Assembly (NCBI RefSeq): GCF_001648895.1 | Contig: NZ_LXUF01000011.1 | Coordinates: 62,001 to 126,000, forward strand | Source of the DNA: Methylovorus sp. MM2 | Lineage (GTDB): Bacteria; Pseudomonadota; Gammaproteobacteria; Burkholderiales; Methylophilaceae | Length of the DNA stretch: 64,000 nucleotides | Direction of reading: 5' to 3' | Notes under the pieces: model-generated | What the model was told of the DNA's origin: nothing | Seen by the model: only the letters and a program-made list of their open reading frames with translations | The model's database searches: none | In this document: one piece after another, positions 1-64,000 of the stretch | How positions within the stretch are numbered: the stretch's first letter is position 1 | Layout of the letters: the number at the start of each line of letters is the position of its first letter | Position numbers and translations under genes: made by a program

Positions 1-1
1 C

Positions 2-1651
2 CTTTTAGCGCCAACTTGGGGAGCAACATCCCGAAGCGGTTTCGAAATATTGACACCGTTTTACTGGAATATCGCACCAGACATGGATGCAACATTTGCA
101 ACACGTTATCTAAGTAAGCGTGGCCTACAATACCAAGCAGAGTTACGGTACATTGGTGAAACATATAGTGGAATTAATAACGTCGAATATCTTGAAAAAG
201 ATATAAATACAGAAAGAGCACGTTATTACGCAAAACTGAAACACGACCAGAACTGGGGTAATGGCTGGACCGCTGGATACAATCTGGAAAAAGTATCCGA
301 TGATAAATACTTCTCTGAAATGACAACCAGAATCACGGCAACCAGCCGAGTAAACTTACCCCAAGCTGGTTTTGTAAGTTATACAGGTGATGTATGGCAA
401 TTCAATGCGTTAGTACAAAAATATCAACATTTACAGAATACCAGTTCCAGCGTGGTAACGAGTGCGCCTTATGAAAAGCTACCTCAACTGACATTATCAG
501 GAAATGATGACTTTGGCCCATTCAATGCAAACCTATATACGCAATGGGTCAGCTTTGATAGAGATCAAAATAACCCGAAAGTAATTACTACCGACAATGG
601 TGGCCTGCTCACGACAAGTGTGACTGGTAATCGCATGACCGCATATCCAAGCGTTAGCTTACCTATGGCGCAACCCTACGGCTATATCACTCCAAAAATT
701 GGCGTGCATTACACCAGCTATGGGCTTGATAATCCCGAATATAATTTAAATGGCGTAAATGGTAGCTATCAACCTGATAACCGCACATTACCAATCATGA
801 GCGTAGATAGTGGGCTGTTTTTTGATCGCAAAGTGCGTGTAGTGAAGAACTCTTACACACAAACGCTTGAGCCTAGGCTGTTTTATGTCTATATCCCCTA
901 TAAAGACCAGTCGATGCTACCGGTATTTGATACCGCGCAATCAGATCTCAGCATGAACACCCTGTTCCTAGAAAACCAATTTACCGGCAATGACAGGGTC
1001 AATAATGCCAACCAATTGAGCCTAGCAGTGACAAGCCGCATGATTGACAGCAGAACGGGCGAACAACGTATGGCAGCGACTGTAGGGCAACGCTTCTATT
1101 TTGCCGACCAAAAGGTTGGCGTTCCCGGTGCAACTCTAAGAACAGGTGACTCATCAGACATTATTACAGCAGTGACAGCACGCTTACTTAACAAGTGGAA
1201 CATTGATGCTGCCTACCAATACAATACCGATACGGCAGAGACAATCAAATCGAACATTGGCGCACGATACAGCCCTGAGCTTGGCAAGGTATTCAACCTG
1301 AGTTATCGCTATACACAAACCCGCCTTGAGCAGATCAATGTATCTGGGCAGTGGCCTTTGGGTAGCGGATTCTATGGTCTTGGGCGGTGGAACTACTCGC
1401 TTAAAGAAGGTCAGCCAATTGAAGGTCTTGCAGGTTTGGAATATGATGCAGGTTGCTGGCAGGCACGCACCGTCATGCAACGCGTATCAACGGCGACTGC
1501 AAATGCCAACTATGCATTGTTTTTCCAGCTTGAACTAGGTGGTTTGGCTTCCATCGGCTCCAACCCCTTGACACTACTTAAACGCGGCATTCCCGGCTAC
1601 ACCAGTAGCGGATTAATTCCTGACAGTAATCAGCAACTATCTTACGAGTAA
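2..1651 (+). CDS. lptD: LPS-assembly protein LptD, C-terminal part (5' end outside window)
   Basis: This is the C-terminal beta-barrel part of LptD, the outer-membrane translocon that, with LptE, inserts lipopolysaccharide into the outer leaflet. The frame is open from base 2, so the true start lies upstream of the window. The first residues read [20 protein letters not shown], a typical LptD segment just after the periplasmic domain. The rest is rich in alternating aromatic and polar strands, for example [22 protein letters not shown] written in pieces across residues 430-460. The gene is followed 14 bases later by surA, the chaperone that helps fold LptD, in the order also seen in E. coli (lptD-surA-pdxA-rsmA). 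Its partner lptE is at 8186. Confidence 0.93.
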
Positions 1652-1665
1652 CAAGTCCTAGCGCT

Positions 1666-2970
1666 ATGCTTTCTAAATATTCTATTCCCCTATTTTTTTC
1701 ATTGCTCGGCTTGATGAGTTTTGCGCATGCGCAAGTGAACGATACGGCAAAGATCGACCGCATCGTGGCCGTCGTCGACCAAGCCGTCATCACTGAGAAT
1801 GAGCTCGCTGACCGTATTCGTGTTGTTAGTAACCAACTCGAAAAGCAAGGCACGCAGCTACCTCCGCATGCAATCCTTGAAAAACAGATACTCGAACGCT
1901 TAATCAACGACACCTTGCAATTGCAATATGCCGCGCAGACTGGATTGCGCGTGGATGATAACCAACTGGATAAAACCGTTGAGCGCATTGCCGAACAAAA
2001 CAAGATGACCGTGCCAGAATTTCGTGAGGCACTTAGCAATGAAGGCATCACCTATCGTAAATTCCGTGAAGATATCCGCACCGAGATATTACTGGCACGC
2101 TTACGTGAGCGTGAGGTCGATAATCGGGTGAACGTCACAGAAACTGAGGTAGACAATTACTTTACGACACAGTCCTCACGTACGGATTCACAGGATGAAT
2201 ACGAAGTTTCTCATATATTGATTCGCGCCCGTGAAGAAAGCACCCCGGAAGAACTGCAAAAGCTAAAGACCAAAGCCGAGCAGGCGATGAAACAACTGCA
2301 AGCAGGAACAGATTTTGCGCAAGTCTCCGTCAGCTTTTCAGATGCCCCTAATGCTATCGAAGGCGGCAGTTTAGGGTGGAAAAAATCCGGGCAACTTCCC
2401 GCGTTATTCACCGAAGCATTGCAAAAATTACAACCGGGACAATTAACACCGATATTACGCAGCCCGAATGGTTTCCACATTTTGAAATTGACGAATCGTC
2501 GTGGAGGCACGTCCCCATTGGTTATCGACCAGACACATCCACGCCACATTCTTGTCAAATTAAGCGAAGTCGTATCCGAAAGTGATGCAAAACATAAAGT
2601 GGACAGTATTAAAGAGCGCTTAGATAATGGCGCGAATTTTTCCGAGTTGGCACGCCAATATTCCGAAGATGGTTCTGCAAATAATGGCGGTGATTTAGGC
2701 TGGGTCAACCCTGGCGATACCGTACCACAATTTGAACAAGCCATGAATGCGCTCAAAATCAACCAGATCAGCGATCCGATTCGCACGCCATTTGGCTGGC
2801 ATATTATTCAGGTCGTGGAGCGGCGTACCCAAGACATGTCCAGAGAGTCTGCAAGAATGAAGGCACGTCAGGAGATTCGTTCTCGCAAAGCAGATGAAGC
2901 TTATCAGGACTGGGTGCGTGAACTCCGTGACCGTGCGTATGTTGAGCTGCGTCTGGAAGATAAATTCTAA
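1666..2970 (+). CDS. surA: periplasmic peptidyl-prolyl isomerase / chaperone SurA
   Basis: SurA escorts unfolded outer-membrane proteins, LptD included, through the periplasm. The protein has 434 residues, as usual for the family. It begins with a Sec signal peptide (hydrophobic core PLFFSLLGLMSF, cut after AHA near residue 22). A SurA N-terminal chaperone domain follows (about 28-150), then two parvulin domains: one from EYEVSHILIRA (about 176-275) and one from THPRHILVKL (about 288-390), both with the GGDLGW/GGSLGW and FGWHII/NGFHIL signatures. A C-terminal helix ends the protein. It sits between lptD and pdxA, probably in one transcript. Confidence 0.96.
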   Translation: MLSKYSIPLFFSLLGLMSFAHAQVNDTAKIDRIVAVVDQAVITENELADRIRVVSNQLEKQGTQLPPHAILEKQILERLINDTLQLQYAAQTGLRVDDNQLDKTVERIAEQNKMTVPEFREALSNEGITYRKFREDIRTEILLARLREREVDNRVNVTETEVDNYFTTQSSRTDSQDEYEVSHILIRAREESTPEELQKLKTKAEQAMKQLQAGTDFAQVSVSFSDAPNAIEGGSLGWKKSGQLPALFTEALQKLQPGQLTPILRSPNGFHILKLTNRRGGTSPLVIDQTHPRHILVKLSEVVSESDAKHKVDSIKERLDNGANFSELARQYSEDGSANNGGDLGWVNPGDTVPQFEQAMNALKINQISDPIRTPFGWHIIQVVERRTQDMSRESARMKARQEIRSRKADEAYQDWVRELRDRAYVELRLEDKF

Positions 2971-2982
2971 TCAGGATTCATC

Positions 2983-3980
2983 TTGATTAGTGCAAACCTC
3001 CCGCGCATTGCAATCACTGCAGGTGAACCCGGTGGCATTGGCTTAGACCTATGTGTAATGCTCGCTGCTCGCCCCATCAATGCGAAAATTGTGATCATTG
3101 CAGACCAACATGCCTTAACGCAACGCGCAGAGGCGCTAGGCCTGCATATTAATATTAAGCCAGTCAATATCACAGAGCCGTTGACCGAACATCTGGGCAA
3201 TAATCAATTGCTCGTCATCCATGCACCGACAGATCAAGCCGTGATTGCCGGGAAACTGAACCCAGCCAATAGCGCTTATGTTCTAAAGACTTTATCCTTA
3301 GCGACCCAGAGCTGCCTCAATGGAAATTTTGATGCGATGGTGACGGCACCCGTCCATAAAGGCATCATCAATGAAGCGGGAATCGCATTTAGCGGGCATA
3401 CCGAATTTCTGGCAGAGCAGACAAATACACAACATGTAGTGATGATGTTAGTAGGTGGCGGCATGCGTGTTGCGCTTGCGACTACTCACCTCCCACTGAA
3501 AAGCGTTAGCGCTGCCATCACACAAGAAAACCTCGAAAACACGATACGGATATTGCATCACGATCTAGTCGCTAAGTTTGGTATTGGTAACCCGAAAATT
3601 CTTATCGCAGGTCTTAACCCTCATGCCGGTGAAAGTGGCTACTTGGGGCGAGAGGAAATCGATGTCATTGCCCCTGTCATCGACAAGCTCAAAAAAGAGA
3701 ATATGAATTTATCGGGTCCACTTCCTGCCGATACATTATTTACACCGCACCATCTACAGCATGCCGATGCTGTGCTTGCCATGTATCACGACCAAGGTCT
3801 ACCTGTCCTTAAGCATGCAAGTTTTGGCGAGGGCGTAAACGTCACATTAGGATTGCCGATCATCCGCACCTCTGTCGATCATGGCACAGCACTCGACTTG
3901 GCAGGTAAAGGCAATATTGAAATAGGTAGCCTGATAGCGGCCATCAACCTTGCCATCGACTTGGCTCATACGAATAAACA

Positions 3981-3984
<4 letters not shown>
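2983..3984 (+). CDS. pdxA: 4-hydroxythreonine-4-phosphate dehydrogenase PdxA
   Basis: PdxA oxidises 4-phosphohydroxy-L-threonine in the DXP-dependent pathway to pyridoxal phosphate (vitamin B6). The 333-residue length is normal. Family signatures are ITAGEPGGIGLDL near the N-terminus, GHTEFLAE near residue 145, and PADTLF and MYHDQGLPVLKH in the C-terminal half; the histidines of these motifs are the metal ligands. The start is a TTG codon at 2983, 12 bases after the surA stop; I see no ATG in frame that would keep the conserved N-terminus. The stop overlaps the rsmA start (ATGA type), so the two are probably translationally coupled. Confidence 0.95.
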
Positions 3985-5439
<1,455 letters not shown>

Positions 5440-5460
5440 AAAACTCAATAAAACACCAAG

Positions 5461-5490
5461 AAAAAGCCCGCAATGCGGGCTTTTTCTTTT
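5461..5490 (+). terminator. Rho-independent terminator after adk
   Basis: A perfect 11-bp inverted repeat (AAAAAGCCCGC, loop AAT, GCGGGCTTTTT) runs into a T-rich tail. It lies just downstream of the adk stop codon and separates adk from leuS. Confidence 0.93.
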
Positions 5491-5547
5491 GCGGCCTTTA
5501 GTGCATGTTTTTAGACGTTGTACTCAACATGCCCAGCCGCTTCAAGG

Positions 5548-5553
5548 TATAAT
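5548..5553 (+). promoter_or_regulatory. candidate -10 box of the leuS promoter
   Basis: An exact TATAAT lies 37 bases before the leuS start codon and downstream of the adk terminator, so leuS needs a promoter here. No good -35 hexamer is visible at the usual distance. A 7-bp inverted repeat (GCATGTT at 5503, AACATGC at 5526) lies just upstream. Confidence 0.4.
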
Positions 5554-5566
5554 TTTATCTTTATAA

Positions 5567-8179
<2,613 letters not shown>

Positions 8180-8185
8180 GCAGAT

Positions 8186-8698
8186 ATGCCAATTTTCAGC
8201 TTTACGCGACTTTGCATTTTACTTTGCTTGCTTAGCCTAGCAGCTTGCGGCTTTCAGATGCGGGGGATCGAGAACCTCAAGTTCCATAACCTATACATTA
8301 CGGGAAGCAAGCTTTCTATATCGAAAGACTTGAAAAAATCGCTCGCAATCAATGGCGTTACTGTAGTGACTGATCCTGCAAAAGCTGAGCTCATGTTAGA
8401 ACTCATGAGCGAGTCTAAAGAGAAGCGCATTCTCTCATTGAGCGGTAGAGGTTTGGTACGTGAATTTGATCTCTACTATCGCCTCAATTTCCGTTTGCGC
8501 GACCCGAGTAGTGAAACATGGAAAGAAGTCCAAACCATAGAACAGCGACGCGATTTTTCATATGATGATAATGAGTTATTAGCTAAGCAAGGCGAAGAAA
8601 TGCGTCTTTATGATGACATGAACAAAGAAGCAACCAAGGAGCTGATAAGACGCCTGATTGTACAGAAGCCTAAAGCCAAAAGAACCATCACTGAATAG
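8186..8698 (+). CDS. lptE: LPS-assembly lipoprotein LptE
   Basis: LptE is the lipoprotein plug of the LptD barrel in the outer membrane. The protein has 170 residues with a type II signal peptide: hydrophobic stretch LCILLCLLSLAAC, lipobox LAAC, lipidated Cys21. The mature part begins CGFQMRG, typical of LptE. The fold is a small alpha/beta domain with no catalytic residues. It lies between leuS and holA as in E. coli and other proteobacteria, and its partner lptD is at the left edge of the window. Confidence 0.92.
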   Translation: MPIFSFTRLCILLCLLSLAACGFQMRGIENLKFHNLYITGSKLSISKDLKKSLAINGVTVVTDPAKAELMLELMSESKEKRILSLSGRGLVREFDLYYRLNFRLRDPSSETWKEVQTIEQRRDFSYDDNELLAKQGEEMRLYDDMNKEATKELIRRLIVQKPKAKRTITE

Positions 8699-8702
8699 AC
8701 AC

Positions 8703-9725
8703 ATGCGTTTACAGCCACAACAACTAGCAAAACATCTTGAGAGTGGGTTAAAGCCACTGTATGTACTAGTTGGTGACGAACCATTGGCACAACGGGAAAG
8801 TCTGGATGCGATTCGTACAGCCGCACATAAATTTGCGATAGACGAACGTAACAGCATGACAGTCGAACGTAACTTCAACTGGCAACAGTTAGCAGCCTTT
8901 GGCCAATCCATCTCATTATTTGCCAGCCAACGTTTGCTTGAATTGAATATCCCTTCAGGAAAACCCGGGACTGAAGGCAGCAAAGCCTTACAGGCACTTG
9001 CAGAAAAACCTATTGTTGATACGGTAGTCATCATCATCCTGCCTAAGCTCGATCGTGATGGAAAAAATAGCGCATGGTTCTCAGCTATTGAAACTGCGGG
9101 TGTGACACTCCATTTACAAGAGATTGATGCGGCGCAGTTGCCACAATGGATTGCTGCCCGACTAGCGCTACAGAACCAGCGGACAGACGATGAGACCTTG
9201 GCTTTTTTGTCGCATCAGGTAGAAGGCAACCTGCTTGCAGCTCATCAAGAGATACAAAAATTAGGCTTACTTTATCCTGAAGGCGCGCTTGCCGGAGACG
9301 CTGTTCGTGAAGCCGTGTTAAATGTTTCGCGCTATGATGCTTTTCAATTAGGCGAAGCGGTACTCGCTGGGGATACAGACCGTACAGTCAGGATCTTGCA
9401 AGGTTTGCAAGATGAAGGTGCGCAGCCTATCGCCGTCATGAATCCATTGCTTTGGGTGATACGGCCCCTTGTCAGGATCAAGCAAGCAGAGGCGAATGGA
9501 GAGAATCTGGCGAATGCGATGCAGCAGGCAAGGATATATGGCGACAGGCAAAACTTGGTGCGGCGTGCCGTTGCGCGCCTAAGCTTACGCCAGTTACAGG
9601 CAGCTCAATTAAAACTGGCTGAAATCGACAAAACAGCAAAAGGTCTTCTACGTGGAGATGCATGGCTCGAGATATCAAGACTTTGTTTCGGCCTATCCAA
9701 AGTGAATAACCGCGCAAGAACGTAA
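8703..9725 (+). CDS. holA: DNA polymerase III subunit delta
   Basis: HolA is the delta subunit of the clamp loader and opens the beta sliding clamp. The product is about 340 residues from the ATG at 8703 ([15 protein letters not shown]). A start at 8658 is also possible but would overlap lptE by 41 bases and add 15 residues not expected for the family. Typical delta features are [10 protein letters not shown] near the N-terminus (degenerate P-loop region) and the helical collar region with [14 protein letters not shown]. Its stop overlaps the first base of the proA start. Confidence 0.93.
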
Positions 9726-10993
9726 TGGAAAACATCATGGAAATCAAAGCGTATATGCAGACATTGGGTAAAGAAGCACGAAGCGCTTCTCGACTCATGG
9801 CAAAGGCTGACACCAATACCAAAAACTTGGCATTGCTGACGATCGCTCAGGCGATTCGCCGACATCAAGCTGCACTATTGGCTGCGAACCAGGCCGATAT
9901 GGAAAATGCACGCGCCAATGGTTTAGACGCAGCGATGCTTGACCGACTCGCCTTGACAGAAAAATCCATCACTAATATGGCAGAAGGCTTGGAGCAGATT
10001 GCAGCGCTTTCTGACCCAATCGGCGAGATATCTGATTTGAAGTATCGCCCTTCTGGCATACAGGTCGGCAAGATGCGTGTACCACTCGGCGTCATCGGCA
10101 TCATCTATGAAGCCCGGCCTAACGTGACCATTGATGCTGCCGGACTATGCATAAAATCCGGCAATGCGGCGATTTTGCGCGGTGGCTCAGAAGCTATCGA
10201 ATGTAATCGCGTACTCGCCAAGATCGTGCATGAAGGTCTGCATACGGCAGGACTGCCAAGTGCGGCTATTCAAGTGGTTGAAACTACTGATCGTGCAGCG
10301 GTGGGTGAATTGATCACCATGAATCAGTACGTCGATGTCATCGTACCGCGCGGTGGCAAAGGTTTGATCGAGCGTATTTCAAAGGAAGCGCGCATTCCTG
10401 TGATCAAACACCTTGATGGTAATTGCCATGTCTATGTCGATGAAAGTGCAGATATGGAGAAAGCCGTACGTATTCTGGAAAACTCGAAGACGCAACGTTT
10501 AGGTACCTGCAATACGGCCGAGTCTTTATTAGTCGCACGCAACATAGCAAAAACAGCGTTGCCAAAACTTGCAAAAATGCTGCTAACAAAAGGCGTAGAG
10601 ATTCGCGGTTGCGATGAAACACGCGCATTAGTGCCTGAGACAAAAACCGCGACAGAAGAAGATTACTACACCGAGTATTTGGACAATATCATCTCAGTGA
10701 AAGTCGTGACAGACGTAGATGAGGCGATTACGCACATCAATCAATATTCATCGCAACATACTGAAGCGATCGTCACAGAGAACTACACGCATGCGCACCG
10801 TTTTTTGCGTGAGGTTGATTCAAGCTCGGTACTCGTGAATGCATCCACCCGCTTTGCAGATGGGTTTGAATTCGGTCTAGGCGCGGAGATTGGCATCTCA
10901 ACAGATAAATTGCATGCCCGTGGTCCAGTTGGTTTGGATGGACTGACTTCGCTTAAATATATCGTATTTGGCAATGGGGAAGTGCGAAGCTAA
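9725..10993 (+). CDS. proA: gamma-glutamyl phosphate reductase
   Basis: ProA reduces gamma-glutamyl phosphate with NADPH in proline biosynthesis. The protein has 422 residues and belongs to the aldehyde dehydrogenase superfamily. Visible signatures are [14 protein letters not shown] (about residue 115), the catalytic-cysteine segment [10 protein letters not shown] (about 255-264) and HTEAIVTE. A second ATG lies at 9737, four codons in. The gene sits between holA and nadD, a placement not found in E. coli. The start overlaps the holA stop by one base, so coupling is likely. proB is not in the window. Confidence 0.95.
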
Positions 10994-11651
10994 ATTGGCA
11001 GCGATTGGCATTCTGGGTGGCACATTCGACCCTATCCATTTTGGTCACCTGCGCATGGCGCAGGAATTGGCTGACGCAGTATCGCTAGACCAAGTAAGAT
11101 TCATCCCGAGCGGCAACCCGCCTCATCGATCACAACCACAAACCTCGGCAGAGCATAGGGCTGCGATGGTCAAGCTCGCCATCTCAGATAATCCACGATT
11201 TATGCTGGATGAACGCGAAATTCTACGCAATGGCACCTCTTACACGATAGACACCCTGATTGCTTTGCGCGAATCGTTGGAGGCAAACACTTCCATCAAT
11301 TTTATGGTGGGTAGTGATGCATTCCTTAATATCGACACTTGGCATCGTTGGGAAGCGTTGCTGGATTATGCCAACCTTGTGGTGGCACATCGTCCGAATA
11401 CACCGCCGAGCCGTGAGAAAATGTCGACAAGGTTAAGGTCTGTACTCGACCAAAAAATATCTCCTAGTGCTGAAACGTTAAAAAACCAACCTGCGGGACT
11501 CATCTGGTTACAAAACGTCACCTCCTTGGATATTTCAGCGTCTAAAATCCGCATGCTCCTCAATATGCAGACCTCCCCGAAATACCTAACACCAGACGCC
11601 GTGATTGACTATATCAAGTCAAACCAACTTTATGCCACCGCTCAGCTATAA
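10974..11651 (+). CDS. nadD: nicotinate-mononucleotide adenylyltransferase NadD
   Basis: NadD adenylates nicotinic acid mononucleotide in NAD synthesis. The nucleotidyltransferase signature [11 protein letters not shown] lies near the N-terminus, and [11 protein letters not shown]-like residues ([11 protein letters not shown]) lie near the C-terminus. I chose the ATG at 10974 (225 residues), which overlaps proA by 20 bases. A TTG at 10968 and a TTG at 10995 (just after the proA stop, preceded by GGGGAAG) are alternatives. In many proteobacteria rsfS and rlmH follow nadD directly; here they lie 36 kb away at 47861-48709. Confidence 0.94.
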
Positions 11652-11736
11652 TACTTGCCCACCTTCGAACGCTATTTACAGTACCCATATACCATCCTGA
11701 TGTTTTCAGGATATTCATTCCCATATAAGACCTGAT

Positions 11737-13458
11737 ATGACATCAAGTAATCAAACTGCATCCCAACCAAAATTCTTTTGGTCAGCGCTGGGCTGGCAAT
11801 ATTTGTTCTTCTGGTATTTTTCAGGCGTTACACAACTGATTATCCAACTAACAGGAGCTTCTGGTTTTGTAGGCTTTCGCCAAGCATCGGTCATGAGTTT
11901 GCTATGGCTTATCCCCACTTTGCTTTTTCCTCATCGTACTCGCGTAATATCTGCGGTAATCGGTATCGCTCTTTGGGCATTCTCTCTAGCGAGTTTAGGC
12001 TACCTGTTTATATATCATCAGGAGTTCTCCCAAAGTGTGATGTTTATCATGTTCGAGTCGAACATGGCAGAAGCTGGTGAGTACCTCTCCAATTATTTCA
12101 GTTGGTATCTGATACTTGGGATACTGATCTATAGCGCGGTCGCCTATCTGCTTTGGAAGCGCATACGTCCAGTCTATTTACCGTTAAATCGGTCGATCGC
12201 TGTAAGTGTTACCATATTAACGATATTGTTCATCTATCCAGTGTTCAGCCAGAAAATTTCAAAGAACCTATCTTTTGAACAAGCGATAGAGAAAGTTCAA
12301 GACCGCATGGAGCCAGCGGTACCTTGGCAGATAGTTGTGGGTTATCTAAATTATCGCCGACAACTCAGTAACATGGAGGTGTTGCTGGAAAAGAATGCCA
12401 AGATACCTCCCCTGAAAAACCTGACCAATGCAATGGCAGATACGCCCGCGACACTCATACTCGTCATCGGTGAATCAACCAATCGTCAACGCATGAGCCT
12501 GTATGGGTATGGCAGAAAAACCACGCCACATCTGGATAGTATGCGTGATGATCTCGCTGTGTTTACCGATGTGGTTTCGCCTCGTCCTTATACCATTGAG
12601 GTTTTGCAACAGGTACTGACTTTTGGCGATCAGGAACATCCCGATCTATACCTGACGCAGCCATCTTTACTTAACATGATGAAGCAGGCTGGCTACAAGA
12701 CATACTGGATCACCAATCAGCAAACCATGACTAAACGCAATACCATGCTGACTACATTCTCCCAACAGACGGATGAACAATACTATTTGAATAACAACCG
12801 CAATCAGGATGCAAAACAATATGACGAATCGGTATTGGCTCCGCTAGAAAAAGTATTGCAACAGCCAGCCCCCCATAAATTTATCGTGGTGCATCTATTG
12901 GGCACGCACATGAATTACAAATACCGCTATCCAGACACCTACAAAAAATTCGAGGATAGAAACGGTGTACCGGAATGGGTAAAAGATGGCGATCAACTGG
13001 CGTTTTACAACAGTTATGATAATGCCGTTTTATATAATGATTTTGTTATTTCCAGCATCATCAAACAGCTTGCAGCAGATGCGCCTAATAGTTTGCTTCT
13101 CTATCTATCAGACCATGGGGAAGAAGTTTACGACACACTAGGACTTAATTTTCAAGGTAGAAACGAGGCCTCACCTTTAGCGACGATGTACACCATCCCC
13201 TTCATAATCTGGACATCGAAAGCGTGGAAAGAAAAACACCCTTTCAATGATCCGGCAATATTAAACCGCCCTTATGGCAGTGCAGATTTGATCTATACCT
13301 GGGCAGATTTGGTCGGTTTGAATTTTGAAGAGTTCGATGCCTCAAAAAGCATCATCAATAGCAAGTTCACGGAGCACCCGCGTCTGATCGGTGACCCTTA
13401 CGCAAAGAAACCACTGGTAGACTTTAAGTCACTTGCTATGCCAAGCAACAATAAATAG
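11737..13458 (+). CDS. phosphoethanolamine transferase, inner membrane (EptA/CptA-like)
   Basis: This is an alkaline-phosphatase-fold phosphoethanolamine transferase that probably modifies LPS lipid A or core. It has 573 residues. Hydrophobic membrane segments occupy the first 170 residues and the soluble periplasmic catalytic domain follows. Catalytic signatures are VIGESTNRQRMSLYGYGRKT, with the likely nucleophile Thr248, then VHLLGTHMNYKYRYP and LYLSDHGEEVYD, which supply metal ligands. Which acceptor it uses (lipid A, core heptose or a glucan) cannot be read from sequence. A short inverted repeat (ATCCTGA/TCAGGAT, 11694-11712) precedes it. It ends convergently with bioD, 14 bases apart. 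Confidence 0.88.
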   Translation: MTSSNQTASQPKFFWSALGWQYLFFWYFSGVTQLIIQLTGASGFVGFRQASVMSLLWLIPTLLFPHRTRVISAVIGIALWAFSLASLGYLFIYHQEFSQSVMFIMFESNMAEAGEYLSNYFSWYLILGILIYSAVAYLLWKRIRPVYLPLNRSIAVSVTILTILFIYPVFSQKISKNLSFEQAIEKVQDRMEPAVPWQIVVGYLNYRRQLSNMEVLLEKNAKIPPLKNLTNAMADTPATLILVIGESTNRQRMSLYGYGRKTTPHLDSMRDDLAVFTDVVSPRPYTIEVLQQVLTFGDQEHPDLYLTQPSLLNMMKQAGYKTYWITNQQTMTKRNTMLTTFSQQTDEQYYLNNNRNQDAKQYDESVLAPLEKVLQQPAPHKFIVVHLLGTHMNYKYRYPDTYKKFEDRNGVPEWVKDGDQLAFYNSYDNAVLYNDFVISSIIKQLAADAPNSLLLYLSDHGEEVYDTLGLNFQGRNEASPLATMYTIPFIIWTSKAWKEKHPFNDPAILNRPYGSADLIYTWADLVGLNFEEFDASKSIINSKFTEHPRLIGDPYAKKPLVDFKSLAMPSNNK

Positions 13459-13472
13459 GCTGCAGCAATAAG

Positions 13473-14138
13473 TTAGAGATTAAGCAACGTAGATACCGTG
13501 GCAGGCGCTATATCCAACTGCCACGGCACGAGCCCGATGCAAGGTGCATTGATACGCTGCTTGAGGGCTATGAGATTTTCTTCAAACACAGGCATTTCAG
13601 GGTCAAGCTGATTTGCAACCCAGCCAACCAAATTGAGCCCTCGGGATTCAATGGCTTGCACGGTAAGCATGGCATGATTGATACAGCCTAGCCGCATAGC
13701 GACGACCATGATCACCGGAAGGTTTAATTGAACTGCCAAATCCGCTGTGTCAGCATGCGCGTTCAATGGCACACAAAACCCGCCGACACCTTCAACTATA
13801 ACCACATCTGCCTGCTGCTTTAACTGGTGATAGGCTGTGACGATGTTATCTAACGATATCTCGATGCCCGCATTTTCTGCGGCGATATGAGGCGCGATCG
13901 CTAGCGCAAAAGCGTATGGATTCACTTGGTCGATTGGCGCTTCAATATTACTGGCAGCTAATAGACTCGCCACATCTTCAGAAATCAGTCGTCCATCTTT
14001 TAGCTCACACCCGGCAGCCACTGGCTTCATGCCGACTGATTTTAACCCCTTCGCAGCAAACGCCATGACCAACGCAGACGATATAAGGGTTTTACCAACG
14101 CCTGTATCTGTACCGGTAATAAAATAGGATAACGTCAT
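13473..14138 (-). CDS. bioD: dethiobiotin synthetase
   Basis: BioD closes the ureido ring of dethiobiotin from DAPA, CO2 and ATP. The product has 221 residues with the P-loop TGTDTGVGKT at residues 8-17, MKPVAAGCE near 37 and EGVGGFCVPL near 115, all family signatures. It is the last gene of the five-gene bio cluster on the minus strand, and its start overlaps the bioC stop by 4 bases, which suggests translational coupling. Confidence 0.96.
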   Translation of the reverse strand: MTLSYFITGTDTGVGKTLISSALVMAFAAKGLKSVGMKPVAAGCELKDGRLISEDVASLLAASNIEAPIDQVNPYAFALAIAPHIAAENAGIEISLDNIVTAYHQLKQQADVVIVEGVGGFCVPLNAHADTADLAVQLNLPVIMVVAMRLGCINHAMLTVQAIESRGLNLVGWVANQLDPEMPVFEENLIALKQRINAPCIGLVPWQLDIAPATVSTLLNL

Positions 14139-15007
14139 GTTCGTTTATAGAAAGTGACTGGCACAGCAGCATCCGTTGCCACCTTGGCCTCAGACTTCCA
14201 AGCATGGCCGTAGACAACTTCAAATGTGGCGGGCAATTTACCTTGAACCCTGAATTGCTCGTAAGCTGAGGTTAGTTTTTTCAAGAACCCTTTACCTTCA
14301 AGACCGCGTCTCCGGCCTTCAGTGGCGTTATGTGCCCCTATCGCTTTTAAATCGCGCATGACTCCCATGACATCATCATAGGTCAGCACATACCGCTCGA
14401 CATCCAGCACCGGCGCCGAATACCCTGCACGGACAAGCGCATCCCCGATATCATGCATGTCGATGAACCGGCTGACATGTATATGCTCGGCATCCACATT
14501 AGATGCTGCGCGCAGCTCTTTCAGGGTATCAGGGCCAAAAGTGCTGAACATCAACAATCCACCTGGCTCCAGTACCCGCGACATCTCGCCAAATGCAAGA
14601 TCGAGATCATTGCACCACTGCACGGCAAGGTTGGACCACACGAGGTCAACACTATGATCAGCAAGCGGCAAATGCTCGATATCGGCACAAATAGCCTCAT
14701 GCGAGACCAGGCCCAGCATACGCTTAAATAATGATTGTCTGGACAACGTCTTTTTGAGCATGCTCATGGCGATATCCAGCGAAATGATACGGGCTTGCTT
14801 ATAACGCTGGCCTAACTCGATACTTGCAGGGCCTGTTCCACAGCCAGCATCCAGAATCACATTGGGTGATATCTTGACGAGCTCCAGACGCTCGAACATA
14901 CGTTCACGTACTTCTTTCTGTAGCACAGCCGCTGCATCATAACTATCAGCAGCACGGTCAAATGAAGCACGAACGCGCGCTTTATCTATTCGGTAAATAT
15001 CGTTCAT
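14135..15007 (-). CDS. bioC: malonyl-ACP O-methyltransferase BioC
   Basis: BioC methylates malonyl-ACP so that fatty acid synthesis can build the pimeloyl chain of biotin. It has 290 residues. SAM-binding motif I is LDAGCGTGPASIEL (about residues 52-65), with LVWSNLAVQWCND and GGLLMFSTFGPDTLKELR typical for BioC. It begins 2 bases after bioH and overlaps bioD. Together with bioH it gives the complete BioC-BioH route to pimeloyl-ACP. Confidence 0.95.
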   Translation of the reverse strand: MNDIYRIDKARVRASFDRAADSYDAAAVLQKEVRERMFERLELVKISPNVILDAGCGTGPASIELGQRYKQARIISLDIAMSMLKKTLSRQSLFKRMLGLVSHEAICADIEHLPLADHSVDLVWSNLAVQWCNDLDLAFGEMSRVLEPGGLLMFSTFGPDTLKELRAASNVDAEHIHVSRFIDMHDIGDALVRAGYSAPVLDVERYVLTYDDVMGVMRDLKAIGAHNATEGRRRGLEGKGFLKKLTSAYEQFRVQGKLPATFEVVYGHAWKSEAKVATDAAVPVTFYKRT

Positions 15008-15009
15008 AC

Positions 15010-15804
15010 TTAATCAACGACCACAGCTGCTGGCTCCAAAAACTGTACCAAAGCATCAACAAATTGTTCCGAATGAGAGAGAAAAGGCGCATGTGATGCA
15101 CCTGCAATCACCCTCAACCGCCCAAACGGCAGACTTTGCGCAAGCCATTGTGCCGCTTGCAGTGGTGCCAAAGTATCGCGATCACCATGAATCAATAGCG
15201 TTGGTTTCTTTAATTCTTGCAGCTCGGTGCGTAAATCACTCTCCAGCAAAATACGTAAGGCTTTTTGCAATGAACCCAATGTTGGTACAGGACGCTCAGC
15301 GAATGTAGTGCGTAACTGCTTCACCGTAGCGCGCGCATCATCAGACCGCATGCACTGAAGTGTTAAGAACTTGATCAAGGTCGTTTGGTAATCTTGCCCG
15401 ATATCAGCAGCAAACTTTCTAAAAACATCGGCATCCATACCATCATGCCAATCCTCGTCGTCCACAAATTTTGGGGTAGCGCCGATCAATATCAGGCGAC
15501 GCAATCTATCTGGATGTGTAAGTGCGATACGCATGGCAATCAGGCCACCGAGCGACCAGCCACAGACATCTGCATTTTCAGGTAATACATTGGCTACCGC
15601 TTCTGCAACGCTATCCAAACCAGCCGGCTCGATCGGTCTGCTAAAACCCATACCCGGCAGATCAATCACATGGACACAAAAATATTTGGCGAGCTTTTTC
15701 ACAATCGGTTGCCAAACACCACCATGCATGCCCCAGCCGTGAATCAACACAAGATTCGGTGCAGCTTCATTTTCCTGACCGAATTTTTCTACATATAAAC
15801 TCAT
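15010..15804 (-). CDS. bioH: pimeloyl-ACP methyl ester carboxylesterase BioH
   Basis: BioH is an alpha/beta hydrolase that removes the methyl group from pimeloyl-ACP methyl ester and so ends BioC-driven chain growth. It has 264 residues. The nucleophile elbow is GWSLGG with Ser84, the acid is in HGDRDTLAP, and the histidine is in GASHAPFLSH near the C-terminus. HGWGMHGGVW near residue 22 forms the oxyanion hole. The gene overlaps bioF by 4 bases and is 2 bases from bioC, so it belongs to the operon, unlike the stand-alone bioH of E. coli. Confidence 0.95.
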   Translation of the reverse strand: MSLYVEKFGQENEAAPNLVLIHGWGMHGGVWQPIVKKLAKYFCVHVIDLPGMGFSRPIEPAGLDSVAEAVANVLPENADVCGWSLGGLIAMRIALTHPDRLRRLILIGATPKFVDDEDWHDGMDADVFRKFAADIGQDYQTTLIKFLTLQCMRSDDARATVKQLRTTFAERPVPTLGSLQKALRILLESDLRTELQELKKPTLLIHGDRDTLAPLQAAQWLAQSLPFGRLRVIAGASHAPFLSHSEQFVDALVQFLEPAAVVVD

Positions 15805-16976
15805 GCCGCCATCTCGCTTTCGGCATCGTTCAATGATTGAATCAACTGCGCAACGTCATGCTCGCTATGCGCTGCAGAGAGGGATATTCTCAAACGGGCT
15901 GTATCTTTAGGCACCGTTGGTGGTCGTATCGCAGGAACCAATATATTCTTTGTTAGCAAATACTCACTTAGCGCCAAAGCCTCTTCATTAGAGCCAACAA
16001 TCAATGGTTGTATCGCAGTGACAGATTCTTCCAGCTTCCATCTTTTTAATTGCAAACCGGATTTAAGCAAGCTAATTAAGCCTTGTAAATGCACTCTTCT
16101 CGACTCATCTCGCTTGATGATTTCCAGCGCTTTGATCAATGTTGCAGATATTGCCGGAGGACTTGCCGTCGTATAGATATAAGTACGCGCATTCTGCAAA
16201 AGATAGTCGATGACGATCTGGTCGGCAGCGACAAAAGCGCCAAATACACCAGCAGCTTTACCTAGTGTCGCCATGTAGATGATGCGTGGTGAGGTCAGAT
16301 TGAAATGACTTAAGGTACCGCGCCCTTCTTTACCCAATACACCAAACCCGTGTGCGTCATCCAACAACAGCAAAGCATCATACTTTTCACACAGGGCAAG
16401 CAAAGCTGGAACTGGTGTCAAATCTCCATCCATACTGAATACGGCATCTGCCACAACAAGTTTACGCGGCGCATTGCTTGTTTTAAGCATGGCTTCTAAG
16501 GCACTGAGATCATTATGTGGATATCGGTAGAGCTCAGCACGCGAGAGCACCGCCGCATCATTCAAGGAGGCATGATTTAAGCGATCGGCAAACACTGCAT
16601 CCCCTCGACCGAGCAGCGCAGTCATGATGCCGAGATTCGCCATATAGCCAGTTGAGAAAAGCAAGGCAGCAGGCAATCCGATGAAATCTGCCAGCGCTTT
16701 TTCAAGCAACTCATGATAATGGTGGTGACCAGTAATCAAATGGGATGCGCCACTACCGACACCAGCAATATTCGCAGACTGTTGCCATGCATTGATAAGT
16801 TCAGGGTCGTTCGCCAACCCGAGATAGTCGTTACTACAGAAAGATAGTACCGTTTGGCCGTCACATTTGATGTGTACGCCCTGAGCGGTTTCAAGCAAAC
16901 GGCGGCGGCGGGTCAACCCCGCTGCATCACGCTCTTGTAATTGAGCCGCTAGCCCGGCAAATAGTTTGTCTGACAC
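15801..16976 (-). CDS. bioF: 8-amino-7-oxononanoate synthase
   Basis: BioF is a PLP enzyme that condenses pimeloyl-ACP with alanine in biotin synthesis. It has 391 residues. The PLP lysine is Lys240 in MATLGKAAGVFG, the cofactor aspartate/histidine motif is DDAHGFG at 206-212, and SNDYLGLA near residue 48 is characteristic of alpha-oxoamine synthases. It follows bioB by 21 bases and overlaps bioH by 4. I see no bioA in the window, so the DAPA aminotransferase must be encoded elsewhere. Confidence 0.95.
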   Translation of the reverse strand: MSDKLFAGLAAQLQERDAAGLTRRRRLLETAQGVHIKCDGQTVLSFCSNDYLGLANDPELINAWQQSANIAGVGSGASHLITGHHHYHELLEKALADFIGLPAALLFSTGYMANLGIMTALLGRGDAVFADRLNHASLNDAAVLSRAELYRYPHNDLSALEAMLKTSNAPRKLVVADAVFSMDGDLTPVPALLALCEKYDALLLLDDAHGFGVLGKEGRGTLSHFNLTSPRIIYMATLGKAAGVFGAFVAADQIVIDYLLQNARTYIYTTASPPAISATLIKALEIIKRDESRRVHLQGLISLLKSGLQLKRWKLEESVTAIQPLIVGSNEEALALSEYLLTKNILVPAIRPPTVPKDTARLRISLSAAHSEHDVAQLIQSLNDAESEMAA

Positions 16977-16997
16977 TGAAACGTTTTAGGGAGAGAC

Positions 16998-18002
16998 TTA
17001 AGCTGGGTGGATGCCCAGTTTGGCAAATAACTTCTTATCTGTCTCTGCCTCTGGATTACCTGTAGTCAGTAGCTTTTCACCGTAGAAGATCGAATTGGCA
17101 CCCGCGATGAAACATAATGCCTGTATACCCTCATGCATGCTTTGTCGACCGGCTGACAAGCGCACATAGCTCTTCGGCATCGTGATACGTGCTGCCGCGA
17201 TAGTACGCACGAACTCAAAAGGATCCAGCTCATCCGTACCATGTAATGGCGTACCCTCGACTTGGGTCAGCAGGTTGATCGGCACACTTTCTGGTGGGCG
17301 TTCCATATTGGCTAGTTGCGCAAGCAGGCCAGCACGTTGGTTGCGTGATTCCCCCATGCCGATGATACCGCCACAGCACACATTGATATCCGCATCGCGC
17401 ACACGATCCAATGTATCCAAACGATCCTGATAAGTACGGGTGGTGATCACATCACCGTAGAACTCAGGCGCTGTATCCAGATTATGGTTGTAGTAATCAA
17501 GGCCAGCATCCTTTAACTGTTCGGCCTGACCATCTTTCAGCATGCCTAGCGTGGCACAGGTTTCTAGGCCCATGGCTTTGACTTCGGCGATCATCTTCAA
17601 TACAGGTTCAAGATCCCGCTGTTTAGGGCTACGCCAAGCTGCACCCATACAGAAACGGCTAGCGCCATTTTCTTTCGCTGCACGAGCAGCACTTAATACT
17701 TCATCCAACGGCATCAAAGGCTCAGCCTCAACCTCTGTATGATAGCGAGCCGCTTGCGGGCAGTAGCCGCAATCTTCAGAACAGCCGCCAGTTTTGATTG
17801 AGAGTAGCGTACTTACCTGTACCGCGTTAGGATCAAAATGCTCACGATGCACCGTCTGTGCTTGATGTATCAGATCGCTAAAAGGCATTTCAAAAAGCCC
17901 CACGATCTCTTCTACACTCCACCGCTTCTCGATTTTAGATTCACGGATTGTACGTTCGATGCCTCGAATATCAATGACGGAATTAGCGACTTGCTCAAGC
18001 AT
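16998..18002 (-). CDS. bioB: biotin synthase
   Basis: BioB is the radical-SAM enzyme that inserts sulfur into dethiobiotin. The product has 334 residues. The 4Fe-4S ligands are the CxxxCxxC cysteines Cys74, Cys78 and Cys81 ([12 protein letters not shown]). [13 protein letters not shown] and the GGIIGMGES segment are BioB signatures. A good ribosome-binding site (GGAG) precedes the ATG at 18002. It lies 12 bases after a small membrane-protein gene that seems to be the first gene of the same operon, behind a BirA-like operator. Confidence 0.97.
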
Positions 18003-18014
18003 GTATGATCTCCA

Positions 18015-18410
18015 TTAATCAGTTTCTACCTGCATATCTTGCCAGGGTTCTCTTTTCGCACGCAAAATATCACGCACACCAAAAGGCACTACAATCAAAA
18101 TACTTACAATCCATACGATCAATATCAAATTGAGCGTACCACCCGCTAACTTCGATAACTGCGAACTAAAATTAAGCAAAGCCACTAATCCGCCGACTAC
18201 ACCGTAAAAACGATATCCCGAATACTTTACGTAGTCGCAGATTTTTGCATTAGGATGGCAAGCCAAGGATGCATAGACAAAAATAGAAGCGGCGATCCAT
18301 AAGAACATAGGAAAGATTGTCGGTAGTAAAATCACCGATACGCTGGAAAAAAAGGCAAAACTTTGTGCGGCATGCATTTGCTGCTTGGCAGTAATCGTTT
18401 TAGTCGCCAT
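18015..18410 (-). CDS. unknown small membrane protein, first gene of the bio operon
   Basis: I do not recognise this 131-residue protein. It has a short polar N-terminus and several hydrophobic stretches: about residues 18-50 (one long or two close helices, FAFFSSVSVILLPTIFPMF and on), about 68-85, and about 93-112. It ends in a charged tail, RAKREPWQDMQVETD. That makes three or four membrane helices and no signal peptide. It is not like BioY, which is longer and differently arranged. It lies 12 bases upstream of bioB on the same strand, and the only promoter-like sequence with the BirA-like operator is upstream of it. So it is probably co-regulated by biotin. A role in biotin or precursor handling is inference only. 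Confidence 0.8.
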   Translation of the reverse strand: MATKTITAKQQMHAAQSFAFFSSVSVILLPTIFPMFLWIAASIFVYASLACHPNAKICDYVKYSGYRFYGVVGGLVALLNFSSQLSKLAGGTLNLILIVWIVSILIVVPFGVRDILRAKREPWQDMQVETD

Positions 18411-18465
18411 TATTTACCAACCTTAACTGGGCATTTTTGAGATGCCCTTATTGAGAATAGTGCTA

Positions 18466-18506
18466 ATTATACCTTGTCAAACAGAAAGACAACAAATGGT
18501 TAACAA
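18466..18506 (-). promoter_or_regulatory. bio operon promoter with BirA-like operator
   Basis: On the minus strand an exact TATAAT (18471-18466) can serve as the -10 box of the bio operon, with a weak TTGTTG at an 18-base spacing. Over the spacer and -35 region lie two half sites, TTGTCAAAC (18474-18482) and GGTTAACAA (18498-18506), separated by 15 bases. The BirA operator consensus known from Gram-negative bacteria is TTGTAAACC, 14-16 bases, GGTTTACAA. The left half matches at 7 of 9 positions and the right at 8 of 9. BirA bound here would block the promoter when biotin is plentiful. The operator also covers the probable comF start codon on the other strand. Confidence 0.72.
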
Positions 18507-19194
18507 GTGGTTAAAATTTAATCAGTTGTTATTTCCACAAAAATGTATGTTGTGCGCAACAATGGATGGCGGCGCACTAGGTATATGCCAGCCATGCGGA
18601 GATGCATTGCCTTGGCACAACACCATACCCCAATGTCCGCAATGTGCTTTACCGTCTATAGACAGCAATGTATGTGGGCATTGCCTCACCGCTCCACCAG
18701 CATTTGATCGTATCCATGCGCTGTTCCGCTATGAGTATCCGATTGATGCGATGCTACAACGTTATAAATACCAGCATTTACTCACGATGGCCGCGTTATT
18801 TGGCGAAATGATGATGACTGAATTACCACGCGCCAATCTGCCCGACCTGATCATCCCCATGCCTTTACACCCGCAACGGCTGAAAGAGCGCAGCTTTAAT
18901 CAATCCCTTGAAATTGCACGCATCATTGCCAATCGCTTAGATATCAGATTAGCTGCACAAAGTTGCTCACGCACGAGAAATACACCACCACAAGCCAGCC
19001 TGCCAATGAAAGAACGTACTAAAAACATGAAAGACGCTTTCGCTTGCAATGAAAACTTGAGCGGATTACATATCGCGGTCGTGGATGACGTGATGACAAC
19101 AGGCGCAAGCCTGAATGCATTGGCAAAAACACTGAAAAAAGCAGGGGCGGCAAGTGTAGAATGCTGGGTTGTCGCAAGAACCTTACCCAGATAG
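18496..19194 (+). CDS. ComF family phosphoribosyltransferase-like protein
   Basis: This is a ComF/GntX-type protein, related to a competence factor and to amidophosphoribosyltransferases. Two pairs of CxxC cysteines near the N-terminus (CMLC, CQPC, then CPQC, CGHC) probably bind zinc. The PRPP-binding motif is AVVDDVMTTGAS in the C-terminal third. From the ATG at 18496 it has 232 residues and the usual N-terminus ending in LLFPQKCMLC. A start at 18442 would add 18 untypical residues. The ATG lies inside the BirA-like operator, so biotin control of this gene cannot be excluded. The exact function of the family is unsettled. Confidence 0.88.
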   Translation: MVNKWLKFNQLLFPQKCMLCATMDGGALGICQPCGDALPWHNTIPQCPQCALPSIDSNVCGHCLTAPPAFDRIHALFRYEYPIDAMLQRYKYQHLLTMAALFGEMMMTELPRANLPDLIIPMPLHPQRLKERSFNQSLEIARIIANRLDIRLAAQSCSRTRNTPPQASLPMKERTKNMKDAFACNENLSGLHIAVVDDVMTTGASLNALAKTLKKAGAASVECWVVARTLPR

Positions 19195-19201
19195 CCCAAG
19201 C

Positions 19202-19666
19202 ATGTTCGATATTATTCTTTATGAACCGGAAATCCCACCCAACACCGGGAATATCATCCGCCTGTGCGCCAATGCAGGGGCGGGACTTCACCTCGTCAAG
19301 CCTTTAGGGTTCTCACTAGAAGATAAACAACTGAAACGCGCCGGGCTTGATTACCATGAGTTCGCCACACTAAAGGTATATGAGAGTTGGGCAGAGTGCC
19401 GTCAGGCATTTATTGGCCGAAGGATGTTCGCGCTGACCACCAAAGGCAGTACACGGCATAGTGATATCCAATTCAAATCTGACGACGCTTTTCTATTCGG
19501 CCCTGAAACACGGGGATTGCCTGAAGAGATACGCACAGAATTCACACCCGAACATCGCGTACGTTTACCGATGCTGCCACACAGCCGCAGCCTGAATCTA
19601 TCAAACTCGGCAGCTATTTTGCTTTATGAAGCATGGCGACAAACAGGATTTGTTGGCGGCGCATAA
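19202..19666 (+). CDS. trmL: tRNA (cytidine(34)-2'-O)-methyltransferase TrmL
   Basis: TrmL is a SPOUT-class methyltransferase that modifies the wobble base of tRNA-Leu. The product has 154 residues from the ATG at 19202 (MFDIILYEPEIPPNTGNIIR). An upstream in-frame start would overlap comF. Signatures are PPNTGNIIRLCAN, FGPETRGLPEEI and the C-terminal RSLNLSNSAAILLYE, which form the knotted SAM site. It starts 7 bases after comF. Confidence 0.93.
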   Translation: MFDIILYEPEIPPNTGNIIRLCANAGAGLHLVKPLGFSLEDKQLKRAGLDYHEFATLKVYESWAECRQAFIGRRMFALTTKGSTRHSDIQFKSDDAFLFGPETRGLPEEIRTEFTPEHRVRLPMLPHSRSLNLSNSAAILLYEAWRQTGFVGGA

Positions 19667-19676
19667 TCTGGCGGGA

Positions 19677-19696
19677 GATGTTGATCGATCAACATC
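19677..19696. repeat. perfect 20-bp palindrome downstream of trmL
   Basis: GATGTTGATCGATCAACATC is a perfect palindrome with no spacer, 10 bases after the trmL stop. No T-run follows on either strand, so it is not a standard intrinsic terminator. It may be a protein-binding site or a hairpin that protects the mRNA end. Confidence 0.6.
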
Positions 19697-19736
19697 GATA
19701 CAGGAATTAATTAGTTTTGAATTAAAAATTTTAAAG

Positions 19737-20096
19737 CTAAACAAATTCATCAATATGATTGCCAATATTGTGATCGCTGAGTCTTTTAGGCGTTTCAATC
19801 GATGAAGCATCCGGCTGATTTTTCTTCGCGGCATCTTGCTGTTTTGCAGCTTCTTGCGCTTGCTCTCGAACCAATTGATCAATTTGAGCTTGGACCAGTT
19901 GAATCTGCATTTGAATGAGTTTCGCTTTTTCTATGCTTTGCTCGTCTGGGGCACCTAGTACAGTCTTTAATTCTTTTACCAAAGCCATCAGTTTTTTCTT
20001 CAAACCAGCGATCGTATTGCTATTGCCTCCGCCACTGCTTGCATCTGAAGCCTGACTGACAACTGTCGCGCCACTTACTGAAACCGGACTGGCCAT
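19737..20096 (-). CDS. FlxA-like coiled-coil protein
   Basis: This 119-residue protein has a Ser/Gly-rich N-terminus (MASPVSVSGATVVSQ), then a long amphipathic helical stretch (about residues 27-95). In that stretch leucines, isoleucines and glutamines alternate with charged residues (LKKKLMALVKELKTVLG, IQMQIQLVQAQIDQLV), followed by a polar tail. This fits the FlxA-like family, whose function is unknown although E. coli flxA is under flagellar sigma control. There is no signal peptide or membrane helix. It lies alone on the minus strand, 101 bases downstream of gpsA. Confidence 0.75.
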   Translation of the reverse strand: MASPVSVSGATVVSQASDASSGGGNSNTIAGLKKKLMALVKELKTVLGAPDEQSIEKAKLIQMQIQLVQAQIDQLVREQAQEAAKQQDAAKKNQPDASSIETPKRLSDHNIGNHIDEFV

Positions 20097-20197
20097 TTTA
20101 TTTCCCTTAATTGCAGAGTCTTAACCTTTAACGGAAAACAAGCCACTTTTCTTAAGGAAATAACTTCTCGCGCATCAAAGATTATTTTTACCTACAA

Positions 20198-21187
20198 TTA
20201 AACCGCTTCTGATTTTTGTTCTCGACTCAGTAGATTTTCAACCGCTGTTCTTGGTGACTTGCCATGAGAAAGTACTTGGTCTACTTCATAGGTGATCGGC
20301 ATATCAACGCCTAATTGCTCGGCACGGCGAATCACTTCACGCGTGGTATTCACGCCCTCAGCGACATGCCCCAAGCTTTGCAGGATGTCACTTAAAGATT
20401 GGCCGGATGCCAGACGGATACCCACCTCGCGATTACGCGAATATTGCCCAGTACAGGTGAGAATCAAGTCGCCTGAACCAGCCAAACCCATGAATGTTTC
20501 TTTCTGACCGCCCAATGCCACCCCAAAACGTGTCATCTCAGCCAATCCGCGTGTGATCAGTGCTGCACGGGCATTGTTACCGAATTCCATCCCATCGCTG
20601 ATACCAGAAGCAATCGCCATCACATTCTTCAGTGCGCCACCAACCGAGACACCAGCCACATCTGTACTGGTATAGACCCTAAAATTTCCACCATGCAACA
20701 ACGCGCCTGCATCACGCGCAAAAACTTCATCATTGGCCGCCAAGGTAATGGCAGTAGGTAGCCCGCGCACTAGCTCAGCGGCAAAACTCGGGCCTGAAAG
20801 CGCACCCCAGTGGCGGCCATTTCCCAGCTCCTCCAAAGCAACTTCGTGCGGTAGCTTTGCTGTTTCAGGCTCTAGTCCCTTATTCGCCCAGATGACTGGC
20901 AATTGACTACCAAGCGCATTGATCTCTTTAAGGATGTTACGGAAACCTGCGGTTGGCACAACAGAGAGAATCAAATCCGCATCTTGCAGCGCCGCTTCAA
21001 GCTCACTCTCGATCGAAAGATGATCATTAAAACGGAAATCTCCAAGGTACAAAGGGTTGGAGCGCGCTTTACGCATACCGGATACATGCTCGGCATTACG
21101 CGCCCAAAGCGCCACTTGATGCCGCTGACTGATTTGCATGGCAAGTGCAGTACCCCATGCACCAGCACCTAATACGGCGATCTTCAT
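20198..21187 (-). CDS. gpsA: glycerol-3-phosphate dehydrogenase [NAD(P)+]
   Basis: GpsA reduces dihydroxyacetone phosphate to sn-glycerol 3-phosphate, the backbone of membrane phospholipids. It has 329 residues. The NAD-binding motif is VLGAGAWGTALA at the N-terminus, ALSGPSFAAE lies near residue 130, and the catalytic lysine segment GGALKNVMAIASGI near 180. GLAGSGDLILTCT and NTTREV are further signatures. It follows the SH3 gene by 61 bases, in the secB-gpsA arrangement common to proteobacteria. Confidence 0.96.
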   Translation of the reverse strand: MKIAVLGAGAWGTALAMQISQRHQVALWARNAEHVSGMRKARSNPLYLGDFRFNDHLSIESELEAALQDADLILSVVPTAGFRNILKEINALGSQLPVIWANKGLEPETAKLPHEVALEELGNGRHWGALSGPSFAAELVRGLPTAITLAANDEVFARDAGALLHGGNFRVYTSTDVAGVSVGGALKNVMAIASGISDGMEFGNNARAALITRGLAEMTRFGVALGGQKETFMGLAGSGDLILTCTGQYSRNREVGIRLASGQSLSDILQSLGHVAEGVNTTREVIRRAEQLGVDMPITYEVDQVLSHGKSPRTAVENLLSREQKSEAV

Positions 21188-21248
21188 AAATTCAGGATTT
21201 CATTCGAGGCTAGGAAAATTAAAGACTAACAAAATTCGAACAGGAAAC

Positions 21249-21704
21249 TTAAAGTCCCCAAACAGAAGATGCAGGCACATAGCCGACTAGGCCATCACGA
21301 TGGTGGACTTTTGCCCAGCCATTTGTCACTGGCTCCATCAAATCAAGCACTACATCTTTTTCAGCACGGAAGACGATCGCGGCGGCGGCATCACCAGACT
21401 GCCTAACCTCAGCTTGGTCGGCGATGACAATCACCGTGCGCTTGTTAGTGAGCTGCTTGGATTCTACCCAGTTCAAACCACCTTGACGGTCCCGTACTTT
21501 GATCCAGTCCCCCAAGTTAACGATAACTTCAACCGGATAACCCTGCCCTACTACAAATAGTTTTTTACCTTGTGCCGATGGCGCATCATAAAAAATCGCC
21601 TTAGGCACTGAGACAGCGCGATACTCAAGCGCCGAAGCCATTGCTGGCATCAGCGCAAGTAATACTGCGCCAATCACGAAATAGTAGAGGCGGATTTGAA
21701 TCAT
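21249..21704 (-). CDS. exported bacterial SH3-domain protein
   Basis: This is a 151-residue exported protein of unknown role. A signal peptide covers about residues 1-26 (hydrophobic core YFVIGAVLLALMPAMASA, cut after ALA-like residues). Two bacterial SH3-type repeats follow: PVEVIVNLGDWIKVRDRQGGLNWVES and VVLDLMEPVTNGWAKVHHRDGLVGYVPASSVWGL, here given in part. Such domains usually bind cell-wall peptides. The start overlaps the secB stop by one base, so it is probably translated with secB. Confidence 0.85.
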   Translation of the reverse strand: MIQIRLYYFVIGAVLLALMPAMASALEYRAVSVPKAIFYDAPSAQGKKLFVVGQGYPVEVIVNLGDWIKVRDRQGGLNWVESKQLTNKRTVIVIADQAEVRQSGDAAAAIVFRAEKDVVLDLMEPVTNGWAKVHHRDGLVGYVPASSVWGL

Positions 21705-22186
21705 TAATGTGTGATCGCGCCATTAGGCGCAACAGGCTCTTCTTGCTGCTGCTTTTGTTGGGCATAAAGTGCTTCGAAATTGATCGGGTTCAGCAATACA
21801 GGCGGGAAACCTGCACGGGTAACCGTGTCAGAAACTGCTTCACGTGCATAAGGGAAGATGATATTCGGACAAGTAACGCCAAGAATGATATCAAGATTCT
21901 CTTTTGGCACATTGCGTACTTGGAATATACCGGCCTGTGCCACTTCAACCAGGAACACGGTCTTATCTTCGATCTTGGAAGTCACGGTCACGGTGACCAG
22001 CACTTGATAGATACCCTCTTCAAGCTGTGTCGCTGTATTTGCCAGCTCAACGCTCACTTGTGGGGCTTCACGCTGGATGAAAATCTGTGGTGCATGTGGA
22101 ATCTCTAAAGAAAGATCCTTGATGTAAATCTTCTCAATACCAAAAGCCGGTTGTTGATCCTGTGGTGCTACTTCGTTCTCTGCCAT
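21704..22186 (-). CDS. secB: protein-export chaperone SecB
   Basis: SecB keeps precursor proteins unfolded and hands them to SecA. The product has 160 residues. Recognisable SecB segments are FGIEKIYIKDLSLEIPHAP at the N-terminus, and FPYAREAVSDTVTRAGFPPVLLNPINFEALY, read in pieces, in the C-terminal half. The ribosome-binding site is GGAAGAG. A perfect 8-bp hairpin (22202-22221) lies just before it, and an intrinsic terminator separates secB from grxC upstream. Confidence 0.97.
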   Translation of the reverse strand: MAENEVAPQDQQPAFGIEKIYIKDLSLEIPHAPQIFIQREAPQVSVELANTATQLEEGIYQVLVTVTVTSKIEDKTVFLVEVAQAGIFQVRNVPKENLDIILGVTCPNIIFPYAREAVSDTVTRAGFPPVLLNPINFEALYAQQKQQQEEPVAPNGAITH

Positions 22187-22201
22187 GTCTCTTCCTAATT
22201 G

Positions 22202-22221
22202 GCTGATGTTTGTACATCAGC
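22202..22221 (-). repeat. hairpin in the secB leader
   Basis: GCTGATGT and ACATCAGC form a perfect 8-bp stem with a TTGT loop on the plus strand. It lies 15 bases before the secB start codon, just upstream of the ribosome-binding site in the mRNA. It could affect secB translation or mark the 5' end of the transcript. No T-run follows, so it is not a terminator for the minus strand. Confidence 0.55.
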
Positions 22222-22237
22222 TCGGTAATTAATTATT

Positions 22238-22278
22238 AATAAAAAGCGCCACTGGATTATCTGCAATCAGGGCGCTTT
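22238..22278 (-). terminator. Rho-independent terminator between grxC and secB
   Basis: Read on the minus strand, AAAGCGCC (22278-22271) pairs with GGCGCTTT (22250-22243), with extra inner pairing (CTGATT with AATCCAG, one bulge), and the stem is followed by TTTTTATT. It lies 26 bases after the grxC stop, so grxC transcription should largely end here and secB needs its own promoter. Confidence 0.85.
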
Positions 22279-22303
22279 ACTTCCTCTTACATATTCTAAC
22301 TGC

Positions 22304-22570
22304 TTATGGCATGTTTTTAAACAACAAAGGTTCCAATTCACCAGCAACATCTAATGCGCGCAGCTCATCAAAACCGCCGATGTGTTTTTCATCGATATAA
22401 ATCTGCGGCACTGTCCTGCGTCCGGTTTTTTCCATCATGGTGACACGCAGCTCGGGTTGAAGATCGACACGGATCTTATCGATATCGGTCACCCCTTTAC
22501 GTAATAGTAGCCGTTCTGCATTCATGCAATAAGGGCAACTTGCTGTAGTGTACATCACGACATTCGCCAT
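22304..22570 (-). CDS. grxC: glutaredoxin 3
   Basis: GrxC is a small glutathione-dependent dithiol reductase. It has 88 residues and the active site is CPYC (Cys12, Cys15). RRTVPQIYIDEKHIGGFDEL carries the cis-proline and glutathione-binding residues. It lies 2 bases after the rhodanese gene. The order rhodanese-grxC-secB-gpsA matches yibN-grxC-secB-gpsA of E. coli. Confidence 0.96.
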   Translation of the reverse strand: MANVVMYTTASCPYCMNAERLLLRKGVTDIDKIRVDLQPELRVTMMEKTGRRTVPQIYIDEKHIGGFDELRALDVAGELEPLLFKNMP

Positions 22571-22572
22571 GT

Positions 22573-22986
22573 TTAGGCCTTCACGGTAGGTAATTTAGCT
22601 TCTATCCAAGCCTTTAAACCGCCGCGCAAGTTATATATCTTAGAGAACTCGTTTTTCTTGAGGATATCGCAAGCTTTCGCCGAACGAATACCACCCTGAC
22701 AATTCACTAGGATTGGCTTTTCTCTATATTTGGCTAATTCTTTCAATCGCTCAGGTAGTTTAGCCAACGGAATGTGCTTGGCGCCCGTCACATGTCCGGC
22801 TGCGAACTCTGCGTCATCACGCACATCAAGCACAAGTGCATTCTCACGATTGATGAGCAGCACCGATTCGCCGGGGCTCAAGTCGACCACACCACCAGAG
22901 CTTTTCTTGAGTAAAGGCCAAAGCAATAGAAAACCAGACCCAACAGCGAGACCCAGCCAGATGACATTTTTTGCGATAAATTCCAC
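22573..22986 (-). CDS. membrane-anchored rhodanese-like protein (YibN type)
   Basis: This protein has an N-terminal membrane anchor (MEFIAKNVIWLGLAVGSGF and on) and one rhodanese domain. The active-site loop is VNCQGGIRSA with the catalytic cysteine. It resembles E. coli YibN. I place the start at the GTG at 22986 because AAAGG lies 8 bases before it. A GTG at 23004 is also in frame and adds six residues. Sulfur transfer or a redox role is likely but the physiological substrate is unknown. Confidence 0.88.
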   Translation of the reverse strand: MEFIAKNVIWLGLAVGSGFLLLWPLLKKSSGGVVDLSPGESVLLINRENALVLDVRDDAEFAAGHVTGAKHIPLAKLPERLKELAKYREKPILVNCQGGIRSAKACDILKKNEFSKIYNLRGGLKAWIEAKLPTVKA

Positions 22987-23240
22987 TACTTGCCTTTCAC
23001 ACACACCAAATTAGGGATTTTACCCAGAAATGAAAGCGTACAGATGATTAATATACATAGACCAATATGAAGGCCTCTTAAGCATAATTCAAGTGGCACA
23101 TATTTCAAGTTAGCAAACCGCATTAGAGACAAAAACCATCAAATCCACAAAGCGGTAAATTAAGAAGATTTATTAGTGAAATATCTCTAAAATATAAATC
23201 TAATAGATATTTACCAAAACCACCTGGAACAAAGCCAAAA

Positions 23241-24812
23241 ATGAAAGTAACACCCGTCATATTGTTAATTCTGGATGGCTTCGGCTACCGCGAAGAAACC
23301 ACGGATAATGCAATTGCTCAAGCGTATACACCAAACTGGGATCGATTGTGGAGTCAGTATCCTCATACGCTGATCAATGCATCGGAGAAGTTTGTCGGGC
23401 TACCTTGCGGGCAGATGGGTAATTCAGAAGTAGGTCACCTCACAATGGGGGCAGGCCGAGTGGTATATCAGGATTTTGAGCGCATCAATACCGCCATAGA
23501 AACGGGGACATTCTTTACCAACCCGACATTACTTGAGGCCGTAAACAAGGCCAAAAACGCAGGTAAGGCACTGCATATATTCGGCCTGCTATCGGATGGC
23601 GGCGTTCACAGTCACCAGGAACATATCTACGCCATGGTAGAAACAGCCGTCAAAGCTGGGTTAGACAAAATCTATGTGCATGCATTTCTGGATGGTCGCG
23701 ATACGCCGCCCATCGGCGCGACTGCTTACATTCAAAAACTGGAAGAAACATTCGTAACATTAGGCGCGGGTAAGATCGCCTCTGTCACAGGCCGCTATTA
23801 TGCGATGGACAGGGACAAACGTTGGGAACGTGTTGCACCAGCTTATAAAGTCATCACCGAAGGCATTGGTGAATATACGGCATCGACCGCACTTGATGCA
23901 CTCAACGCGGCTTATGCGCGGGATGAAAAAGATGAGTTCGTAAAAGCGACTGCCATCGTCAACCCCGGCGAAACGCCTGTGACGATGGAAGATGGCGATG
24001 TCGTCGTATTTATGAATTTCCGCTCAGACCGTGCACGCCAAATTACACAAGCATTCCTAGAGCCGGATTTTGATGGTTTCGCACGCACAGTCGTGCCTAA
24101 ACTCGGTGGCTATTACACACTGACGACTTATGACAAAAATGACAAAGTAGCCAAAGCGGTATTTGCGCCACAAAGTCTCTCCAATAGTCTAGGGCAATAT
24201 TTATCCGCTCAGGGCATGACGCAGTTACGCATTGCCGAGACTGAAAAATATCCGCATGTCACTTTCTTCTTTAATGGTGGCGAGGAACAGGTTTTCCCTG
24301 GGGAAGATCGCATTCTTGTACCGTCACCCAAAGTAGCAACCTATGACCTGAAACCCGAAATGAGCGCCTTTGAGGTGACCGACAAACTGGAAGCCGCTAT
24401 CCTGAGTCAAAAATATGATGCCATCATCTGCAACTATGCCAATTGCGATATGGTAGGTCATAGCGGAAAACTGGATGCTGCCATCAAGGCCGTAGAAGCA
24501 ATCGATATCTGTATTGGGCGTGTCGTCAGCGCCATGCAGCAGATCGGGGGTGAGGTGATCGTTACAGCAGACCACGGCAACGTAGAGTTGATGCAGGACA
24601 GAACCAATAACCAACCACATACCCAGCACACGACAAATGTTGTACCGCTATTGTATGTTGGTCGCCCGGCAAAACTTGCAGCAGCTGGCACTGGCGCGCT
24701 ATCAGACATATCACCCACCTTGCTTAAAATGATGGGCTTACCCCAGCCGACAGAAATGACCGGGCACACCCTAGTCAACTTTGAATCCAACACCATTGCC
24801 AACAATGCTTGA
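23241..24812 (+). CDS. gpmI: 2,3-bisphosphoglycerate-independent phosphoglycerate mutase
   Basis: GpmI interconverts 3- and 2-phosphoglycerate with two Mn2+ ions. It has 523 residues. The metal/active-site motifs are LILDGFG (Asp12) and GNSEVGHLTMGAGR with the phosphorylated Ser62. VHSHQEH (about residue 120), DGRDTPP and TADHGNVE are also intact. The 236 bases upstream are very AT-rich and hold no gene that I can see. The stop overlaps the start of the envC-like gene, a pairing also seen in E. coli (gpmI-envC). Confidence 0.97.
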   Translation: MKVTPVILLILDGFGYREETTDNAIAQAYTPNWDRLWSQYPHTLINASEKFVGLPCGQMGNSEVGHLTMGAGRVVYQDFERINTAIETGTFFTNPTLLEAVNKAKNAGKALHIFGLLSDGGVHSHQEHIYAMVETAVKAGLDKIYVHAFLDGRDTPPIGATAYIQKLEETFVTLGAGKIASVTGRYYAMDRDKRWERVAPAYKVITEGIGEYTASTALDALNAAYARDEKDEFVKATAIVNPGETPVTMEDGDVVVFMNFRSDRARQITQAFLEPDFDGFARTVVPKLGGYYTLTTYDKNDKVAKAVFAPQSLSNSLGQYLSAQGMTQLRIAETEKYPHVTFFFNGGEEQVFPGEDRILVPSPKVATYDLKPEMSAFEVTDKLEAAILSQKYDAIICNYANCDMVGHSGKLDAAIKAVEAIDICIGRVVSAMQQIGGEVIVTADHGNVELMQDRTNNQPHTQHTTNVVPLLYVGRPAKLAAAGTGALSDISPTLLKMMGLPQPTEMTGHTLVNFESNTIANNA

Positions 24813-26058
24813 TAAGAAGGGGGTTAGCTACAAGCTAGCCGTAACCCTTTTTGCTATGCTGATGACTTTTTCGCAAAGTACATCGGCTGCGACAAAGGTC
24901 GAGAAATCAAAAGATGACTTGAACCAGATTCATGAGCGCATTGAAAAACTCAAAAAAGAACTGGATAGCAATACCGAAGCTCATGCAGATGCGACCGATG
25001 CACTCAAAGAAAGCGAAAAGGCGATCAGTGAGACAAATCGCAAACTCTATGAGCTAAGCCTGCAACAGAAACAGAACCGGGCAAATTTGCAATCGCTGGA
25101 GCAACAGAAATCGGGCCTGGAATCGACGATACAACAGCAAAAGCAGCTACTCGGTGCGCAATTATATGAGCAATACCTGCATGGTCAGCAAAGCTATATT
25201 CAGGTGGTATTGCAGCAACAAGACCCGGGCGCGATTGCACGGCAACTGCAATACTTTGCCTATGTCTCACGGGCACGGGCGAAACTCATCGATGCCACCC
25301 AACAAAATCTGGGCAAGGTCGCAAAACTGAATGACCAGACAGCGGTCGCCCTGAAAGAAGTCACTGATCTTAAAGCCAATCAGGAAAAAGAGCGCCGTGA
25401 ACTCCAATCGCAGAAAAACGAGCGCGGCACCTTACTCAAGAAACTATCCGCAAAGATCACAGCGCAACGTGGCGAAATCAATAAACTCAAGCGCGATGAA
25501 AAAAGTCTTTCGGATTTAGTTGAGCGTTTAGCGCGTGCCGCTGCCGCAACACCTCCGCCGAAACGCACACCACGCAAGACTGATAAAACGGACACATCAA
25601 AACCTCAAGTGCCAGTGGGGCGTAATGACACATTGCCGAGCAACGCATTCGATGGCAGCAATTTTGCAGCATTGAAAGGTAAGCTGAATCTACCTGTTCG
25701 AGGAGAGATCACGAATCGATTCGGCGCGGCAAGAGAAGATACCGGTATTTCCTGGAAAGGCTTGTTCATCAAATCAAGTGAGGGCTCGGACGTGAAATCG
25801 GTCGCTAGTGGGCGTATCGTATTCGCTGACTGGTTACGTGGTTTTGGCAACCTGATCATTGTGGATCACGGTAACGGCTATATGAGTTTGTATGGCAACA
25901 ATCAGGCCTTGCTTAAAAAAGTGGGGGATACGGTCAGCGGTGGCGATACGGTCGCCGAGGTTGGCAATAGCGGTGGCAATGACGCGAATGGCGTGTATTT
26001 TGAACTACGCTACCAAAGTAAACCGTTTGACCCACTAAGTTGGAGCAGCATCAGATAG
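24805..26058 (+). CDS. envC: EnvC-type murein hydrolase activator
   Basis: This is an exported coiled-coil protein with a C-terminal LytM (M23) domain. After a signal peptide (LAVTLFAMLMTFSQSTSAA) comes a long coiled coil (about residues 30-245), a Pro/Lys/Thr-rich linker and the LytM domain (about 300-417). The usual zinc ligands are missing: the first motif reads SWKGLFIKSSEG instead of an HxxxD type and the last reads YFELR instead of HxH. That is the degenerate form of EnvC, which activates amidases during cell separation rather than cutting murein. The start is either the ATG at 24805, overlapping gpmI by 8 bases, or an upstream TTG at 24781. Confidence 0.88.
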   Translation: MLDKKGVSYKLAVTLFAMLMTFSQSTSAATKVEKSKDDLNQIHERIEKLKKELDSNTEAHADATDALKESEKAISETNRKLYELSLQQKQNRANLQSLEQQKSGLESTIQQQKQLLGAQLYEQYLHGQQSYIQVVLQQQDPGAIARQLQYFAYVSRARAKLIDATQQNLGKVAKLNDQTAVALKEVTDLKANQEKERRELQSQKNERGTLLKKLSAKITAQRGEINKLKRDEKSLSDLVERLARAAAATPPPKRTPRKTDKTDTSKPQVPVGRNDTLPSNAFDGSNFAALKGKLNLPVRGEITNRFGAAREDTGISWKGLFIKSSEGSDVKSVASGRIVFADWLRGFGNLIIVDHGNGYMSLYGNNQALLKKVGDTVSGGDTVAEVGNSGGNDANGVYFELRYQSKPFDPLSWSSIR

Positions 26059-26067
26059 TACGTAGAA

Positions 26068-26487
26068 TCACTCACCTATCAGGTGCAGGATAACGCGACG
26101 ATTGCTTGCAACCAGCCGATGTTCATATAGAAATATACCCTGCCATTGCCCTAAAGCCGCGCGGCCTTCAATAAGTGGAATAGATAGATTGGTTTGCGTG
26201 AGCGCGGTTCTCACATGCGCGGGCATATCATCAGGACCTTCTACTGTATGGATAAATAGCGAATCACCATCAGGCACAAGGCGTGCGAAAAAACTTTCCA
26301 TATCTACTAGCACATCTGAATCATAATTCTCGTTAATCAACAGGCTTGCAGAAGTATGCTGTATATAAAGCGTCAGCAAGCCTGTACTCAGCCCGCTATC
26401 GGCAGCCCAGCGGGTGACCTCGGATGTGATATCGTAAAGTCGACGCCCATTGGTTCTTACATTGATCTGGCTGGTACGTTGATTCAT
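26068..26487 (-). CDS. yjbQ: YjbQ/UPF0047 family protein
   Basis: This is a 139-residue member of the YjbQ family. Conserved motifs are IQHTSASLLINEN (about residues 42-54), EGPDDMPAHVR (about 83-93) and GQWQGIFLYEHR (about 113-124). The histidines and acidic residues form a metal site. A weak thiamine phosphate synthase activity has been reported for the family, but the physiological role is not settled. It is convergent with the envC-like gene, 9 bases apart, and stands alone on the minus strand. Confidence 0.92.
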   Translation of the reverse strand: MNQRTSQINVRTNGRRLYDITSEVTRWAADSGLSTGLLTLYIQHTSASLLINENYDSDVLVDMESFFARLVPDGDSLFIHTVEGPDDMPAHVRTALTQTNLSIPLIEGRAALGQWQGIFLYEHRLVASNRRVILHLIGE

Positions 26488-26560
26488 ATCGCTTGATCCA
26501 TTAGTTTCGATCCATCATTTTTAAAATTATAATGCTATTTATATTCAGTCACTTGATTTA

Positions 26561-26587
26561 AGTAATGGTAGGATTACTACCATTACT
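26561..26587. promoter_or_regulatory. perfect 11-bp inverted repeat before the cNMP-binding transporter gene
   Basis: AGTAATGGTAG (26561-26571), loop GATTA, CTACCATTACT (26577-26587) form a perfect 11-bp inverted repeat. It lies 23 bases before the ATG at 26611. No T-run follows and no gene ends here, so it is more likely an operator or an mRNA-leader hairpin than a terminator. Confidence 0.6.
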
Positions 26588-26610
26588 GAATCTATAAAAA
26601 CAATACCCTC

Positions 26611-28203
26611 ATGCTATTACGTTATTTCCGCCAAGATATAGAGCCCGCCCACTTGGCTTTGCTACGTGCGATACCTCTATTTGCCGACTTGAAAACGCAT
26701 GAACTTGCCACGCTGGATGATGTGCTGCATCAGCGTACTTATGTAAAGAACGAGATCATCTTCGATCAGGATGAAGAAGGTCAGGCGGTCTATTTTATTG
26801 TCACTGGCAAAGTGCAGATAAGCCGTCATGGCATGGCGGAACCATTAGCCGAAATGGATGCGGGACAATTCTTCGGTGAGCGAGCGTTGCTCGAAGGCAG
26901 CCCGCGATCAGCGCAAGTCAAGGCCATTGAAGACTGTACGATAGCCGTGTTGTTTCGCGATGATTTTCTGGGCTTGATGCATACCCATCCGGATATTGCA
27001 GCCTCGATCACAGAACATTGCAGCCTCATCAACGCGCTCTATCGCGATATTGATACCACAGCGATCAACCCAGCCACATTGGCAACACATCGCGATATCC
27101 CCGGCCCGATCACTTGGGGTTGCATCATTGCGGCCACTTGTTTGCTGCTGCTGATATTCAAGAAAATACTCTGGCTGGTCTTGCCATTCCTGTTGGCACT
27201 CATGCTCTATTATTCGCTTGCACCGATAGCAAAAAAGATGGTGCAGTCAGGATTTAGCCATCGTCTTGCAGCAGTATCACTCAGTGGTGCCTTTCTGCTC
27301 GTAATCGGCATCGGGCTGATTCTGTTCTACCCATTGGCTATCGCACATGCAGAGAAATGGCAGGCTTCGCTGATGCATTATCTCTCTGGCGGGGTCACGC
27401 TGCTAGAAGAGATCATTCACGGATTACAGCATCGGTTTAAGTTTTTACAAAACTCGCAATTCGGTAACGACCTGTACCAGCAGTTCCGCGATTTCTCCGA
27501 ACACTTTTCAGATAAATATATAGGCAGTATCGCATTAGGCGTCGCGGCTTGGTTACCCTCTCTATTGCTCGCCCCTATCATCAGTTTCTTTTTGCTGAAA
27601 GATGCAGCCTATCTGCGCAAAATGATCGGCGGAGCCGTGCCGAATGCGTTTTTTGAAAAAACGCTATACCTGATTCATGCCGTGGACCGTACCGCAAGAT
27701 TGTATTTTGTTGGCCTGCTCAAGATCGCAGTGATAGATACTGTATTGGTATCCGCGGGCCTATGGGCACTAGGTGTATCACCTGCTTTTTTACTCGGCAT
27801 ACTGGTAGCCGTGCTTTGCTGGATACCTTACCTGGGCCCATTGCTTGGCTTTGCAATCGTCATGATGGTGGCAGCATCTGACTCACCGGGTAACCTGCCG
27901 CTATTTTATAGCATCATCGGTTTATTCATCACGATGCGCATACTGGATGACTTTCTATTCTTGCCTTTAATCGTTGGCAAGAGCCTGCGCATCCATCCAT
28001 TACTCACAGTCATGATGTTCCTGATCGGTGAAGCGATCGCAGGCGTTGCAGGGTTGATGCTGGCGATCCCAATTCTCGGGGTAGTGATGGTATTGGGTGA
28101 AACGCTAGAGATCATCCTCACGGATAAACGGTTGCAGGCGCGCCACCGCTTCTCGCAAAAGCTGCGCTGGCGCTCAGCTAATCGAGACCTGACTCAAAGC
28201 TGA
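26611..28203 (+). CDS. cyclic-nucleotide-binding domain fused to AI-2E/PerM-type transporter
   Basis: This 530-residue protein joins two families. Residues about 18-145 form a CAP-type cyclic-nucleotide-binding domain. Its phosphate-binding cassette FFGERALLEGSPRSAQV has both contact residues, Glu90 and Arg99. From about residue 169 the protein is an AI-2E/PerM-type (UPF0118) membrane protein with about seven or eight helices, including LGVSPAFLLGILVAVLCWIPYLGPLLG and the final gate-like helices. The C-terminus is short and basic. Plain PerM proteins have about 350 residues and no CNB domain. The likely reading is a permease or exporter gated or sensed by a nucleotide; ligand and substrate are unknown. 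It is convergent with the next lipoprotein gene. Confidence 0.88.
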   Translation: MLLRYFRQDIEPAHLALLRAIPLFADLKTHELATLDDVLHQRTYVKNEIIFDQDEEGQAVYFIVTGKVQISRHGMAEPLAEMDAGQFFGERALLEGSPRSAQVKAIEDCTIAVLFRDDFLGLMHTHPDIAASITEHCSLINALYRDIDTTAINPATLATHRDIPGPITWGCIIAATCLLLLIFKKILWLVLPFLLALMLYYSLAPIAKKMVQSGFSHRLAAVSLSGAFLLVIGIGLILFYPLAIAHAEKWQASLMHYLSGGVTLLEEIIHGLQHRFKFLQNSQFGNDLYQQFRDFSEHFSDKYIGSIALGVAAWLPSLLLAPIISFFLLKDAAYLRKMIGGAVPNAFFEKTLYLIHAVDRTARLYFVGLLKIAVIDTVLVSAGLWALGVSPAFLLGILVAVLCWIPYLGPLLGFAIVMMVAASDSPGNLPLFYSIIGLFITMRILDDFLFLPLIVGKSLRIHPLLTVMMFLIGEAIAGVAGLMLAIPILGVVMVLGETLEIILTDKRLQARHRFSQKLRWRSANRDLTQS

Positions 28204-28222
28204 GCTTTCTTATACCTAAGTC

Positions 28223-28729
28223 TTACCAGCCGTACCCGTAACGAAAGCTTGGCCCATAGGGACGACGCCAAGCGGGACCATAGCTATAACCCCACCAAGG
28301 GTCATAATAAGGTTGTGAACGCCATAGATACTCGCGTTTCAGGCGCTCTTGCTCCAGTTTCTTTTCTTTTTCGCGCTTATTGATCTCATCAGCAAAGCCA
28401 TCTCTCACTGCCTGCTCACGTGCGGCGTAAATAAAATCAAGCACCTTACCATCGACACCCTGCTTGCTTAAATCAACAGCTTGAGATGGCGTGATGTCAT
28501 AGCGAGAGTTACTTGCCTTGATCTTTTCAATGATCTGGTCAGCAGGTACCTTTTGCTTGGACAGATTAACGATTTCATCCAATGTCAGGTTAGGCACCGG
28601 CTTGGGCATAATGCGCTCAAGCTCTTCTGGAGAGATGCGCTGTATCTGCGGCTCCTGCACCGTATTTGTGGCGCAGCCAGAGACGCTCACCAACAAACCA
28701 GCCACTATAATGATCGATAGCTTATGCAT
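28223..28729 (-). CDS. lipoprotein with aromatic-rich C-terminus
   Basis: This is a 168-residue predicted lipoprotein of unknown function. The type II signal peptide ends in the lipobox VSGC (Cys19). The middle is predicted helical with two similar units: TLDEIVNLSKQKVPADQIIEKIK and TPSQAVDLSKQGVDGKVLDFIY, here given in part. A charged coiled segment (EINKREKEKKLEQERLKREY) follows and the tail is rich in Tyr, Trp, Pro and Arg. The ribosome-binding site is GGAGAG, and a 6-bp GC hairpin (CCGGGT-GCAT-ACCCGG, 28743-28758) lies just upstream in the leader. Confidence 0.82.
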   Translation of the reverse strand: MHKLSIIIVAGLLVSVSGCATNTVQEPQIQRISPEELERIMPKPVPNLTLDEIVNLSKQKVPADQIIEKIKASNSRYDITPSQAVDLSKQGVDGKVLDFIYAAREQAVRDGFADEINKREKEKKLEQERLKREYLWRSQPYYDPWWGYSYGPAWRRPYGPSFRYGYGW

Positions 28730-28782
28730 CTTCTCTCCGAGTCCGGGTGCATACCCGGTACAAATATAATCAAATTCAATCA

Positions 28783-28831
28783 GGATGAACCATTACCGAT
28801 TATGACTGCTTATTTCGGTAAAGATTCATCC
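28783..28831. repeat. long imperfect hairpin between clpB and the lipoprotein gene
   Basis: Two nested arms, GGATGAA (28783-28789) with TTCATCC (28825-28831) and TTACCGA (28793-28799) with TCGGTAA (28815-28821), form a long stem with a small internal loop. It lies 15 bases downstream of the clpB stop on the minus strand. There is no clean T-run after it, so it may be a weak terminator or an mRNA-end stabiliser. Confidence 0.5.
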
Positions 28832-28846
28832 GTCGTACACTCTTTA

Positions 28847-31429
28847 TCAGGCCTTGCTAAACAGCATCTTACCGCCTTTAAAATCTACTTTGATCGTATC
28901 TTTAGGGGCAAAAACACCACCCAGTATCTCGCGAGCCAGCGGATTTTCGATCTCCGACTGTATCGCACGTTTCAATGGGCGTGCACCATAGACGGGATCG
29001 AAGCCGGCATTGGCAATCTCGGCCAAAGCAGCATCTGTCACTTGCAATTTCATATCCATCGCAACAACACGTTTGGTCAGATTCTGTAATTGAATACCCG
29101 CAATCGACTTCACATGTGACTCGCCCAATGCATGAAAAACGACTACCTCATCGATTCGGTTGACAAACTCCGGACGAAAATTCGCTTTTACCTCGCCCAT
29201 CACCGCAAGTTTGATGACCTGATAATCGTCACCGGTCATATTCTGGATCATCTGGCTGCCAAGATTGGAGGTCATGATGATGACCGTATTCTTGAAATCC
29301 ACGGTGCGTCCCTGACCATCCGTCAAACGACCATCGTCCAGCACCTGCAACAATACGTTGAATACATCGGGGTGGGCCTTCTCAACTTCATCAAGCAGGA
29401 TGACGCTATATGGCTTCCGGCGAACGGCCTCAGTCAAGGTACCACCTTCCTCGTATCCCACGTAACCAGGTGGCGCGCCGATCAAACGAGATACAGAATG
29501 CTTCTCCATGAACTCACTCATATCGATACGAACCAAATGATCTTCCGAATCAAACAAGAACCCTGCCAGCGCTTTAGTCAGTTCTGTTTTACCGACACCC
29601 GTAGGCCCCAAAAACAGGAATGAGCCATATGGGCGATTAGGATCTGACAAACCTGAGCGTGAACGGCGAATTGCATCAGATACCAAGCGCACTGCTTCAT
29701 CCTGCCCAACCACGCGCTCATGCAACCGATCTTCCATGGTCAGCAATTTATCGCGTTCTCCCTGCAACATCTTGGAAACCGGGATGCCCGTTGCACGGCT
29801 GACGACTTCAGCGATCTCTTCTGCACCTACTTGCGTACGTAGCAATCGGTGCTTACCAACAGCGACTTCCTGACTTGAATCGGCACTTTTAAGTTGCGCT
29901 TCAAGCTGTGGCAATTTGCCATATTGGAGCTCGGAAACCTTTTGCCACTCACCTTTACGAGTAGCCTCTTCCATTTGTAATTTAAGCTTTTCTATGGCTT
30001 CGCGAATATGCGATGAACCCTGCAACTGGGCTTTTTCCGCTTTCCAGATTTCCTCAAGGTCAGCATATTCCTTACTTAAACGCGCAATCTCTTCCTCGAT
30101 TAACTCAAAGCGTTTTTTGGAAGCTTCGTCTTTTTCACGACGCACAGCCTCACGCTCGATCTTCAACTGAATCAAACGACGATCAAGTTTATCCAGCACT
30201 TCTGGTTTTGAGTCGATCTCCATCTTGATGCGCGATGCAGCCTCATCAATCAAATCAATGGCTTTGTCAGGCAGGAATCGATCCGTAATATACCGATGAG
30301 ATAACTCTGCCGCAGCCACAATGGCAGGGTCAGTGATATCCACGCCATGATGCAGCTCATATTTCTCCTGCAAACCACGTAGTATCGCAATGGTCGCCTC
30401 CACACTCGGCTCATCGACCATCACTTTTTGGAAACGGCGCTCAAGTGCTGCATCTTTTTCGATATATTTACGATATTCATCCAGTGTGGTCGCACCTACA
30501 CAATGGAGCTCGCCACGCGCTAAAGCAGGTTTGAGCATATTGCCTGCATCCATCGCGCCTTCAGCTTTGCCAGCACCAACCATGGTATGCAGTTCATCGA
30601 TAAAGACGATGGTCTGACCTTCATCCAATGCCAGCTCTTTTAATACATTCTTCAGCCGCTCTTCAAACTCACCTCGATACTTGGCACCTGCCAATAACGA
30701 GGCCATATCAAGCGAGAGCACTCGCTTGTTCTTGAGGCTATCCGGCACCTCACCATTGACGATACGTTGCGCAAGCCCTTCAACAATCGCAGTCTTACCA
30801 ACCCCCGGCTCACCGATCAGCACAGGGTTATTCTTTGTCCTGCGCTGCAATACCTGAATCGCACGGCGAATCTCATCATCTCGACCAATCACAGGGTCGA
30901 GCTTACCGCTACGCGCCCTTTCAGTCAGGTCAAGCGTATATTTCTTAAGAGACTCACGATTACTTTCAGACTCTTGACTATTCACATGTTCACCACCACG
31001 CACAGCCTTGATAGCTGCCTCAAGTGCGCTCTTACTCAAGCCTGCCTTTTTAAGCAACTTGCCGGTTTCACCTTTATCTTCAGCCAGCACCAGCAAGAAC
31101 ACTTCGCTAGCAATAAAGCTATCGCCGCTTTTTTGTGCCTGTTTATCTGTGAGGTTAAGCAGGTTATTCAAATCACGTGAGATGCTGACATCGCCAGCAT
31201 TATTCTCGACCTTGGGTAATTGATTGATGGCCAACTGCAATGAGGCCTTTAACGGCTCAAAATTAGCGCCCGCACGTGCCAGTAAAGACTGTGTACCGCC
31301 ATCTTCCTGATTCAACAAAGCAGCCAAAAGATGTTGCGGCTCGATGCTTGGATTATCGTTGGCAACAGCCAAGCTCTGAGCATCATTCAGGGCTTGCTGG
31401 AATTTGGTTGTAAGTTTGTCAAAACGCAT
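28847..31429 (-). CDS. clpB: ATP-dependent disaggregase ClpB
   Basis: ClpB is the hexameric Hsp100 that dissolves protein aggregates with DnaK. The product has 860 residues from the ATG at 31429 ([21 protein letters not shown]), preceded by GGAGAG. The N-domain is followed by two AAA+ modules with Walker A motifs [13 protein letters not shown] and [13 protein letters not shown]. Between them is the long coiled-coil middle domain (about residues 400-525) that separates ClpB from ClpA/C. An in-frame ATG at 31546 is rejected because the sigma-32-like promoter lies between it and 31429. Confidence 0.97.
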
Positions 31430-31734
31430 TGCGCTCTCCACATTAAAAAACTGGTTACCTCTAAGGTGGGGGAAGGCTTCAAGTATTTCAAGATTTATTA
31501 CTTTTTGCCGATAATTTATTACCAACAAACCGAAATAAAATGGCATTATTTACAACTAGATATAAAGCAATCATCGCTAAGGCTGAATAAATTGGCGGGT
31601 TTATGCGGCATAAGGCTTTGTTGCGAGAATATCTCCTAGTAGAATTCGGGATGTTATGCCTTTGTACGTAACGCCAGATGTGAATAAGAATACGAAAAAC
31701 GATCTCACGACCAAGGGAATGAGTACCAAAGCAT
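31430..31734. other. 305-base divergent intergenic region
   Basis: This region separates clpB (minus) from the GGDEF-EAL gene (plus). It holds the sigma-32-like clpB promoter at 31465-31492. The remainder (31493-31734) is AT-rich in its first part. I see no gene, tRNA or clear repeat there. A promoter for the plus-strand gene must lie here but I cannot place it with confidence. Confidence 0.6.
31465..31492 (-). promoter_or_regulatory. sigma-32-like heat-shock promoter of clpB
   Basis: Read on the minus strand, CTTGAA (31492-31487) is followed after 14 bases by CCCCCACC (31472-31465). The heat-shock sigma consensus is CTTGAA, 13-15 bases, CCCCAT. Transcription would start near 31458, giving a leader of about 30 bases before the clpB ATG. 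clpB belongs to this regulon in E. coli. Confidence 0.78.
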
Positions 31735-34323
31735 ATGCAGCCAAGCAATACATCATTAATGCAACGACTGGTCAACAGTCTCAAAGATGTTGCACTTATT
31801 GCTACTGATGCAAAACTTAATATTCATTACGCCAACCCCTACGCTTGCGAGTTATTCGGTTTATCCAATGCAGAGATCGAATCCGGAAAAGGCCATTTAC
31901 CGGTCACCGTGGTCAAGCGAATATGGATAGAACTCAAAAAGTCTAATGAAACCTTCACCCTTCAATATGCAGTAGCGCGCAAACTCAAAACCCTCAAGAT
32001 ATTCATCTCCAATCTGGAAGATGTTCAGTTGGAAGGCAACATTCAAAAACTGGGTTATGTCATCCATGTGCATGACATCACTGACCACCAGATCACAGAA
32101 AGCACGCTGCATGACCGCAGTGCAATATTAGATGCGCTGATCTCTTGTGATTGGCTTTTGCACTCGGCCGAAGCCTGGCAAAAAGTAGCGCCGAGCGTTT
32201 TGGAACTCTTAAGTCTTGCATCACACTTTAGCCGCGCGACATTATTGAAAAACAATGTCATTGATAATGGCAAGGCACTGAACTCCATCATGCTGCATCA
32301 GTGGGTCAGCCCTGATCTAGTCGTGACCAATAGCAGCTATGAATCGATCAACTACCTGAAGAACGGTTGCAATCGTTGGGTAAGTACGCTTCGACAAGGC
32401 GAGGCGCTGTATGGTGATATAGACGAATTCCCCGCAGATGAACAAGCGTTTCTTAATCAGCACGGCACCCAATCTATCGCTGTAGTCCCTGTGTTTGCTG
32501 GCAACCAATGGTGGGGCGTCATCGTCATCGAGCGGAGTAAAGACCTGCCTGAGATATCATCCCACGAACTGGATGCACTCATGGCCATTGGCAGATCATT
32601 TGGTGTCGCGATCCAAAGAGAGTCAGCAGGCAATCGTTTACATCAAGCCAAGATAGCATTCGAAAGTGCTGTCGAGGGCATCATGATCACCGACGAGAAT
32701 ACGCGCATCATCGCCATCAACCAGAGCTTCACCGACATTACCGGTTATTCAGAAGAGGATGTCATCGGTAGCGTGCCTAACGTGCTGCATCATGAGACGC
32801 ATGACTCAGAGTTCTACAAGGAGTTATGGGATACGCTGGCACAGGATGGTCGCTGGCGTGGGGAAATATGGAATACCCGCAAAGATGGCGAACAATATGC
32901 GGAATGGCTGACGCTGACATCAGTAAAAGATGAAGAAGGTCAGATCATCAACTACGTGGGCGTATTCGCCGACATATCTGAAATCAAGCACTCCCAGAAT
33001 CGCCTCAACGAGTTGGTCAACCGCGACCCGCTCACAGGCCTACCCAATCGCCGTCTGCTCAATGAGCTATTAGATCACGCGATCAAACGTGCAGAGAGAG
33101 AGCAGAACCAGATCGCACTCCTGTTCGTTGATTTGGATCGATTCAAAGCCATTAATGACACCTTGGGACATCATGTCGGCGACCAACTTCTTTTTGAAGT
33201 TTCTAAACGCATCAGTCAGGCAGTCCGTGAAAGCGATGCCGTCGCCAGACTGGGAGGCGACGAGTTCCTAGTGATGATGGATCTGTTGCGCAAGAATGAA
33301 GATGCGGAAACCGTTGCAAGAAAGATCATCAACTCATTGCAAACTGAATTTGTCATTGATGGGCGCGAGCTCTTCATCGGGGCAAGTGTCGGCATTGCAA
33401 TTTACCCCACTGATAGTACTGATGTAGAGGGACTAATCAAAGCCGCCGACATTGCGATGTATCACGTAAAAAGTCGCGGAAAGAATAATCTTTGCTTCTA
33501 CTCAGCAGACCTGAGCAAAAATGCCGTTGAGCGTTTCACTTTAGAAAACCACTTGCGCAAGGCACTTGAACGCAACCAGTTTGAAGTTTATTATCAGCCG
33601 CAAGTATCAATCAAGACTGGCGACATCATCGGTGCAGAAGCACTGCTACGCTGGCAACACCCTGAATTAGGCATGGTTTCACCTGCGAAATTCATCCCGT
33701 TAGCAGAAGAGACCGGGCTGATCGTCCAGATCGGCGAATGGGTATTAAGACAATCGGCCCTACAAGCCGCCGCATGGGAAAATGCAGGGCTCGTGTTAAA
33801 TCGGCTCTCGGTGAATGTCTCCGGCGTACAGATTCAACGCAGTAACTTTGCGGACACGGTATATGGCATACTGATTGAAACAGATTGCCAACCGAGTTTG
33901 CTAGAGCTTGAAATCACCGAAAGCACGGTGATGCATAATACCGAATACGTGATTAGCGTATTTGACCGTATTAAACGTTTAGGATTAAGGCTGGCGATCG
34001 ATGACTTTGGTACCGGGTATTCATCGCTTTCTCATTTAAAACGGTTACCATTAGATAAAATAAAAATTGATCAATCGTTTGTTCGCGAACTACCCCACAA
34101 CACTGACGATGCCGCGATTGCCAACGCAATCTACGCAATGGCAAACAGCCTAGGTTTTAAAGTCATCGCAGAGGGGGTGGAGACCACGGCACAGGCAGAC
34201 TTTCTGCTCGACATGGGATGCGAAGAAGCACAGGGGTACTTATACAGCAGGCCAGTGAATGCATCTGATTTCACGCAATTACTGATCGCTGGTAAGTTGG
34301 GGAAAGAAAAAAATGCAAACTAA
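31735..34323 (+). CDS. PAS-GAF-PAS-GGDEF-EAL cyclic-di-GMP signalling protein
   Basis: This 862-residue cytoplasmic sensor has an N-terminal PAS domain (about 1-120), a GAF-like domain (about 130-290), a second PAS with PAC segment (about 300-420), then GGDEF and EAL domains. The cyclase motif GGDEF is intact at 507-511, with an RxxD inhibitory site (RESD) five residues before it. The EAL domain keeps EALLR (from 635), the metal and catalytic motifs ELEITEST, DDFGTGYSS, KIDQSFV, AEGVET and the final QGYLYSRP. Both activities are therefore possible. There is no transmembrane segment. The last 11 bases overlap the HD-GYP gene. Confidence 0.92.
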   Translation: MQPSNTSLMQRLVNSLKDVALIATDAKLNIHYANPYACELFGLSNAEIESGKGHLPVTVVKRIWIELKKSNETFTLQYAVARKLKTLKIFISNLEDVQLEGNIQKLGYVIHVHDITDHQITESTLHDRSAILDALISCDWLLHSAEAWQKVAPSVLELLSLASHFSRATLLKNNVIDNGKALNSIMLHQWVSPDLVVTNSSYESINYLKNGCNRWVSTLRQGEALYGDIDEFPADEQAFLNQHGTQSIAVVPVFAGNQWWGVIVIERSKDLPEISSHELDALMAIGRSFGVAIQRESAGNRLHQAKIAFESAVEGIMITDENTRIIAINQSFTDITGYSEEDVIGSVPNVLHHETHDSEFYKELWDTLAQDGRWRGEIWNTRKDGEQYAEWLTLTSVKDEEGQIINYVGVFADISEIKHSQNRLNELVNRDPLTGLPNRRLLNELLDHAIKRAEREQNQIALLFVDLDRFKAINDTLGHHVGDQLLFEVSKRISQAVRESDAVARLGGDEFLVMMDLLRKNEDAETVARKIINSLQTEFVIDGRELFIGASVGIAIYPTDSTDVEGLIKAADIAMYHVKSRGKNNLCFYSADLSKNAVERFTLENHLRKALERNQFEVYYQPQVSIKTGDIIGAEALLRWQHPELGMVSPAKFIPLAEETGLIVQIGEWVLRQSALQAAAWENAGLVLNRLSVNVSGVQIQRSNFADTVYGILIETDCQPSLLELEITESTVMHNTEYVISVFDRIKRLGLRLAIDDFGTGYSSLSHLKRLPLDKIKIDQSFVRELPHNTDDAAIANAIYAMANSLGFKVIAEGVETTAQADFLLDMGCEEAQGYLYSRPVNASDFTQLLIAGKLGKEKNAN

Positions 34324-35584
34324 GCATCACTTTATCGATATCGACCAATTGCGCGTTGGTCTATATATCCATCTAGACTTGGGCTGGATGGATCATCCGT
34401 TCACTTTTAGCAATTTCAAACTCAAAGATGAAGGGCAGATTGCAAAAGTCCGCAAAATCGGATTGAAACAATTGCGTTATGACCCGAAGCGCAGCGACTG
34501 CGAACCCTTACCACTCAATGAAACCGTGAATAGCAGATCCGTCATCTCAAAAGCGCAAGCCAGTGCCGAGATCGCATTGCGTCAGGATAGCGAGAAAATA
34601 TATACCGATAGGCTGAAAAAACTTCACGAAGCGATGGAAGAGAGCGAGAGAAAATTCATCCTCGCGTCAGATATCTCCAAAAAAGCCATCGCCAATATTG
34701 AAGATAATCCACAAGCATCCATCCATCAGGCAAAGCAAATGCTCGATGACATGGTGCATACCACATTGACTGAGCCAGATATCGCGATGCACGCCATCAA
34801 TGGCAGCAATTCGGATGATAAACATCATCTGCACCCGCTCAATGTCACCGTGCTTTCACTCATGCTTTCAAAATCAATGAGCATGACAGCTGAAGATACC
34901 CATACCCTAGCGTTAGCAGCCCTGTTCCACGACACAGCCAAGGCAAACTATCCTGATATCCCACTGGAGGCAAGCCATCTCACTCCGGTTGCGTTACGCT
35001 TTACAGAACAACATACCGTCCATAGCGCAGAGATCGCGAAGAAGTCGGGATTATCGGAACATATCGAAAAAGTCATCCTGCAACACAATGAGTTCATCGA
35101 CGGCTCCGGTTATCCTAGCAAGTTGAAGGATGGCACCATAGACCCGCTCGCCAGAATTGTTTCTGTTGTGAATGTGTATGACAGTCTTTGCAATCCGGCA
35201 GATCATGCGCACGCAATGACGCCCTATGAAGCGCTGAAATTCATGTTTAGCAATATGAAATCTAAATTTGATGAAGGCATCCTGAAACAATTCATCAAAT
35301 GTCTCGGCGTCTATCCTCCGGGGAGTGTCGTCCAACTATCGAGCGGCATGCACGGCATTGTCGTCTCGGTGAACCCGGGCAAACCGCTTAAGCCCTTTGT
35401 GATGGTGCACGAACCCATTGCAAAAAGAGAGAAGCCATTAGTGCTTGATTTGCGTACTGAAGCTACTTTGACCATCGGCGCTTGCATCAGACCCCATCAA
35501 TTACCACCAGAAGCATTGATCTACCTGAACCCGCGGCGACATGTCAGCTATTTTTTGGATACCGACCTAGCTAAAGACAAATAA
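34313..35584 (+). CDS. HD-GYP domain protein with DUF3391-type N-terminus
   Basis: This 423-residue protein has a DUF3391-like N-terminal domain (about 1-135, IDIDQLRVGLYIHLDLGWMDHPF) and an HD-GYP phosphodiesterase domain (about 170-330). The HD pair is His206-Asp207, in the motif HDTAK instead of HDIGK. GYP is intact at 266-268. The usual HHE metal motif reads QHNE, so Asn259 replaces a conserved histidine. That may weaken or alter metal binding. The start lies inside the end of the GGDEF-EAL gene (11-base overlap), which implies co-translation and a joint role in c-di-GMP control. Confidence 0.88.
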   Translation: MQTKHHFIDIDQLRVGLYIHLDLGWMDHPFTFSNFKLKDEGQIAKVRKIGLKQLRYDPKRSDCEPLPLNETVNSRSVISKAQASAEIALRQDSEKIYTDRLKKLHEAMEESERKFILASDISKKAIANIEDNPQASIHQAKQMLDDMVHTTLTEPDIAMHAINGSNSDDKHHLHPLNVTVLSLMLSKSMSMTAEDTHTLALAALFHDTAKANYPDIPLEASHLTPVALRFTEQHTVHSAEIAKKSGLSEHIEKVILQHNEFIDGSGYPSKLKDGTIDPLARIVSVVNVYDSLCNPADHAHAMTPYEALKFMFSNMKSKFDEGILKQFIKCLGVYPPGSVVQLSSGMHGIVVSVNPGKPLKPFVMVHEPIAKREKPLVLDLRTEATLTIGACIRPHQLPPEALIYLNPRRHVSYFLDTDLAKDK

Positions 35585-35589
35585 GCCAC

Positions 35590-36141
35590 TCACTTGTTAA
35601 GAGGCTGAGGTGTTTGCCAGCTTCTGCCTTCATCATCAGAGATAGCGGCATAGTGTTTGTCGTCATTCATATCCAGCCAGTTGATCGTTACTTTGCCAAG
35701 CTCAGCAACGAGTGCCACTTCGGCGATAGAGGAGACACTTAAACGCTTGACGGGAGAAGACACCCATGCATCACCATCCATGCGCGCATAATACAAGCCC
35801 GGCTTTTTGGCGGAACTCCACACCAGATGCCAGCCCCAATCACCGCCACGTGCAATGGCAAGGTTACTAAAATTGCACGCATGTCTTTCACCGCCGAAAG
35901 TCACGCGTTTTAAGGTCTGCGATTCAACACTTAATCCTTGTGTACTATCTTGCGCGTAGGCAATTGCCAAGTCATGCACACCATCTGCGAAAACATGCTC
36001 AAAAAATAATAATGTCTGCCCGTTATCAGCTTTAATTTGAGTCACTGGGCAATGATCATCCAACAGCTCCGCAAGTGCATCGCGTGGTAATAATGGGGAT
36101 ATTGTGAGGAAAATAACGAGTTTTAGAAAATTCAGTCGCAT
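35590..36141 (-). CDS. small exported protein with one Asp-box (sialidase-like repeat)
   Basis: This 183-residue protein has a signal peptide (about residues 1-24, LVIFLTISPLLPRDALA). The C-terminus holds an Asp-box, SDDEGRSW, the turn motif found in sialidase and BNR-type beta-propellers. Two cysteines (Cys31, and Cys89 in HACNFSN) could form a disulfide. The protein is far too short for a whole propeller and lacks a recognisable catalytic set, so no enzyme function is claimed. It is divergent from the DUF2946-like gene (67-base gap) and convergent with the HD-GYP gene. Confidence 0.72.
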   Translation of the reverse strand: MRLNFLKLVIFLTISPLLPRDALAELLDDHCPVTQIKADNGQTLLFFEHVFADGVHDLAIAYAQDSTQGLSVESQTLKRVTFGGERHACNFSNLAIARGGDWGWHLVWSSAKKPGLYYARMDGDAWVSSPVKRLSVSSIAEVALVAELGKVTINWLDMNDDKHYAAISDDEGRSWQTPQPLNK

Positions 36142-36208
36142 CGCAATCTTAAAAGTTACACATGTAAATTCTAGTTAAAAAAACCAGCTTACACTGCTAT
36201 CATGCCGC

Positions 36209-36631
36209 ATGGAATTTTTCAGGCAAAACCGTGGTGTATTATCGCAACGCTTTATCGCGTGGCTAAGCTGCTTTGCTATTCTACTTGGCTCCCTTGCTCC
36301 GGCAATTTCGCACGCGATAGCCAACATCAAAGGTCAGCCTGCCCCCTGGTCTGAGATATGTTCAACGTCTGGGAATAAATTCGTACCTTTCAATATCGCT
36401 CTAGCCGCGAGTAATAAAGAGTCAAACGACAATGACTCTCGACCCATGAAGATGGAACATTGCGCTTACTGTACGATGCATGCATCAACGTTTGCATTGA
36501 ATGATCAGCGCCTGCTTGCGCTACAACCTGCCAATCTGTCTTACTCACTCCCCAAACTTTTCTATCAGGCGCCGTACCCACTATTTGCATGGGCATCGGC
36601 AAATCCACGCGCCCCGCCCTTAAACCCCTAA
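36209..36631 (+). CDS. DUF2946-like small exported or membrane protein
   Basis: This 140-residue protein has an N-terminal hydrophobic segment (FIAWLSCFAILLGSLAPAISHAI) and a motif MEHCAYCTMH near residues 81-90, with Cys and His in a pattern suited to metal binding. The layout fits the DUF2946 family. Members often stand next to TonB-dependent receptor genes, and some have been linked to copper. Here the receptor gene follows after 108 bases on the same strand. Function and metal are not established. Confidence 0.75.
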   Translation: MEFFRQNRGVLSQRFIAWLSCFAILLGSLAPAISHAIANIKGQPAPWSEICSTSGNKFVPFNIALAASNKESNDNDSRPMKMEHCAYCTMHASTFALNDQRLLALQPANLSYSLPKLFYQAPYPLFAWASANPRAPPLNP

Positions 36632-36671
36632 TCGTTCAAAGCCATACGCCATTCATTGGCATTTATCGAAC

Positions 36672-36721
36672 TTAAGAGCATCTGCAATGCAGCATACAGT
36701 GCTATCTGTAGCCGCTCTTAA
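36672..36721. repeat. inverted repeat upstream of the TonB receptor gene
   Basis: TTAAGAGC (36672-36679) and GCTCTTAA (36714-36721) are perfect 8-bp arms. A second small palindrome, CTGCAATGCAG, lies between them. The structure ends 18 bases before the receptor start codon. It could be an mRNA-leader structure or an operator. No known riboswitch motif is recognisable. Confidence 0.45.
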
Positions 36722-36739
36722 AGCTATTAGGGAAATAAC

Positions 36740-38824
36740 ATGCAATTTAATTACAAAGCTATTTACATGTGCCTACTTGCCGCTTCGGCGAGTAATGCCT
36801 ACGCGGACCATATCGAAAAAAACGAGACCCAAACATTGCCTACCGTGACGGTAACGGAAAAGAAAATAACTACGAGCGCATCTCTCACTCAAGCAGATAT
36901 GCAGGAAGCAATAAAAGAGATTAATAAGACTGCTGGTGGTGTCACGGTGGTAGATGCCGAGAAAGTGCGTGAAGGTCGCGTTTCAAACTTCAACGACACA
37001 CTGGGCATGGCAACGGGAGTCTTCGCACAGTCACGTTTCGGCGCTGAAGAATCTCGCCTATCGATCCGCGGTTCTGGTTTGCAGCGCACATTCCACGGAC
37101 GTGGTATTCAATTGATGCAAGATGGCATCCCAGTTAATTTGGCAGATGGAAGTTTCGATTTTCAAGCAATAGAGCCTTTATCCACACGCTATATCGAAGT
37201 GTTCCGTGGTGCGAATGCGATGAAATTCGGTTCTAGCAATTTAGGTGGGGCAATTAATTTCGTCTCGCCTACAGGCTATGATGCTCCACAACTAGAAGCA
37301 CGGGCAGAGTTTGGTAGTTTTGGTTATCGACGCTTTGGTCTTGCAACTGGAGGCGTAGTTGGCAATCTTGATTACTTCGTTAGCACCAGCACATTTGATC
37401 AAGATGGGTTTCGTGACAATGCCCAACAAAGTGCAGAACGGACGAATGCAAATATCGGCTACCGCTTTAATGAAAATGTAGAAACCCGCTTTTTCCTTGG
37501 TTACGCCAACAGCAATTCTGAACTACCAGGCAATCTCACAAAAGCTCAGCTTAAAGATGATCCTAGTCAGGCAATTCTTAGCGCAACTACTGGTCAACAA
37601 AGACGGAACATCGATGTATGGCGCATAGCCAACAAGACAACGATATTACTGGATAACGGCAGGCTAGAGTTAGGTGGATATTATTCAGATAAAACATTAT
37701 TCCACCCTATATTCCAGATTCTGGATCAAGATAGCCAAGACTATGGCCTATCTGTGAGATTAGTACAGGAAGGCAAGCTGTTCGGATTACGCAATGAGTT
37801 CATCACTGGCTATACACCTAGCTATGGCGAAACCGAAGAAACTCGTTGGCAAAATCTGCAAGGCTCGCGTGGCGTGATGAGGAATAAAACAAAACAGGTC
37901 GCAAGCAACAATGTGCTGTATGCAGAGAATAGGCTGTTCGTGTTACCTGATTTAGCCCTTGTTACAGGCCTGCAATACACCAATAGTAAACGTGAGTTAA
38001 ATGACAAATTTATTACTGGTACAGAGGGTGATGAAAGCTTCAACACCAGATATGTCCAGACAAGCCCTAAAATAGGCTTGCTCTATCAATACACGTCACA
38101 AATCCAAGTATATGGCAATGTTTCACGCAGCTATGAACCTCCTTCATTTGGCGAACTTGCTGGCGGTCTGCGCCCCAATATCGTCAGCGCCCAAGGCGGC
38201 ACTACATTTGAGATTGGTTCTCGCGGAAACAGTACTAATGTAGATTGGGATATATCAGCTTATTACGCAAAATTACAAGATGAACTTCTGCAAACGGCTG
38301 TATTCGTTGCAGGTAATAGTGCGGCCCCGGCCTCACAAACAACTAATGCTTCGCATACTATACACGCGGGTATTGAGATGGGGATGACTGCTCGTTTACC
38401 CGGCAACCTAGAATGGCGACATAACCTTCTAATCAACGAATTTAGATTCGATAACGATGATGTATACGGCAATCGCAACTTGGCTGGCGTACCTAAGTCA
38501 TTACTCAGAGGCGAGCTCTTGTATCGGAAGAATGGCTTTTATACAGGCCCGACTATCGAAACATCTCCGCAACGATATGCTGCCGATTTCGCAGAGACTA
38601 TCTATGCGGATAGTTACACCATTTTTGGTTGGAAGATGGGTCAGCAAATCAACAAGCAAGTCTCTTGGTTTATTGAAGGGCGTAATCTTACAGATGTAAA
38701 CTATGCGGCAACGACTGGTGTAGTACGCGCATTAAATACCACACCCGGCCCAAACAACAATGAGGCACTATTCCTTCCCGGAGATAGTCGCTCTGTTTAT
38801 GCAGGCATGCAATGGCGTTATTAA
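36740..38824 (+). CDS. TonB-dependent outer-membrane receptor
   Basis: This is a 694-residue outer-membrane receptor for a scarce nutrient, probably a metal chelate. The signal peptide covers about residues 1-22 (CLLAASASNAYA). A TonB-box-like stretch is TLPTVTVTEKK. The plug domain (about 60-175) shows RLSIRGSGLQRTFHGRGIQLMQDGIPVN in part and EVFRGANAMKFGSSNLGGAINF. A 22-strand barrel follows, ending in the outer-membrane signal MQWRY. The start is preceded by AGGGAAATAAC. The ligand cannot be deduced; the neighbouring DUF2946-like gene suggests a metal. A terminator follows. Confidence 0.92.
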   Translation: MQFNYKAIYMCLLAASASNAYADHIEKNETQTLPTVTVTEKKITTSASLTQADMQEAIKEINKTAGGVTVVDAEKVREGRVSNFNDTLGMATGVFAQSRFGAEESRLSIRGSGLQRTFHGRGIQLMQDGIPVNLADGSFDFQAIEPLSTRYIEVFRGANAMKFGSSNLGGAINFVSPTGYDAPQLEARAEFGSFGYRRFGLATGGVVGNLDYFVSTSTFDQDGFRDNAQQSAERTNANIGYRFNENVETRFFLGYANSNSELPGNLTKAQLKDDPSQAILSATTGQQRRNIDVWRIANKTTILLDNGRLELGGYYSDKTLFHPIFQILDQDSQDYGLSVRLVQEGKLFGLRNEFITGYTPSYGETEETRWQNLQGSRGVMRNKTKQVASNNVLYAENRLFVLPDLALVTGLQYTNSKRELNDKFITGTEGDESFNTRYVQTSPKIGLLYQYTSQIQVYGNVSRSYEPPSFGELAGGLRPNIVSAQGGTTFEIGSRGNSTNVDWDISAYYAKLQDELLQTAVFVAGNSAAPASQTTNASHTIHAGIEMGMTARLPGNLEWRHNLLINEFRFDNDDVYGNRNLAGVPKSLLRGELLYRKNGFYTGPTIETSPQRYAADFAETIYADSYTIFGWKMGQQINKQVSWFIEGRNLTDVNYAATTGVVRALNTTPGPNNNEALFLPGDSRSVYAGMQWRY

Positions 38825-38848
38825 AATAAATTAAACGTAAGCTACATC

Positions 38849-38890
38849 AAAAGCCCAAAGCCGTCATAAAATAACGGTCTTGGGCTTTTT
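38849..38890 (+). terminator. Rho-independent terminator after the TonB receptor gene
   Basis: AAAAGCCCAA (38849-38858) pairs with TTGGGCTTTT (38880-38889), and the inner bases CCGT and ACGG extend the stem. A run of T closes it. It lies 24 bases after the receptor stop. Confidence 0.88.
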
Positions 38891-38891
38891 C

Positions 38892-38923
38892 CATAATACC
38901 CATATTTTTTTTATGGGATTATG
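38892..38923. repeat. inverted repeat upstream of cydP
   Basis: CATAAT-A-CCCATA (38892-38904) and TATGGGATTATG (38912-38923) form 12 pairs with one bulge around a T-only loop. It is placed where the promoter of the cyd operon should be, just before TTAGTATAG. It may be an operator for a redox regulator. It does not match the FNR consensus. Confidence 0.45.
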
Positions 38924-38936
38924 TTAGTATAGCGAA

Positions 38937-39143
38937 ATGTTGATTAGGCAAAGCTTAGACCACATCAGATTCCTGAAAAACTCAGGGAAGATGGGGCGGC
39001 TTGCTGTTGAGATCACCATTATCCTGATCATCAAGATCATACTGATCTGGTTGCTTTGGTACTTCTGTTTTTCCCATCCAGTCAAAAAACCTGATCGCCA
39101 AGAAGCGGTTACCCGCATCATTTTGAATAATCCATCTGAATAG
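38937..39143 (+). CDS. cydP: cytochrome bd oxidase small subunit CydP (putative)
   Basis: This short protein has one hydrophobic helix ([20 protein letters not shown]) followed by a basic-polar tail ([13 protein letters not shown]). It lies 11 bases upstream of cydA on the same strand. This matches the CydP family, a putative small subunit encoded next to cydAB in proteobacteria. From 38937 it has 68 residues. An ATG at 38991 (MGRLAVEIT) gives 50 residues, is closer to the family core and has an AGGGA just before it, so the true start is uncertain. Confidence 0.75.
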
Positions 39144-39154
39144 GCTCCATTCAT

Positions 39155-40735
39155 ATGCTTCCATCCGCAGAAGTCGTTGACCTTTCCCGACTACAATTTG
39201 GCGCTACGGCGCTTTACCACTTCCTGTTCGTGCCGCTAACGCTTGGCATGACGTGGATATTAGTCATCATGGAATCTGTCTACGTGATGACGGGCAAGCA
39301 AGTTTATAAGGACATGACCAAGTTCTGGGGCAAGCTATTCGGCATCAACTTCGCCATGGGGGTGACCACTGGCATCACGATGGAATTTCAATTCGGCACC
39401 AACTGGGCTTACTACTCACATTATGTGGGCGACATCTTCGGTGCACCGCTCGCGATTGAAGGCATGATGGCGTTCTTCCTCGAATCAACCTTTGTCGGGC
39501 TATTCTTTTTCGGCTGGAATCGCCTATCAAAAGAAAAACACTTGATGGTCACATTCCTAGTTGCGATCGGCTCGAATCTTTCGGCGCTATGGATATTGAT
39601 CGCCAATGGCTGGATGCAAAATCCGGTGGGTGCTGAGTTCAACTATGAAACCATGCGCATGGAGCTGACCAATTTTGCCGAGGTGATCCTTAACCCTGTA
39701 GCGCAAGTCAAATTCGTACACACAGTAGCCGCAGGCTACACAACAGCGGCCATGTTCGTACTTGGCATCTCATCTTGGTATCTACTTAAAAAACGCGATA
39801 CAGGCTTTGCTTTGCGCTCTATTGCCGTCGCCTCAGGTTTTGGTTTGGCTTCTGTCATCTCCGTCATCGTATTAGGGGATGAATCAGGTTATACCACTGG
39901 CGAAGTGCAGAAAGTAAAACTAGCCGCTGTAGAGGCGGAGTGGCATACCGAACCAGCACCGGCATCGTTCACAGTCATGGGCCTGCCAAACCGTGATGCC
40001 GAACGCACGGATTATGCGGTCAAGATCCCTTATGTCATGGGCATCATCGCAACGCGCTCGACCACTGAAGAGGTGATGGGGCTGATCGACATCAAGAATG
40101 AGAATGAGCAGCGCATCCGTAACGGCATGACGGCTTATGCTGATTTGCAAAGAATAAAAAGCGGTGATAAAAGTGACGAAGCCATCGCTGCATTTAAAAA
40201 ATCCAAAGACGACCTAGGCTTTGGCTTACTACTGAAGAAATACACGCCGAATGTCACCGATGCAACTGAGGAAGATATCAAGCATGCCGCCAAAGATACG
40301 ATCCCTAATGTGTTTGTGCTGTTCTGGTCTTTCCGCGTGATGGTCGCGATGGGTGTGTTGATGTTGTTTATCTTCGCAGCCTCGTTCTACTTCACGGCAA
40401 AACGCACGATCTCGAAACAAACATGGCTGCTTCGGCTGGCGTTATTCGCGATACCAGTGCCATGGATCGCGGCTGAAGCAGGCTGGATAGTGGCCGAGAT
40501 GGGGCGTCAGCCATGGACGATCTCTGGCATATTGCCAACGCATCTTTCGACATCGTCTCTTGGTGCCGGGGAGCTCTACTTCAGTATCGCCGGTTTCATT
40601 GGTTTTTACACATTGCTGCTGATTGTCGAGATGTTCCTGATGTTCCGTTACGCACGACTTGGCCCTTCCAGCCTGCATACCGGCCGCTATTACTTCGAGA
40701 GAGCAGGCGCTCCTGCGGGATTAACGAGTCACTAA
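39155..40735 (+). CDS. cydA: cytochrome bd ubiquinol oxidase subunit I
   Basis: CydA holds the three haems of the high-affinity quinol oxidase in the inner membrane. It has 526 residues, with the long Q-loop type between helices (about 250-370). The haem ligands expected from E. coli are present: His22 (LYHFLF), His189 ([10 protein letters not shown]) and Met396 (FRVMVAMG). GRQPW near residue 450 is the family signature. It is followed after 12 bases by cydB. The cydP-cydA-cydB-cydX set indicates respiration at low oxygen. Confidence 0.97.
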
Positions 40736-40747
40736 AAGAGATCCATC

Positions 40748-41893
40748 ATGACATTTATTGATTATGAAACACTCAAGCTCATCTGGTGGTTATTCATCGG
40801 CGTATTGCTGATCGGCTTTGCCGTCATGGATGGCTTTGATATGGGCGTTACTACATGGCTACCTTTTCTGGGCAAAACCGACGATGAGCGTCGCGTCATC
40901 ATCAACTCGGTCGGCCCGGTTTGGGAAGGCAATCAGACATGGTTCATCACGGCTGGCGGTGCCATCTTTGCTGCATGGCCATTCGTTTATGCAGCAGCAT
41001 TCTCAGGGCTATATATCGCGTTGCTATTAGTATTATTTGCCCTGTTCTTCCGCCCTGTCGGTTTTGATTACCGCAGTAAGCTCGAAGACCCTCGCTGGCG
41101 CAATATGTGGGATTGGGGCTTATTCGTCGGCGGTGCCATTCCTGCAACCGTCTTCGGTGTAGCTTTTGGCAACCTGCTGCTTGGCCTACCTTTTCACTAT
41201 GACGATACATTACGCTCTTTTTATACAGGCAGCTTCTGGGCATTGTTGAATCCATTCGCCTTACTTTGCGGGCTGACCAGTTTGAGCATGCTAATGATGC
41301 ACGGTGCGATCTATCTCCAACTACGTACCGATGGTGAAGTACAGACGCGTGCAACTAAAGCAGCGGTGGCCGCCGGTATTATCTGCGCTGTATTGTTTGC
41401 CATCGCAGGTATCTGGATCGCATTCGGCATTGAGGGCTATCGCATCACGAGCATCCCCGATGTCAACAGTGCAGTGAACCCTTTAACAAAGACGGTCGAG
41501 AAATCCATCGGCGGCTGGCTATCCAATTACCATACATACCCATGGATGATGTTGGCGCCTGTGAGCGGTTTTGCAGGGATCGCGATTGCATTATGGGCGG
41601 GTAAACAAAAATATGAACGCACGGCATTCCTGTTTAGTAGCATCGCTATCGCTGGCATCATATTAACGGCAGGATTCTCCATGTTTCCATTCATCATGCC
41701 ATCAAGTACTGATATGACAAGCAGCCTGACTTTATGGGATGCCGTATCAAGCTATAAAACCTTAGGCATTATGTTTATCGTGACATTGATATTCCTGCCG
41801 CTGATTACCGTTTATACCTCTTGGGTTTATCGTGTGATGCGCGGCAAGGTCACGATCCAGCAGATTCAAGATAACACGCATACTTCATATTAG
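40748..41893 (+). CDS. cydB: cytochrome bd ubiquinol oxidase subunit II
   Basis: CydB is the structural partner of CydA, 381 residues with about eight to nine membrane helices. The N-terminal signature is LIWWLFIGVLLIGFAVMDGFDMG, read in part, followed by GPVWEGNQTWFI, which is nearly invariant in the family. FRPVGFDYRSK lies near residue 100. A ribosome-binding site (AAAGAGA) precedes the ATG. cydX begins 9 bases after its stop. Confidence 0.96.
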   Translation: MTFIDYETLKLIWWLFIGVLLIGFAVMDGFDMGVTTWLPFLGKTDDERRVIINSVGPVWEGNQTWFITAGGAIFAAWPFVYAAAFSGLYIALLLVLFALFFRPVGFDYRSKLEDPRWRNMWDWGLFVGGAIPATVFGVAFGNLLLGLPFHYDDTLRSFYTGSFWALLNPFALLCGLTSLSMLMMHGAIYLQLRTDGEVQTRATKAAVAAGIICAVLFAIAGIWIAFGIEGYRITSIPDVNSAVNPLTKTVEKSIGGWLSNYHTYPWMMLAPVSGFAGIAIALWAGKQKYERTAFLFSSIAIAGIILTAGFSMFPFIMPSSTDMTSSLTLWDAVSSYKTLGIMFIVTLIFLPLITVYTSWVYRVMRGKVTIQQIQDNTHTSY

Positions 41894-41902
41894 GAGAACA
41901 CA

Positions 41903-42022
41903 ATGTGGTATTTCACATGGATTCTAGGTGTCGGCTTGGCACTCGCTTTTGGTATTATCAATGTCATGTGGCTTGAGGCTGAGTACCCTTTTGATGAGCA
42001 GGCGGAGAATTCAGAGACATAA
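41903..42022 (+). CDS. cydX: cytochrome bd oxidase small subunit CydX
   Basis: This 39-residue protein has one membrane helix. It begins MWYFTWILGVGLALAFGIIN and continues VMWLEAEYPFDEQ. The WYFTWILG start and the helix followed by acidic residues are the hallmark of CydX, which stabilises the haems of CydAB. It has a strong ribosome-binding site (AGGAGA) and follows cydB by 9 bases. It is easy to miss because of its size. Confidence 0.92.
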   Translation: MWYFTWILGVGLALAFGIINVMWLEAEYPFDEQAENSET

Positions 42023-42075
42023 ATAAATGGTTGCTAACACCTAATTTATCTATCCTGTAAGGCTATACCCATCTA

Positions 42076-42104
42076 CCCGCCATCCCTCAGATGGCGGGAT
42101 TATT
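42076..42104 (+). terminator. likely terminator of the cyd operon
   Basis: CCCGCCATC (42076-42084) and GATGGCGGG (42090-42098) form a perfect 9-bp stem with a CCTCA loop, followed by ATTATTGT. The T-tract is weak but the position, 54 bases after cydX, suits an operon end. Confidence 0.65.
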
Positions 42105-42159
42105 GTAATAACCATCTCGTTCGTCTTTCCCCTACAAGCGATGACTAAACGCTACTAAC

Positions 42160-42189
42160 TCTACAGCACTGAGCGCATTAGGCTATAAT
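42160..42189 (+). promoter_or_regulatory. candidate promoter of the pcnB-folK operon
   Basis: An exact TATAAT (42184-42189) follows TCTACA (42160-42165) with an 18-base spacer. It lies downstream of the cyd terminator and about 46 bases before the pcnB start. Confidence 0.42.
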
Positions 42190-42235
42190 TCCATCAAACT
42201 GTTTCTGTTGGACCACTCTCAGGCAACACTTATCA

Positions 42236-43609
42236 ATGATTAAAAAACTGCTACAGCGCGTTTTTAAGACCTCTTCAAAATCAACACCCAATTCTGGCAA
42301 AAAAGCCAAGCCCTCTTATACGAATGCAAAACGCATTCATAGCAAGATTCATCGTATCGACCGAAAACTGCTGAGTACAGGGGCTCTTAAAACTACCGAA
42401 GGTTTACAAAAAGCGGGCTTCGAGGCATTTGTGGTCGGCGGTGCAGTACGTGATCTCTTATTAAAGAAGCGCCCCAAAGATTTTGATATCGCCACCAATG
42501 CCACCCCGGAACAAGTAAACCGGGTATTCAGGCGCTCACGCATCATCGGTCGCAGATTCAGGCTGGTACATGTGATGTTTGGCGATGAGACAGTAGAGGT
42601 CTCTACCTTTCGTGGCAGCCATATTGGGGACGACATCGATGCCAAGACGGCAGAGAGCGGGCGTATCCTGCGTGACAATGTATTCGGCAATCAGGAGGAG
42701 GACGCTGTAAGACGCGATTTCACTGCGAATGCGCTGTATTACGACCCTTCTACAGAAGAAATCCTTGATTTTCATGATGGTGTCGCCGACATACAGGCTG
42801 GCATCTTACGCATGATCGGCGACCCGCTTACACGTTATAAAGAAGACCCCGTCCGCATGCTACGGGCGATCAGGCTTTCAGCGAAACTAGGATTGACGAT
42901 CGATAAATCGACAGAGGCTCCGATACCAAAACTTGCTGAAGCGCTTCACGATGTACCGGCTTCGCGCCTATTCGATGAGATGCTGAAACTATTTCTCTCT
43001 GGCCATGCCATTGAGAGTGTGAACTCACTACGCAAACATAAACTGCATCATGGCTTGCTGCCAATGCTGGATGTCGTACTCGAGCAACCTATGGGTGAAC
43101 GATTCGTCAAGCTGGCATTAAAAAACACAGATGATCGCGTGCTGGCAGATAAACCCGTATCACCTAGCTTTCTATTTGCTACTTTGCTGTGGCATGAAGT
43201 ACTTGTTGCATGGCAAAAAATCCAAGATCAAGGCGAAAACCCTATCCCGGCCTTACATATCGCCATGAACGATGTGTGCGACATACAAGCGGAGAAACTA
43301 GCGATTCATAAACGTTATAGCATCACGATGAAAGAGATTTGGGGCTTGCAACCGCGTTTTGAACAGCGCGCGGGCCGCCGCCCTTACGCTTTGCTGGAGC
43401 ATCCCCGCTATCGTGCAGCTTATGATTTTTTATTGCTGCGCTGTGAGTCTGGCGAGATACCGAATGAGCTTGGTAAATGGTGGACCGATTTTGCCAATGT
43501 AGATGCTGACAAGCGACAAACGATGTTGCTACCCGATACTGCGCCGAAAAAACGTCGCCGCCGCACCCGCAAAAGATCCGCCAGCAGTAAGGCAACGGAG
43601 CAGGCATGA
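42236..43609 (+). CDS. pcnB: poly(A) polymerase I
   Basis: PcnB adds poly(A) tails to RNA and so promotes decay. It has 457 residues. The nucleotidyltransferase signature is VVGGAVRDLLLKKRPKDFDIAT (about residues 64-85, read in part), with the DFD catalytic aspartates. EEDAVRRDFTANALYY and the RLFDEMLKLF region favour poly(A) polymerase over CCA-adding enzyme. The C-terminus is strongly basic (KKRRRRTRKR), an RNA-binding tail. It overlaps folK by 4 bases, as in E. coli where folK follows pcnB. Confidence 0.93.
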   Translation: MIKKLLQRVFKTSSKSTPNSGKKAKPSYTNAKRIHSKIHRIDRKLLSTGALKTTEGLQKAGFEAFVVGGAVRDLLLKKRPKDFDIATNATPEQVNRVFRRSRIIGRRFRLVHVMFGDETVEVSTFRGSHIGDDIDAKTAESGRILRDNVFGNQEEDAVRRDFTANALYYDPSTEEILDFHDGVADIQAGILRMIGDPLTRYKEDPVRMLRAIRLSAKLGLTIDKSTEAPIPKLAEALHDVPASRLFDEMLKLFLSGHAIESVNSLRKHKLHHGLLPMLDVVLEQPMGERFVKLALKNTDDRVLADKPVSPSFLFATLLWHEVLVAWQKIQDQGENPIPALHIAMNDVCDIQAEKLAIHKRYSITMKEIWGLQPRFEQRAGRRPYALLEHPRYRAAYDFLLLRCESGEIPNELGKWWTDFANVDADKRQTMLLPDTAPKKRRRRTRKRSASSKATEQA

Positions 43610-44082
43610 GTCGTGCCTACATCGCGTTGGGCAGCAACCTGAAATCACCTGAAGAACAAGTCTCCAATGCCCTCGCGGAATTAGATAGCATCACTGGCAC
43701 CAAGTTAATCAAAGCATCATCACTCTATCGTACGGCACCCATAGGCTACGATAATCAGCCTGATTTCATTAATGCGGTCGCCGAGATCGAGACATCATTA
43801 CCACCCTTGGATTTGTTACATGCTTTACTTGCGCTGGAAACGACTTATGGCCGTGAGCGGCCTTTTCCCAACGCGCCAAGGGTATTGGATCTAGATCTGC
43901 TGACCTATGAAGACATCGTGCTAAACAGTGAAACATTGACCCTGCCTCACCCGCGTATGCACGAACGCGGATTTGTCATGATACCGCTTGCCGAGATAGC
44001 ACCTGACTTGGTCATCGGCCAACATGGTAAAATAACCAAGCTTGCCCAAGATTATGCCAATCAAGGTGTGGAAAGAATCTAG
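43606..44082 (+). CDS. folK: 2-amino-4-hydroxy-6-hydroxymethyldihydropteridine pyrophosphokinase
   Basis: FolK (HPPK) transfers pyrophosphate from ATP to the pterin in folate synthesis. It has 158 residues. The signatures are IALGSNL at the N-terminus, ERPFPNAPRVLDLDLLTY (about residues 86-103) with the Mg-binding aspartates, and LPHPRMHERGFV. It overlaps pcnB by 4 bases and leads into the deoxynucleoside kinase and panBC. Confidence 0.96.
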   Translation: MSRAYIALGSNLKSPEEQVSNALAELDSITGTKLIKASSLYRTAPIGYDNQPDFINAVAEIETSLPPLDLLHALLALETTYGRERPFPNAPRVLDLDLLTYEDIVLNSETLTLPHPRMHERGFVMIPLAEIAPDLVIGQHGKITKLAQDYANQGVERI

Positions 44083-44121
44083 AGAACTTGGAACAGATAG
44101 AGAACTGGAACCGTCAGTAGC

Positions 44122-44769
44122 ATGAGTATTTTTGACAAATTCCCCTACATTGTCGTTGAAGGCCCGATCGGCAGCGGAAAAACAACGCTAGTCCGTCAGT
44201 TGGCCGATATGTACTCGGCTAACGTGTTACTTGAAAATGCCGAAGCTAATCCATTCTTGCCGCGTTTTTATCAGGATGCGCCACGCTACGCGTTACCTAC
44301 GCAGATATTCTTTTTGTTCCAGCGTGCAGAACAGATTCGTGAGCTGACACAGCGCGATATGTTCCACCACCACATCATTGCGGATTTTTTCCTTGAAAAA
44401 GATCCGTTATTTGCTCAACTGAACCTAGATGATGAGGAGTTCTCCCTTTATCGACAAATGTACAAACATCTACAGGTACAGGTTCCAAAACCAGACCTTG
44501 TCATTTACCTGCAAACGCCTGTAGATGCGCTTGTCGAGCGCGTGAACCAACGCAACATCCGCTATGAACAAGAGATTCCCAGAGAGTATCTGGCAAGATT
44601 GGCGGATGCCTATAGTGAGTTTTTCCACCAATATGATGGTGCGCCGGTATTGATTGTGAACAACGAAAAGCTCAATATCACCAGCGATGAAGAATCACTC
44701 AAACTACTCATTGAACGCATCATGCAGATTCGCGGACGCCGCGAGTTTTTTAACCCTAATTTCGAATAA
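44122..44769 (+). CDS. deoxynucleoside kinase family protein
   Basis: This is a 215-residue kinase of the deoxynucleoside (dGK/dAK-type) family. The P-loop is VEGPIGSGKTTL (residues 12-23). DFFLEKDPLFA and the arginine-rich lid region RVNQRNIRYEQEIPREYL are typical. It is expected to phosphorylate a deoxynucleoside for salvage. In many betaproteobacteria it stands between folK and panB, as here. The preferred nucleoside cannot be told. panB begins 3 bases after the stop. Confidence 0.88.
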   Translation: MSIFDKFPYIVVEGPIGSGKTTLVRQLADMYSANVLLENAEANPFLPRFYQDAPRYALPTQIFFLFQRAEQIRELTQRDMFHHHIIADFFLEKDPLFAQLNLDDEEFSLYRQMYKHLQVQVPKPDLVIYLQTPVDALVERVNQRNIRYEQEIPREYLARLADAYSEFFHQYDGAPVLIVNNEKLNITSDEESLKLLIERIMQIRGRREFFNPNFE

Positions 44770-44772
44770 ACC

Positions 44773-45558
44773 ATGAATCTCGTTAGTCTTCAGCAAATGG
44801 CCGTCAAAGGCGAAAAGATCGCTGTACTTACTGCATATGACGCAAGCTTTGCCACTTTATGCGATAACGCAGGCGTGGATGTCTTACTAGTGGGCGATTC
44901 CCTTGGGATGGTATTACAAGGCAACGACAGCACGCTATCGGTCACGATGTCGCAGATGGTGTATCACACAAAGTCCGTCGCAAAAGGCACAAAACAGGCT
45001 TACATCGTTGCTGACATGCCTTTTGGCAGCTACCAGCAAACCCCGCCACAGGCCTTACGCAATGCCAGCCGTTTAATGGCCGCTGGCGCGCACATGGTCA
45101 AATTGGAAGGCGGCGCAGTCATGGCGGATACCGTCAAATTCCTCGTTGATCGTGGCATCCCGGTATGCGGTCATTTGGGACTTACCCCACAATCTGTTCA
45201 TCAACTTGGCGGCTATCGTGTGCAAGGTAAAGATGATGTCTCGGCACAACAATTGGTAGCTGACGCACAGGCACTGGAGAGCGCTGGTGCTGGCATGCTG
45301 GTCATCGAGATGGTACCTGCAAACCTTGCAAAGCAAGTAACCGAATCACTCGACATCCCTATCATTGGCATAGGCGCGGGTGCTGATTGTTCAGGTCAGG
45401 TATTGGTGCTGCAAGATATGCTGGGCATCTACCCCGGCAAATCCCCTCGTTTCGTCCGCAACTTTATGCAGGGTGCCAGCAGTATACAAGAAGCCGTAAA
45501 ACACTATGTTGAAGCGGTAAAAACGGGGAGCTTCCCTACAACAGAGCATAGTTTCTAA
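44773..45558 (+). CDS. panB: 3-methyl-2-oxobutanoate hydroxymethyltransferase
   Basis: PanB adds a hydroxymethyl group from methylene-tetrahydrofolate to alpha-ketoisovalerate, the first step to pantothenate. It has 261 residues. The signatures [28 protein letters not shown] and MVKLEGG are intact. [20 protein letters not shown] lies near residue 205. The stop overlaps the panC start by one base, so the pair is coupled. Confidence 0.97.
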
Positions 45559-46388
45559 TGCAAATAATCCATACCATTGCCGAATTACGTGCACGGCTAG
45601 CACAAGAACCCAATATCGGGTTCGTGCCCACGATGGGTAATCTGCACGCAGGCCATATCCATCTGGTGAATTTAGCAAAACAGCAAAGCCAATGTGCAGT
45701 CGTGAGCATTTTCGTCAATCCATTGCAATTTGGCGTGAACGAAGATTTGTCCACATATCCACGCACGCTGGATGCCGACTGTAAAAAGCTAGAAGCCGCT
45801 GGTGCCGATATTGTTTTTGCGCCCTCCGTTGCCGAGATGTATCCCTCGCCACAAACGATGCTGATCTCGCCACCGCCGATTGCCGATGAGTTATGCGGTG
45901 AAGTACGCCCTAGTCATTTCGATGGCGTAGCAACCGTGGTAATGAAGCTATTTAACATCGTGCGCCCTCATATCGCGATATTTGGCAAAAAAGATTTTCA
46001 GCAGCTATTCATCATTCGTGAGCTGCTGAGGCAATTCAATCTCCCGATCAAGATTATCGCGGGCGAAACCGTGCGTGAAGAAGATGGCCTAGCCATGAGC
46101 TCACGCAACGGCTACCTGAACCCGGCGCAGCGCATTGAGGCAAAGCGCCTTCACCGTACCTTGCAGCAGATCGTGCAATCTGTACAAAAAGGGCAACGCG
46201 ATTACCCTGCGATCGAATCGCAAACCACCCAATATCTGACACAATTAGGCTGGATAGTCGACTACATCTCCATCCGCTCAGCCAACAGTTTGCAACATGC
46301 AGCACCTGAAGATCGCGAACTTGTCGTACTTGGCGCGGCAAGGCAAGGCAACACACGCCTGATCGATAATATCGAATTCAACTTCTAA
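45558..46388 (+). CDS. panC: pantothenate synthetase
   Basis: PanC joins pantoate and beta-alanine with ATP to make pantothenate. It has 276 residues. The nucleotide-binding motifs are PTMGNLHAGHIHLV (about residues 23-36, HxGH type), FGKKDFQQL near 147 and SSRNGYL near 184, the KMSKS-like loop. Two more pantothenate genes are near: panB just before and panD at 47413. Confidence 0.97.
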   Translation: MQIIHTIAELRARLAQEPNIGFVPTMGNLHAGHIHLVNLAKQQSQCAVVSIFVNPLQFGVNEDLSTYPRTLDADCKKLEAAGADIVFAPSVAEMYPSPQTMLISPPPIADELCGEVRPSHFDGVATVVMKLFNIVRPHIAIFGKKDFQQLFIIRELLRQFNLPIKIIAGETVREEDGLAMSSRNGYLNPAQRIEAKRLHRTLQQIVQSVQKGQRDYPAIESQTTQYLTQLGWIVDYISIRSANSLQHAAPEDRELVVLGAARQGNTRLIDNIEFNF

Positions 46389-46402
46389 ATCGGAGCAATG
46401 TC

Positions 46403-47335
46403 ATGCGGTACGCACTGATGATTCTTACATCCCTGTTACTTCTGGGGTTTCAGCCAGTTCAGGCGGGCCCTTTATTGGATTTACTCGAAGGTGATGGTAG
46501 TGAAGTCTCCACGCCACTTAGTGCAAAAGACCTGCCAGAAGGCATCAAACTATTAAAAGATGTCAGTTATGGCAATGCCAAGCTACAAAGCATGGATGTG
46601 TATGTTCCCGTAAACGCTACAAATGCACCTATCATACTGATGGTGCATGGAGGCGGCTGGAAACATGGTGACAAAAACAATAGCCGAGTCGTGAAAAACA
46701 AAGTCGCTCGCTGGGTAAATAAAGGGTTTATCTTCATCTCAGTGAATTACCCCATGCTGCCTGAATCGATGGCACTACAACAAGCGCAAGATATCGCTCT
46801 GGCATTAGCCACCGTACAGAAAAAAGCCGTGGATTGGGGTGGTGATGCCAGCAAGCTTATATTGATGGGGCATTCCGCAGGGGCTCACCTTGTAAGCCTG
46901 ATATCGTCGCAACCGTCGCTCGCTTCAAGTTTTGGTGCAAAACCCTGGCTTGGCACTATCTCGCTTGATAGTGCAGCTCTTGATGTGCCGTTGGTTATGA
47001 ATAAACGCCATCTTGGTTTTTACGACGAGGCATTCGGTAAGGACATGGCTTATTGGAAAAGCACATCGCCCATCGACCAAGTGACAAAACAATCACTACC
47101 ACTCTTGGCCGTGTGTTCTACAAAAAGAAGAGATAAACCGTGCATTCAGGCCTATGCCTATGTCGCAAAAGAAAAAGTATTGGGCATAAAAGCCGCAGTT
47201 TTGGAACAAGACCTAAGACACAGTGAAATCAACGAACAATTAGGCTTGGACAGTCCATACACTGCATCTGTAGAAGGCTTTATGGCCGAGCTGGATAGTA
47301 CCGTTGCAGAAAAGCTGGCCGTAACCAAACATTGA
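46403..47335 (+). CDS. exported alpha/beta hydrolase (esterase-like)
   Basis: This is a 310-residue exported hydrolase. The signal peptide (about 1-21, MILTSLLLLGFQPVQA) is followed by a fold of the hormone-sensitive-lipase or carboxylesterase type. The oxyanion motif is HGGGWKHGD (about residues 80-88) and the nucleophile elbow is GHSAGAH (about 156). The late histidine in RHSEINEQLG would complete the triad. The substrate is unknown. It lies 14 bases after panC and between panC and panD, though nothing ties it to pantothenate. Confidence 0.85.
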   Translation: MRYALMILTSLLLLGFQPVQAGPLLDLLEGDGSEVSTPLSAKDLPEGIKLLKDVSYGNAKLQSMDVYVPVNATNAPIILMVHGGGWKHGDKNNSRVVKNKVARWVNKGFIFISVNYPMLPESMALQQAQDIALALATVQKKAVDWGGDASKLILMGHSAGAHLVSLISSQPSLASSFGAKPWLGTISLDSAALDVPLVMNKRHLGFYDEAFGKDMAYWKSTSPIDQVTKQSLPLLAVCSTKRRDKPCIQAYAYVAKEKVLGIKAAVLEQDLRHSEINEQLGLDSPYTASVEGFMAELDSTVAEKLAVTKH

Positions 47336-47349
47336 TAAGCCCAAGAAGT

Positions 47350-47378
47350 TTTATACAAATGCAGGTTTACTTTATAAT
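47350..47378 (+). promoter_or_regulatory. candidate promoter of panD
   Basis: TTTATA (47350-47355) and TATAAT (47373-47378) are spaced by 17 bases. Transcription would start near 47385, about 28 bases before the panD ATG. It suggests that panD is expressed apart from panBC. Confidence 0.42.
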
Positions 47379-47412
47379 TAGCTCTTTACTGAACTAAGGC
47401 GTACAAGCAATC

Positions 47413-47793
47413 ATGCAAAGAACCATGCTCAAATCCAAATTGCATCGCGTGCGCGTAACGCACTCGGAGCTGGACTATGAGGGATCCTGTGCGATTGATG
47501 ATGCATTGCTTGAGGCTGCTGATATCCGTGAATATCAACAGATTGACATCTACAACGTCAGCAATGGTGAGCGTTTTACCACCTATGCGATCCGTGCCCA
47601 ACGCAACTCGGGCACGATATCGGTTAATGGTGCGGCCGCCCGCAAGGCCAGCCCTAATGATCTGCTGATTATTGCAAGTTACGCCAACTACACTGAAATA
47701 GAACTAGAGAAGTTCAAACCGCAATTAGTATATGTCGATACAGAGAACCGTATCAAAGCCCAACGCCAAGAGATTCCGGTACAAGCTGCATAA
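47413..47793 (+). CDS. panD: aspartate 1-decarboxylase
   Basis: PanD makes beta-alanine for pantothenate. It is a proenzyme of 126 residues that cuts itself between Gly24 and Ser25 (YEGSCAID) to form the pyruvoyl group. The N-terminus [16 protein letters not shown] and the segment [24 protein letters not shown] are family signatures. With panB and panC nearby the full set from ketoisovalerate and aspartate is present, apart from panE. Confidence 0.97.
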
Positions 47794-47860
47794 TTGAATG
47801 TCTTTACGAATTCAGCTGCCCCATATATCGCCTTAGAATCAGGCATCTATAGAGAACTCA

Positions 47861-48223
47861 ATGCTAGAACTTGAAGAAATTAAACTGGCCGTCATTGACG
47901 CGCTGGAAGATATTAAAGCCTTTGACATTACCGTCATGGATGTACGCAAGATGACCTCCATGACCAGTTACATGATCGTCGCCAGCGCCAACTCAAGCCG
48001 TCAGGCTAAAGCAGTCGCCGATAACGTACGTGAAAAGCTCAAGGAAAAAGGCGTCCCACTGCGTGGCACCGAAGGTGAAAAAGAAGGCGAATGGGTATTG
48101 GTAGACTTGGGTGATATCGTTGTGCATGTGATGTTGCCAACGACACGCGCCTATTACAACCTCGAACAGCTTTGGGGCGCAGCAGACGCTCGCCGCAAGA
48201 CCCCAGGCGCTGCCACAGCCTAA
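47861..48223 (+). CDS. rsfS: ribosomal silencing factor RsfS
   Basis: RsfS (Iojap/YbeB family) binds L14 and blocks subunit joining when nutrients run low. It has 120 residues. The signatures are DITVMDVRKMTSMTSYMIVASANSSRQAKAVAD, read in part, and EGEWVLVDLGDIVVHVMLP. It is followed by rlmH after 18 bases, the usual pair. The nadD gene that normally precedes it is 36 kb away here. Confidence 0.95.
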   Translation: MLELEEIKLAVIDALEDIKAFDITVMDVRKMTSMTSYMIVASANSSRQAKAVADNVREKLKEKGVPLRGTEGEKEGEWVLVDLGDIVVHVMLPTTRAYYNLEQLWGAADARRKTPGAATA

Positions 48224-48241
48224 ACACCCCTTCAAGAAAAA

Positions 48242-48709
48242 ATGAAGCTCCGTATACTCAGTGTTGGCCACAAAATGCCAAACTGGGTCGAAAGCGCTTG
48301 CAGCGAATACATCAAGCGCATGCCGCGCGAAATGGTCATCGAGATCGTCGAGATCAAACCGGATAAACGTGCCGCAGGTAAAAACGCACAGCAGGTACAA
48401 GAAGCTGAAAGTAAGAGAATTCTTGAAACCGCAGGCAAAGACTACCTAATTGCCTTAGATGAACATGGCGCCACCGTAACGACCATCCAACTGGCTGACC
48501 GTATGCAATCATGGCAACGTGAGGGGCGCGATGTCTCACTTGTTATCGGCGGCGCTGATGGATTGCATCCCGATATAAAAGCCCGTGCACATTGGATGTG
48601 GAGCCTTTCAGCCCTAACTATGCCTCATGGCATGGTACGCGTGATGCTCACCGAACAACTCTACCGTGCTTGGTCTGTCATCAAGAACCATCCTTATCAT
48701 CGCGAGTAA
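48242..48709 (+). CDS. rlmH: 23S rRNA (pseudouridine(1915)-N3)-methyltransferase RlmH
   Basis: RlmH is a SPOUT methyltransferase that acts on pseudouridine 1915 in helix 69 of the 70S ribosome. It has 155 residues. FVIGGADGL-type SAM loop (LVIGGADGLHPDI) and the C-terminal knot LTMPHGMVRVMLTEQLYRA are intact, ending in NHPYHRE. It is paired with rsfS. Confidence 0.96.
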   Translation: MKLRILSVGHKMPNWVESACSEYIKRMPREMVIEIVEIKPDKRAAGKNAQQVQEAESKRILETAGKDYLIALDEHGATVTTIQLADRMQSWQREGRDVSLVIGGADGLHPDIKARAHWMWSLSALTMPHGMVRVMLTEQLYRAWSVIKNHPYHRE

Positions 48710-48717
48710 ATCGACTC

Positions 48718-50148
48718 ATGCGACCAGATACGCAGACATCATTAGTATGGTTTCGTCGAGACTTACGCGACTATGACCATGCAGCGCTCTACCATGCACT
48801 TAAGAGTTCGACAGCAGTCCACTGCGCCTTTGTATTCGACACTGAAATTCTCGATTTACTTACAGACAAGGCAGACCGCCGTGTCGAATTCATCTGGGAA
48901 AGCGTACGTGAACTCAAAGAGGCGTTAATCAAGCAAGGTGGTGATCTCATTGTGTTACACGGCAAAGCGCGGGAAAAGATACCTGCACTGGCAAAATCTC
49001 TGGGCGCGTCCACCGTTTTCACCAACAGAGACTATGAACCACAGACGATTGCGCGAGATGCTGATGTAGCGACAGCATTGGTCAAAGAGAATATCGAATT
49101 TCAGCAATTCAAAGACCAAGTGATCTTCGAGCAGGATGAAGTGCTCACGCAAACCGGAAAACCTTATAGTGTCTACACACCCTATAAGAACGCACACCTT
49201 AAAAAACTCAATGATTTCTATCTTACAGCCTACCCAGTTGATAGATACATCGAAAATCTAGCCAAAACAAAATCTACAGCATTGCCCGATCTCAATACTT
49301 TTGGCTTTCAGCGTACGAATCTAAAAACACTCAAACTACCGACAGGCATGGCTGGCGGCTTGGCACTGTTCGATGATTTTAAAGATCGGGTGGCAAAATA
49401 TAAAGATACACGCGACTTTCCTGCGATCAAAGGTCCTTCTTATCTCTCTGTACATCTAAGATTTGGCACCGTCTCAATCCGGCATTTAGCCCGAGTCACA
49501 TGGCAAACAAATGGCTATGGCGCAGAAACCTGGTTGAATGAATTGATCTGGCGGGATTTTTATTTTCAGATACTGCACCATCACCCACATATCGCCCATG
49601 GCAAATCTTTCAAACCGGAATTTGATGCCTTACCATTCCCTAACAATGAAGCCTTATTCAAAGCATGGTGCGAAGGCCAAACTGGCTATCCGTTGATTGA
49701 TGCCGGTATGCGACAATTGAACCAGACTGGCTATATGCACAACCGCTTACGCATGGTGGTCGCAAGTTTTCTGGTCAAGGATCTTTTAATTGATTGGCGC
49801 TGGGGAGAAGCCTATTTTGAAAAGCAACTCATCGACTTCGATTTCTCTGCCAATAATGGCGGCTGGCAATGGGCAGCCTCGACAGGCTGCGATGCCCAAC
49901 CTTGGTTCAGGATTTTCAACCCGATCACGCAATCTGAGAAATTCGATGTGCATGGAAAATTCATACGGAAATATGTACCTGAACTTGCATCTTGCGATGA
50001 CAAAGAAATCCATGCGCCTTGGCTGATACCTGCATTACGCCAGCAATCAATTGGTATCAACATCGGCACCGACTATCCCCAGCCAGTGGTAGACCACGCG
50101 ACACAAAGAGAAAGAACCCTCGCCCTCTACAAGTCAGCGAATCAGTAG
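48718..50148 (+). CDS. phrB: deoxyribodipyrimidine photolyase
   Basis: This is a class I CPD photolyase that repairs UV-made pyrimidine dimers with light. From the ATG at 48718 it has 476 residues, starting 8 bases after rlmH. The frame stays open upstream inside rlmH, but those residues are not part of the family. The N-terminal antenna domain starts SLVWFRRDLRDYDH. The FAD-binding domain shows WLNELIWRDFYFQIL, MRQLNQTGYMHNRLRMVVASFL in part and NNGGWQWAASTGCDAQPWFRIFNP in part, with the conserved tryptophans. It is convergent with fbp. Confidence 0.95.
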   Translation: MRPDTQTSLVWFRRDLRDYDHAALYHALKSSTAVHCAFVFDTEILDLLTDKADRRVEFIWESVRELKEALIKQGGDLIVLHGKAREKIPALAKSLGASTVFTNRDYEPQTIARDADVATALVKENIEFQQFKDQVIFEQDEVLTQTGKPYSVYTPYKNAHLKKLNDFYLTAYPVDRYIENLAKTKSTALPDLNTFGFQRTNLKTLKLPTGMAGGLALFDDFKDRVAKYKDTRDFPAIKGPSYLSVHLRFGTVSIRHLARVTWQTNGYGAETWLNELIWRDFYFQILHHHPHIAHGKSFKPEFDALPFPNNEALFKAWCEGQTGYPLIDAGMRQLNQTGYMHNRLRMVVASFLVKDLLIDWRWGEAYFEKQLIDFDFSANNGGWQWAASTGCDAQPWFRIFNPITQSEKFDVHGKFIRKYVPELASCDDKEIHAPWLIPALRQQSIGINIGTDYPQPVVDHATQRERTLALYKSANQ

Positions 50149-50154
50149 ACTTAA

Positions 50155-51165
50155 TTAGTCCTGTTGTTGGTGGTGATATGCCACCACGCGCTCGACCTCA
50201 ACTTTTGAACCTAATATGACCCCCACTCGCTGATGCAGCGATAGCGGCTGGACACCCATCATCGGCTCATAACCCGTGGAGGCCAGCCCACCCGCCTGCT
50301 CTATAATAAAAGCCATTGGGTTAGCTTCATATAACAAACGCAGCCTGCCGCCGCGCTCACGTGTTTTTTCATCTACCGGATACATGAATATCCCACCACG
50401 TACCAATATTCGATGCACTTCTGCCACCATTGAAGCCACCCACCGCATATTAAAATCTTTGCCGCGCACACCTTCAACACCAGCCAGGCACTCAGCAATA
50501 TATCGTTGCACTGGCAACTCCCAAAAACGCTGGTTCGACATATTGATAGCAAACTCTTTTGCCTCATGAGGAATAGCCATATCGGGATGGGTCAGCACAA
50601 ATTCGCCCAACGCATCATCCAGCGTAAAGCCATTTACGCCCTGCCCTGTAGTGATGACCAACATTGTCGATGTTCCATACAAAGCATAGCCTGCGGCTAC
50701 CTGCTGGCTACCTGGCTGTAAGAAGTCCTGAAGTGCCGGCACCTCAACACCATCAGGGCAGCGTAAGATAGAGAAAATGCTACCAACACTCAGGTTCAGG
50801 CTGATATTCGATGAGCCATCCAAAGGATCAAAGACCAGCAAATAACGGCCTTTTTGTTGGTGGTTTTCGATAAAAGGCTGCTCCATCTCTTCTGAAGCCA
50901 TGCCTGCAATAAGCCCGCTGATTTGCCCCGCTTCCAGAAATATCCTGTTACTTTCCAGATCAAGCACCTGCTGTGTTTCACCGTGGGTATTCGTCGATGC
51001 TAAACTACCGGAAGTGCCTGCTAGTGCACCTAGCCTGACGATGGAGGATATCTTGATGCATGCACTCGCTACATCATTAAGCACACGCGGTAATCCATCA
51101 TGATCGGCGGACGAAAAATACCGCTGCGTTTTAGCCAAAAATGTCGAGAATGTCTGGGCTTGCAT
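50155..51165 (-). CDS. fbp: fructose-1,6-bisphosphatase class I
   Basis: Fbp hydrolyses fructose 1,6-bisphosphate in gluconeogenesis. It has 336 residues. The metal-site signature is FDPLDGSSNI (about residues 110-119), and GGIFMYPVDEKTRERGGRLRLLYEANPMAF, read in part, forms the substrate pocket. In a methylotroph of the ribulose-monophosphate type it would feed sugar phosphate rearrangement, but that link is inference. It ends 6 bases from phrB and faces mlaA across a 217-base AT-rich gap. Confidence 0.96.
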   Translation of the reverse strand: MQAQTFSTFLAKTQRYFSSADHDGLPRVLNDVASACIKISSIVRLGALAGTSGSLASTNTHGETQQVLDLESNRIFLEAGQISGLIAGMASEEMEQPFIENHQQKGRYLLVFDPLDGSSNISLNLSVGSIFSILRCPDGVEVPALQDFLQPGSQQVAAGYALYGTSTMLVITTGQGVNGFTLDDALGEFVLTHPDMAIPHEAKEFAINMSNQRFWELPVQRYIAECLAGVEGVRGKDFNMRWVASMVAEVHRILVRGGIFMYPVDEKTRERGGRLRLLYEANPMAFIIEQAGGLASTGYEPMMGVQPLSLHQRVGVILGSKVEVERVVAYHHQQQD

Positions 51166-51382
51166 AGTGCCCCTGCCTAATAAATAACGATTAAAATATA
51201 ATACGTAGCTGATGATGCAAAAACACCCGCTCTTTACTTGTTTCCTTTTTACAACATGTCTTTAATATGTCAGAATTAGTGAAATGGGTCATAGACAATA
51301 CCAAGTCGCTCAGTTAAAGTTCGGCTTACTGGCTTGCAGTTTAAGCTAAAAACTAAATAGCAATAAAAAATTTGGATCATTC

Positions 51383-52123
51383 ATGTATAACAAGACATTA
51401 GGCTTAATTGCCACGATATTCTTAGCGCTTTCTATTACTGGTTGCGCTACGCAGAATAACAAAGACCCACTTGAAGGCTTTAACCGCGGGGTGTACAAAT
51501 TCAACGACACTGCTGATAAAGCAGTGATCAAACCAGTTGCAGGCGCGTACAAGGCTGTATTACCTAGCCCGATTCGAACAGGTGTTGGCAACTTCTTCAG
51601 CAACTTGAATACATTCGTCTCTGCCATCAACAACTTGTTGCAAGGCAAAATTAATAACGCGACCAGTGAAGCTGGCCGTTTTGTGATCAATAGTACATTC
51701 GGTATCGCTGGTTTATTCGACCTTGCTTCTAAAGATGGTATCGAGAGACATCCTGAAGACTTCGGCCAAACACTAGGCTACTGGGGTGTTGGTAATGGCG
51801 CCTATCTGGTTCTACCGATTCTTGGCCCAAGTACTGTGCGTGACACAAGTGGCTTGGTCGTCGACACGATGGCATTTGACCCGATCAGTTATGTAGACAA
51901 CCCAAGGGTTCGTAACTCATCAAGACTGCTGTTCCTGATTGATAAGCGCGCTCAGTATCTTCCAGCAAGTGATTTGCTTGATGAAGCCGCATTAGATCCA
52001 TATGTATTCATGCGCGATGCTTACTTGCAACGCCGCGCCAATTTGGTAGCGGATGGCGTAGTGACAAAAGATGATTACGAAGATGACGTGCCTGCAAATA
52101 GCCCTCCTCCGTTGACTAAATAA
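51383..52123 (+). CDS. mlaA: outer-membrane lipid asymmetry lipoprotein MlaA (VacJ)
   Basis: MlaA removes misplaced phospholipids from the outer leaflet and passes them to MlaC. It has 246 residues. The lipobox is ITGC (Cys21), and the mature part starts with DPLEGFNRGVYKFND, a VacJ hallmark. HPEDFGQTLGYWGVGNGAYLVLPILGPS, read in part, is also characteristic. No other mla gene is adjacent, so the remaining Mla system must be elsewhere. A strong terminator follows. Confidence 0.95.
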   Translation: MYNKTLGLIATIFLALSITGCATQNNKDPLEGFNRGVYKFNDTADKAVIKPVAGAYKAVLPSPIRTGVGNFFSNLNTFVSAINNLLQGKINNATSEAGRFVINSTFGIAGLFDLASKDGIERHPEDFGQTLGYWGVGNGAYLVLPILGPSTVRDTSGLVVDTMAFDPISYVDNPRVRNSSRLLFLIDKRAQYLPASDLLDEAALDPYVFMRDAYLQRRANLVADGVVTKDDYEDDVPANSPPPLTK

Positions 52124-52156
52124 CAAGCAAGTTAGTCAGGAAAAAAAGCCTTAAAT

Positions 52157-52185
52157 AAAAAAGCCTCGATATTCGAGGCTTTTTT
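52157..52185 (+). terminator. Rho-independent terminator after mlaA
   Basis: A perfect 13-bp inverted repeat (AAAAAAGCCTCGA, loop TAT, TCGAGGCTTTTTT) ends in a T-run. It lies 33 bases after mlaA. Being symmetric with A- and T-runs on both sides, it can also serve pmbA, which ends at 52225 on the other strand. Confidence 0.93.
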
Positions 52186-52224
52186 ATTTTCTAACTGCAT
52201 AAAACACAGCGATATGATCAGTAA

Positions 52225-53571
52225 CTAACCGGCTGCCACCGTCATGCGTTCGATCAAGATGGAGCCAGTCTGTTTGGAGCCTTGTACCAAGACATCGCTA
52301 CCTACCGCAACAATCTGTTTAAGCATGTCTTTTAGATTGCCAGCGATCGTGATTTCTTCAACAGGGTAAGCAATCACCCCATTTTCAACCCAGAATCCTG
52401 CTGCACCGCGTGAATAATCACCAGTGACCATGTTTAACCCATGCCCTAACAACTCTGTAACGAGCAAACCAGTCCCCATCATTTTAAGCAGGCCGTTAAA
52501 ATCTTCACTGCCATGGCTTATGATGAGATTATGATTACCGCCAGCATTACCCGTTGTCGTCATGCCCAGTTTGCGCGCCGAGTAGCTTGAAAGCATATAG
52601 CCTTGTAATACACCATCTTTGACCAAATCACGTGCATGCGTTGCCACACCCTCGTTATCAAATATGCTGCTGGCCAATCCGCGCTTCAAATGCGGCTCTT
52701 CATAGATGCTGATATTTGACGACATGACTTGCTTGCCTAAGCTATCAAGCAGGAATGAAGACTTACGGTATAAGCTGCCCCCGGAAATCGCAGATATCAG
52801 GTTAGAGATCAACCCTGAGGCTAGTGGCGCTTCGAATAATACAGGCACTTGTGCAGTCTTGATCGGGCGAGAACCAAGACGCCTAACCGTGCGCTCACCT
52901 GCTTTATGGCCGATCATCACGGGACTATCCAAGTCTTGAGATGATCGCGCACTGCTATACCAATAATCGCGCTGCATGGATTCGCCTTCTTCCGCGATCA
53001 CCGAACAACTGATGCCGTGACGCGTACTTGGGTAGCCTCCAACAAAACCGTGACTATTCGCATAGGCGAAGATACCTTGCGATGTCGATACGGATGCCCC
53101 TTCAGAATTATTGATACGTGTATCTACTGCACGCGCAGCGGCTTCACATTCTTTTGCTAGCTCAATGGCTTGGTCAACCGATAGATTCCACGGATGATCA
53201 AGATCAAGATCAGGGAAGTCCTTTGCCATCAACGCACTGTCAGCCAAGCCACAGAAGGTATCTTTTGCTGTGTACTTTGCGATATTACAAGCAGCGGCAA
53301 CGGTATCGTATAAAGCTTGCGGAGATAAATCCGAGGTGCTGGCATTACCCCTTTGCTGGCCGAAATAAACCGTGACCGACATGCCCTTATCACGGTTGTA
53401 TTCAATGGTTTCGGTTTCACCTAAACGCACCGATACATTCTGCCCCACACCTAAACTAACATCGGCTTCGGCGGCACTGGCACCAGCGGCTTTGGCAAGC
53501 GCCAGCACTTTGGTACTGATGTCTTTTAATTCATCTAGGGAGTAGCTAAAATTTGAATCTGAATCACTCAA
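52225..53571 (-). CDS. pmbA: metalloprotease PmbA (TldE)
   Basis: PmbA pairs with TldD to form a protease that degrades or matures small peptides. The product has about 448 residues. Recognisable features are GMSVTVYFGQQRGNASTSDLSP in part, the glycine-rich TTTGNAGGNHNLII region, and the C-terminal SRGAAGFWVENG. I chose the TTG at 53571, which has AGGA 8 bases before it. An ATG at 53628 would add 19 untypical residues and come within 8 bases of the divergent darP start. tldD is not in the window. Confidence 0.9.
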   Translation of the reverse strand: MSDSDSNFSYSLDELKDISTKVLALAKAAGASAAEADVSLGVGQNVSVRLGETETIEYNRDKGMSVTVYFGQQRGNASTSDLSPQALYDTVAAACNIAKYTAKDTFCGLADSALMAKDFPDLDLDHPWNLSVDQAIELAKECEAAARAVDTRINNSEGASVSTSQGIFAYANSHGFVGGYPSTRHGISCSVIAEEGESMQRDYWYSSARSSQDLDSPVMIGHKAGERTVRRLGSRPIKTAQVPVLFEAPLASGLISNLISAISGGSLYRKSSFLLDSLGKQVMSSNISIYEEPHLKRGLASSIFDNEGVATHARDLVKDGVLQGYMLSSYSARKLGMTTTGNAGGNHNLIISHGSEDFNGLLKMMGTGLLVTELLGHGLNMVTGDYSRGAAGFWVENGVIAYPVEEITIAGNLKDMLKQIVAVGSDVLVQGSKQTGSILIERMTVAAG

Positions 53572-53636
53572 TGACTTAGTCCTTTTAAGGGTGCTTGTTA
53601 AGGTACTTTTGGCAAAAACTGTTATCATACCTCAGC

Positions 53637-54182
53637 ATGAAACCTAATGAGACAACCAAAGACGGCATTTCAGACGATCTGGAGCCCATCAGCAAAACCA
53701 AGCGCAAGGCGGAAATGGATGCGTTGCAAGATATTGGCGTTACGCTGGTCGGCTTGCCTAAAGATAAGCTGACAAAGCTTGCTCTGCCAGAAAGCCTGCT
53801 TGATGCAGTCAATGAAGCCAAACGTATTACTGCAAATGGGGCCACGCGTCGCCAAATGCAATACATAGGCCGATTGATGCGTGATATCGATACGGCGCCC
53901 ATCGTCGACCAACTACAACGTTGGGAAGGCAAACACACTGCTGAGAATGCCCACTTCCATCAACTGGAACGCTGGCGTACCCGCCTGATCAATGATGAAG
54001 GCGCTATCGCCGAGTTCATGCAGGCATACCCGCATACAGACAGCCAGCAAGTGCGTGCTCTGATACGCAACGCAAGGCGCGAAGAAGCTGCAAGCAAACC
54101 ACCCAAAAGCAGTCGCGAACTATTCAAGCTATTACGCGAGATCGTTGAAGCCGAATCAACGACTGAAGATGCAACTGACTAG
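53637..54182 (+). CDS. darP: ribosome-associated protein DarP (YjgA)
   Basis: DarP binds pre-50S particles and helps late assembly of the peptidyl-transferase centre. From the ATG at 53637 it has 181 residues. The pattern SKTKRKAEMDALQDIGVTLVGLPKDKL, read in part, then RRQMQYIGRLMRDID and ALIRNARREEAASKPPKSSRELFKLLRE, in part, matches YjgA of E. coli. It is divergent from pmbA, as in E. coli and many beta- and gammaproteobacteria. Confidence 0.93.
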   Translation: MKPNETTKDGISDDLEPISKTKRKAEMDALQDIGVTLVGLPKDKLTKLALPESLLDAVNEAKRITANGATRRQMQYIGRLMRDIDTAPIVDQLQRWEGKHTAENAHFHQLERWRTRLINDEGAIAEFMQAYPHTDSQQVRALIRNARREEAASKPPKSSRELFKLLREIVEAESTTEDATD

Positions 54183-54214
54183 ATCAACACTAGCCTCTTG
54201 ATAAATTCGAGAGG

Positions 54215-56206
54215 CTAATGATGACCTGCATCGGTTTCCTCAGCAGGGGCAACACTCGCTTTTGGTGGTAGAAAGAATCTAGCAGGCTCTTTGTATAGCC
54301 TTTTCACCAAGCTCACCAGCAGCCTGCGCCATTGCACTAACCCGACTTTTCTTGATTTCATCGCAACATACAGCGCGAGGCCAAAGCTGACCGTCAGGTT
54401 CACGAACCCGATCAATAAGACGCTTAATCCGGCCATGAAGCCTAGTTGCCATGTGATGTCAAAATCCAGCCCGACGAATGAAAAACCGACAAATGCTGAA
54501 GAGAACGCGATGTGGCGAATATCAATTGGCAAACCCAGCAATACGCCCAATGCGGACATACCACCTAACAGGCAGCCGAAATAGAAATTACCCGCCAACG
54601 CGCCCAAGTTGTTCTCTATATATCGCGCCACACGATCCAGACGCGGCGCACCCAGTAGTTTCTTAAGCCAGCCAAGCGCTCGTAATCGGGCAGGAATCTT
54701 GTTATAGACCGCAAGATTATCGTGATAGCCCGCAATCAATCCAGATAAGAACAAACATACGCCAGCAACACCAGCATAGATGAGCGCCGCACTTTGATAG
54801 GGGTGGATATCAGCTAACAGGTGATGTGCTTTATCTACCGAAACAAAATGCTCGCCAGTCGCCGTATAGATTAGCCAGCCAATTAGCATCGCAGTTGGCA
54901 CAGCCAGACTGACGTTACCGATGATCGCAATGATCTGGCTTCGCACCGTCTGTGCAATGATCGCGATCAGGTTATCCATCTCCTTCGTCTTGCCATCACT
55001 CGCATCAATACTTGCTGCGATTGCGGCAGCGGTCATCGCAGGCTGTTTAGTGGCAACAGTAAAATGCAGAATGTGGATAAGCACAAATCCCAGACCATAA
55101 TTGAGGCTGAATAATATGCCTTCAGTAAGTGGCGCGAAATGATGTTTGGCGGCAATAATCTTGATCATCGCCATCACGGCGATAATCAGCCCGGCACCCA
55201 TCGCTGACCGCATCAAGGTAAAGTATTCGCTACGGGTTTCGGTGATGTAATGTTCGCCGGTGCGGCTGGCATTTTCGGTCACGCGTAATGCCAATAACTC
55301 CATATTGGAACGCCAATGCTGGCTGACATCATTCTTATGGCTTTCGGCAGAAACCAGCGTCTTGAATAAGCGGATGATGGAATCAGTTGCGTGCTCTTCC
55401 ACACGAAAGCTCACAATGATGCTCAACAGGTTCTCAAGACGTTGTATCTGCTGCGTCATGCGTTGCAACAGGAATGTGAGGTGAATGCTGGTACCAGTCT
55501 GCGAACTATTGCGGCGTATCTTGGTAATGACCTGACGGCATTGATCCAGCATCACTAAAATATGTTTGGCATCTGGCACGATATCCGCAGGCGAGTTAAG
55601 GAAGACACCAAGCTCAATATTTTGCGTGATAAATGGGGAAGCGTGGTTCTCCAACTCAGGATGATTACGAATCAGCTCAGGCTCAAGGCCGGATGCTGAG
55701 AGCCGATATGAAAGCACTTGCACCGCATCCAGCAAGCCGCGCTGAGAAGCCGCGACCAATGCTTGATCTGAATCTTCAAACCGCAAGGCATCGATCAACT
55801 GCCACCAGACATCATCGGGCACAGCAAGCACCCACTGCTCATCACTTGCCTTAGGAAATATCAGCGAGAATAAATCTTTTAAATAAGCAGGATTGACCGC
55901 ATCTGGCAATAATTTATGCCCGATACGCCGGGACATCTCAGTGAAAAAACCACTCCCAGGCTGAATGCCAGAATCAACAAATAGAGACACTGGCTTATGA
56001 TCACCGAGCAGTTTGAGAATCGCCTGACGCAAGGTAACCACATACTCCGGATTTCCATGCAGCACATGGCAAAGTGCCTGAATAGCGTGGATGGCATATT
56101 CATCTTGGCTCACCTTGGGCGGACGAATATGACTTACCAGATCCGCCAGCAATCTGGCCGGATTATTTTGAAGCAATGCGTAATCCCGTAATACTTTTTC
56201 CATCAT
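54215..56206 (-). CDS. Gcr/SpecificRecomb family membrane protein
   Basis: This is a 663-residue protein of the family often labelled site-specific recombinase Gcr. The first 310 residues are helical and soluble-looking. Several hydrophobic segments follow between about residues 335 and 625 (for example AMGAGLIIAVMAMIKIIAA, GNVSLAVPTAMLIGWLIY, AALIYAGVAGVCLFLSGLIAGY). I see no tyrosine- or serine-recombinase signature, so the recombinase name is doubtful and this is better described as an inner-membrane protein of unknown function. It is convergent with darP. Confidence 0.8.
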   Translation of the reverse strand: MMEKVLRDYALLQNNPARLLADLVSHIRPPKVSQDEYAIHAIQALCHVLHGNPEYVVTLRQAILKLLGDHKPVSLFVDSGIQPGSGFFTEMSRRIGHKLLPDAVNPAYLKDLFSLIFPKASDEQWVLAVPDDVWWQLIDALRFEDSDQALVAASQRGLLDAVQVLSYRLSASGLEPELIRNHPELENHASPFITQNIELGVFLNSPADIVPDAKHILVMLDQCRQVITKIRRNSSQTGTSIHLTFLLQRMTQQIQRLENLLSIIVSFRVEEHATDSIIRLFKTLVSAESHKNDVSQHWRSNMELLALRVTENASRTGEHYITETRSEYFTLMRSAMGAGLIIAVMAMIKIIAAKHHFAPLTEGILFSLNYGLGFVLIHILHFTVATKQPAMTAAAIAASIDASDGKTKEMDNLIAIIAQTVRSQIIAIIGNVSLAVPTAMLIGWLIYTATGEHFVSVDKAHHLLADIHPYQSAALIYAGVAGVCLFLSGLIAGYHDNLAVYNKIPARLRALGWLKKLLGAPRLDRVARYIENNLGALAGNFYFGCLLGGMSALGVLLGLPIDIRHIAFSSAFVGFSFVGLDFDITWQLGFMAGLSVLLIGFVNLTVSFGLALYVAMKSRKVGLVQWRRLLVSLVKRLYKEPARFFLPPKASVAPAEETDAGHH

Positions 56207-56315
56207 GCTCTTATTGGTTTTAATCGATTACCGATTTAATCACGGTTGGCCGGTAAATGCCAATCGTTAGCCATTAAGCGCTATATAGAACGCCAGAAAT
56301 ATCGCGTTTTACTCA

Positions 56316-57080
56316 CTACTGATTCAATGTGATAGAAGTATCTCGAGAAACCCCAGCACGACTAAAACTCAAGGCAACCGTCTTACCAGCATACAGCTGT
56401 GCTGCGCTGGTTAGCTTTTCAGGCGCATCAAGCACCACATCACCAATCTTGGTGAGGATATCACCATTGGCAAGCCCGGCTTTATCGGCAGGTGAATGCT
56501 GGATAACGGCAAGAATAGGCAATCCGGCTTTCTCACTACCCGCTATTGGGCCATTCACATGTACACCGATGAGTGGTGGTGCTAACTTTATCCAATAGGA
56601 TGCAAAATAAGCATAATGATGCGTATCCTGATCTATCACCTTGCCATCAGCAGTAAGTCGGGCATCACCGGCCCCAGTAGGGCTTAACGCACGCGCATTC
56701 GTTTTATCGACCTTCACTTTTGATACATTGGGATCACTCACATTGGTATAAACAAGCACCATATCTGCTTTGATCAACTTCGCCTGTTCTGCCGCCAGCT
56801 CAGGCGCTACATTACCAGCCTCAAAGCTAGAATAGCCGACCATATCGTAACCTTGCTGCAACATACTGTTATAGTCGTTCTCTTTGGTGGTGCCTCGGAA
56901 TATCTTTGGCCCAGTAGGGTCAGGCTGCAAACGCACGCTAGGGGTTGTATGCAGCACAAATGTGTCTGTATAGGGATTTCCGATTCGGGCAAGCGTGTCT
57001 TTCGCGGGAATTGGTTTTGACTGATTATCCGCGCACGCGACAAGGCATAACATAAGTACCAAGCTGATTAAGATACGCAT
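56316..57080 (-). CDS. lipoprotein with C-terminal PDZ domain
   Basis: This 254-residue predicted lipoprotein has the lipobox LVAC (Cys16) and a PDZ domain in its last 85 residues: GSEKAGLPILAVIQHSPADKAGLANGDILTKIGD, read in part, with the carboxylate-binding loop. The middle part (about 40-165) includes YDMVGYSSFEAG and DMVLVYTNVSD and resembles no domain I can name. It has no protease residues. It probably acts as a periplasmic adaptor at a membrane. It is divergent from mogA, 106 bases away. Confidence 0.82.
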   Translation of the reverse strand: MRILISLVLMLCLVACADNQSKPIPAKDTLARIGNPYTDTFVLHTTPSVRLQPDPTGPKIFRGTTKENDYNSMLQQGYDMVGYSSFEAGNVAPELAAEQAKLIKADMVLVYTNVSDPNVSKVKVDKTNARALSPTGAGDARLTADGKVIDQDTHHYAYFASYWIKLAPPLIGVHVNGPIAGSEKAGLPILAVIQHSPADKAGLANGDILTKIGDVVLDAPEKLTSAAQLYAGKTVALSFSRAGVSRDTSITLNQ

Positions 57081-57186
57081 AACGATCCTCCATCTATTAA
57101 GCCTAATGCGAGCGCATCACATTTAGGGTGTTATGATTGAAATATGGTGTAATGATTTCATCCAAGCTTCTCAGTAGACAACGAAC

Positions 57187-57774
57187 ATGCCCGAACAATT
57201 CCTTAAAATCGGTTTAGTTTCAATCAGCGACCGCGCATCTTCAGGCGTTTATGAAGATAAAGGCATCCCCAATCTGGTCGATTGGCTGGAAAAAACCCTG
57301 ATAACGCCTTGGGAAAAACAAGTACGCATCATCCCTGATGAGCAACCCGAGATCGAAGATGCATTGCGTGAGCTTGTCGATGAATTGCAGTGTGATCTTG
57401 TATTGACTACTGGTGGCACAGGCCCGGCACTGCGGGATGTCACACCGGAAGCTACGCTTGCGGTAGCGGACAAGGAAATGCCCGGCTTTGGCGAGCAAAT
57501 GCGCCAGATCAGCCTCAATTTCGTGCCTACAGCGATTCTTTCAAGGCAAATCGCGGTTATCCGCAAAAAAAGTTTAATCATCAATTTACCCGGGCAACCA
57601 AAAGCAATCGCGCAAACATTGGAGGGCCTTAAAGATGAGGCTGGCAATACCATCGTGCATGGTATCTTTGCTGCCGTCCCCTATTGTTTGGACTTGATAG
57701 GTGCGCCATACATAGAGACCAATGAAGAGGTGGTCAAAGCATTCCGCCCGAAATCTGCTACTACTAGCAAATAG
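57187..57774 (+). CDS. mogA: molybdopterin adenylyltransferase
   Basis: MogA adenylates molybdopterin before molybdate insertion. The protein has 195 residues, the MogA length. The signatures are IGLVSISDRASSGVYEDKG at the N-terminus, LVLTTGGTGPALRDVTPEAT (about residues 75-94) and LIINLPGQPKAIAQTLEGL near 140. It starts a run of plus-strand genes with thiL, pgpA and pncC. Confidence 0.93.
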   Translation: MPEQFLKIGLVSISDRASSGVYEDKGIPNLVDWLEKTLITPWEKQVRIIPDEQPEIEDALRELVDELQCDLVLTTGGTGPALRDVTPEATLAVADKEMPGFGEQMRQISLNFVPTAILSRQIAVIRKKSLIINLPGQPKAIAQTLEGLKDEAGNTIVHGIFAAVPYCLDLIGAPYIETNEEVVKAFRPKSATTSK

Positions 57775-57783
57775 TCATTAAAG

Positions 57784-58752
57784 ATGTCGCCAGAATTTAA
57801 CCTGATCAAGCAATACTTCACCCGCCCTACAAACCACACCTTACTGGGCGTAGGAGATGATGCTGCATTGGTGCAAACCCAAGTAGGCATGCAACTGGCG
57901 ATATCTGCCGATATGCTGGTTTCGGGGACACATTTTTTTGCCGATACCGATGCCTATAAGCTGGGCTGGAAAAGCCTAGCCGTGAATATATCGGACATGG
58001 CGGCGATGGGCGCGCAGCCAAAATGGGCAACGCTGGCAATCGCCCTGCCTGCAATCGATGAAAAGTGGCTCGCCGCATTTTCCCAAGGTTTTTTTGCATG
58101 TGCAGATACATTCAATGTCGACCTCATCGGTGGCGACACAACACGCGGCCCCTTAACCATCAGCGTACAAATCATGGGCGAAGCGGGTGTAGGTAAATCA
58201 CTGCGTCGTGACCACGCAAAAGTCGGCGACCAGATATGGGTATCAGGTGAGCTAGGGACTGCTGCACTCGCATTAAATGCGTTGATGGATAAACTAACGC
58301 TTGATGAGAAACAACTTGAAACCTACCGCAAGTCACTTGAGCAACCCGAACCACGTGTCGCCTTAGGGTTGGCATTACGTGACATCGCAAACAGTGCCAT
58401 CGATATTTCAGATGGCCTACTTTCAGACCTCGGACATATTCTCGAACAGTCAGAAGTCAGCGCTGAAATATACTTGAATGACATTCCCTGCAACGAGTAT
58501 GTAAGTAGTCACTTGCATGAAGAGCCTGTCCAGAAGATGCTTCTAGCTGGTGGGGACGATTACGAACTCTGCTTTACAGCGCCTATCGAGATGCAATACA
58601 AGATCAAAGAACTTAGCAAACAACTCTCCCTGAAACTAACGCATATTGGTCACATAATCCCCCAGAAAGATGGCGCAAGCAAAGTAGTGGTGAGTGACGA
58701 CAATGGCAATATCATCGAGATCAAGGAAACAGGATTTGATCATTTCGCCTGA
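57784..58752 (+). CDS. thiL: thiamine-monophosphate kinase
   Basis: ThiL phosphorylates thiamine monophosphate to the active diphosphate. It has 322 residues. Signatures are GVGDDAALV (about residues 21-29), LVSGTHFF, VNISDMAAMGAQPKW, DLIGGDTTRGPL, AIDISDGLLSDLGHI and LAGGDDYELCFT. It begins 9 bases after mogA. pgpA follows 10 bases after its stop, a common bacterial pairing. Confidence 0.96.
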   Translation: MSPEFNLIKQYFTRPTNHTLLGVGDDAALVQTQVGMQLAISADMLVSGTHFFADTDAYKLGWKSLAVNISDMAAMGAQPKWATLAIALPAIDEKWLAAFSQGFFACADTFNVDLIGGDTTRGPLTISVQIMGEAGVGKSLRRDHAKVGDQIWVSGELGTAALALNALMDKLTLDEKQLETYRKSLEQPEPRVALGLALRDIANSAIDISDGLLSDLGHILEQSEVSAEIYLNDIPCNEYVSSHLHEEPVQKMLLAGGDDYELCFTAPIEMQYKIKELSKQLSLKLTHIGHIIPQKDGASKVVVSDDNGNIIEIKETGFDHFA

Positions 58753-58762
58753 TTATAAATTC

Positions 58763-59224
58763 ATGCTCAAACATCCCGCGCATATCCTCGCGTTAGGGTT
58801 TGGCAGCGGATTATCTCCAAAAGCACCGGGCACATTGGGTACTTTATTCGGCATCCCGTTGTTTATGGCATTGATGTACTTCCCCGAAATCTACCACTAC
58901 TGGACGATTGGCATCCTTTTCATCATCGGCATTCCTATTTGCCATATCACAGGCCGTGCACTGGGCGTATCTGACCACGGCGGCATCGTCTGGGATGAGA
59001 TCGTCGCATTCATGTTAGTGCTCGAATTCACACCATTATCTTGGACATGGTGGCTCGCAGCATTTCTGTTATTCAGGCTCTTTGATATCTGGAAGCCATT
59101 CCCCATCAAGCAAGCTGACGCCAAACTGAAGGGTGGTTTCGGAGTGATGTTTGATGATCTTTTGGCAGCAATCTATGCGATTGCATCACTGAAAGCCCTG
59201 CAATGGTTAATGATGCATTATTAG
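58763..59224 (+). CDS. pgpA: phosphatidylglycerophosphatase A
   Basis: PgpA removes the phosphate of phosphatidylglycerophosphate in the inner membrane. From the ATG at 58763 it has 153 residues. The family motif is GFGSGLSPKAPGTLGTL near the N-terminus, and HGGIVWDEIVAF and RLFDIWKPFPI follow, with four membrane helices. Upstream in-frame codons inside thiL could also start but would give a family-untypical extension. It overlaps pncC by 22 bases. Confidence 0.93.
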   Translation: MLKHPAHILALGFGSGLSPKAPGTLGTLFGIPLFMALMYFPEIYHYWTIGILFIIGIPICHITGRALGVSDHGGIVWDEIVAFMLVLEFTPLSWTWWLAAFLLFRLFDIWKPFPIKQADAKLKGGFGVMFDDLLAAIYAIASLKALQWLMMHY

Positions 59225-59712
59225 CATTGGCAAACACGCTCGCGAAAGTCCTCATAAGCAACAAGCGAGTGCTTACGCTAGCAGAATCTTGCACTGGCGG
59301 CCTTGCTAGTGGATTGCTAACTGCGCTTCCCGGTAGCTCAGCATGGTTTGATAGTGGCTATATCACCTACAGCAATCAAGCCAAGGTAGACATGCTGGGC
59401 GTGTCGAAAGATACCCTAGAAAAATTTGGCGCAGTCAGTGAAGAAACTGCGGCTGAAATGGCGATTGGTGCGCTAAATCACAGCACAGGCCGCGCAAATA
59501 TCGCAGCATCTATCACAGGTATTGCGGGTCCATCAGGGGGAAGTAAGGAAAAACCTGTGGGTACAGTATGTTTTGCGTGGGCGATTAGCAATCAACCGGT
59601 CACCACCCAAACAAAACTATTTCAAGGGAACCGCCACGAGATCCGTCAACAGTCCATAGAGACACTACTCAATGGACTGCTCACTATTCAGAAAACCCTC
59701 TCTCAGGATTAA
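59203..59712 (+). CDS. pncC: nicotinamide-nucleotide amidase PncC (CinA C-terminal type)
   Basis: PncC deamidates NMN and recycles NAD by-products. It has 169 residues with only the CinA C-terminal domain. The signatures are LTLAESCTGGLASGLLTALPGSS (about residues 24-46, read in part), YSNQAKVDMLGV and ITGIAGPSGGSKEKPVGTV. It overlaps pgpA by 22 bases and precedes recA, as in E. coli (pncC-recA-recX-alaS). Its last 4 bases overlap the convergent small gene. Confidence 0.94.
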   Translation: MVNDALLALANTLAKVLISNKRVLTLAESCTGGLASGLLTALPGSSAWFDSGYITYSNQAKVDMLGVSKDTLEKFGAVSEETAAEMAIGALNHSTGRANIAASITGIAGPSGGSKEKPVGTVCFAWAISNQPVTTQTKLFQGNRHEIRQQSIETLLNGLLTIQKTLSQD

Positions 59713-60008
59713 CGCCACCCGTGGTGGAAGCCACGCGGGCCTGAATCATATCGACCAGAATCATGCCTATAGTAACCATGTGGCGCAGGTGCTTGACGGT
59801 AATATAGAGGTGGGGGGCCGTAATACATCACAGGCGGTGGCGCGTAGTAAACGACTGGTGGTGCATAATATCTCACGGGAGGTGGCGCTCTGTAATAACC
59901 TGGCCCACCGATATTGATGCCAAAGCTAAATGAGTCATGCGCATAAGCACTTGAGCTGGCCGCAATCATTAATCCTATTGTAAGCAGTATAGATTTTAAT
60001 ATTTTCAT
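59709..60008 (-). CDS. small exported Pro/Tyr-rich protein
   Basis: This 99-residue protein has a signal peptide (MKILKSILLTIGLMIAASS, cut after AYA-H near residue 23) and a mature part made of Pro- and Tyr-rich repeats (YYAPPVVYYAPPPVMYYGPPP) and a His/Gly/Arg tail. The start at 60008 has a strong GAGGAGAG site. The frame continues upstream to 60167, but those residues look random. Similar YXPP proteins are common in Gram-negatives and their role is unknown. It overlaps the end of pncC by 4 bases. Confidence 0.8.
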   Translation of the reverse strand: MKILKSILLTIGLMIAASSSAYAHDSFSFGINIGGPGYYRAPPPVRYYAPPVVYYAPPPVMYYGPPPLYYRQAPAPHGYYRHDSGRYDSGPRGFHHGWR

Positions 60009-60326
60009 GATGCTCTCCTCTTCAACCGAACCTATCGGCATATCTCCATTAACGTACCCATTACAAATAAGATGACAAACATCTGAATTATTTTCTTTTA
60101 CGCAACATTCGCCTTCGCCATCAAAACCAGAAAATAAACCCGTGCAATCCACACTTATGGCATGCATCAGGCTTACCTTAAGTACTGATTTATGAAATAA
60201 TTAGTGGTTTACAAAGCATGTTGTATTTCCCGGCTTAAATAGTGTTTCCCACAAGAATATAAGCCCGATATACAGCGTGTTTCAGTTCATATTTTTAATA
60301 CCCGCGATACTACACAAGGCACATTA

Positions 60327-61364
60327 ATGGACGATAACAAAAGCAAGGCACTGGCAGCCGCCCTCTCACAGATCGAGAAGCAATTCGGCAAAGGCTCCAT
60401 CATGCGTATGGGCGATACCGATGTCGCGAGCGACATTCAAGCCGTATCGACTGGTTCGCTGGGTCTTGATATTGCGCTTGGTATTGGTGGCTTACCCCGC
60501 GGTCGTGTCATTGAGATTTATGGCCCTGAGTCTTCAGGTAAAACCACATTGACCTTGTCAGTGATCGCCCAAATGCAAAAGCTTGGCGGCACCGCGGCCT
60601 TTATCGATGCTGAACACGCGCTTGATCCGCAATACGCGCAAAAGCTTGGCGTGAATGTTTCTGACCTCTTGATCTCACAACCAGATACTGGCGAGCAAGC
60701 ATTAGAGATCGCTGACATGCTCGTGCGTTCCGGCTCTGTAGATATCGTCGTCGTCGACTCTGTTGCGGCATTGGTACCAAAAGCTGAGATCGAAGGCGAG
60801 ATGGGCGACTCACACATGGGCCTGCAAGCCCGCCTGATGTCACAAGCGTTGCGTAAATTGACAGGTAACATCAAGCGCACCAACACCATGGTCATTTTCA
60901 TCAACCAGATTCGCATGAAGATCGGCGTGATGTTCGGTAACCCGGAAACAACCACAGGCGGTAACGCATTGAAGTTCTATGCATCCGTACGTCTTGATAT
61001 CCGCCGCACTGGTGCCATCAAAAAAGGTGATGAAGTCATCGGCTCAGAAACCCGCGTTAAGATCGTCAAGAACAAAGTCGCGCCGCCATTCAAACAGGCT
61101 GAATTCGATATTCTTTACGGCGAAGGTATCTCACGTGAGGGTGAGATTATCGAGATGGGCGCAAACCTGAAGTTGGTTGAAAAGGCCGGTGCTTGGTATA
61201 GCTATAAAGGCGAAAAGATCGGCCAAGGCAAAGACAATGCGCGTGAGTATCTACGTGAGCATCCAGAAGTCGCTGATGAGATCGATGCAAAGATTCGTGC
61301 GAATGCAAAAGGCAATCTGGACGCTATCGTGAAGACCATCGGCCCGGATGACGCAGCAGACTAA
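60327..61364 (+). CDS. recA: recombinase RecA
   Basis: RecA drives homologous strand exchange and SOS induction. It has 345 residues. The Walker A motif is [10 protein letters not shown] (about residues 66-75), then [29 protein letters not shown] and the MAW-like loop [19 protein letters not shown], read in part. The upstream region (60168-60326) shows no CTGT-N8-ACAG SOS box, which is unusual. The gene overlaps recX by 17 bases. Confidence 0.98.
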
Positions 61365-61860
61365 ACGGTCAAAACCGAAAGCCCCAAGTCTTAGAGAAAA
61401 AGCGCTGGGTTATCTGGCCCGGCGCGAATACTCCTATCAGGAGTTGAAACGCAAGTTACGGTCACAACTCCCGATAGTCGATGACGGCACAGAAGTAGAT
61501 ATAGAAGCACATTACGCCGCGGTCGATGCAGTTCTTGAAGATTTCAAAAAGCGTGGCTGGCTTTCAGAAGAACGGTTTACCGAGCAGATTGTGCATGCGC
61601 GGCAGCACAAATTTGGCAGCCTGAAAATCGCCAATGAATTACGCGAAAAAGGCATAGACGAAACATTAGTCGAAAAAGCGATAGAAGAAGTAAAACAGAA
61701 TGAGCTGGCAAATGCGCTGAGCATCTGCCGCAAGAAATACGATGCTCCACCAAGTACACGTGAAGAGTGGGCCAAACAGGCAAGATTCTTACAAAGCCGC
61801 GGTTTTGGTTTTGATGTGATTAAACGCGTATTAAAAAATAATCCTGATGAAGATATCTAA
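61348..61860 (+). CDS. recX: regulatory protein RecX
   Basis: RecX inhibits RecA filaments. It has 170 residues of repeated three-helix units, with [23 protein letters not shown], read in part, [20 protein letters not shown] and [17 protein letters not shown]. It overlaps recA by 17 bases, so expression is tied to recA. alaS follows 55 bases later. Confidence 0.95.
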
Positions 61861-61915
61861 TCAGGCATTTTGTTAAACCTAAGCAATAAAACGCTCGGTT
61901 TATAAGGTTGATTGA

Positions 61916-64000
61916 ATGAAAAGCAAAGAAATCAGACAGCAGTTCTTGGACTTTTTTGCCTCCAAAGGGCATCAGGTCGTTGCGTCCAGCTCGCTGGTAC
62001 CGCATGGCGACCCTACCCTGCTATTTACCAATGCAGGCATGAACCAATTCAAGGATGTCTTCCTCGGCTTTGATAAACGCCCTTATACGCGCGCGACCAG
62101 CAGCCAGAAATGTGTTCGCGCTGGCGGCAAACATAACGATCTTGAAAATGTCGGCTATACCGCTCGCCACCATACATTCTTCGAGATGTTAGGCAACTTC
62201 AGCTTTGGCGATTACTTCAAGCGCGATGCCATCACCTTTGCATGGGAATTGCTGACCGAAGTATTCAAACTGCCTAAAGATAAATTAATCGTCACTGTGT
62301 ATGCAGAAGATGACGAAGCTTACGATATCTGGACCAAGGAAATGGGCGTACCACCAGAAAAAGTCATTCGTATCGGTGACAATAAAGGCGCACGCTACGC
62401 ATCAGACAATTTCTGGATGATGGGCGACACTGGCCCATGCGGCCCCTGTACCGAGATATTCTACGATCACGGCGACCACATCTGGGGTGGCCCTCCGGGA
62501 AGTCCTGAAGAAGACGGCGACCGTTTTATCGAGATCTGGAACAACGTGTTCATGCAGTTCAATCGCGATGAAAATGGCGTGATGCATCCGCTACCCAAAC
62601 CATCTGTAGATACAGGTATGGGGTTGGAGCGTATCTCCGCAGTATTGCAAGGTGTACATGCGAATTACGAGATCGATCTCTTTCAGAATCTGATCGCAGC
62701 AGCAGCGCGTGAAACCAGAACTACTGATCTGGATAGCCCCTCACTCAAAGTATTGGCAGACCATATCCGCGCCTGTGCTTTCCTGATCGCCGATGGCGTC
62801 ATCCCGGGGAATGAAGGCCGTGGCTATGTGTTGCGCCGTATCATCCGCCGTGCCATACGTCATGGCTATAAACTGGGTGTTCGCAGTGCGTTCTTCCACA
62901 AAATCGTACCTGATCTCGTCTCCGAAATGGGCGAAGCTTATCCTGAGCTGATCATTGAACAATCACGCATCAAAGATATCTTGAAACTCGAAGAAGACCG
63001 CTTCTTTGAAACTATTGAAAACGGCATGGCGATTCTTGAGACCGAGCTATCCGTCATGGCGAATGCGGGCAATAAAGTGTTCAACGGTGAAACAGCATTT
63101 AAGCTGCATGACACTTACGGGTTCCCATTAGACCTCACGGCAGATATCTGCCGTGAACGCAGCTTTACTGTAGATGCAGATGCATTTGACGCTGTCATGG
63201 CATGTCAAAAAGATCAAGCACGTGCCGCTGGTAAGTTCAAGATGGCAAGCAATCTCGAATATGAAGGTCAAGCAACCACATTTCACGGTTATGACAAGCT
63301 GGAAACCAGCGCCAAGGTACTCGCACTTTATAAAGATGGCACTTCAGTCAATGAGTTGAATGAAGGTGATTTAGGTATTGTCGTGCTTGATGAAACCCCA
63401 TTCTATGCAGAATCAGGTGGTCAAATCGGTGATAACGGTGAGTTACGCGGCAGTGATGGCATCTTTTCCGTAGAAGACACGCTCAAGATTCAAGCCAATG
63501 TATTCGGTCATCATGGCGTTGTAAAAACTGGAAAATTGAACGTAGGCAGCTCGCTCAGTGCACGTGTAAATACCCATGCACGTGCTGCTTCCAAGCGTAA
63601 TCACTCAGCAACACATTTAATGCACAAAGCTCTACGCGAAGTATTAGGCCCACATGTGCAGCAAAAAGGCTCGCTGGTCGATACAGAAAAGACACGCTTC
63701 GACTTTGTTCACAACGCACCGATGACAGATGAAGAAATTCAACGCGTAGAGTCGATTGTAAATGCTGAAATTCTTGAGAATACTGCAACACAGGCCCGCA
63801 TCATGGATATTGAGTCTGCGCAGCAAACAGGTGCCATGATGTTATTTGGCGAAAAGTATGGCGACGAGGTACGCGTACTTGATATCGGCACCAGCCGCGA
63901 ATTATGCGGTGGTACTCACGTGAGCCGCACTGGCGATATCGGGCTATTCAAGATCACCTCAGAAAGTGGCGTCGCGGCAGGTGTTCGTCGCGTAGAAGCC
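61916..64000 (+). CDS. alaS: alanyl-tRNA synthetase (3' end outside window)
   Basis: This is the first 695 codons of AlaS, a class II synthetase of about 870 residues. The ATG is at 61916, and the protein begins [19 protein letters not shown]. The catalytic core includes [45 protein letters not shown], read in part, and [10 protein letters not shown]. The editing domain shows [17 protein letters not shown] and [12 protein letters not shown], with the zinc-binding His and Cys residues. The gene runs off the right edge, still open. The order recA-recX-alaS is typical. Confidence 0.97.

Follow-up and report, generated by a model that had tools for sequence, protein, structure and literature searches.

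A membrane protein of no named family leads the biotin operon behind a putative BirA-type operator in Methylovorus sp. MM2 and its relatives

Introduction

Why does a biotin operon begin with a gene for a small membrane protein that belongs to no named family? To our knowledge, biotin synthesis is usually taken as fully listed, variants of pimelate synthesis apart. A gene that many bacterial families keep in first place in the operon, and that no family model covers, would be a part of biotin synthesis missing from that list. Such a gene lies in a 64-kb stretch of the genome of Methylovorus sp. MM2 (Methylophilaceae), which we call the window. In this study, we ask how the gene is placed and controlled, how widely it accompanies biotin genes, and what the protein is likely to do there.

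Results

The membrane-protein gene (18015..18410, minus strand) is an ORF of 131 aa with an ATG start and is the first gene of the bio operon. From its end it is 12 bases to bioB, for biotin synthase (16998..18002), which is followed on the same strand by bioF (15801..16976), bioH (15010..15804), bioC (14135..15007) and bioD (13473..14138). NCBIfam models above their cut-offs identify bioB (TIGR00433, 414 bits, cut-off 225), bioH (TIGR01738, 277.5 bits, cut-off 207), bioC (TIGR02072, 240 bits, cut-off 185) and bioD (TIGR00347, 173 bits, cut-off 83); bioF is named by its ORF sequence and has tblastn matches in relatives. On the plus strand a comF/gntX-like gene (18442..19194) runs divergently, with DZR_2 and Pribosyltran over their cut-offs and the NCBIfam models TIGR00201 and GntX both below theirs. 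The gene order in the window sequence is comF (divergent)/membrane gene-bioB-bioF-bioH-bioC-bioD. The true start of comF is likely to be the ATG at 18496, and since this codon would fall inside the putative operator, BirA could act on comF as well as on the bio operon.

The putative BirA-type operator (18474..18506, minus strand) is an inverted repeat of two half sites, TTGTCAAAC at 18474-18482 and GGTTAACAA at 18498-18506, with 15 bases between them. Read on the minus strand, the upstream sequence is TTGTTAACC-N15-GTTTGACAA-GG-TATAAT, with the -10 box TATAAT (18466..18471) two bases off the operator half site. The arrangement is the one looked for in a BirA-controlled operon, namely, two 9-base half sites in inverted orientation at a promoter, with 14-16 bases between them. 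Scored against an E. coli-type BirA consensus, the operator agrees at 15 of 18 positions and is the best among the matches listed in the 64-kb window. A sequence-only reading of this DNA had described a membrane gene leading the bio operon behind such an operator, with this score, this gap and an exact minus-strand TATAAT, and in each of these points it was right. When the 255-base upstream stretch was dinucleotide-shuffled 200 times, no shuffle reached the operator's score (any base being allowed at position 5 of each half). The pattern TTGTNAA-N19-TTNACAA has a single exact occurrence in the window, without mismatch; with up to one mismatch allowed it also turned up in 22 of 100 shuffles of the 64-kb sequence, so that taken by itself this pattern does not settle the matter over such a length. 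The promoter pairs a perfect -10 TATAAT with a weak -35 (TTGTTG, 3/6, spacer of 18 bases), and it is absent from the list given by a consensus promoter scan of the window. Just upstream of the operator, an AT-rich stretch (18507-18535) holds an imperfect inverted repeat (TGATTAA...TTAATCA-like) that recurs in many of the family loci L002-L028 and is perhaps an UP element or an additional half site.

Comparison between genomes indicates that the operator is more than chance, because the composite GTNAA-N18-20-TTNACA(A/G)NNTATAAT, which joins a half site to TATAAT, was found once each in 13 of 61 genomes and in all of them just upstream of the membrane gene. The reversed composite pattern, our control, was found in none of the 61 genomes. 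The shorter pattern TTNACA(A/G)-N1-3-TATAAT (N not C) is present at 33 of 55 family loci and in 3 of 17,600 shuffled sequences. A half site abutting TATAAT, a pattern that like the composite was derived from the family and shows locus specificity rather than discovery, occurs at 24 of 29 family loci with the membrane gene, at 9 of 26 without it and at none of 33 loci of other families. Since family loci without the gene also have the half site and TATAAT, the operator appears to be a property of the bio operon, with the membrane gene behind it where the gene is present.

A check proposed with the sequence-only reading, a scan of the upstream regions of homologues for the same half sites, gave positive results beyond the family. 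At 29 distant loci of the class, the E. coli consensus found a BirA-type box at p<=0.05 in 16 and a shaped consensus found one in 10, and distant relatives carry sites like TTGTAAACC-N16-GGTTGACAG between comF and the membrane gene. We also examined the best 80 of 151 named loci, which come from Methylophilaceae, Sulfuricella, Sulfuriferula, Gallionellaceae, Thiobacillus and others. Among these 80, a box at p<=0.05 was found in 18 with the E. coli consensus and in 49 with TTGTYAAAN..NTTTRACAA, which is a close variant of the shaped consensus and likewise partly circular, the independent figure being the 16 of 29. A Thiobacillus example reads ATGTTCAAT-N15-ATTTGACAG, 29 bases ahead of the membrane gene. 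By itself the E. coli consensus performs poorly at those loci of the window's order that lie beyond the family. There the shaped consensus, at p<=0.05, finds a box in 18 of 28 loci with a BirA match over the helix-turn-helix (HTH) region and in 0 of 5 without one (hypergeometric 0.013, calculated by hand and ignoring kinship, with the consensus shaped on the same loci and the test partly circular); within the family it finds one in 12 of 55 loci only (300-base stretches). As a second BirA target we considered bioA, which lies at other loci, and ruled it out: upstream of 30 bioA loci there was no convincing BirA-type site, the best score being 11/16.

The genome encodes one biotin ligase, in which HTH_11 (9-58; 49.6 bits, cut-off 25), BPL_LplA_LipB and BPL_C all exceed their cut-offs. 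The ligase model TIGR00121 also scores above its cut-off, and five full-length BirA repressor models and a repressor-domain model score below theirs. The second PF03099 match in the genome is, by sequence and neighbour as judged by eye, a LipB-like gene adjoining a lipoyl-synthase gene. In 59 of 60 family genomes the alignment with the BirA of Methylovorus sp. MM2 starts at the protein's first residues and takes in the HTH, and the sole genome without a BirA match is 72% complete; in 40 further genomes of the order the match begins at residue 15 or earlier in 29 and after residue 60 in 11. A proteobacterial survey (PMC5343134) describes the BirA DNA-binding domain as lost in the betaproteobacteria studied there, and that finding, as far as its account extends, is not valid for the window's family. 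BioY occurs in 3 of 61 genomes (G068, G076, G078), each of which belongs to the 11 genomes with a BirA match that leaves out the HTH region.

How closely is the membrane gene tied to biotin genes? The protein was found in 34 of 100 relatives, 30 of them among the 60 family genomes and 4 among the other 40. Its best copy adjoins bioB in 33 of the 34; the remaining one is a fragment from a genome that is 75% complete. Among 369 genomes of the class, which in GTDB unites beta- and gammaproteobacteria, 55 carry the protein, spread over the window's family and 26 other families. The sequence-only reading would have been contradicted by homologues without any link to bio genes or BirA sites; we saw the opposite, with the gene beside bioB in 51 of the 55 class carriers (including G166, which has just a bioB fragment at a contig end) and in 77 of the 80 named loci examined. 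In two other carriers (G220, G335) it stands beside bioC, with bioB elsewhere, and in the last two (G167, G298) it has stayed by comF only, with bioB elsewhere and without a clear BirA site (11/16, p 0.03 in one). A phylum sample of 398 genomes gave 3 matches, all within the window's order. Of 135 copies of the gene that share their locus with bioB, 134 lie on bioB's strand, and the single opposite-strand copy is most likely a divergent paralogue in L011. The gap to bioB has a median of -4 over the copies when measured from the most upstream start codon, a measure that is biased towards overlap and was set aside. Four Methylobacillus loci (L216, L217, L218, L222) have bioB beside the gene and no comF match beside it. 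At two further loci, L296 and L300 (G271, G125), the operon is again headed by the membrane protein and preceded by a BirA-type box, and its BioB is divergent (31-35% identical); in G271 another copy of the membrane protein lies away from bio genes, in L297.

The gene is missing from 30 of the 60 family genomes. A bioB match is present in 26 of the 30, so the membrane gene is not essential for synthesis. Because half of the family genomes do without it and ten paralogues lie elsewhere, the gene is, by gene content, accessory; about half of the family has biotin genes without it.

Profile searches placed the window protein in no Pfam or NCBIfam family, which agrees with the earlier statement that its family is not a known one. 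The 32 close members likewise have no Pfam family, and the 30 members of set A3 (26 class-wide loci) have neither a Pfam nor an NCBIfam family, barring scattered weak matches. For the window protein, weak matches to DUF1467, YIF1 and two NCBIfam models all fell below cut-offs; for the members, no scattered family reached more than 8 of 32 or 3 of 30, and these matches, among them a PgaD model (E 0.0002, 2 of 30) and UbiA (E 0.00029, 2 of 30), were judged noise. BioY (PF02632) gave no profile match with the window protein or with the 32 and 30 members, and it is absent from all 37 family genomes searched, G000 included; the claim that the protein is not BioY is borne out. A relationship to DUF4870 (PF09685)/Tic20-like proteins, suspected from a look at the sequence, was rejected: hhalign gave probabilities of 0.9 and 7.6 against two alignments, with ten usable DUF4870 rows (an eleventh was one stray residue), and hmmscan gave no match. 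SMR exporters carry an acidic residue in TM1. They were rejected as well, with no Pfam match and a mean of 0.00 (A2) and 0.10 (A3) Asp plus Glu in TM1.

The AlphaFold2 model, built from 58 rows, has four long helices and short end strands (pLDDT 91.2, pTM 0.81). The earlier description as a protein of membrane helices stands, and its count of three to four becomes four long helices in the model. Foldseek returned 0 of 27 matches at E<=0.001, with only generic helical bundles among the compared chains; a second structure aligner gave a best Z of 7.7 to 6w6x, a helical-bundle protein, and the best hit of a PDB sequence search had E 0.048. Across 140 sequences, W38, S42, P53, Y69 and W123 are invariant to rounding, H52, R67, A15 and A47 reach 99% and D114 96%. 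There is no conserved Cys and one nearly invariant His, which is doubled (HHP) in many members. By lysine and arginine counts, the two ends and the second loop are assigned to the cytosol, and from these counts the invariant cluster (W38, S42, H52-P53, Y66-R67-Y69, D114, W123) is predicted to lie mostly towards the cytosolic side. The protein is thus probably a four-helix inner-membrane protein with both ends in the cytosol.

Ten further copies lie outside bio operons in 9 of the 100 relatives (eight family genomes and G086). Four of these ten (L063, L064, L067, L071) have a TonB-dependent receptor of the heme/copper type (scores below cut-offs) no more than about 600 bases away, a neighbourhood that is a possible second functional setting of the protein family. 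The others lie between an Rrf2 regulator (NsrR-like) and cytochrome oxidase subunits of a heme-copper oxidase (L065), by an NnrS-like gene (L070, by eye), after an EmrA-like efflux gene (L072), and by LysR and/or comF genes (L066, L068, L069, by eye). In a tree of low resolution, the paralogues fall among rows of the window's order and the named betaproteobacteria, not among the class-wide rows L180-L208. W38 and W123 can be absent among paralogues (L067, L071), and three named copies without bio genes (L234, L236, L244) have no BirA box. The widespread form is thus the bio-linked one.

Discussion

Because it comes first in the bio operon of many proteobacteria, often behind a BirA-like switch, the membrane protein probably belongs to biotin metabolism. 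We infer that BirA represses the operon in a biotin-dependent manner. On the E. coli model, as far as PMC5438404 sets it out, BirA with biotinyl-AMP would dimerise on the operator at high biotin and turn off both the membrane gene and the bio genes, and both would be made at low biotin. The four-helix inner-membrane protein might then take up or retain biotin or a precursor, and would probably work as an oligomer or an accessory subunit.

Apart from biosynthesis genes, the genes that BirA is known to control serve mostly in biotin uptake. We put uptake or salvage first because of this, because BioY is absent from the family genomes searched (0 of 37) and because some paralogues lie by TonB receptors. 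Of the two roles that the sequence-only reading proposed, a transporter part or a new biotin-related factor, both are candidates. That the protein is the leading cistron of a BirA-controlled bio operon with a job in the uptake or salvage of biotin or a precursor is a tentative reading, to which we give somewhat less than an even chance. Against transport stand the lack of similarity to any transporter and a length of 131 residues, small for a transporter; 6 of the 10 paralogue contexts are away from TonB receptors, one with a heme-copper oxidase and one with an NnrS-like gene. The family genomes with bioB but no membrane gene, the two genomes that keep the gene by comF only and the bioA loci with no such operator also count against the favoured reading. 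BirA also controls non-uptake genes in some lineages, and the account in PMC5343134 includes such an exception, the fatty-acid genes under BirA in Desulfovibrionales.

We favour, in second place, a membrane partner of biotin enzymes, which would tether BioB (or a BioB/BioF/BioC assembly) to the membrane or supply BioB with electrons or cluster repair via the conserved cytosolic-side cluster. The position of the gene, mostly directly ahead of bioB and on the same strand, would suit such a partner, as would conserved Trp, Tyr, His and Arg mostly on the predicted cytosolic side, and the single paralogues by heme-copper oxidase and NnrS-like genes hint at a redox setting. However, the gene stands before bioC with bioB elsewhere in two genomes and bioB is gone altogether from beside it in two more, 26 family genomes have bioB without it, and the protein offers no conserved Cys and a near-invariant His (HHP in many members) that is not a recognised cofactor site; we consider a partner role rather unlikely. 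An exporter or relief valve, through which surplus intermediates (pimelate, KAPA, desthiobiotin) would leave the cell when the operon is derepressed, shares the regulatory logic and the membrane location, and one paralogue follows an EmrA-like efflux gene (L072), but the profile searches matched no pump family and the acidic TM1 residue of SMR exporters is missing. Such a valve seems improbable.

The protein might also have nothing to do with biotin and be a general membrane protein that lies between comF and bioB by ancestry. Its proximity to comF fits a known neighbourhood, since PMC5438404 in its treatment of these genes has comF beside biotin genes; two genomes retain comF and the membrane gene after the departure of bioB, and paralogues work elsewhere. 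Yet the four Methylobacillus loci have bioB but no comF match beside the gene, BirA-type boxes precede the gene in distant relatives, and the three named copies without bio genes have no box. We hold such an inherited position to be as improbable as export, and return to uptake or salvage as the favoured reading.

What is already known, by the account in PMC5438404, is the comF-bio neighbourhood and BirA control. Our searches of the open-access literature showed no account of this membrane gene, and none that places BirA sites in either Methylophilaceae or Thiobacillus. The survey in PMC5343134, as far as its account of proteobacterial regulons goes, gives no BirA regulon in the betaproteobacterial species studied, and our results suggest that betaproteobacteria outside the species surveyed there have such regulons, with a shifted recognition sequence. 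It is conceivable, though we would not quite wager on it, that these observations reflect both a betaproteobacterial BirA regulon and an undescribed family dedicated to the biotin pathway, whose members would dock biotin enzymes or move a vitamer in a way unlike BioY, BioP/YigM or ECF systems.

Several known systems resemble this locus in part. DUF4870 (PF09685) is also a helical membrane protein, of about 115 aa, but has no profile similarity to the window protein. BioY, the biotin uptake component, has about 6 helices and can be under BirA control. Both it (PF02632) and the window protein are membrane proteins, but the two have no sequence match, and the window protein has 4 helices. The comFC/gntX-bioH neighbourhood (Akatsuka, cited in PMC5438404) likewise has comF divergent from biotin genes, and in what PMC5438404 says of it no membrane-protein gene is mentioned between them. 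The E. coli bio operon, described in part by PMC5438404, likewise combines an inverted-repeat operator at the bio promoter with a bifunctional BirA that has an HTH. Here, in contrast, an extra membrane-protein gene leads the operon; comF, not bioA, is divergent; and the half sites drift from the E. coli bio operator towards TTGTyAAAT/ATTTrACAA in the window's order.
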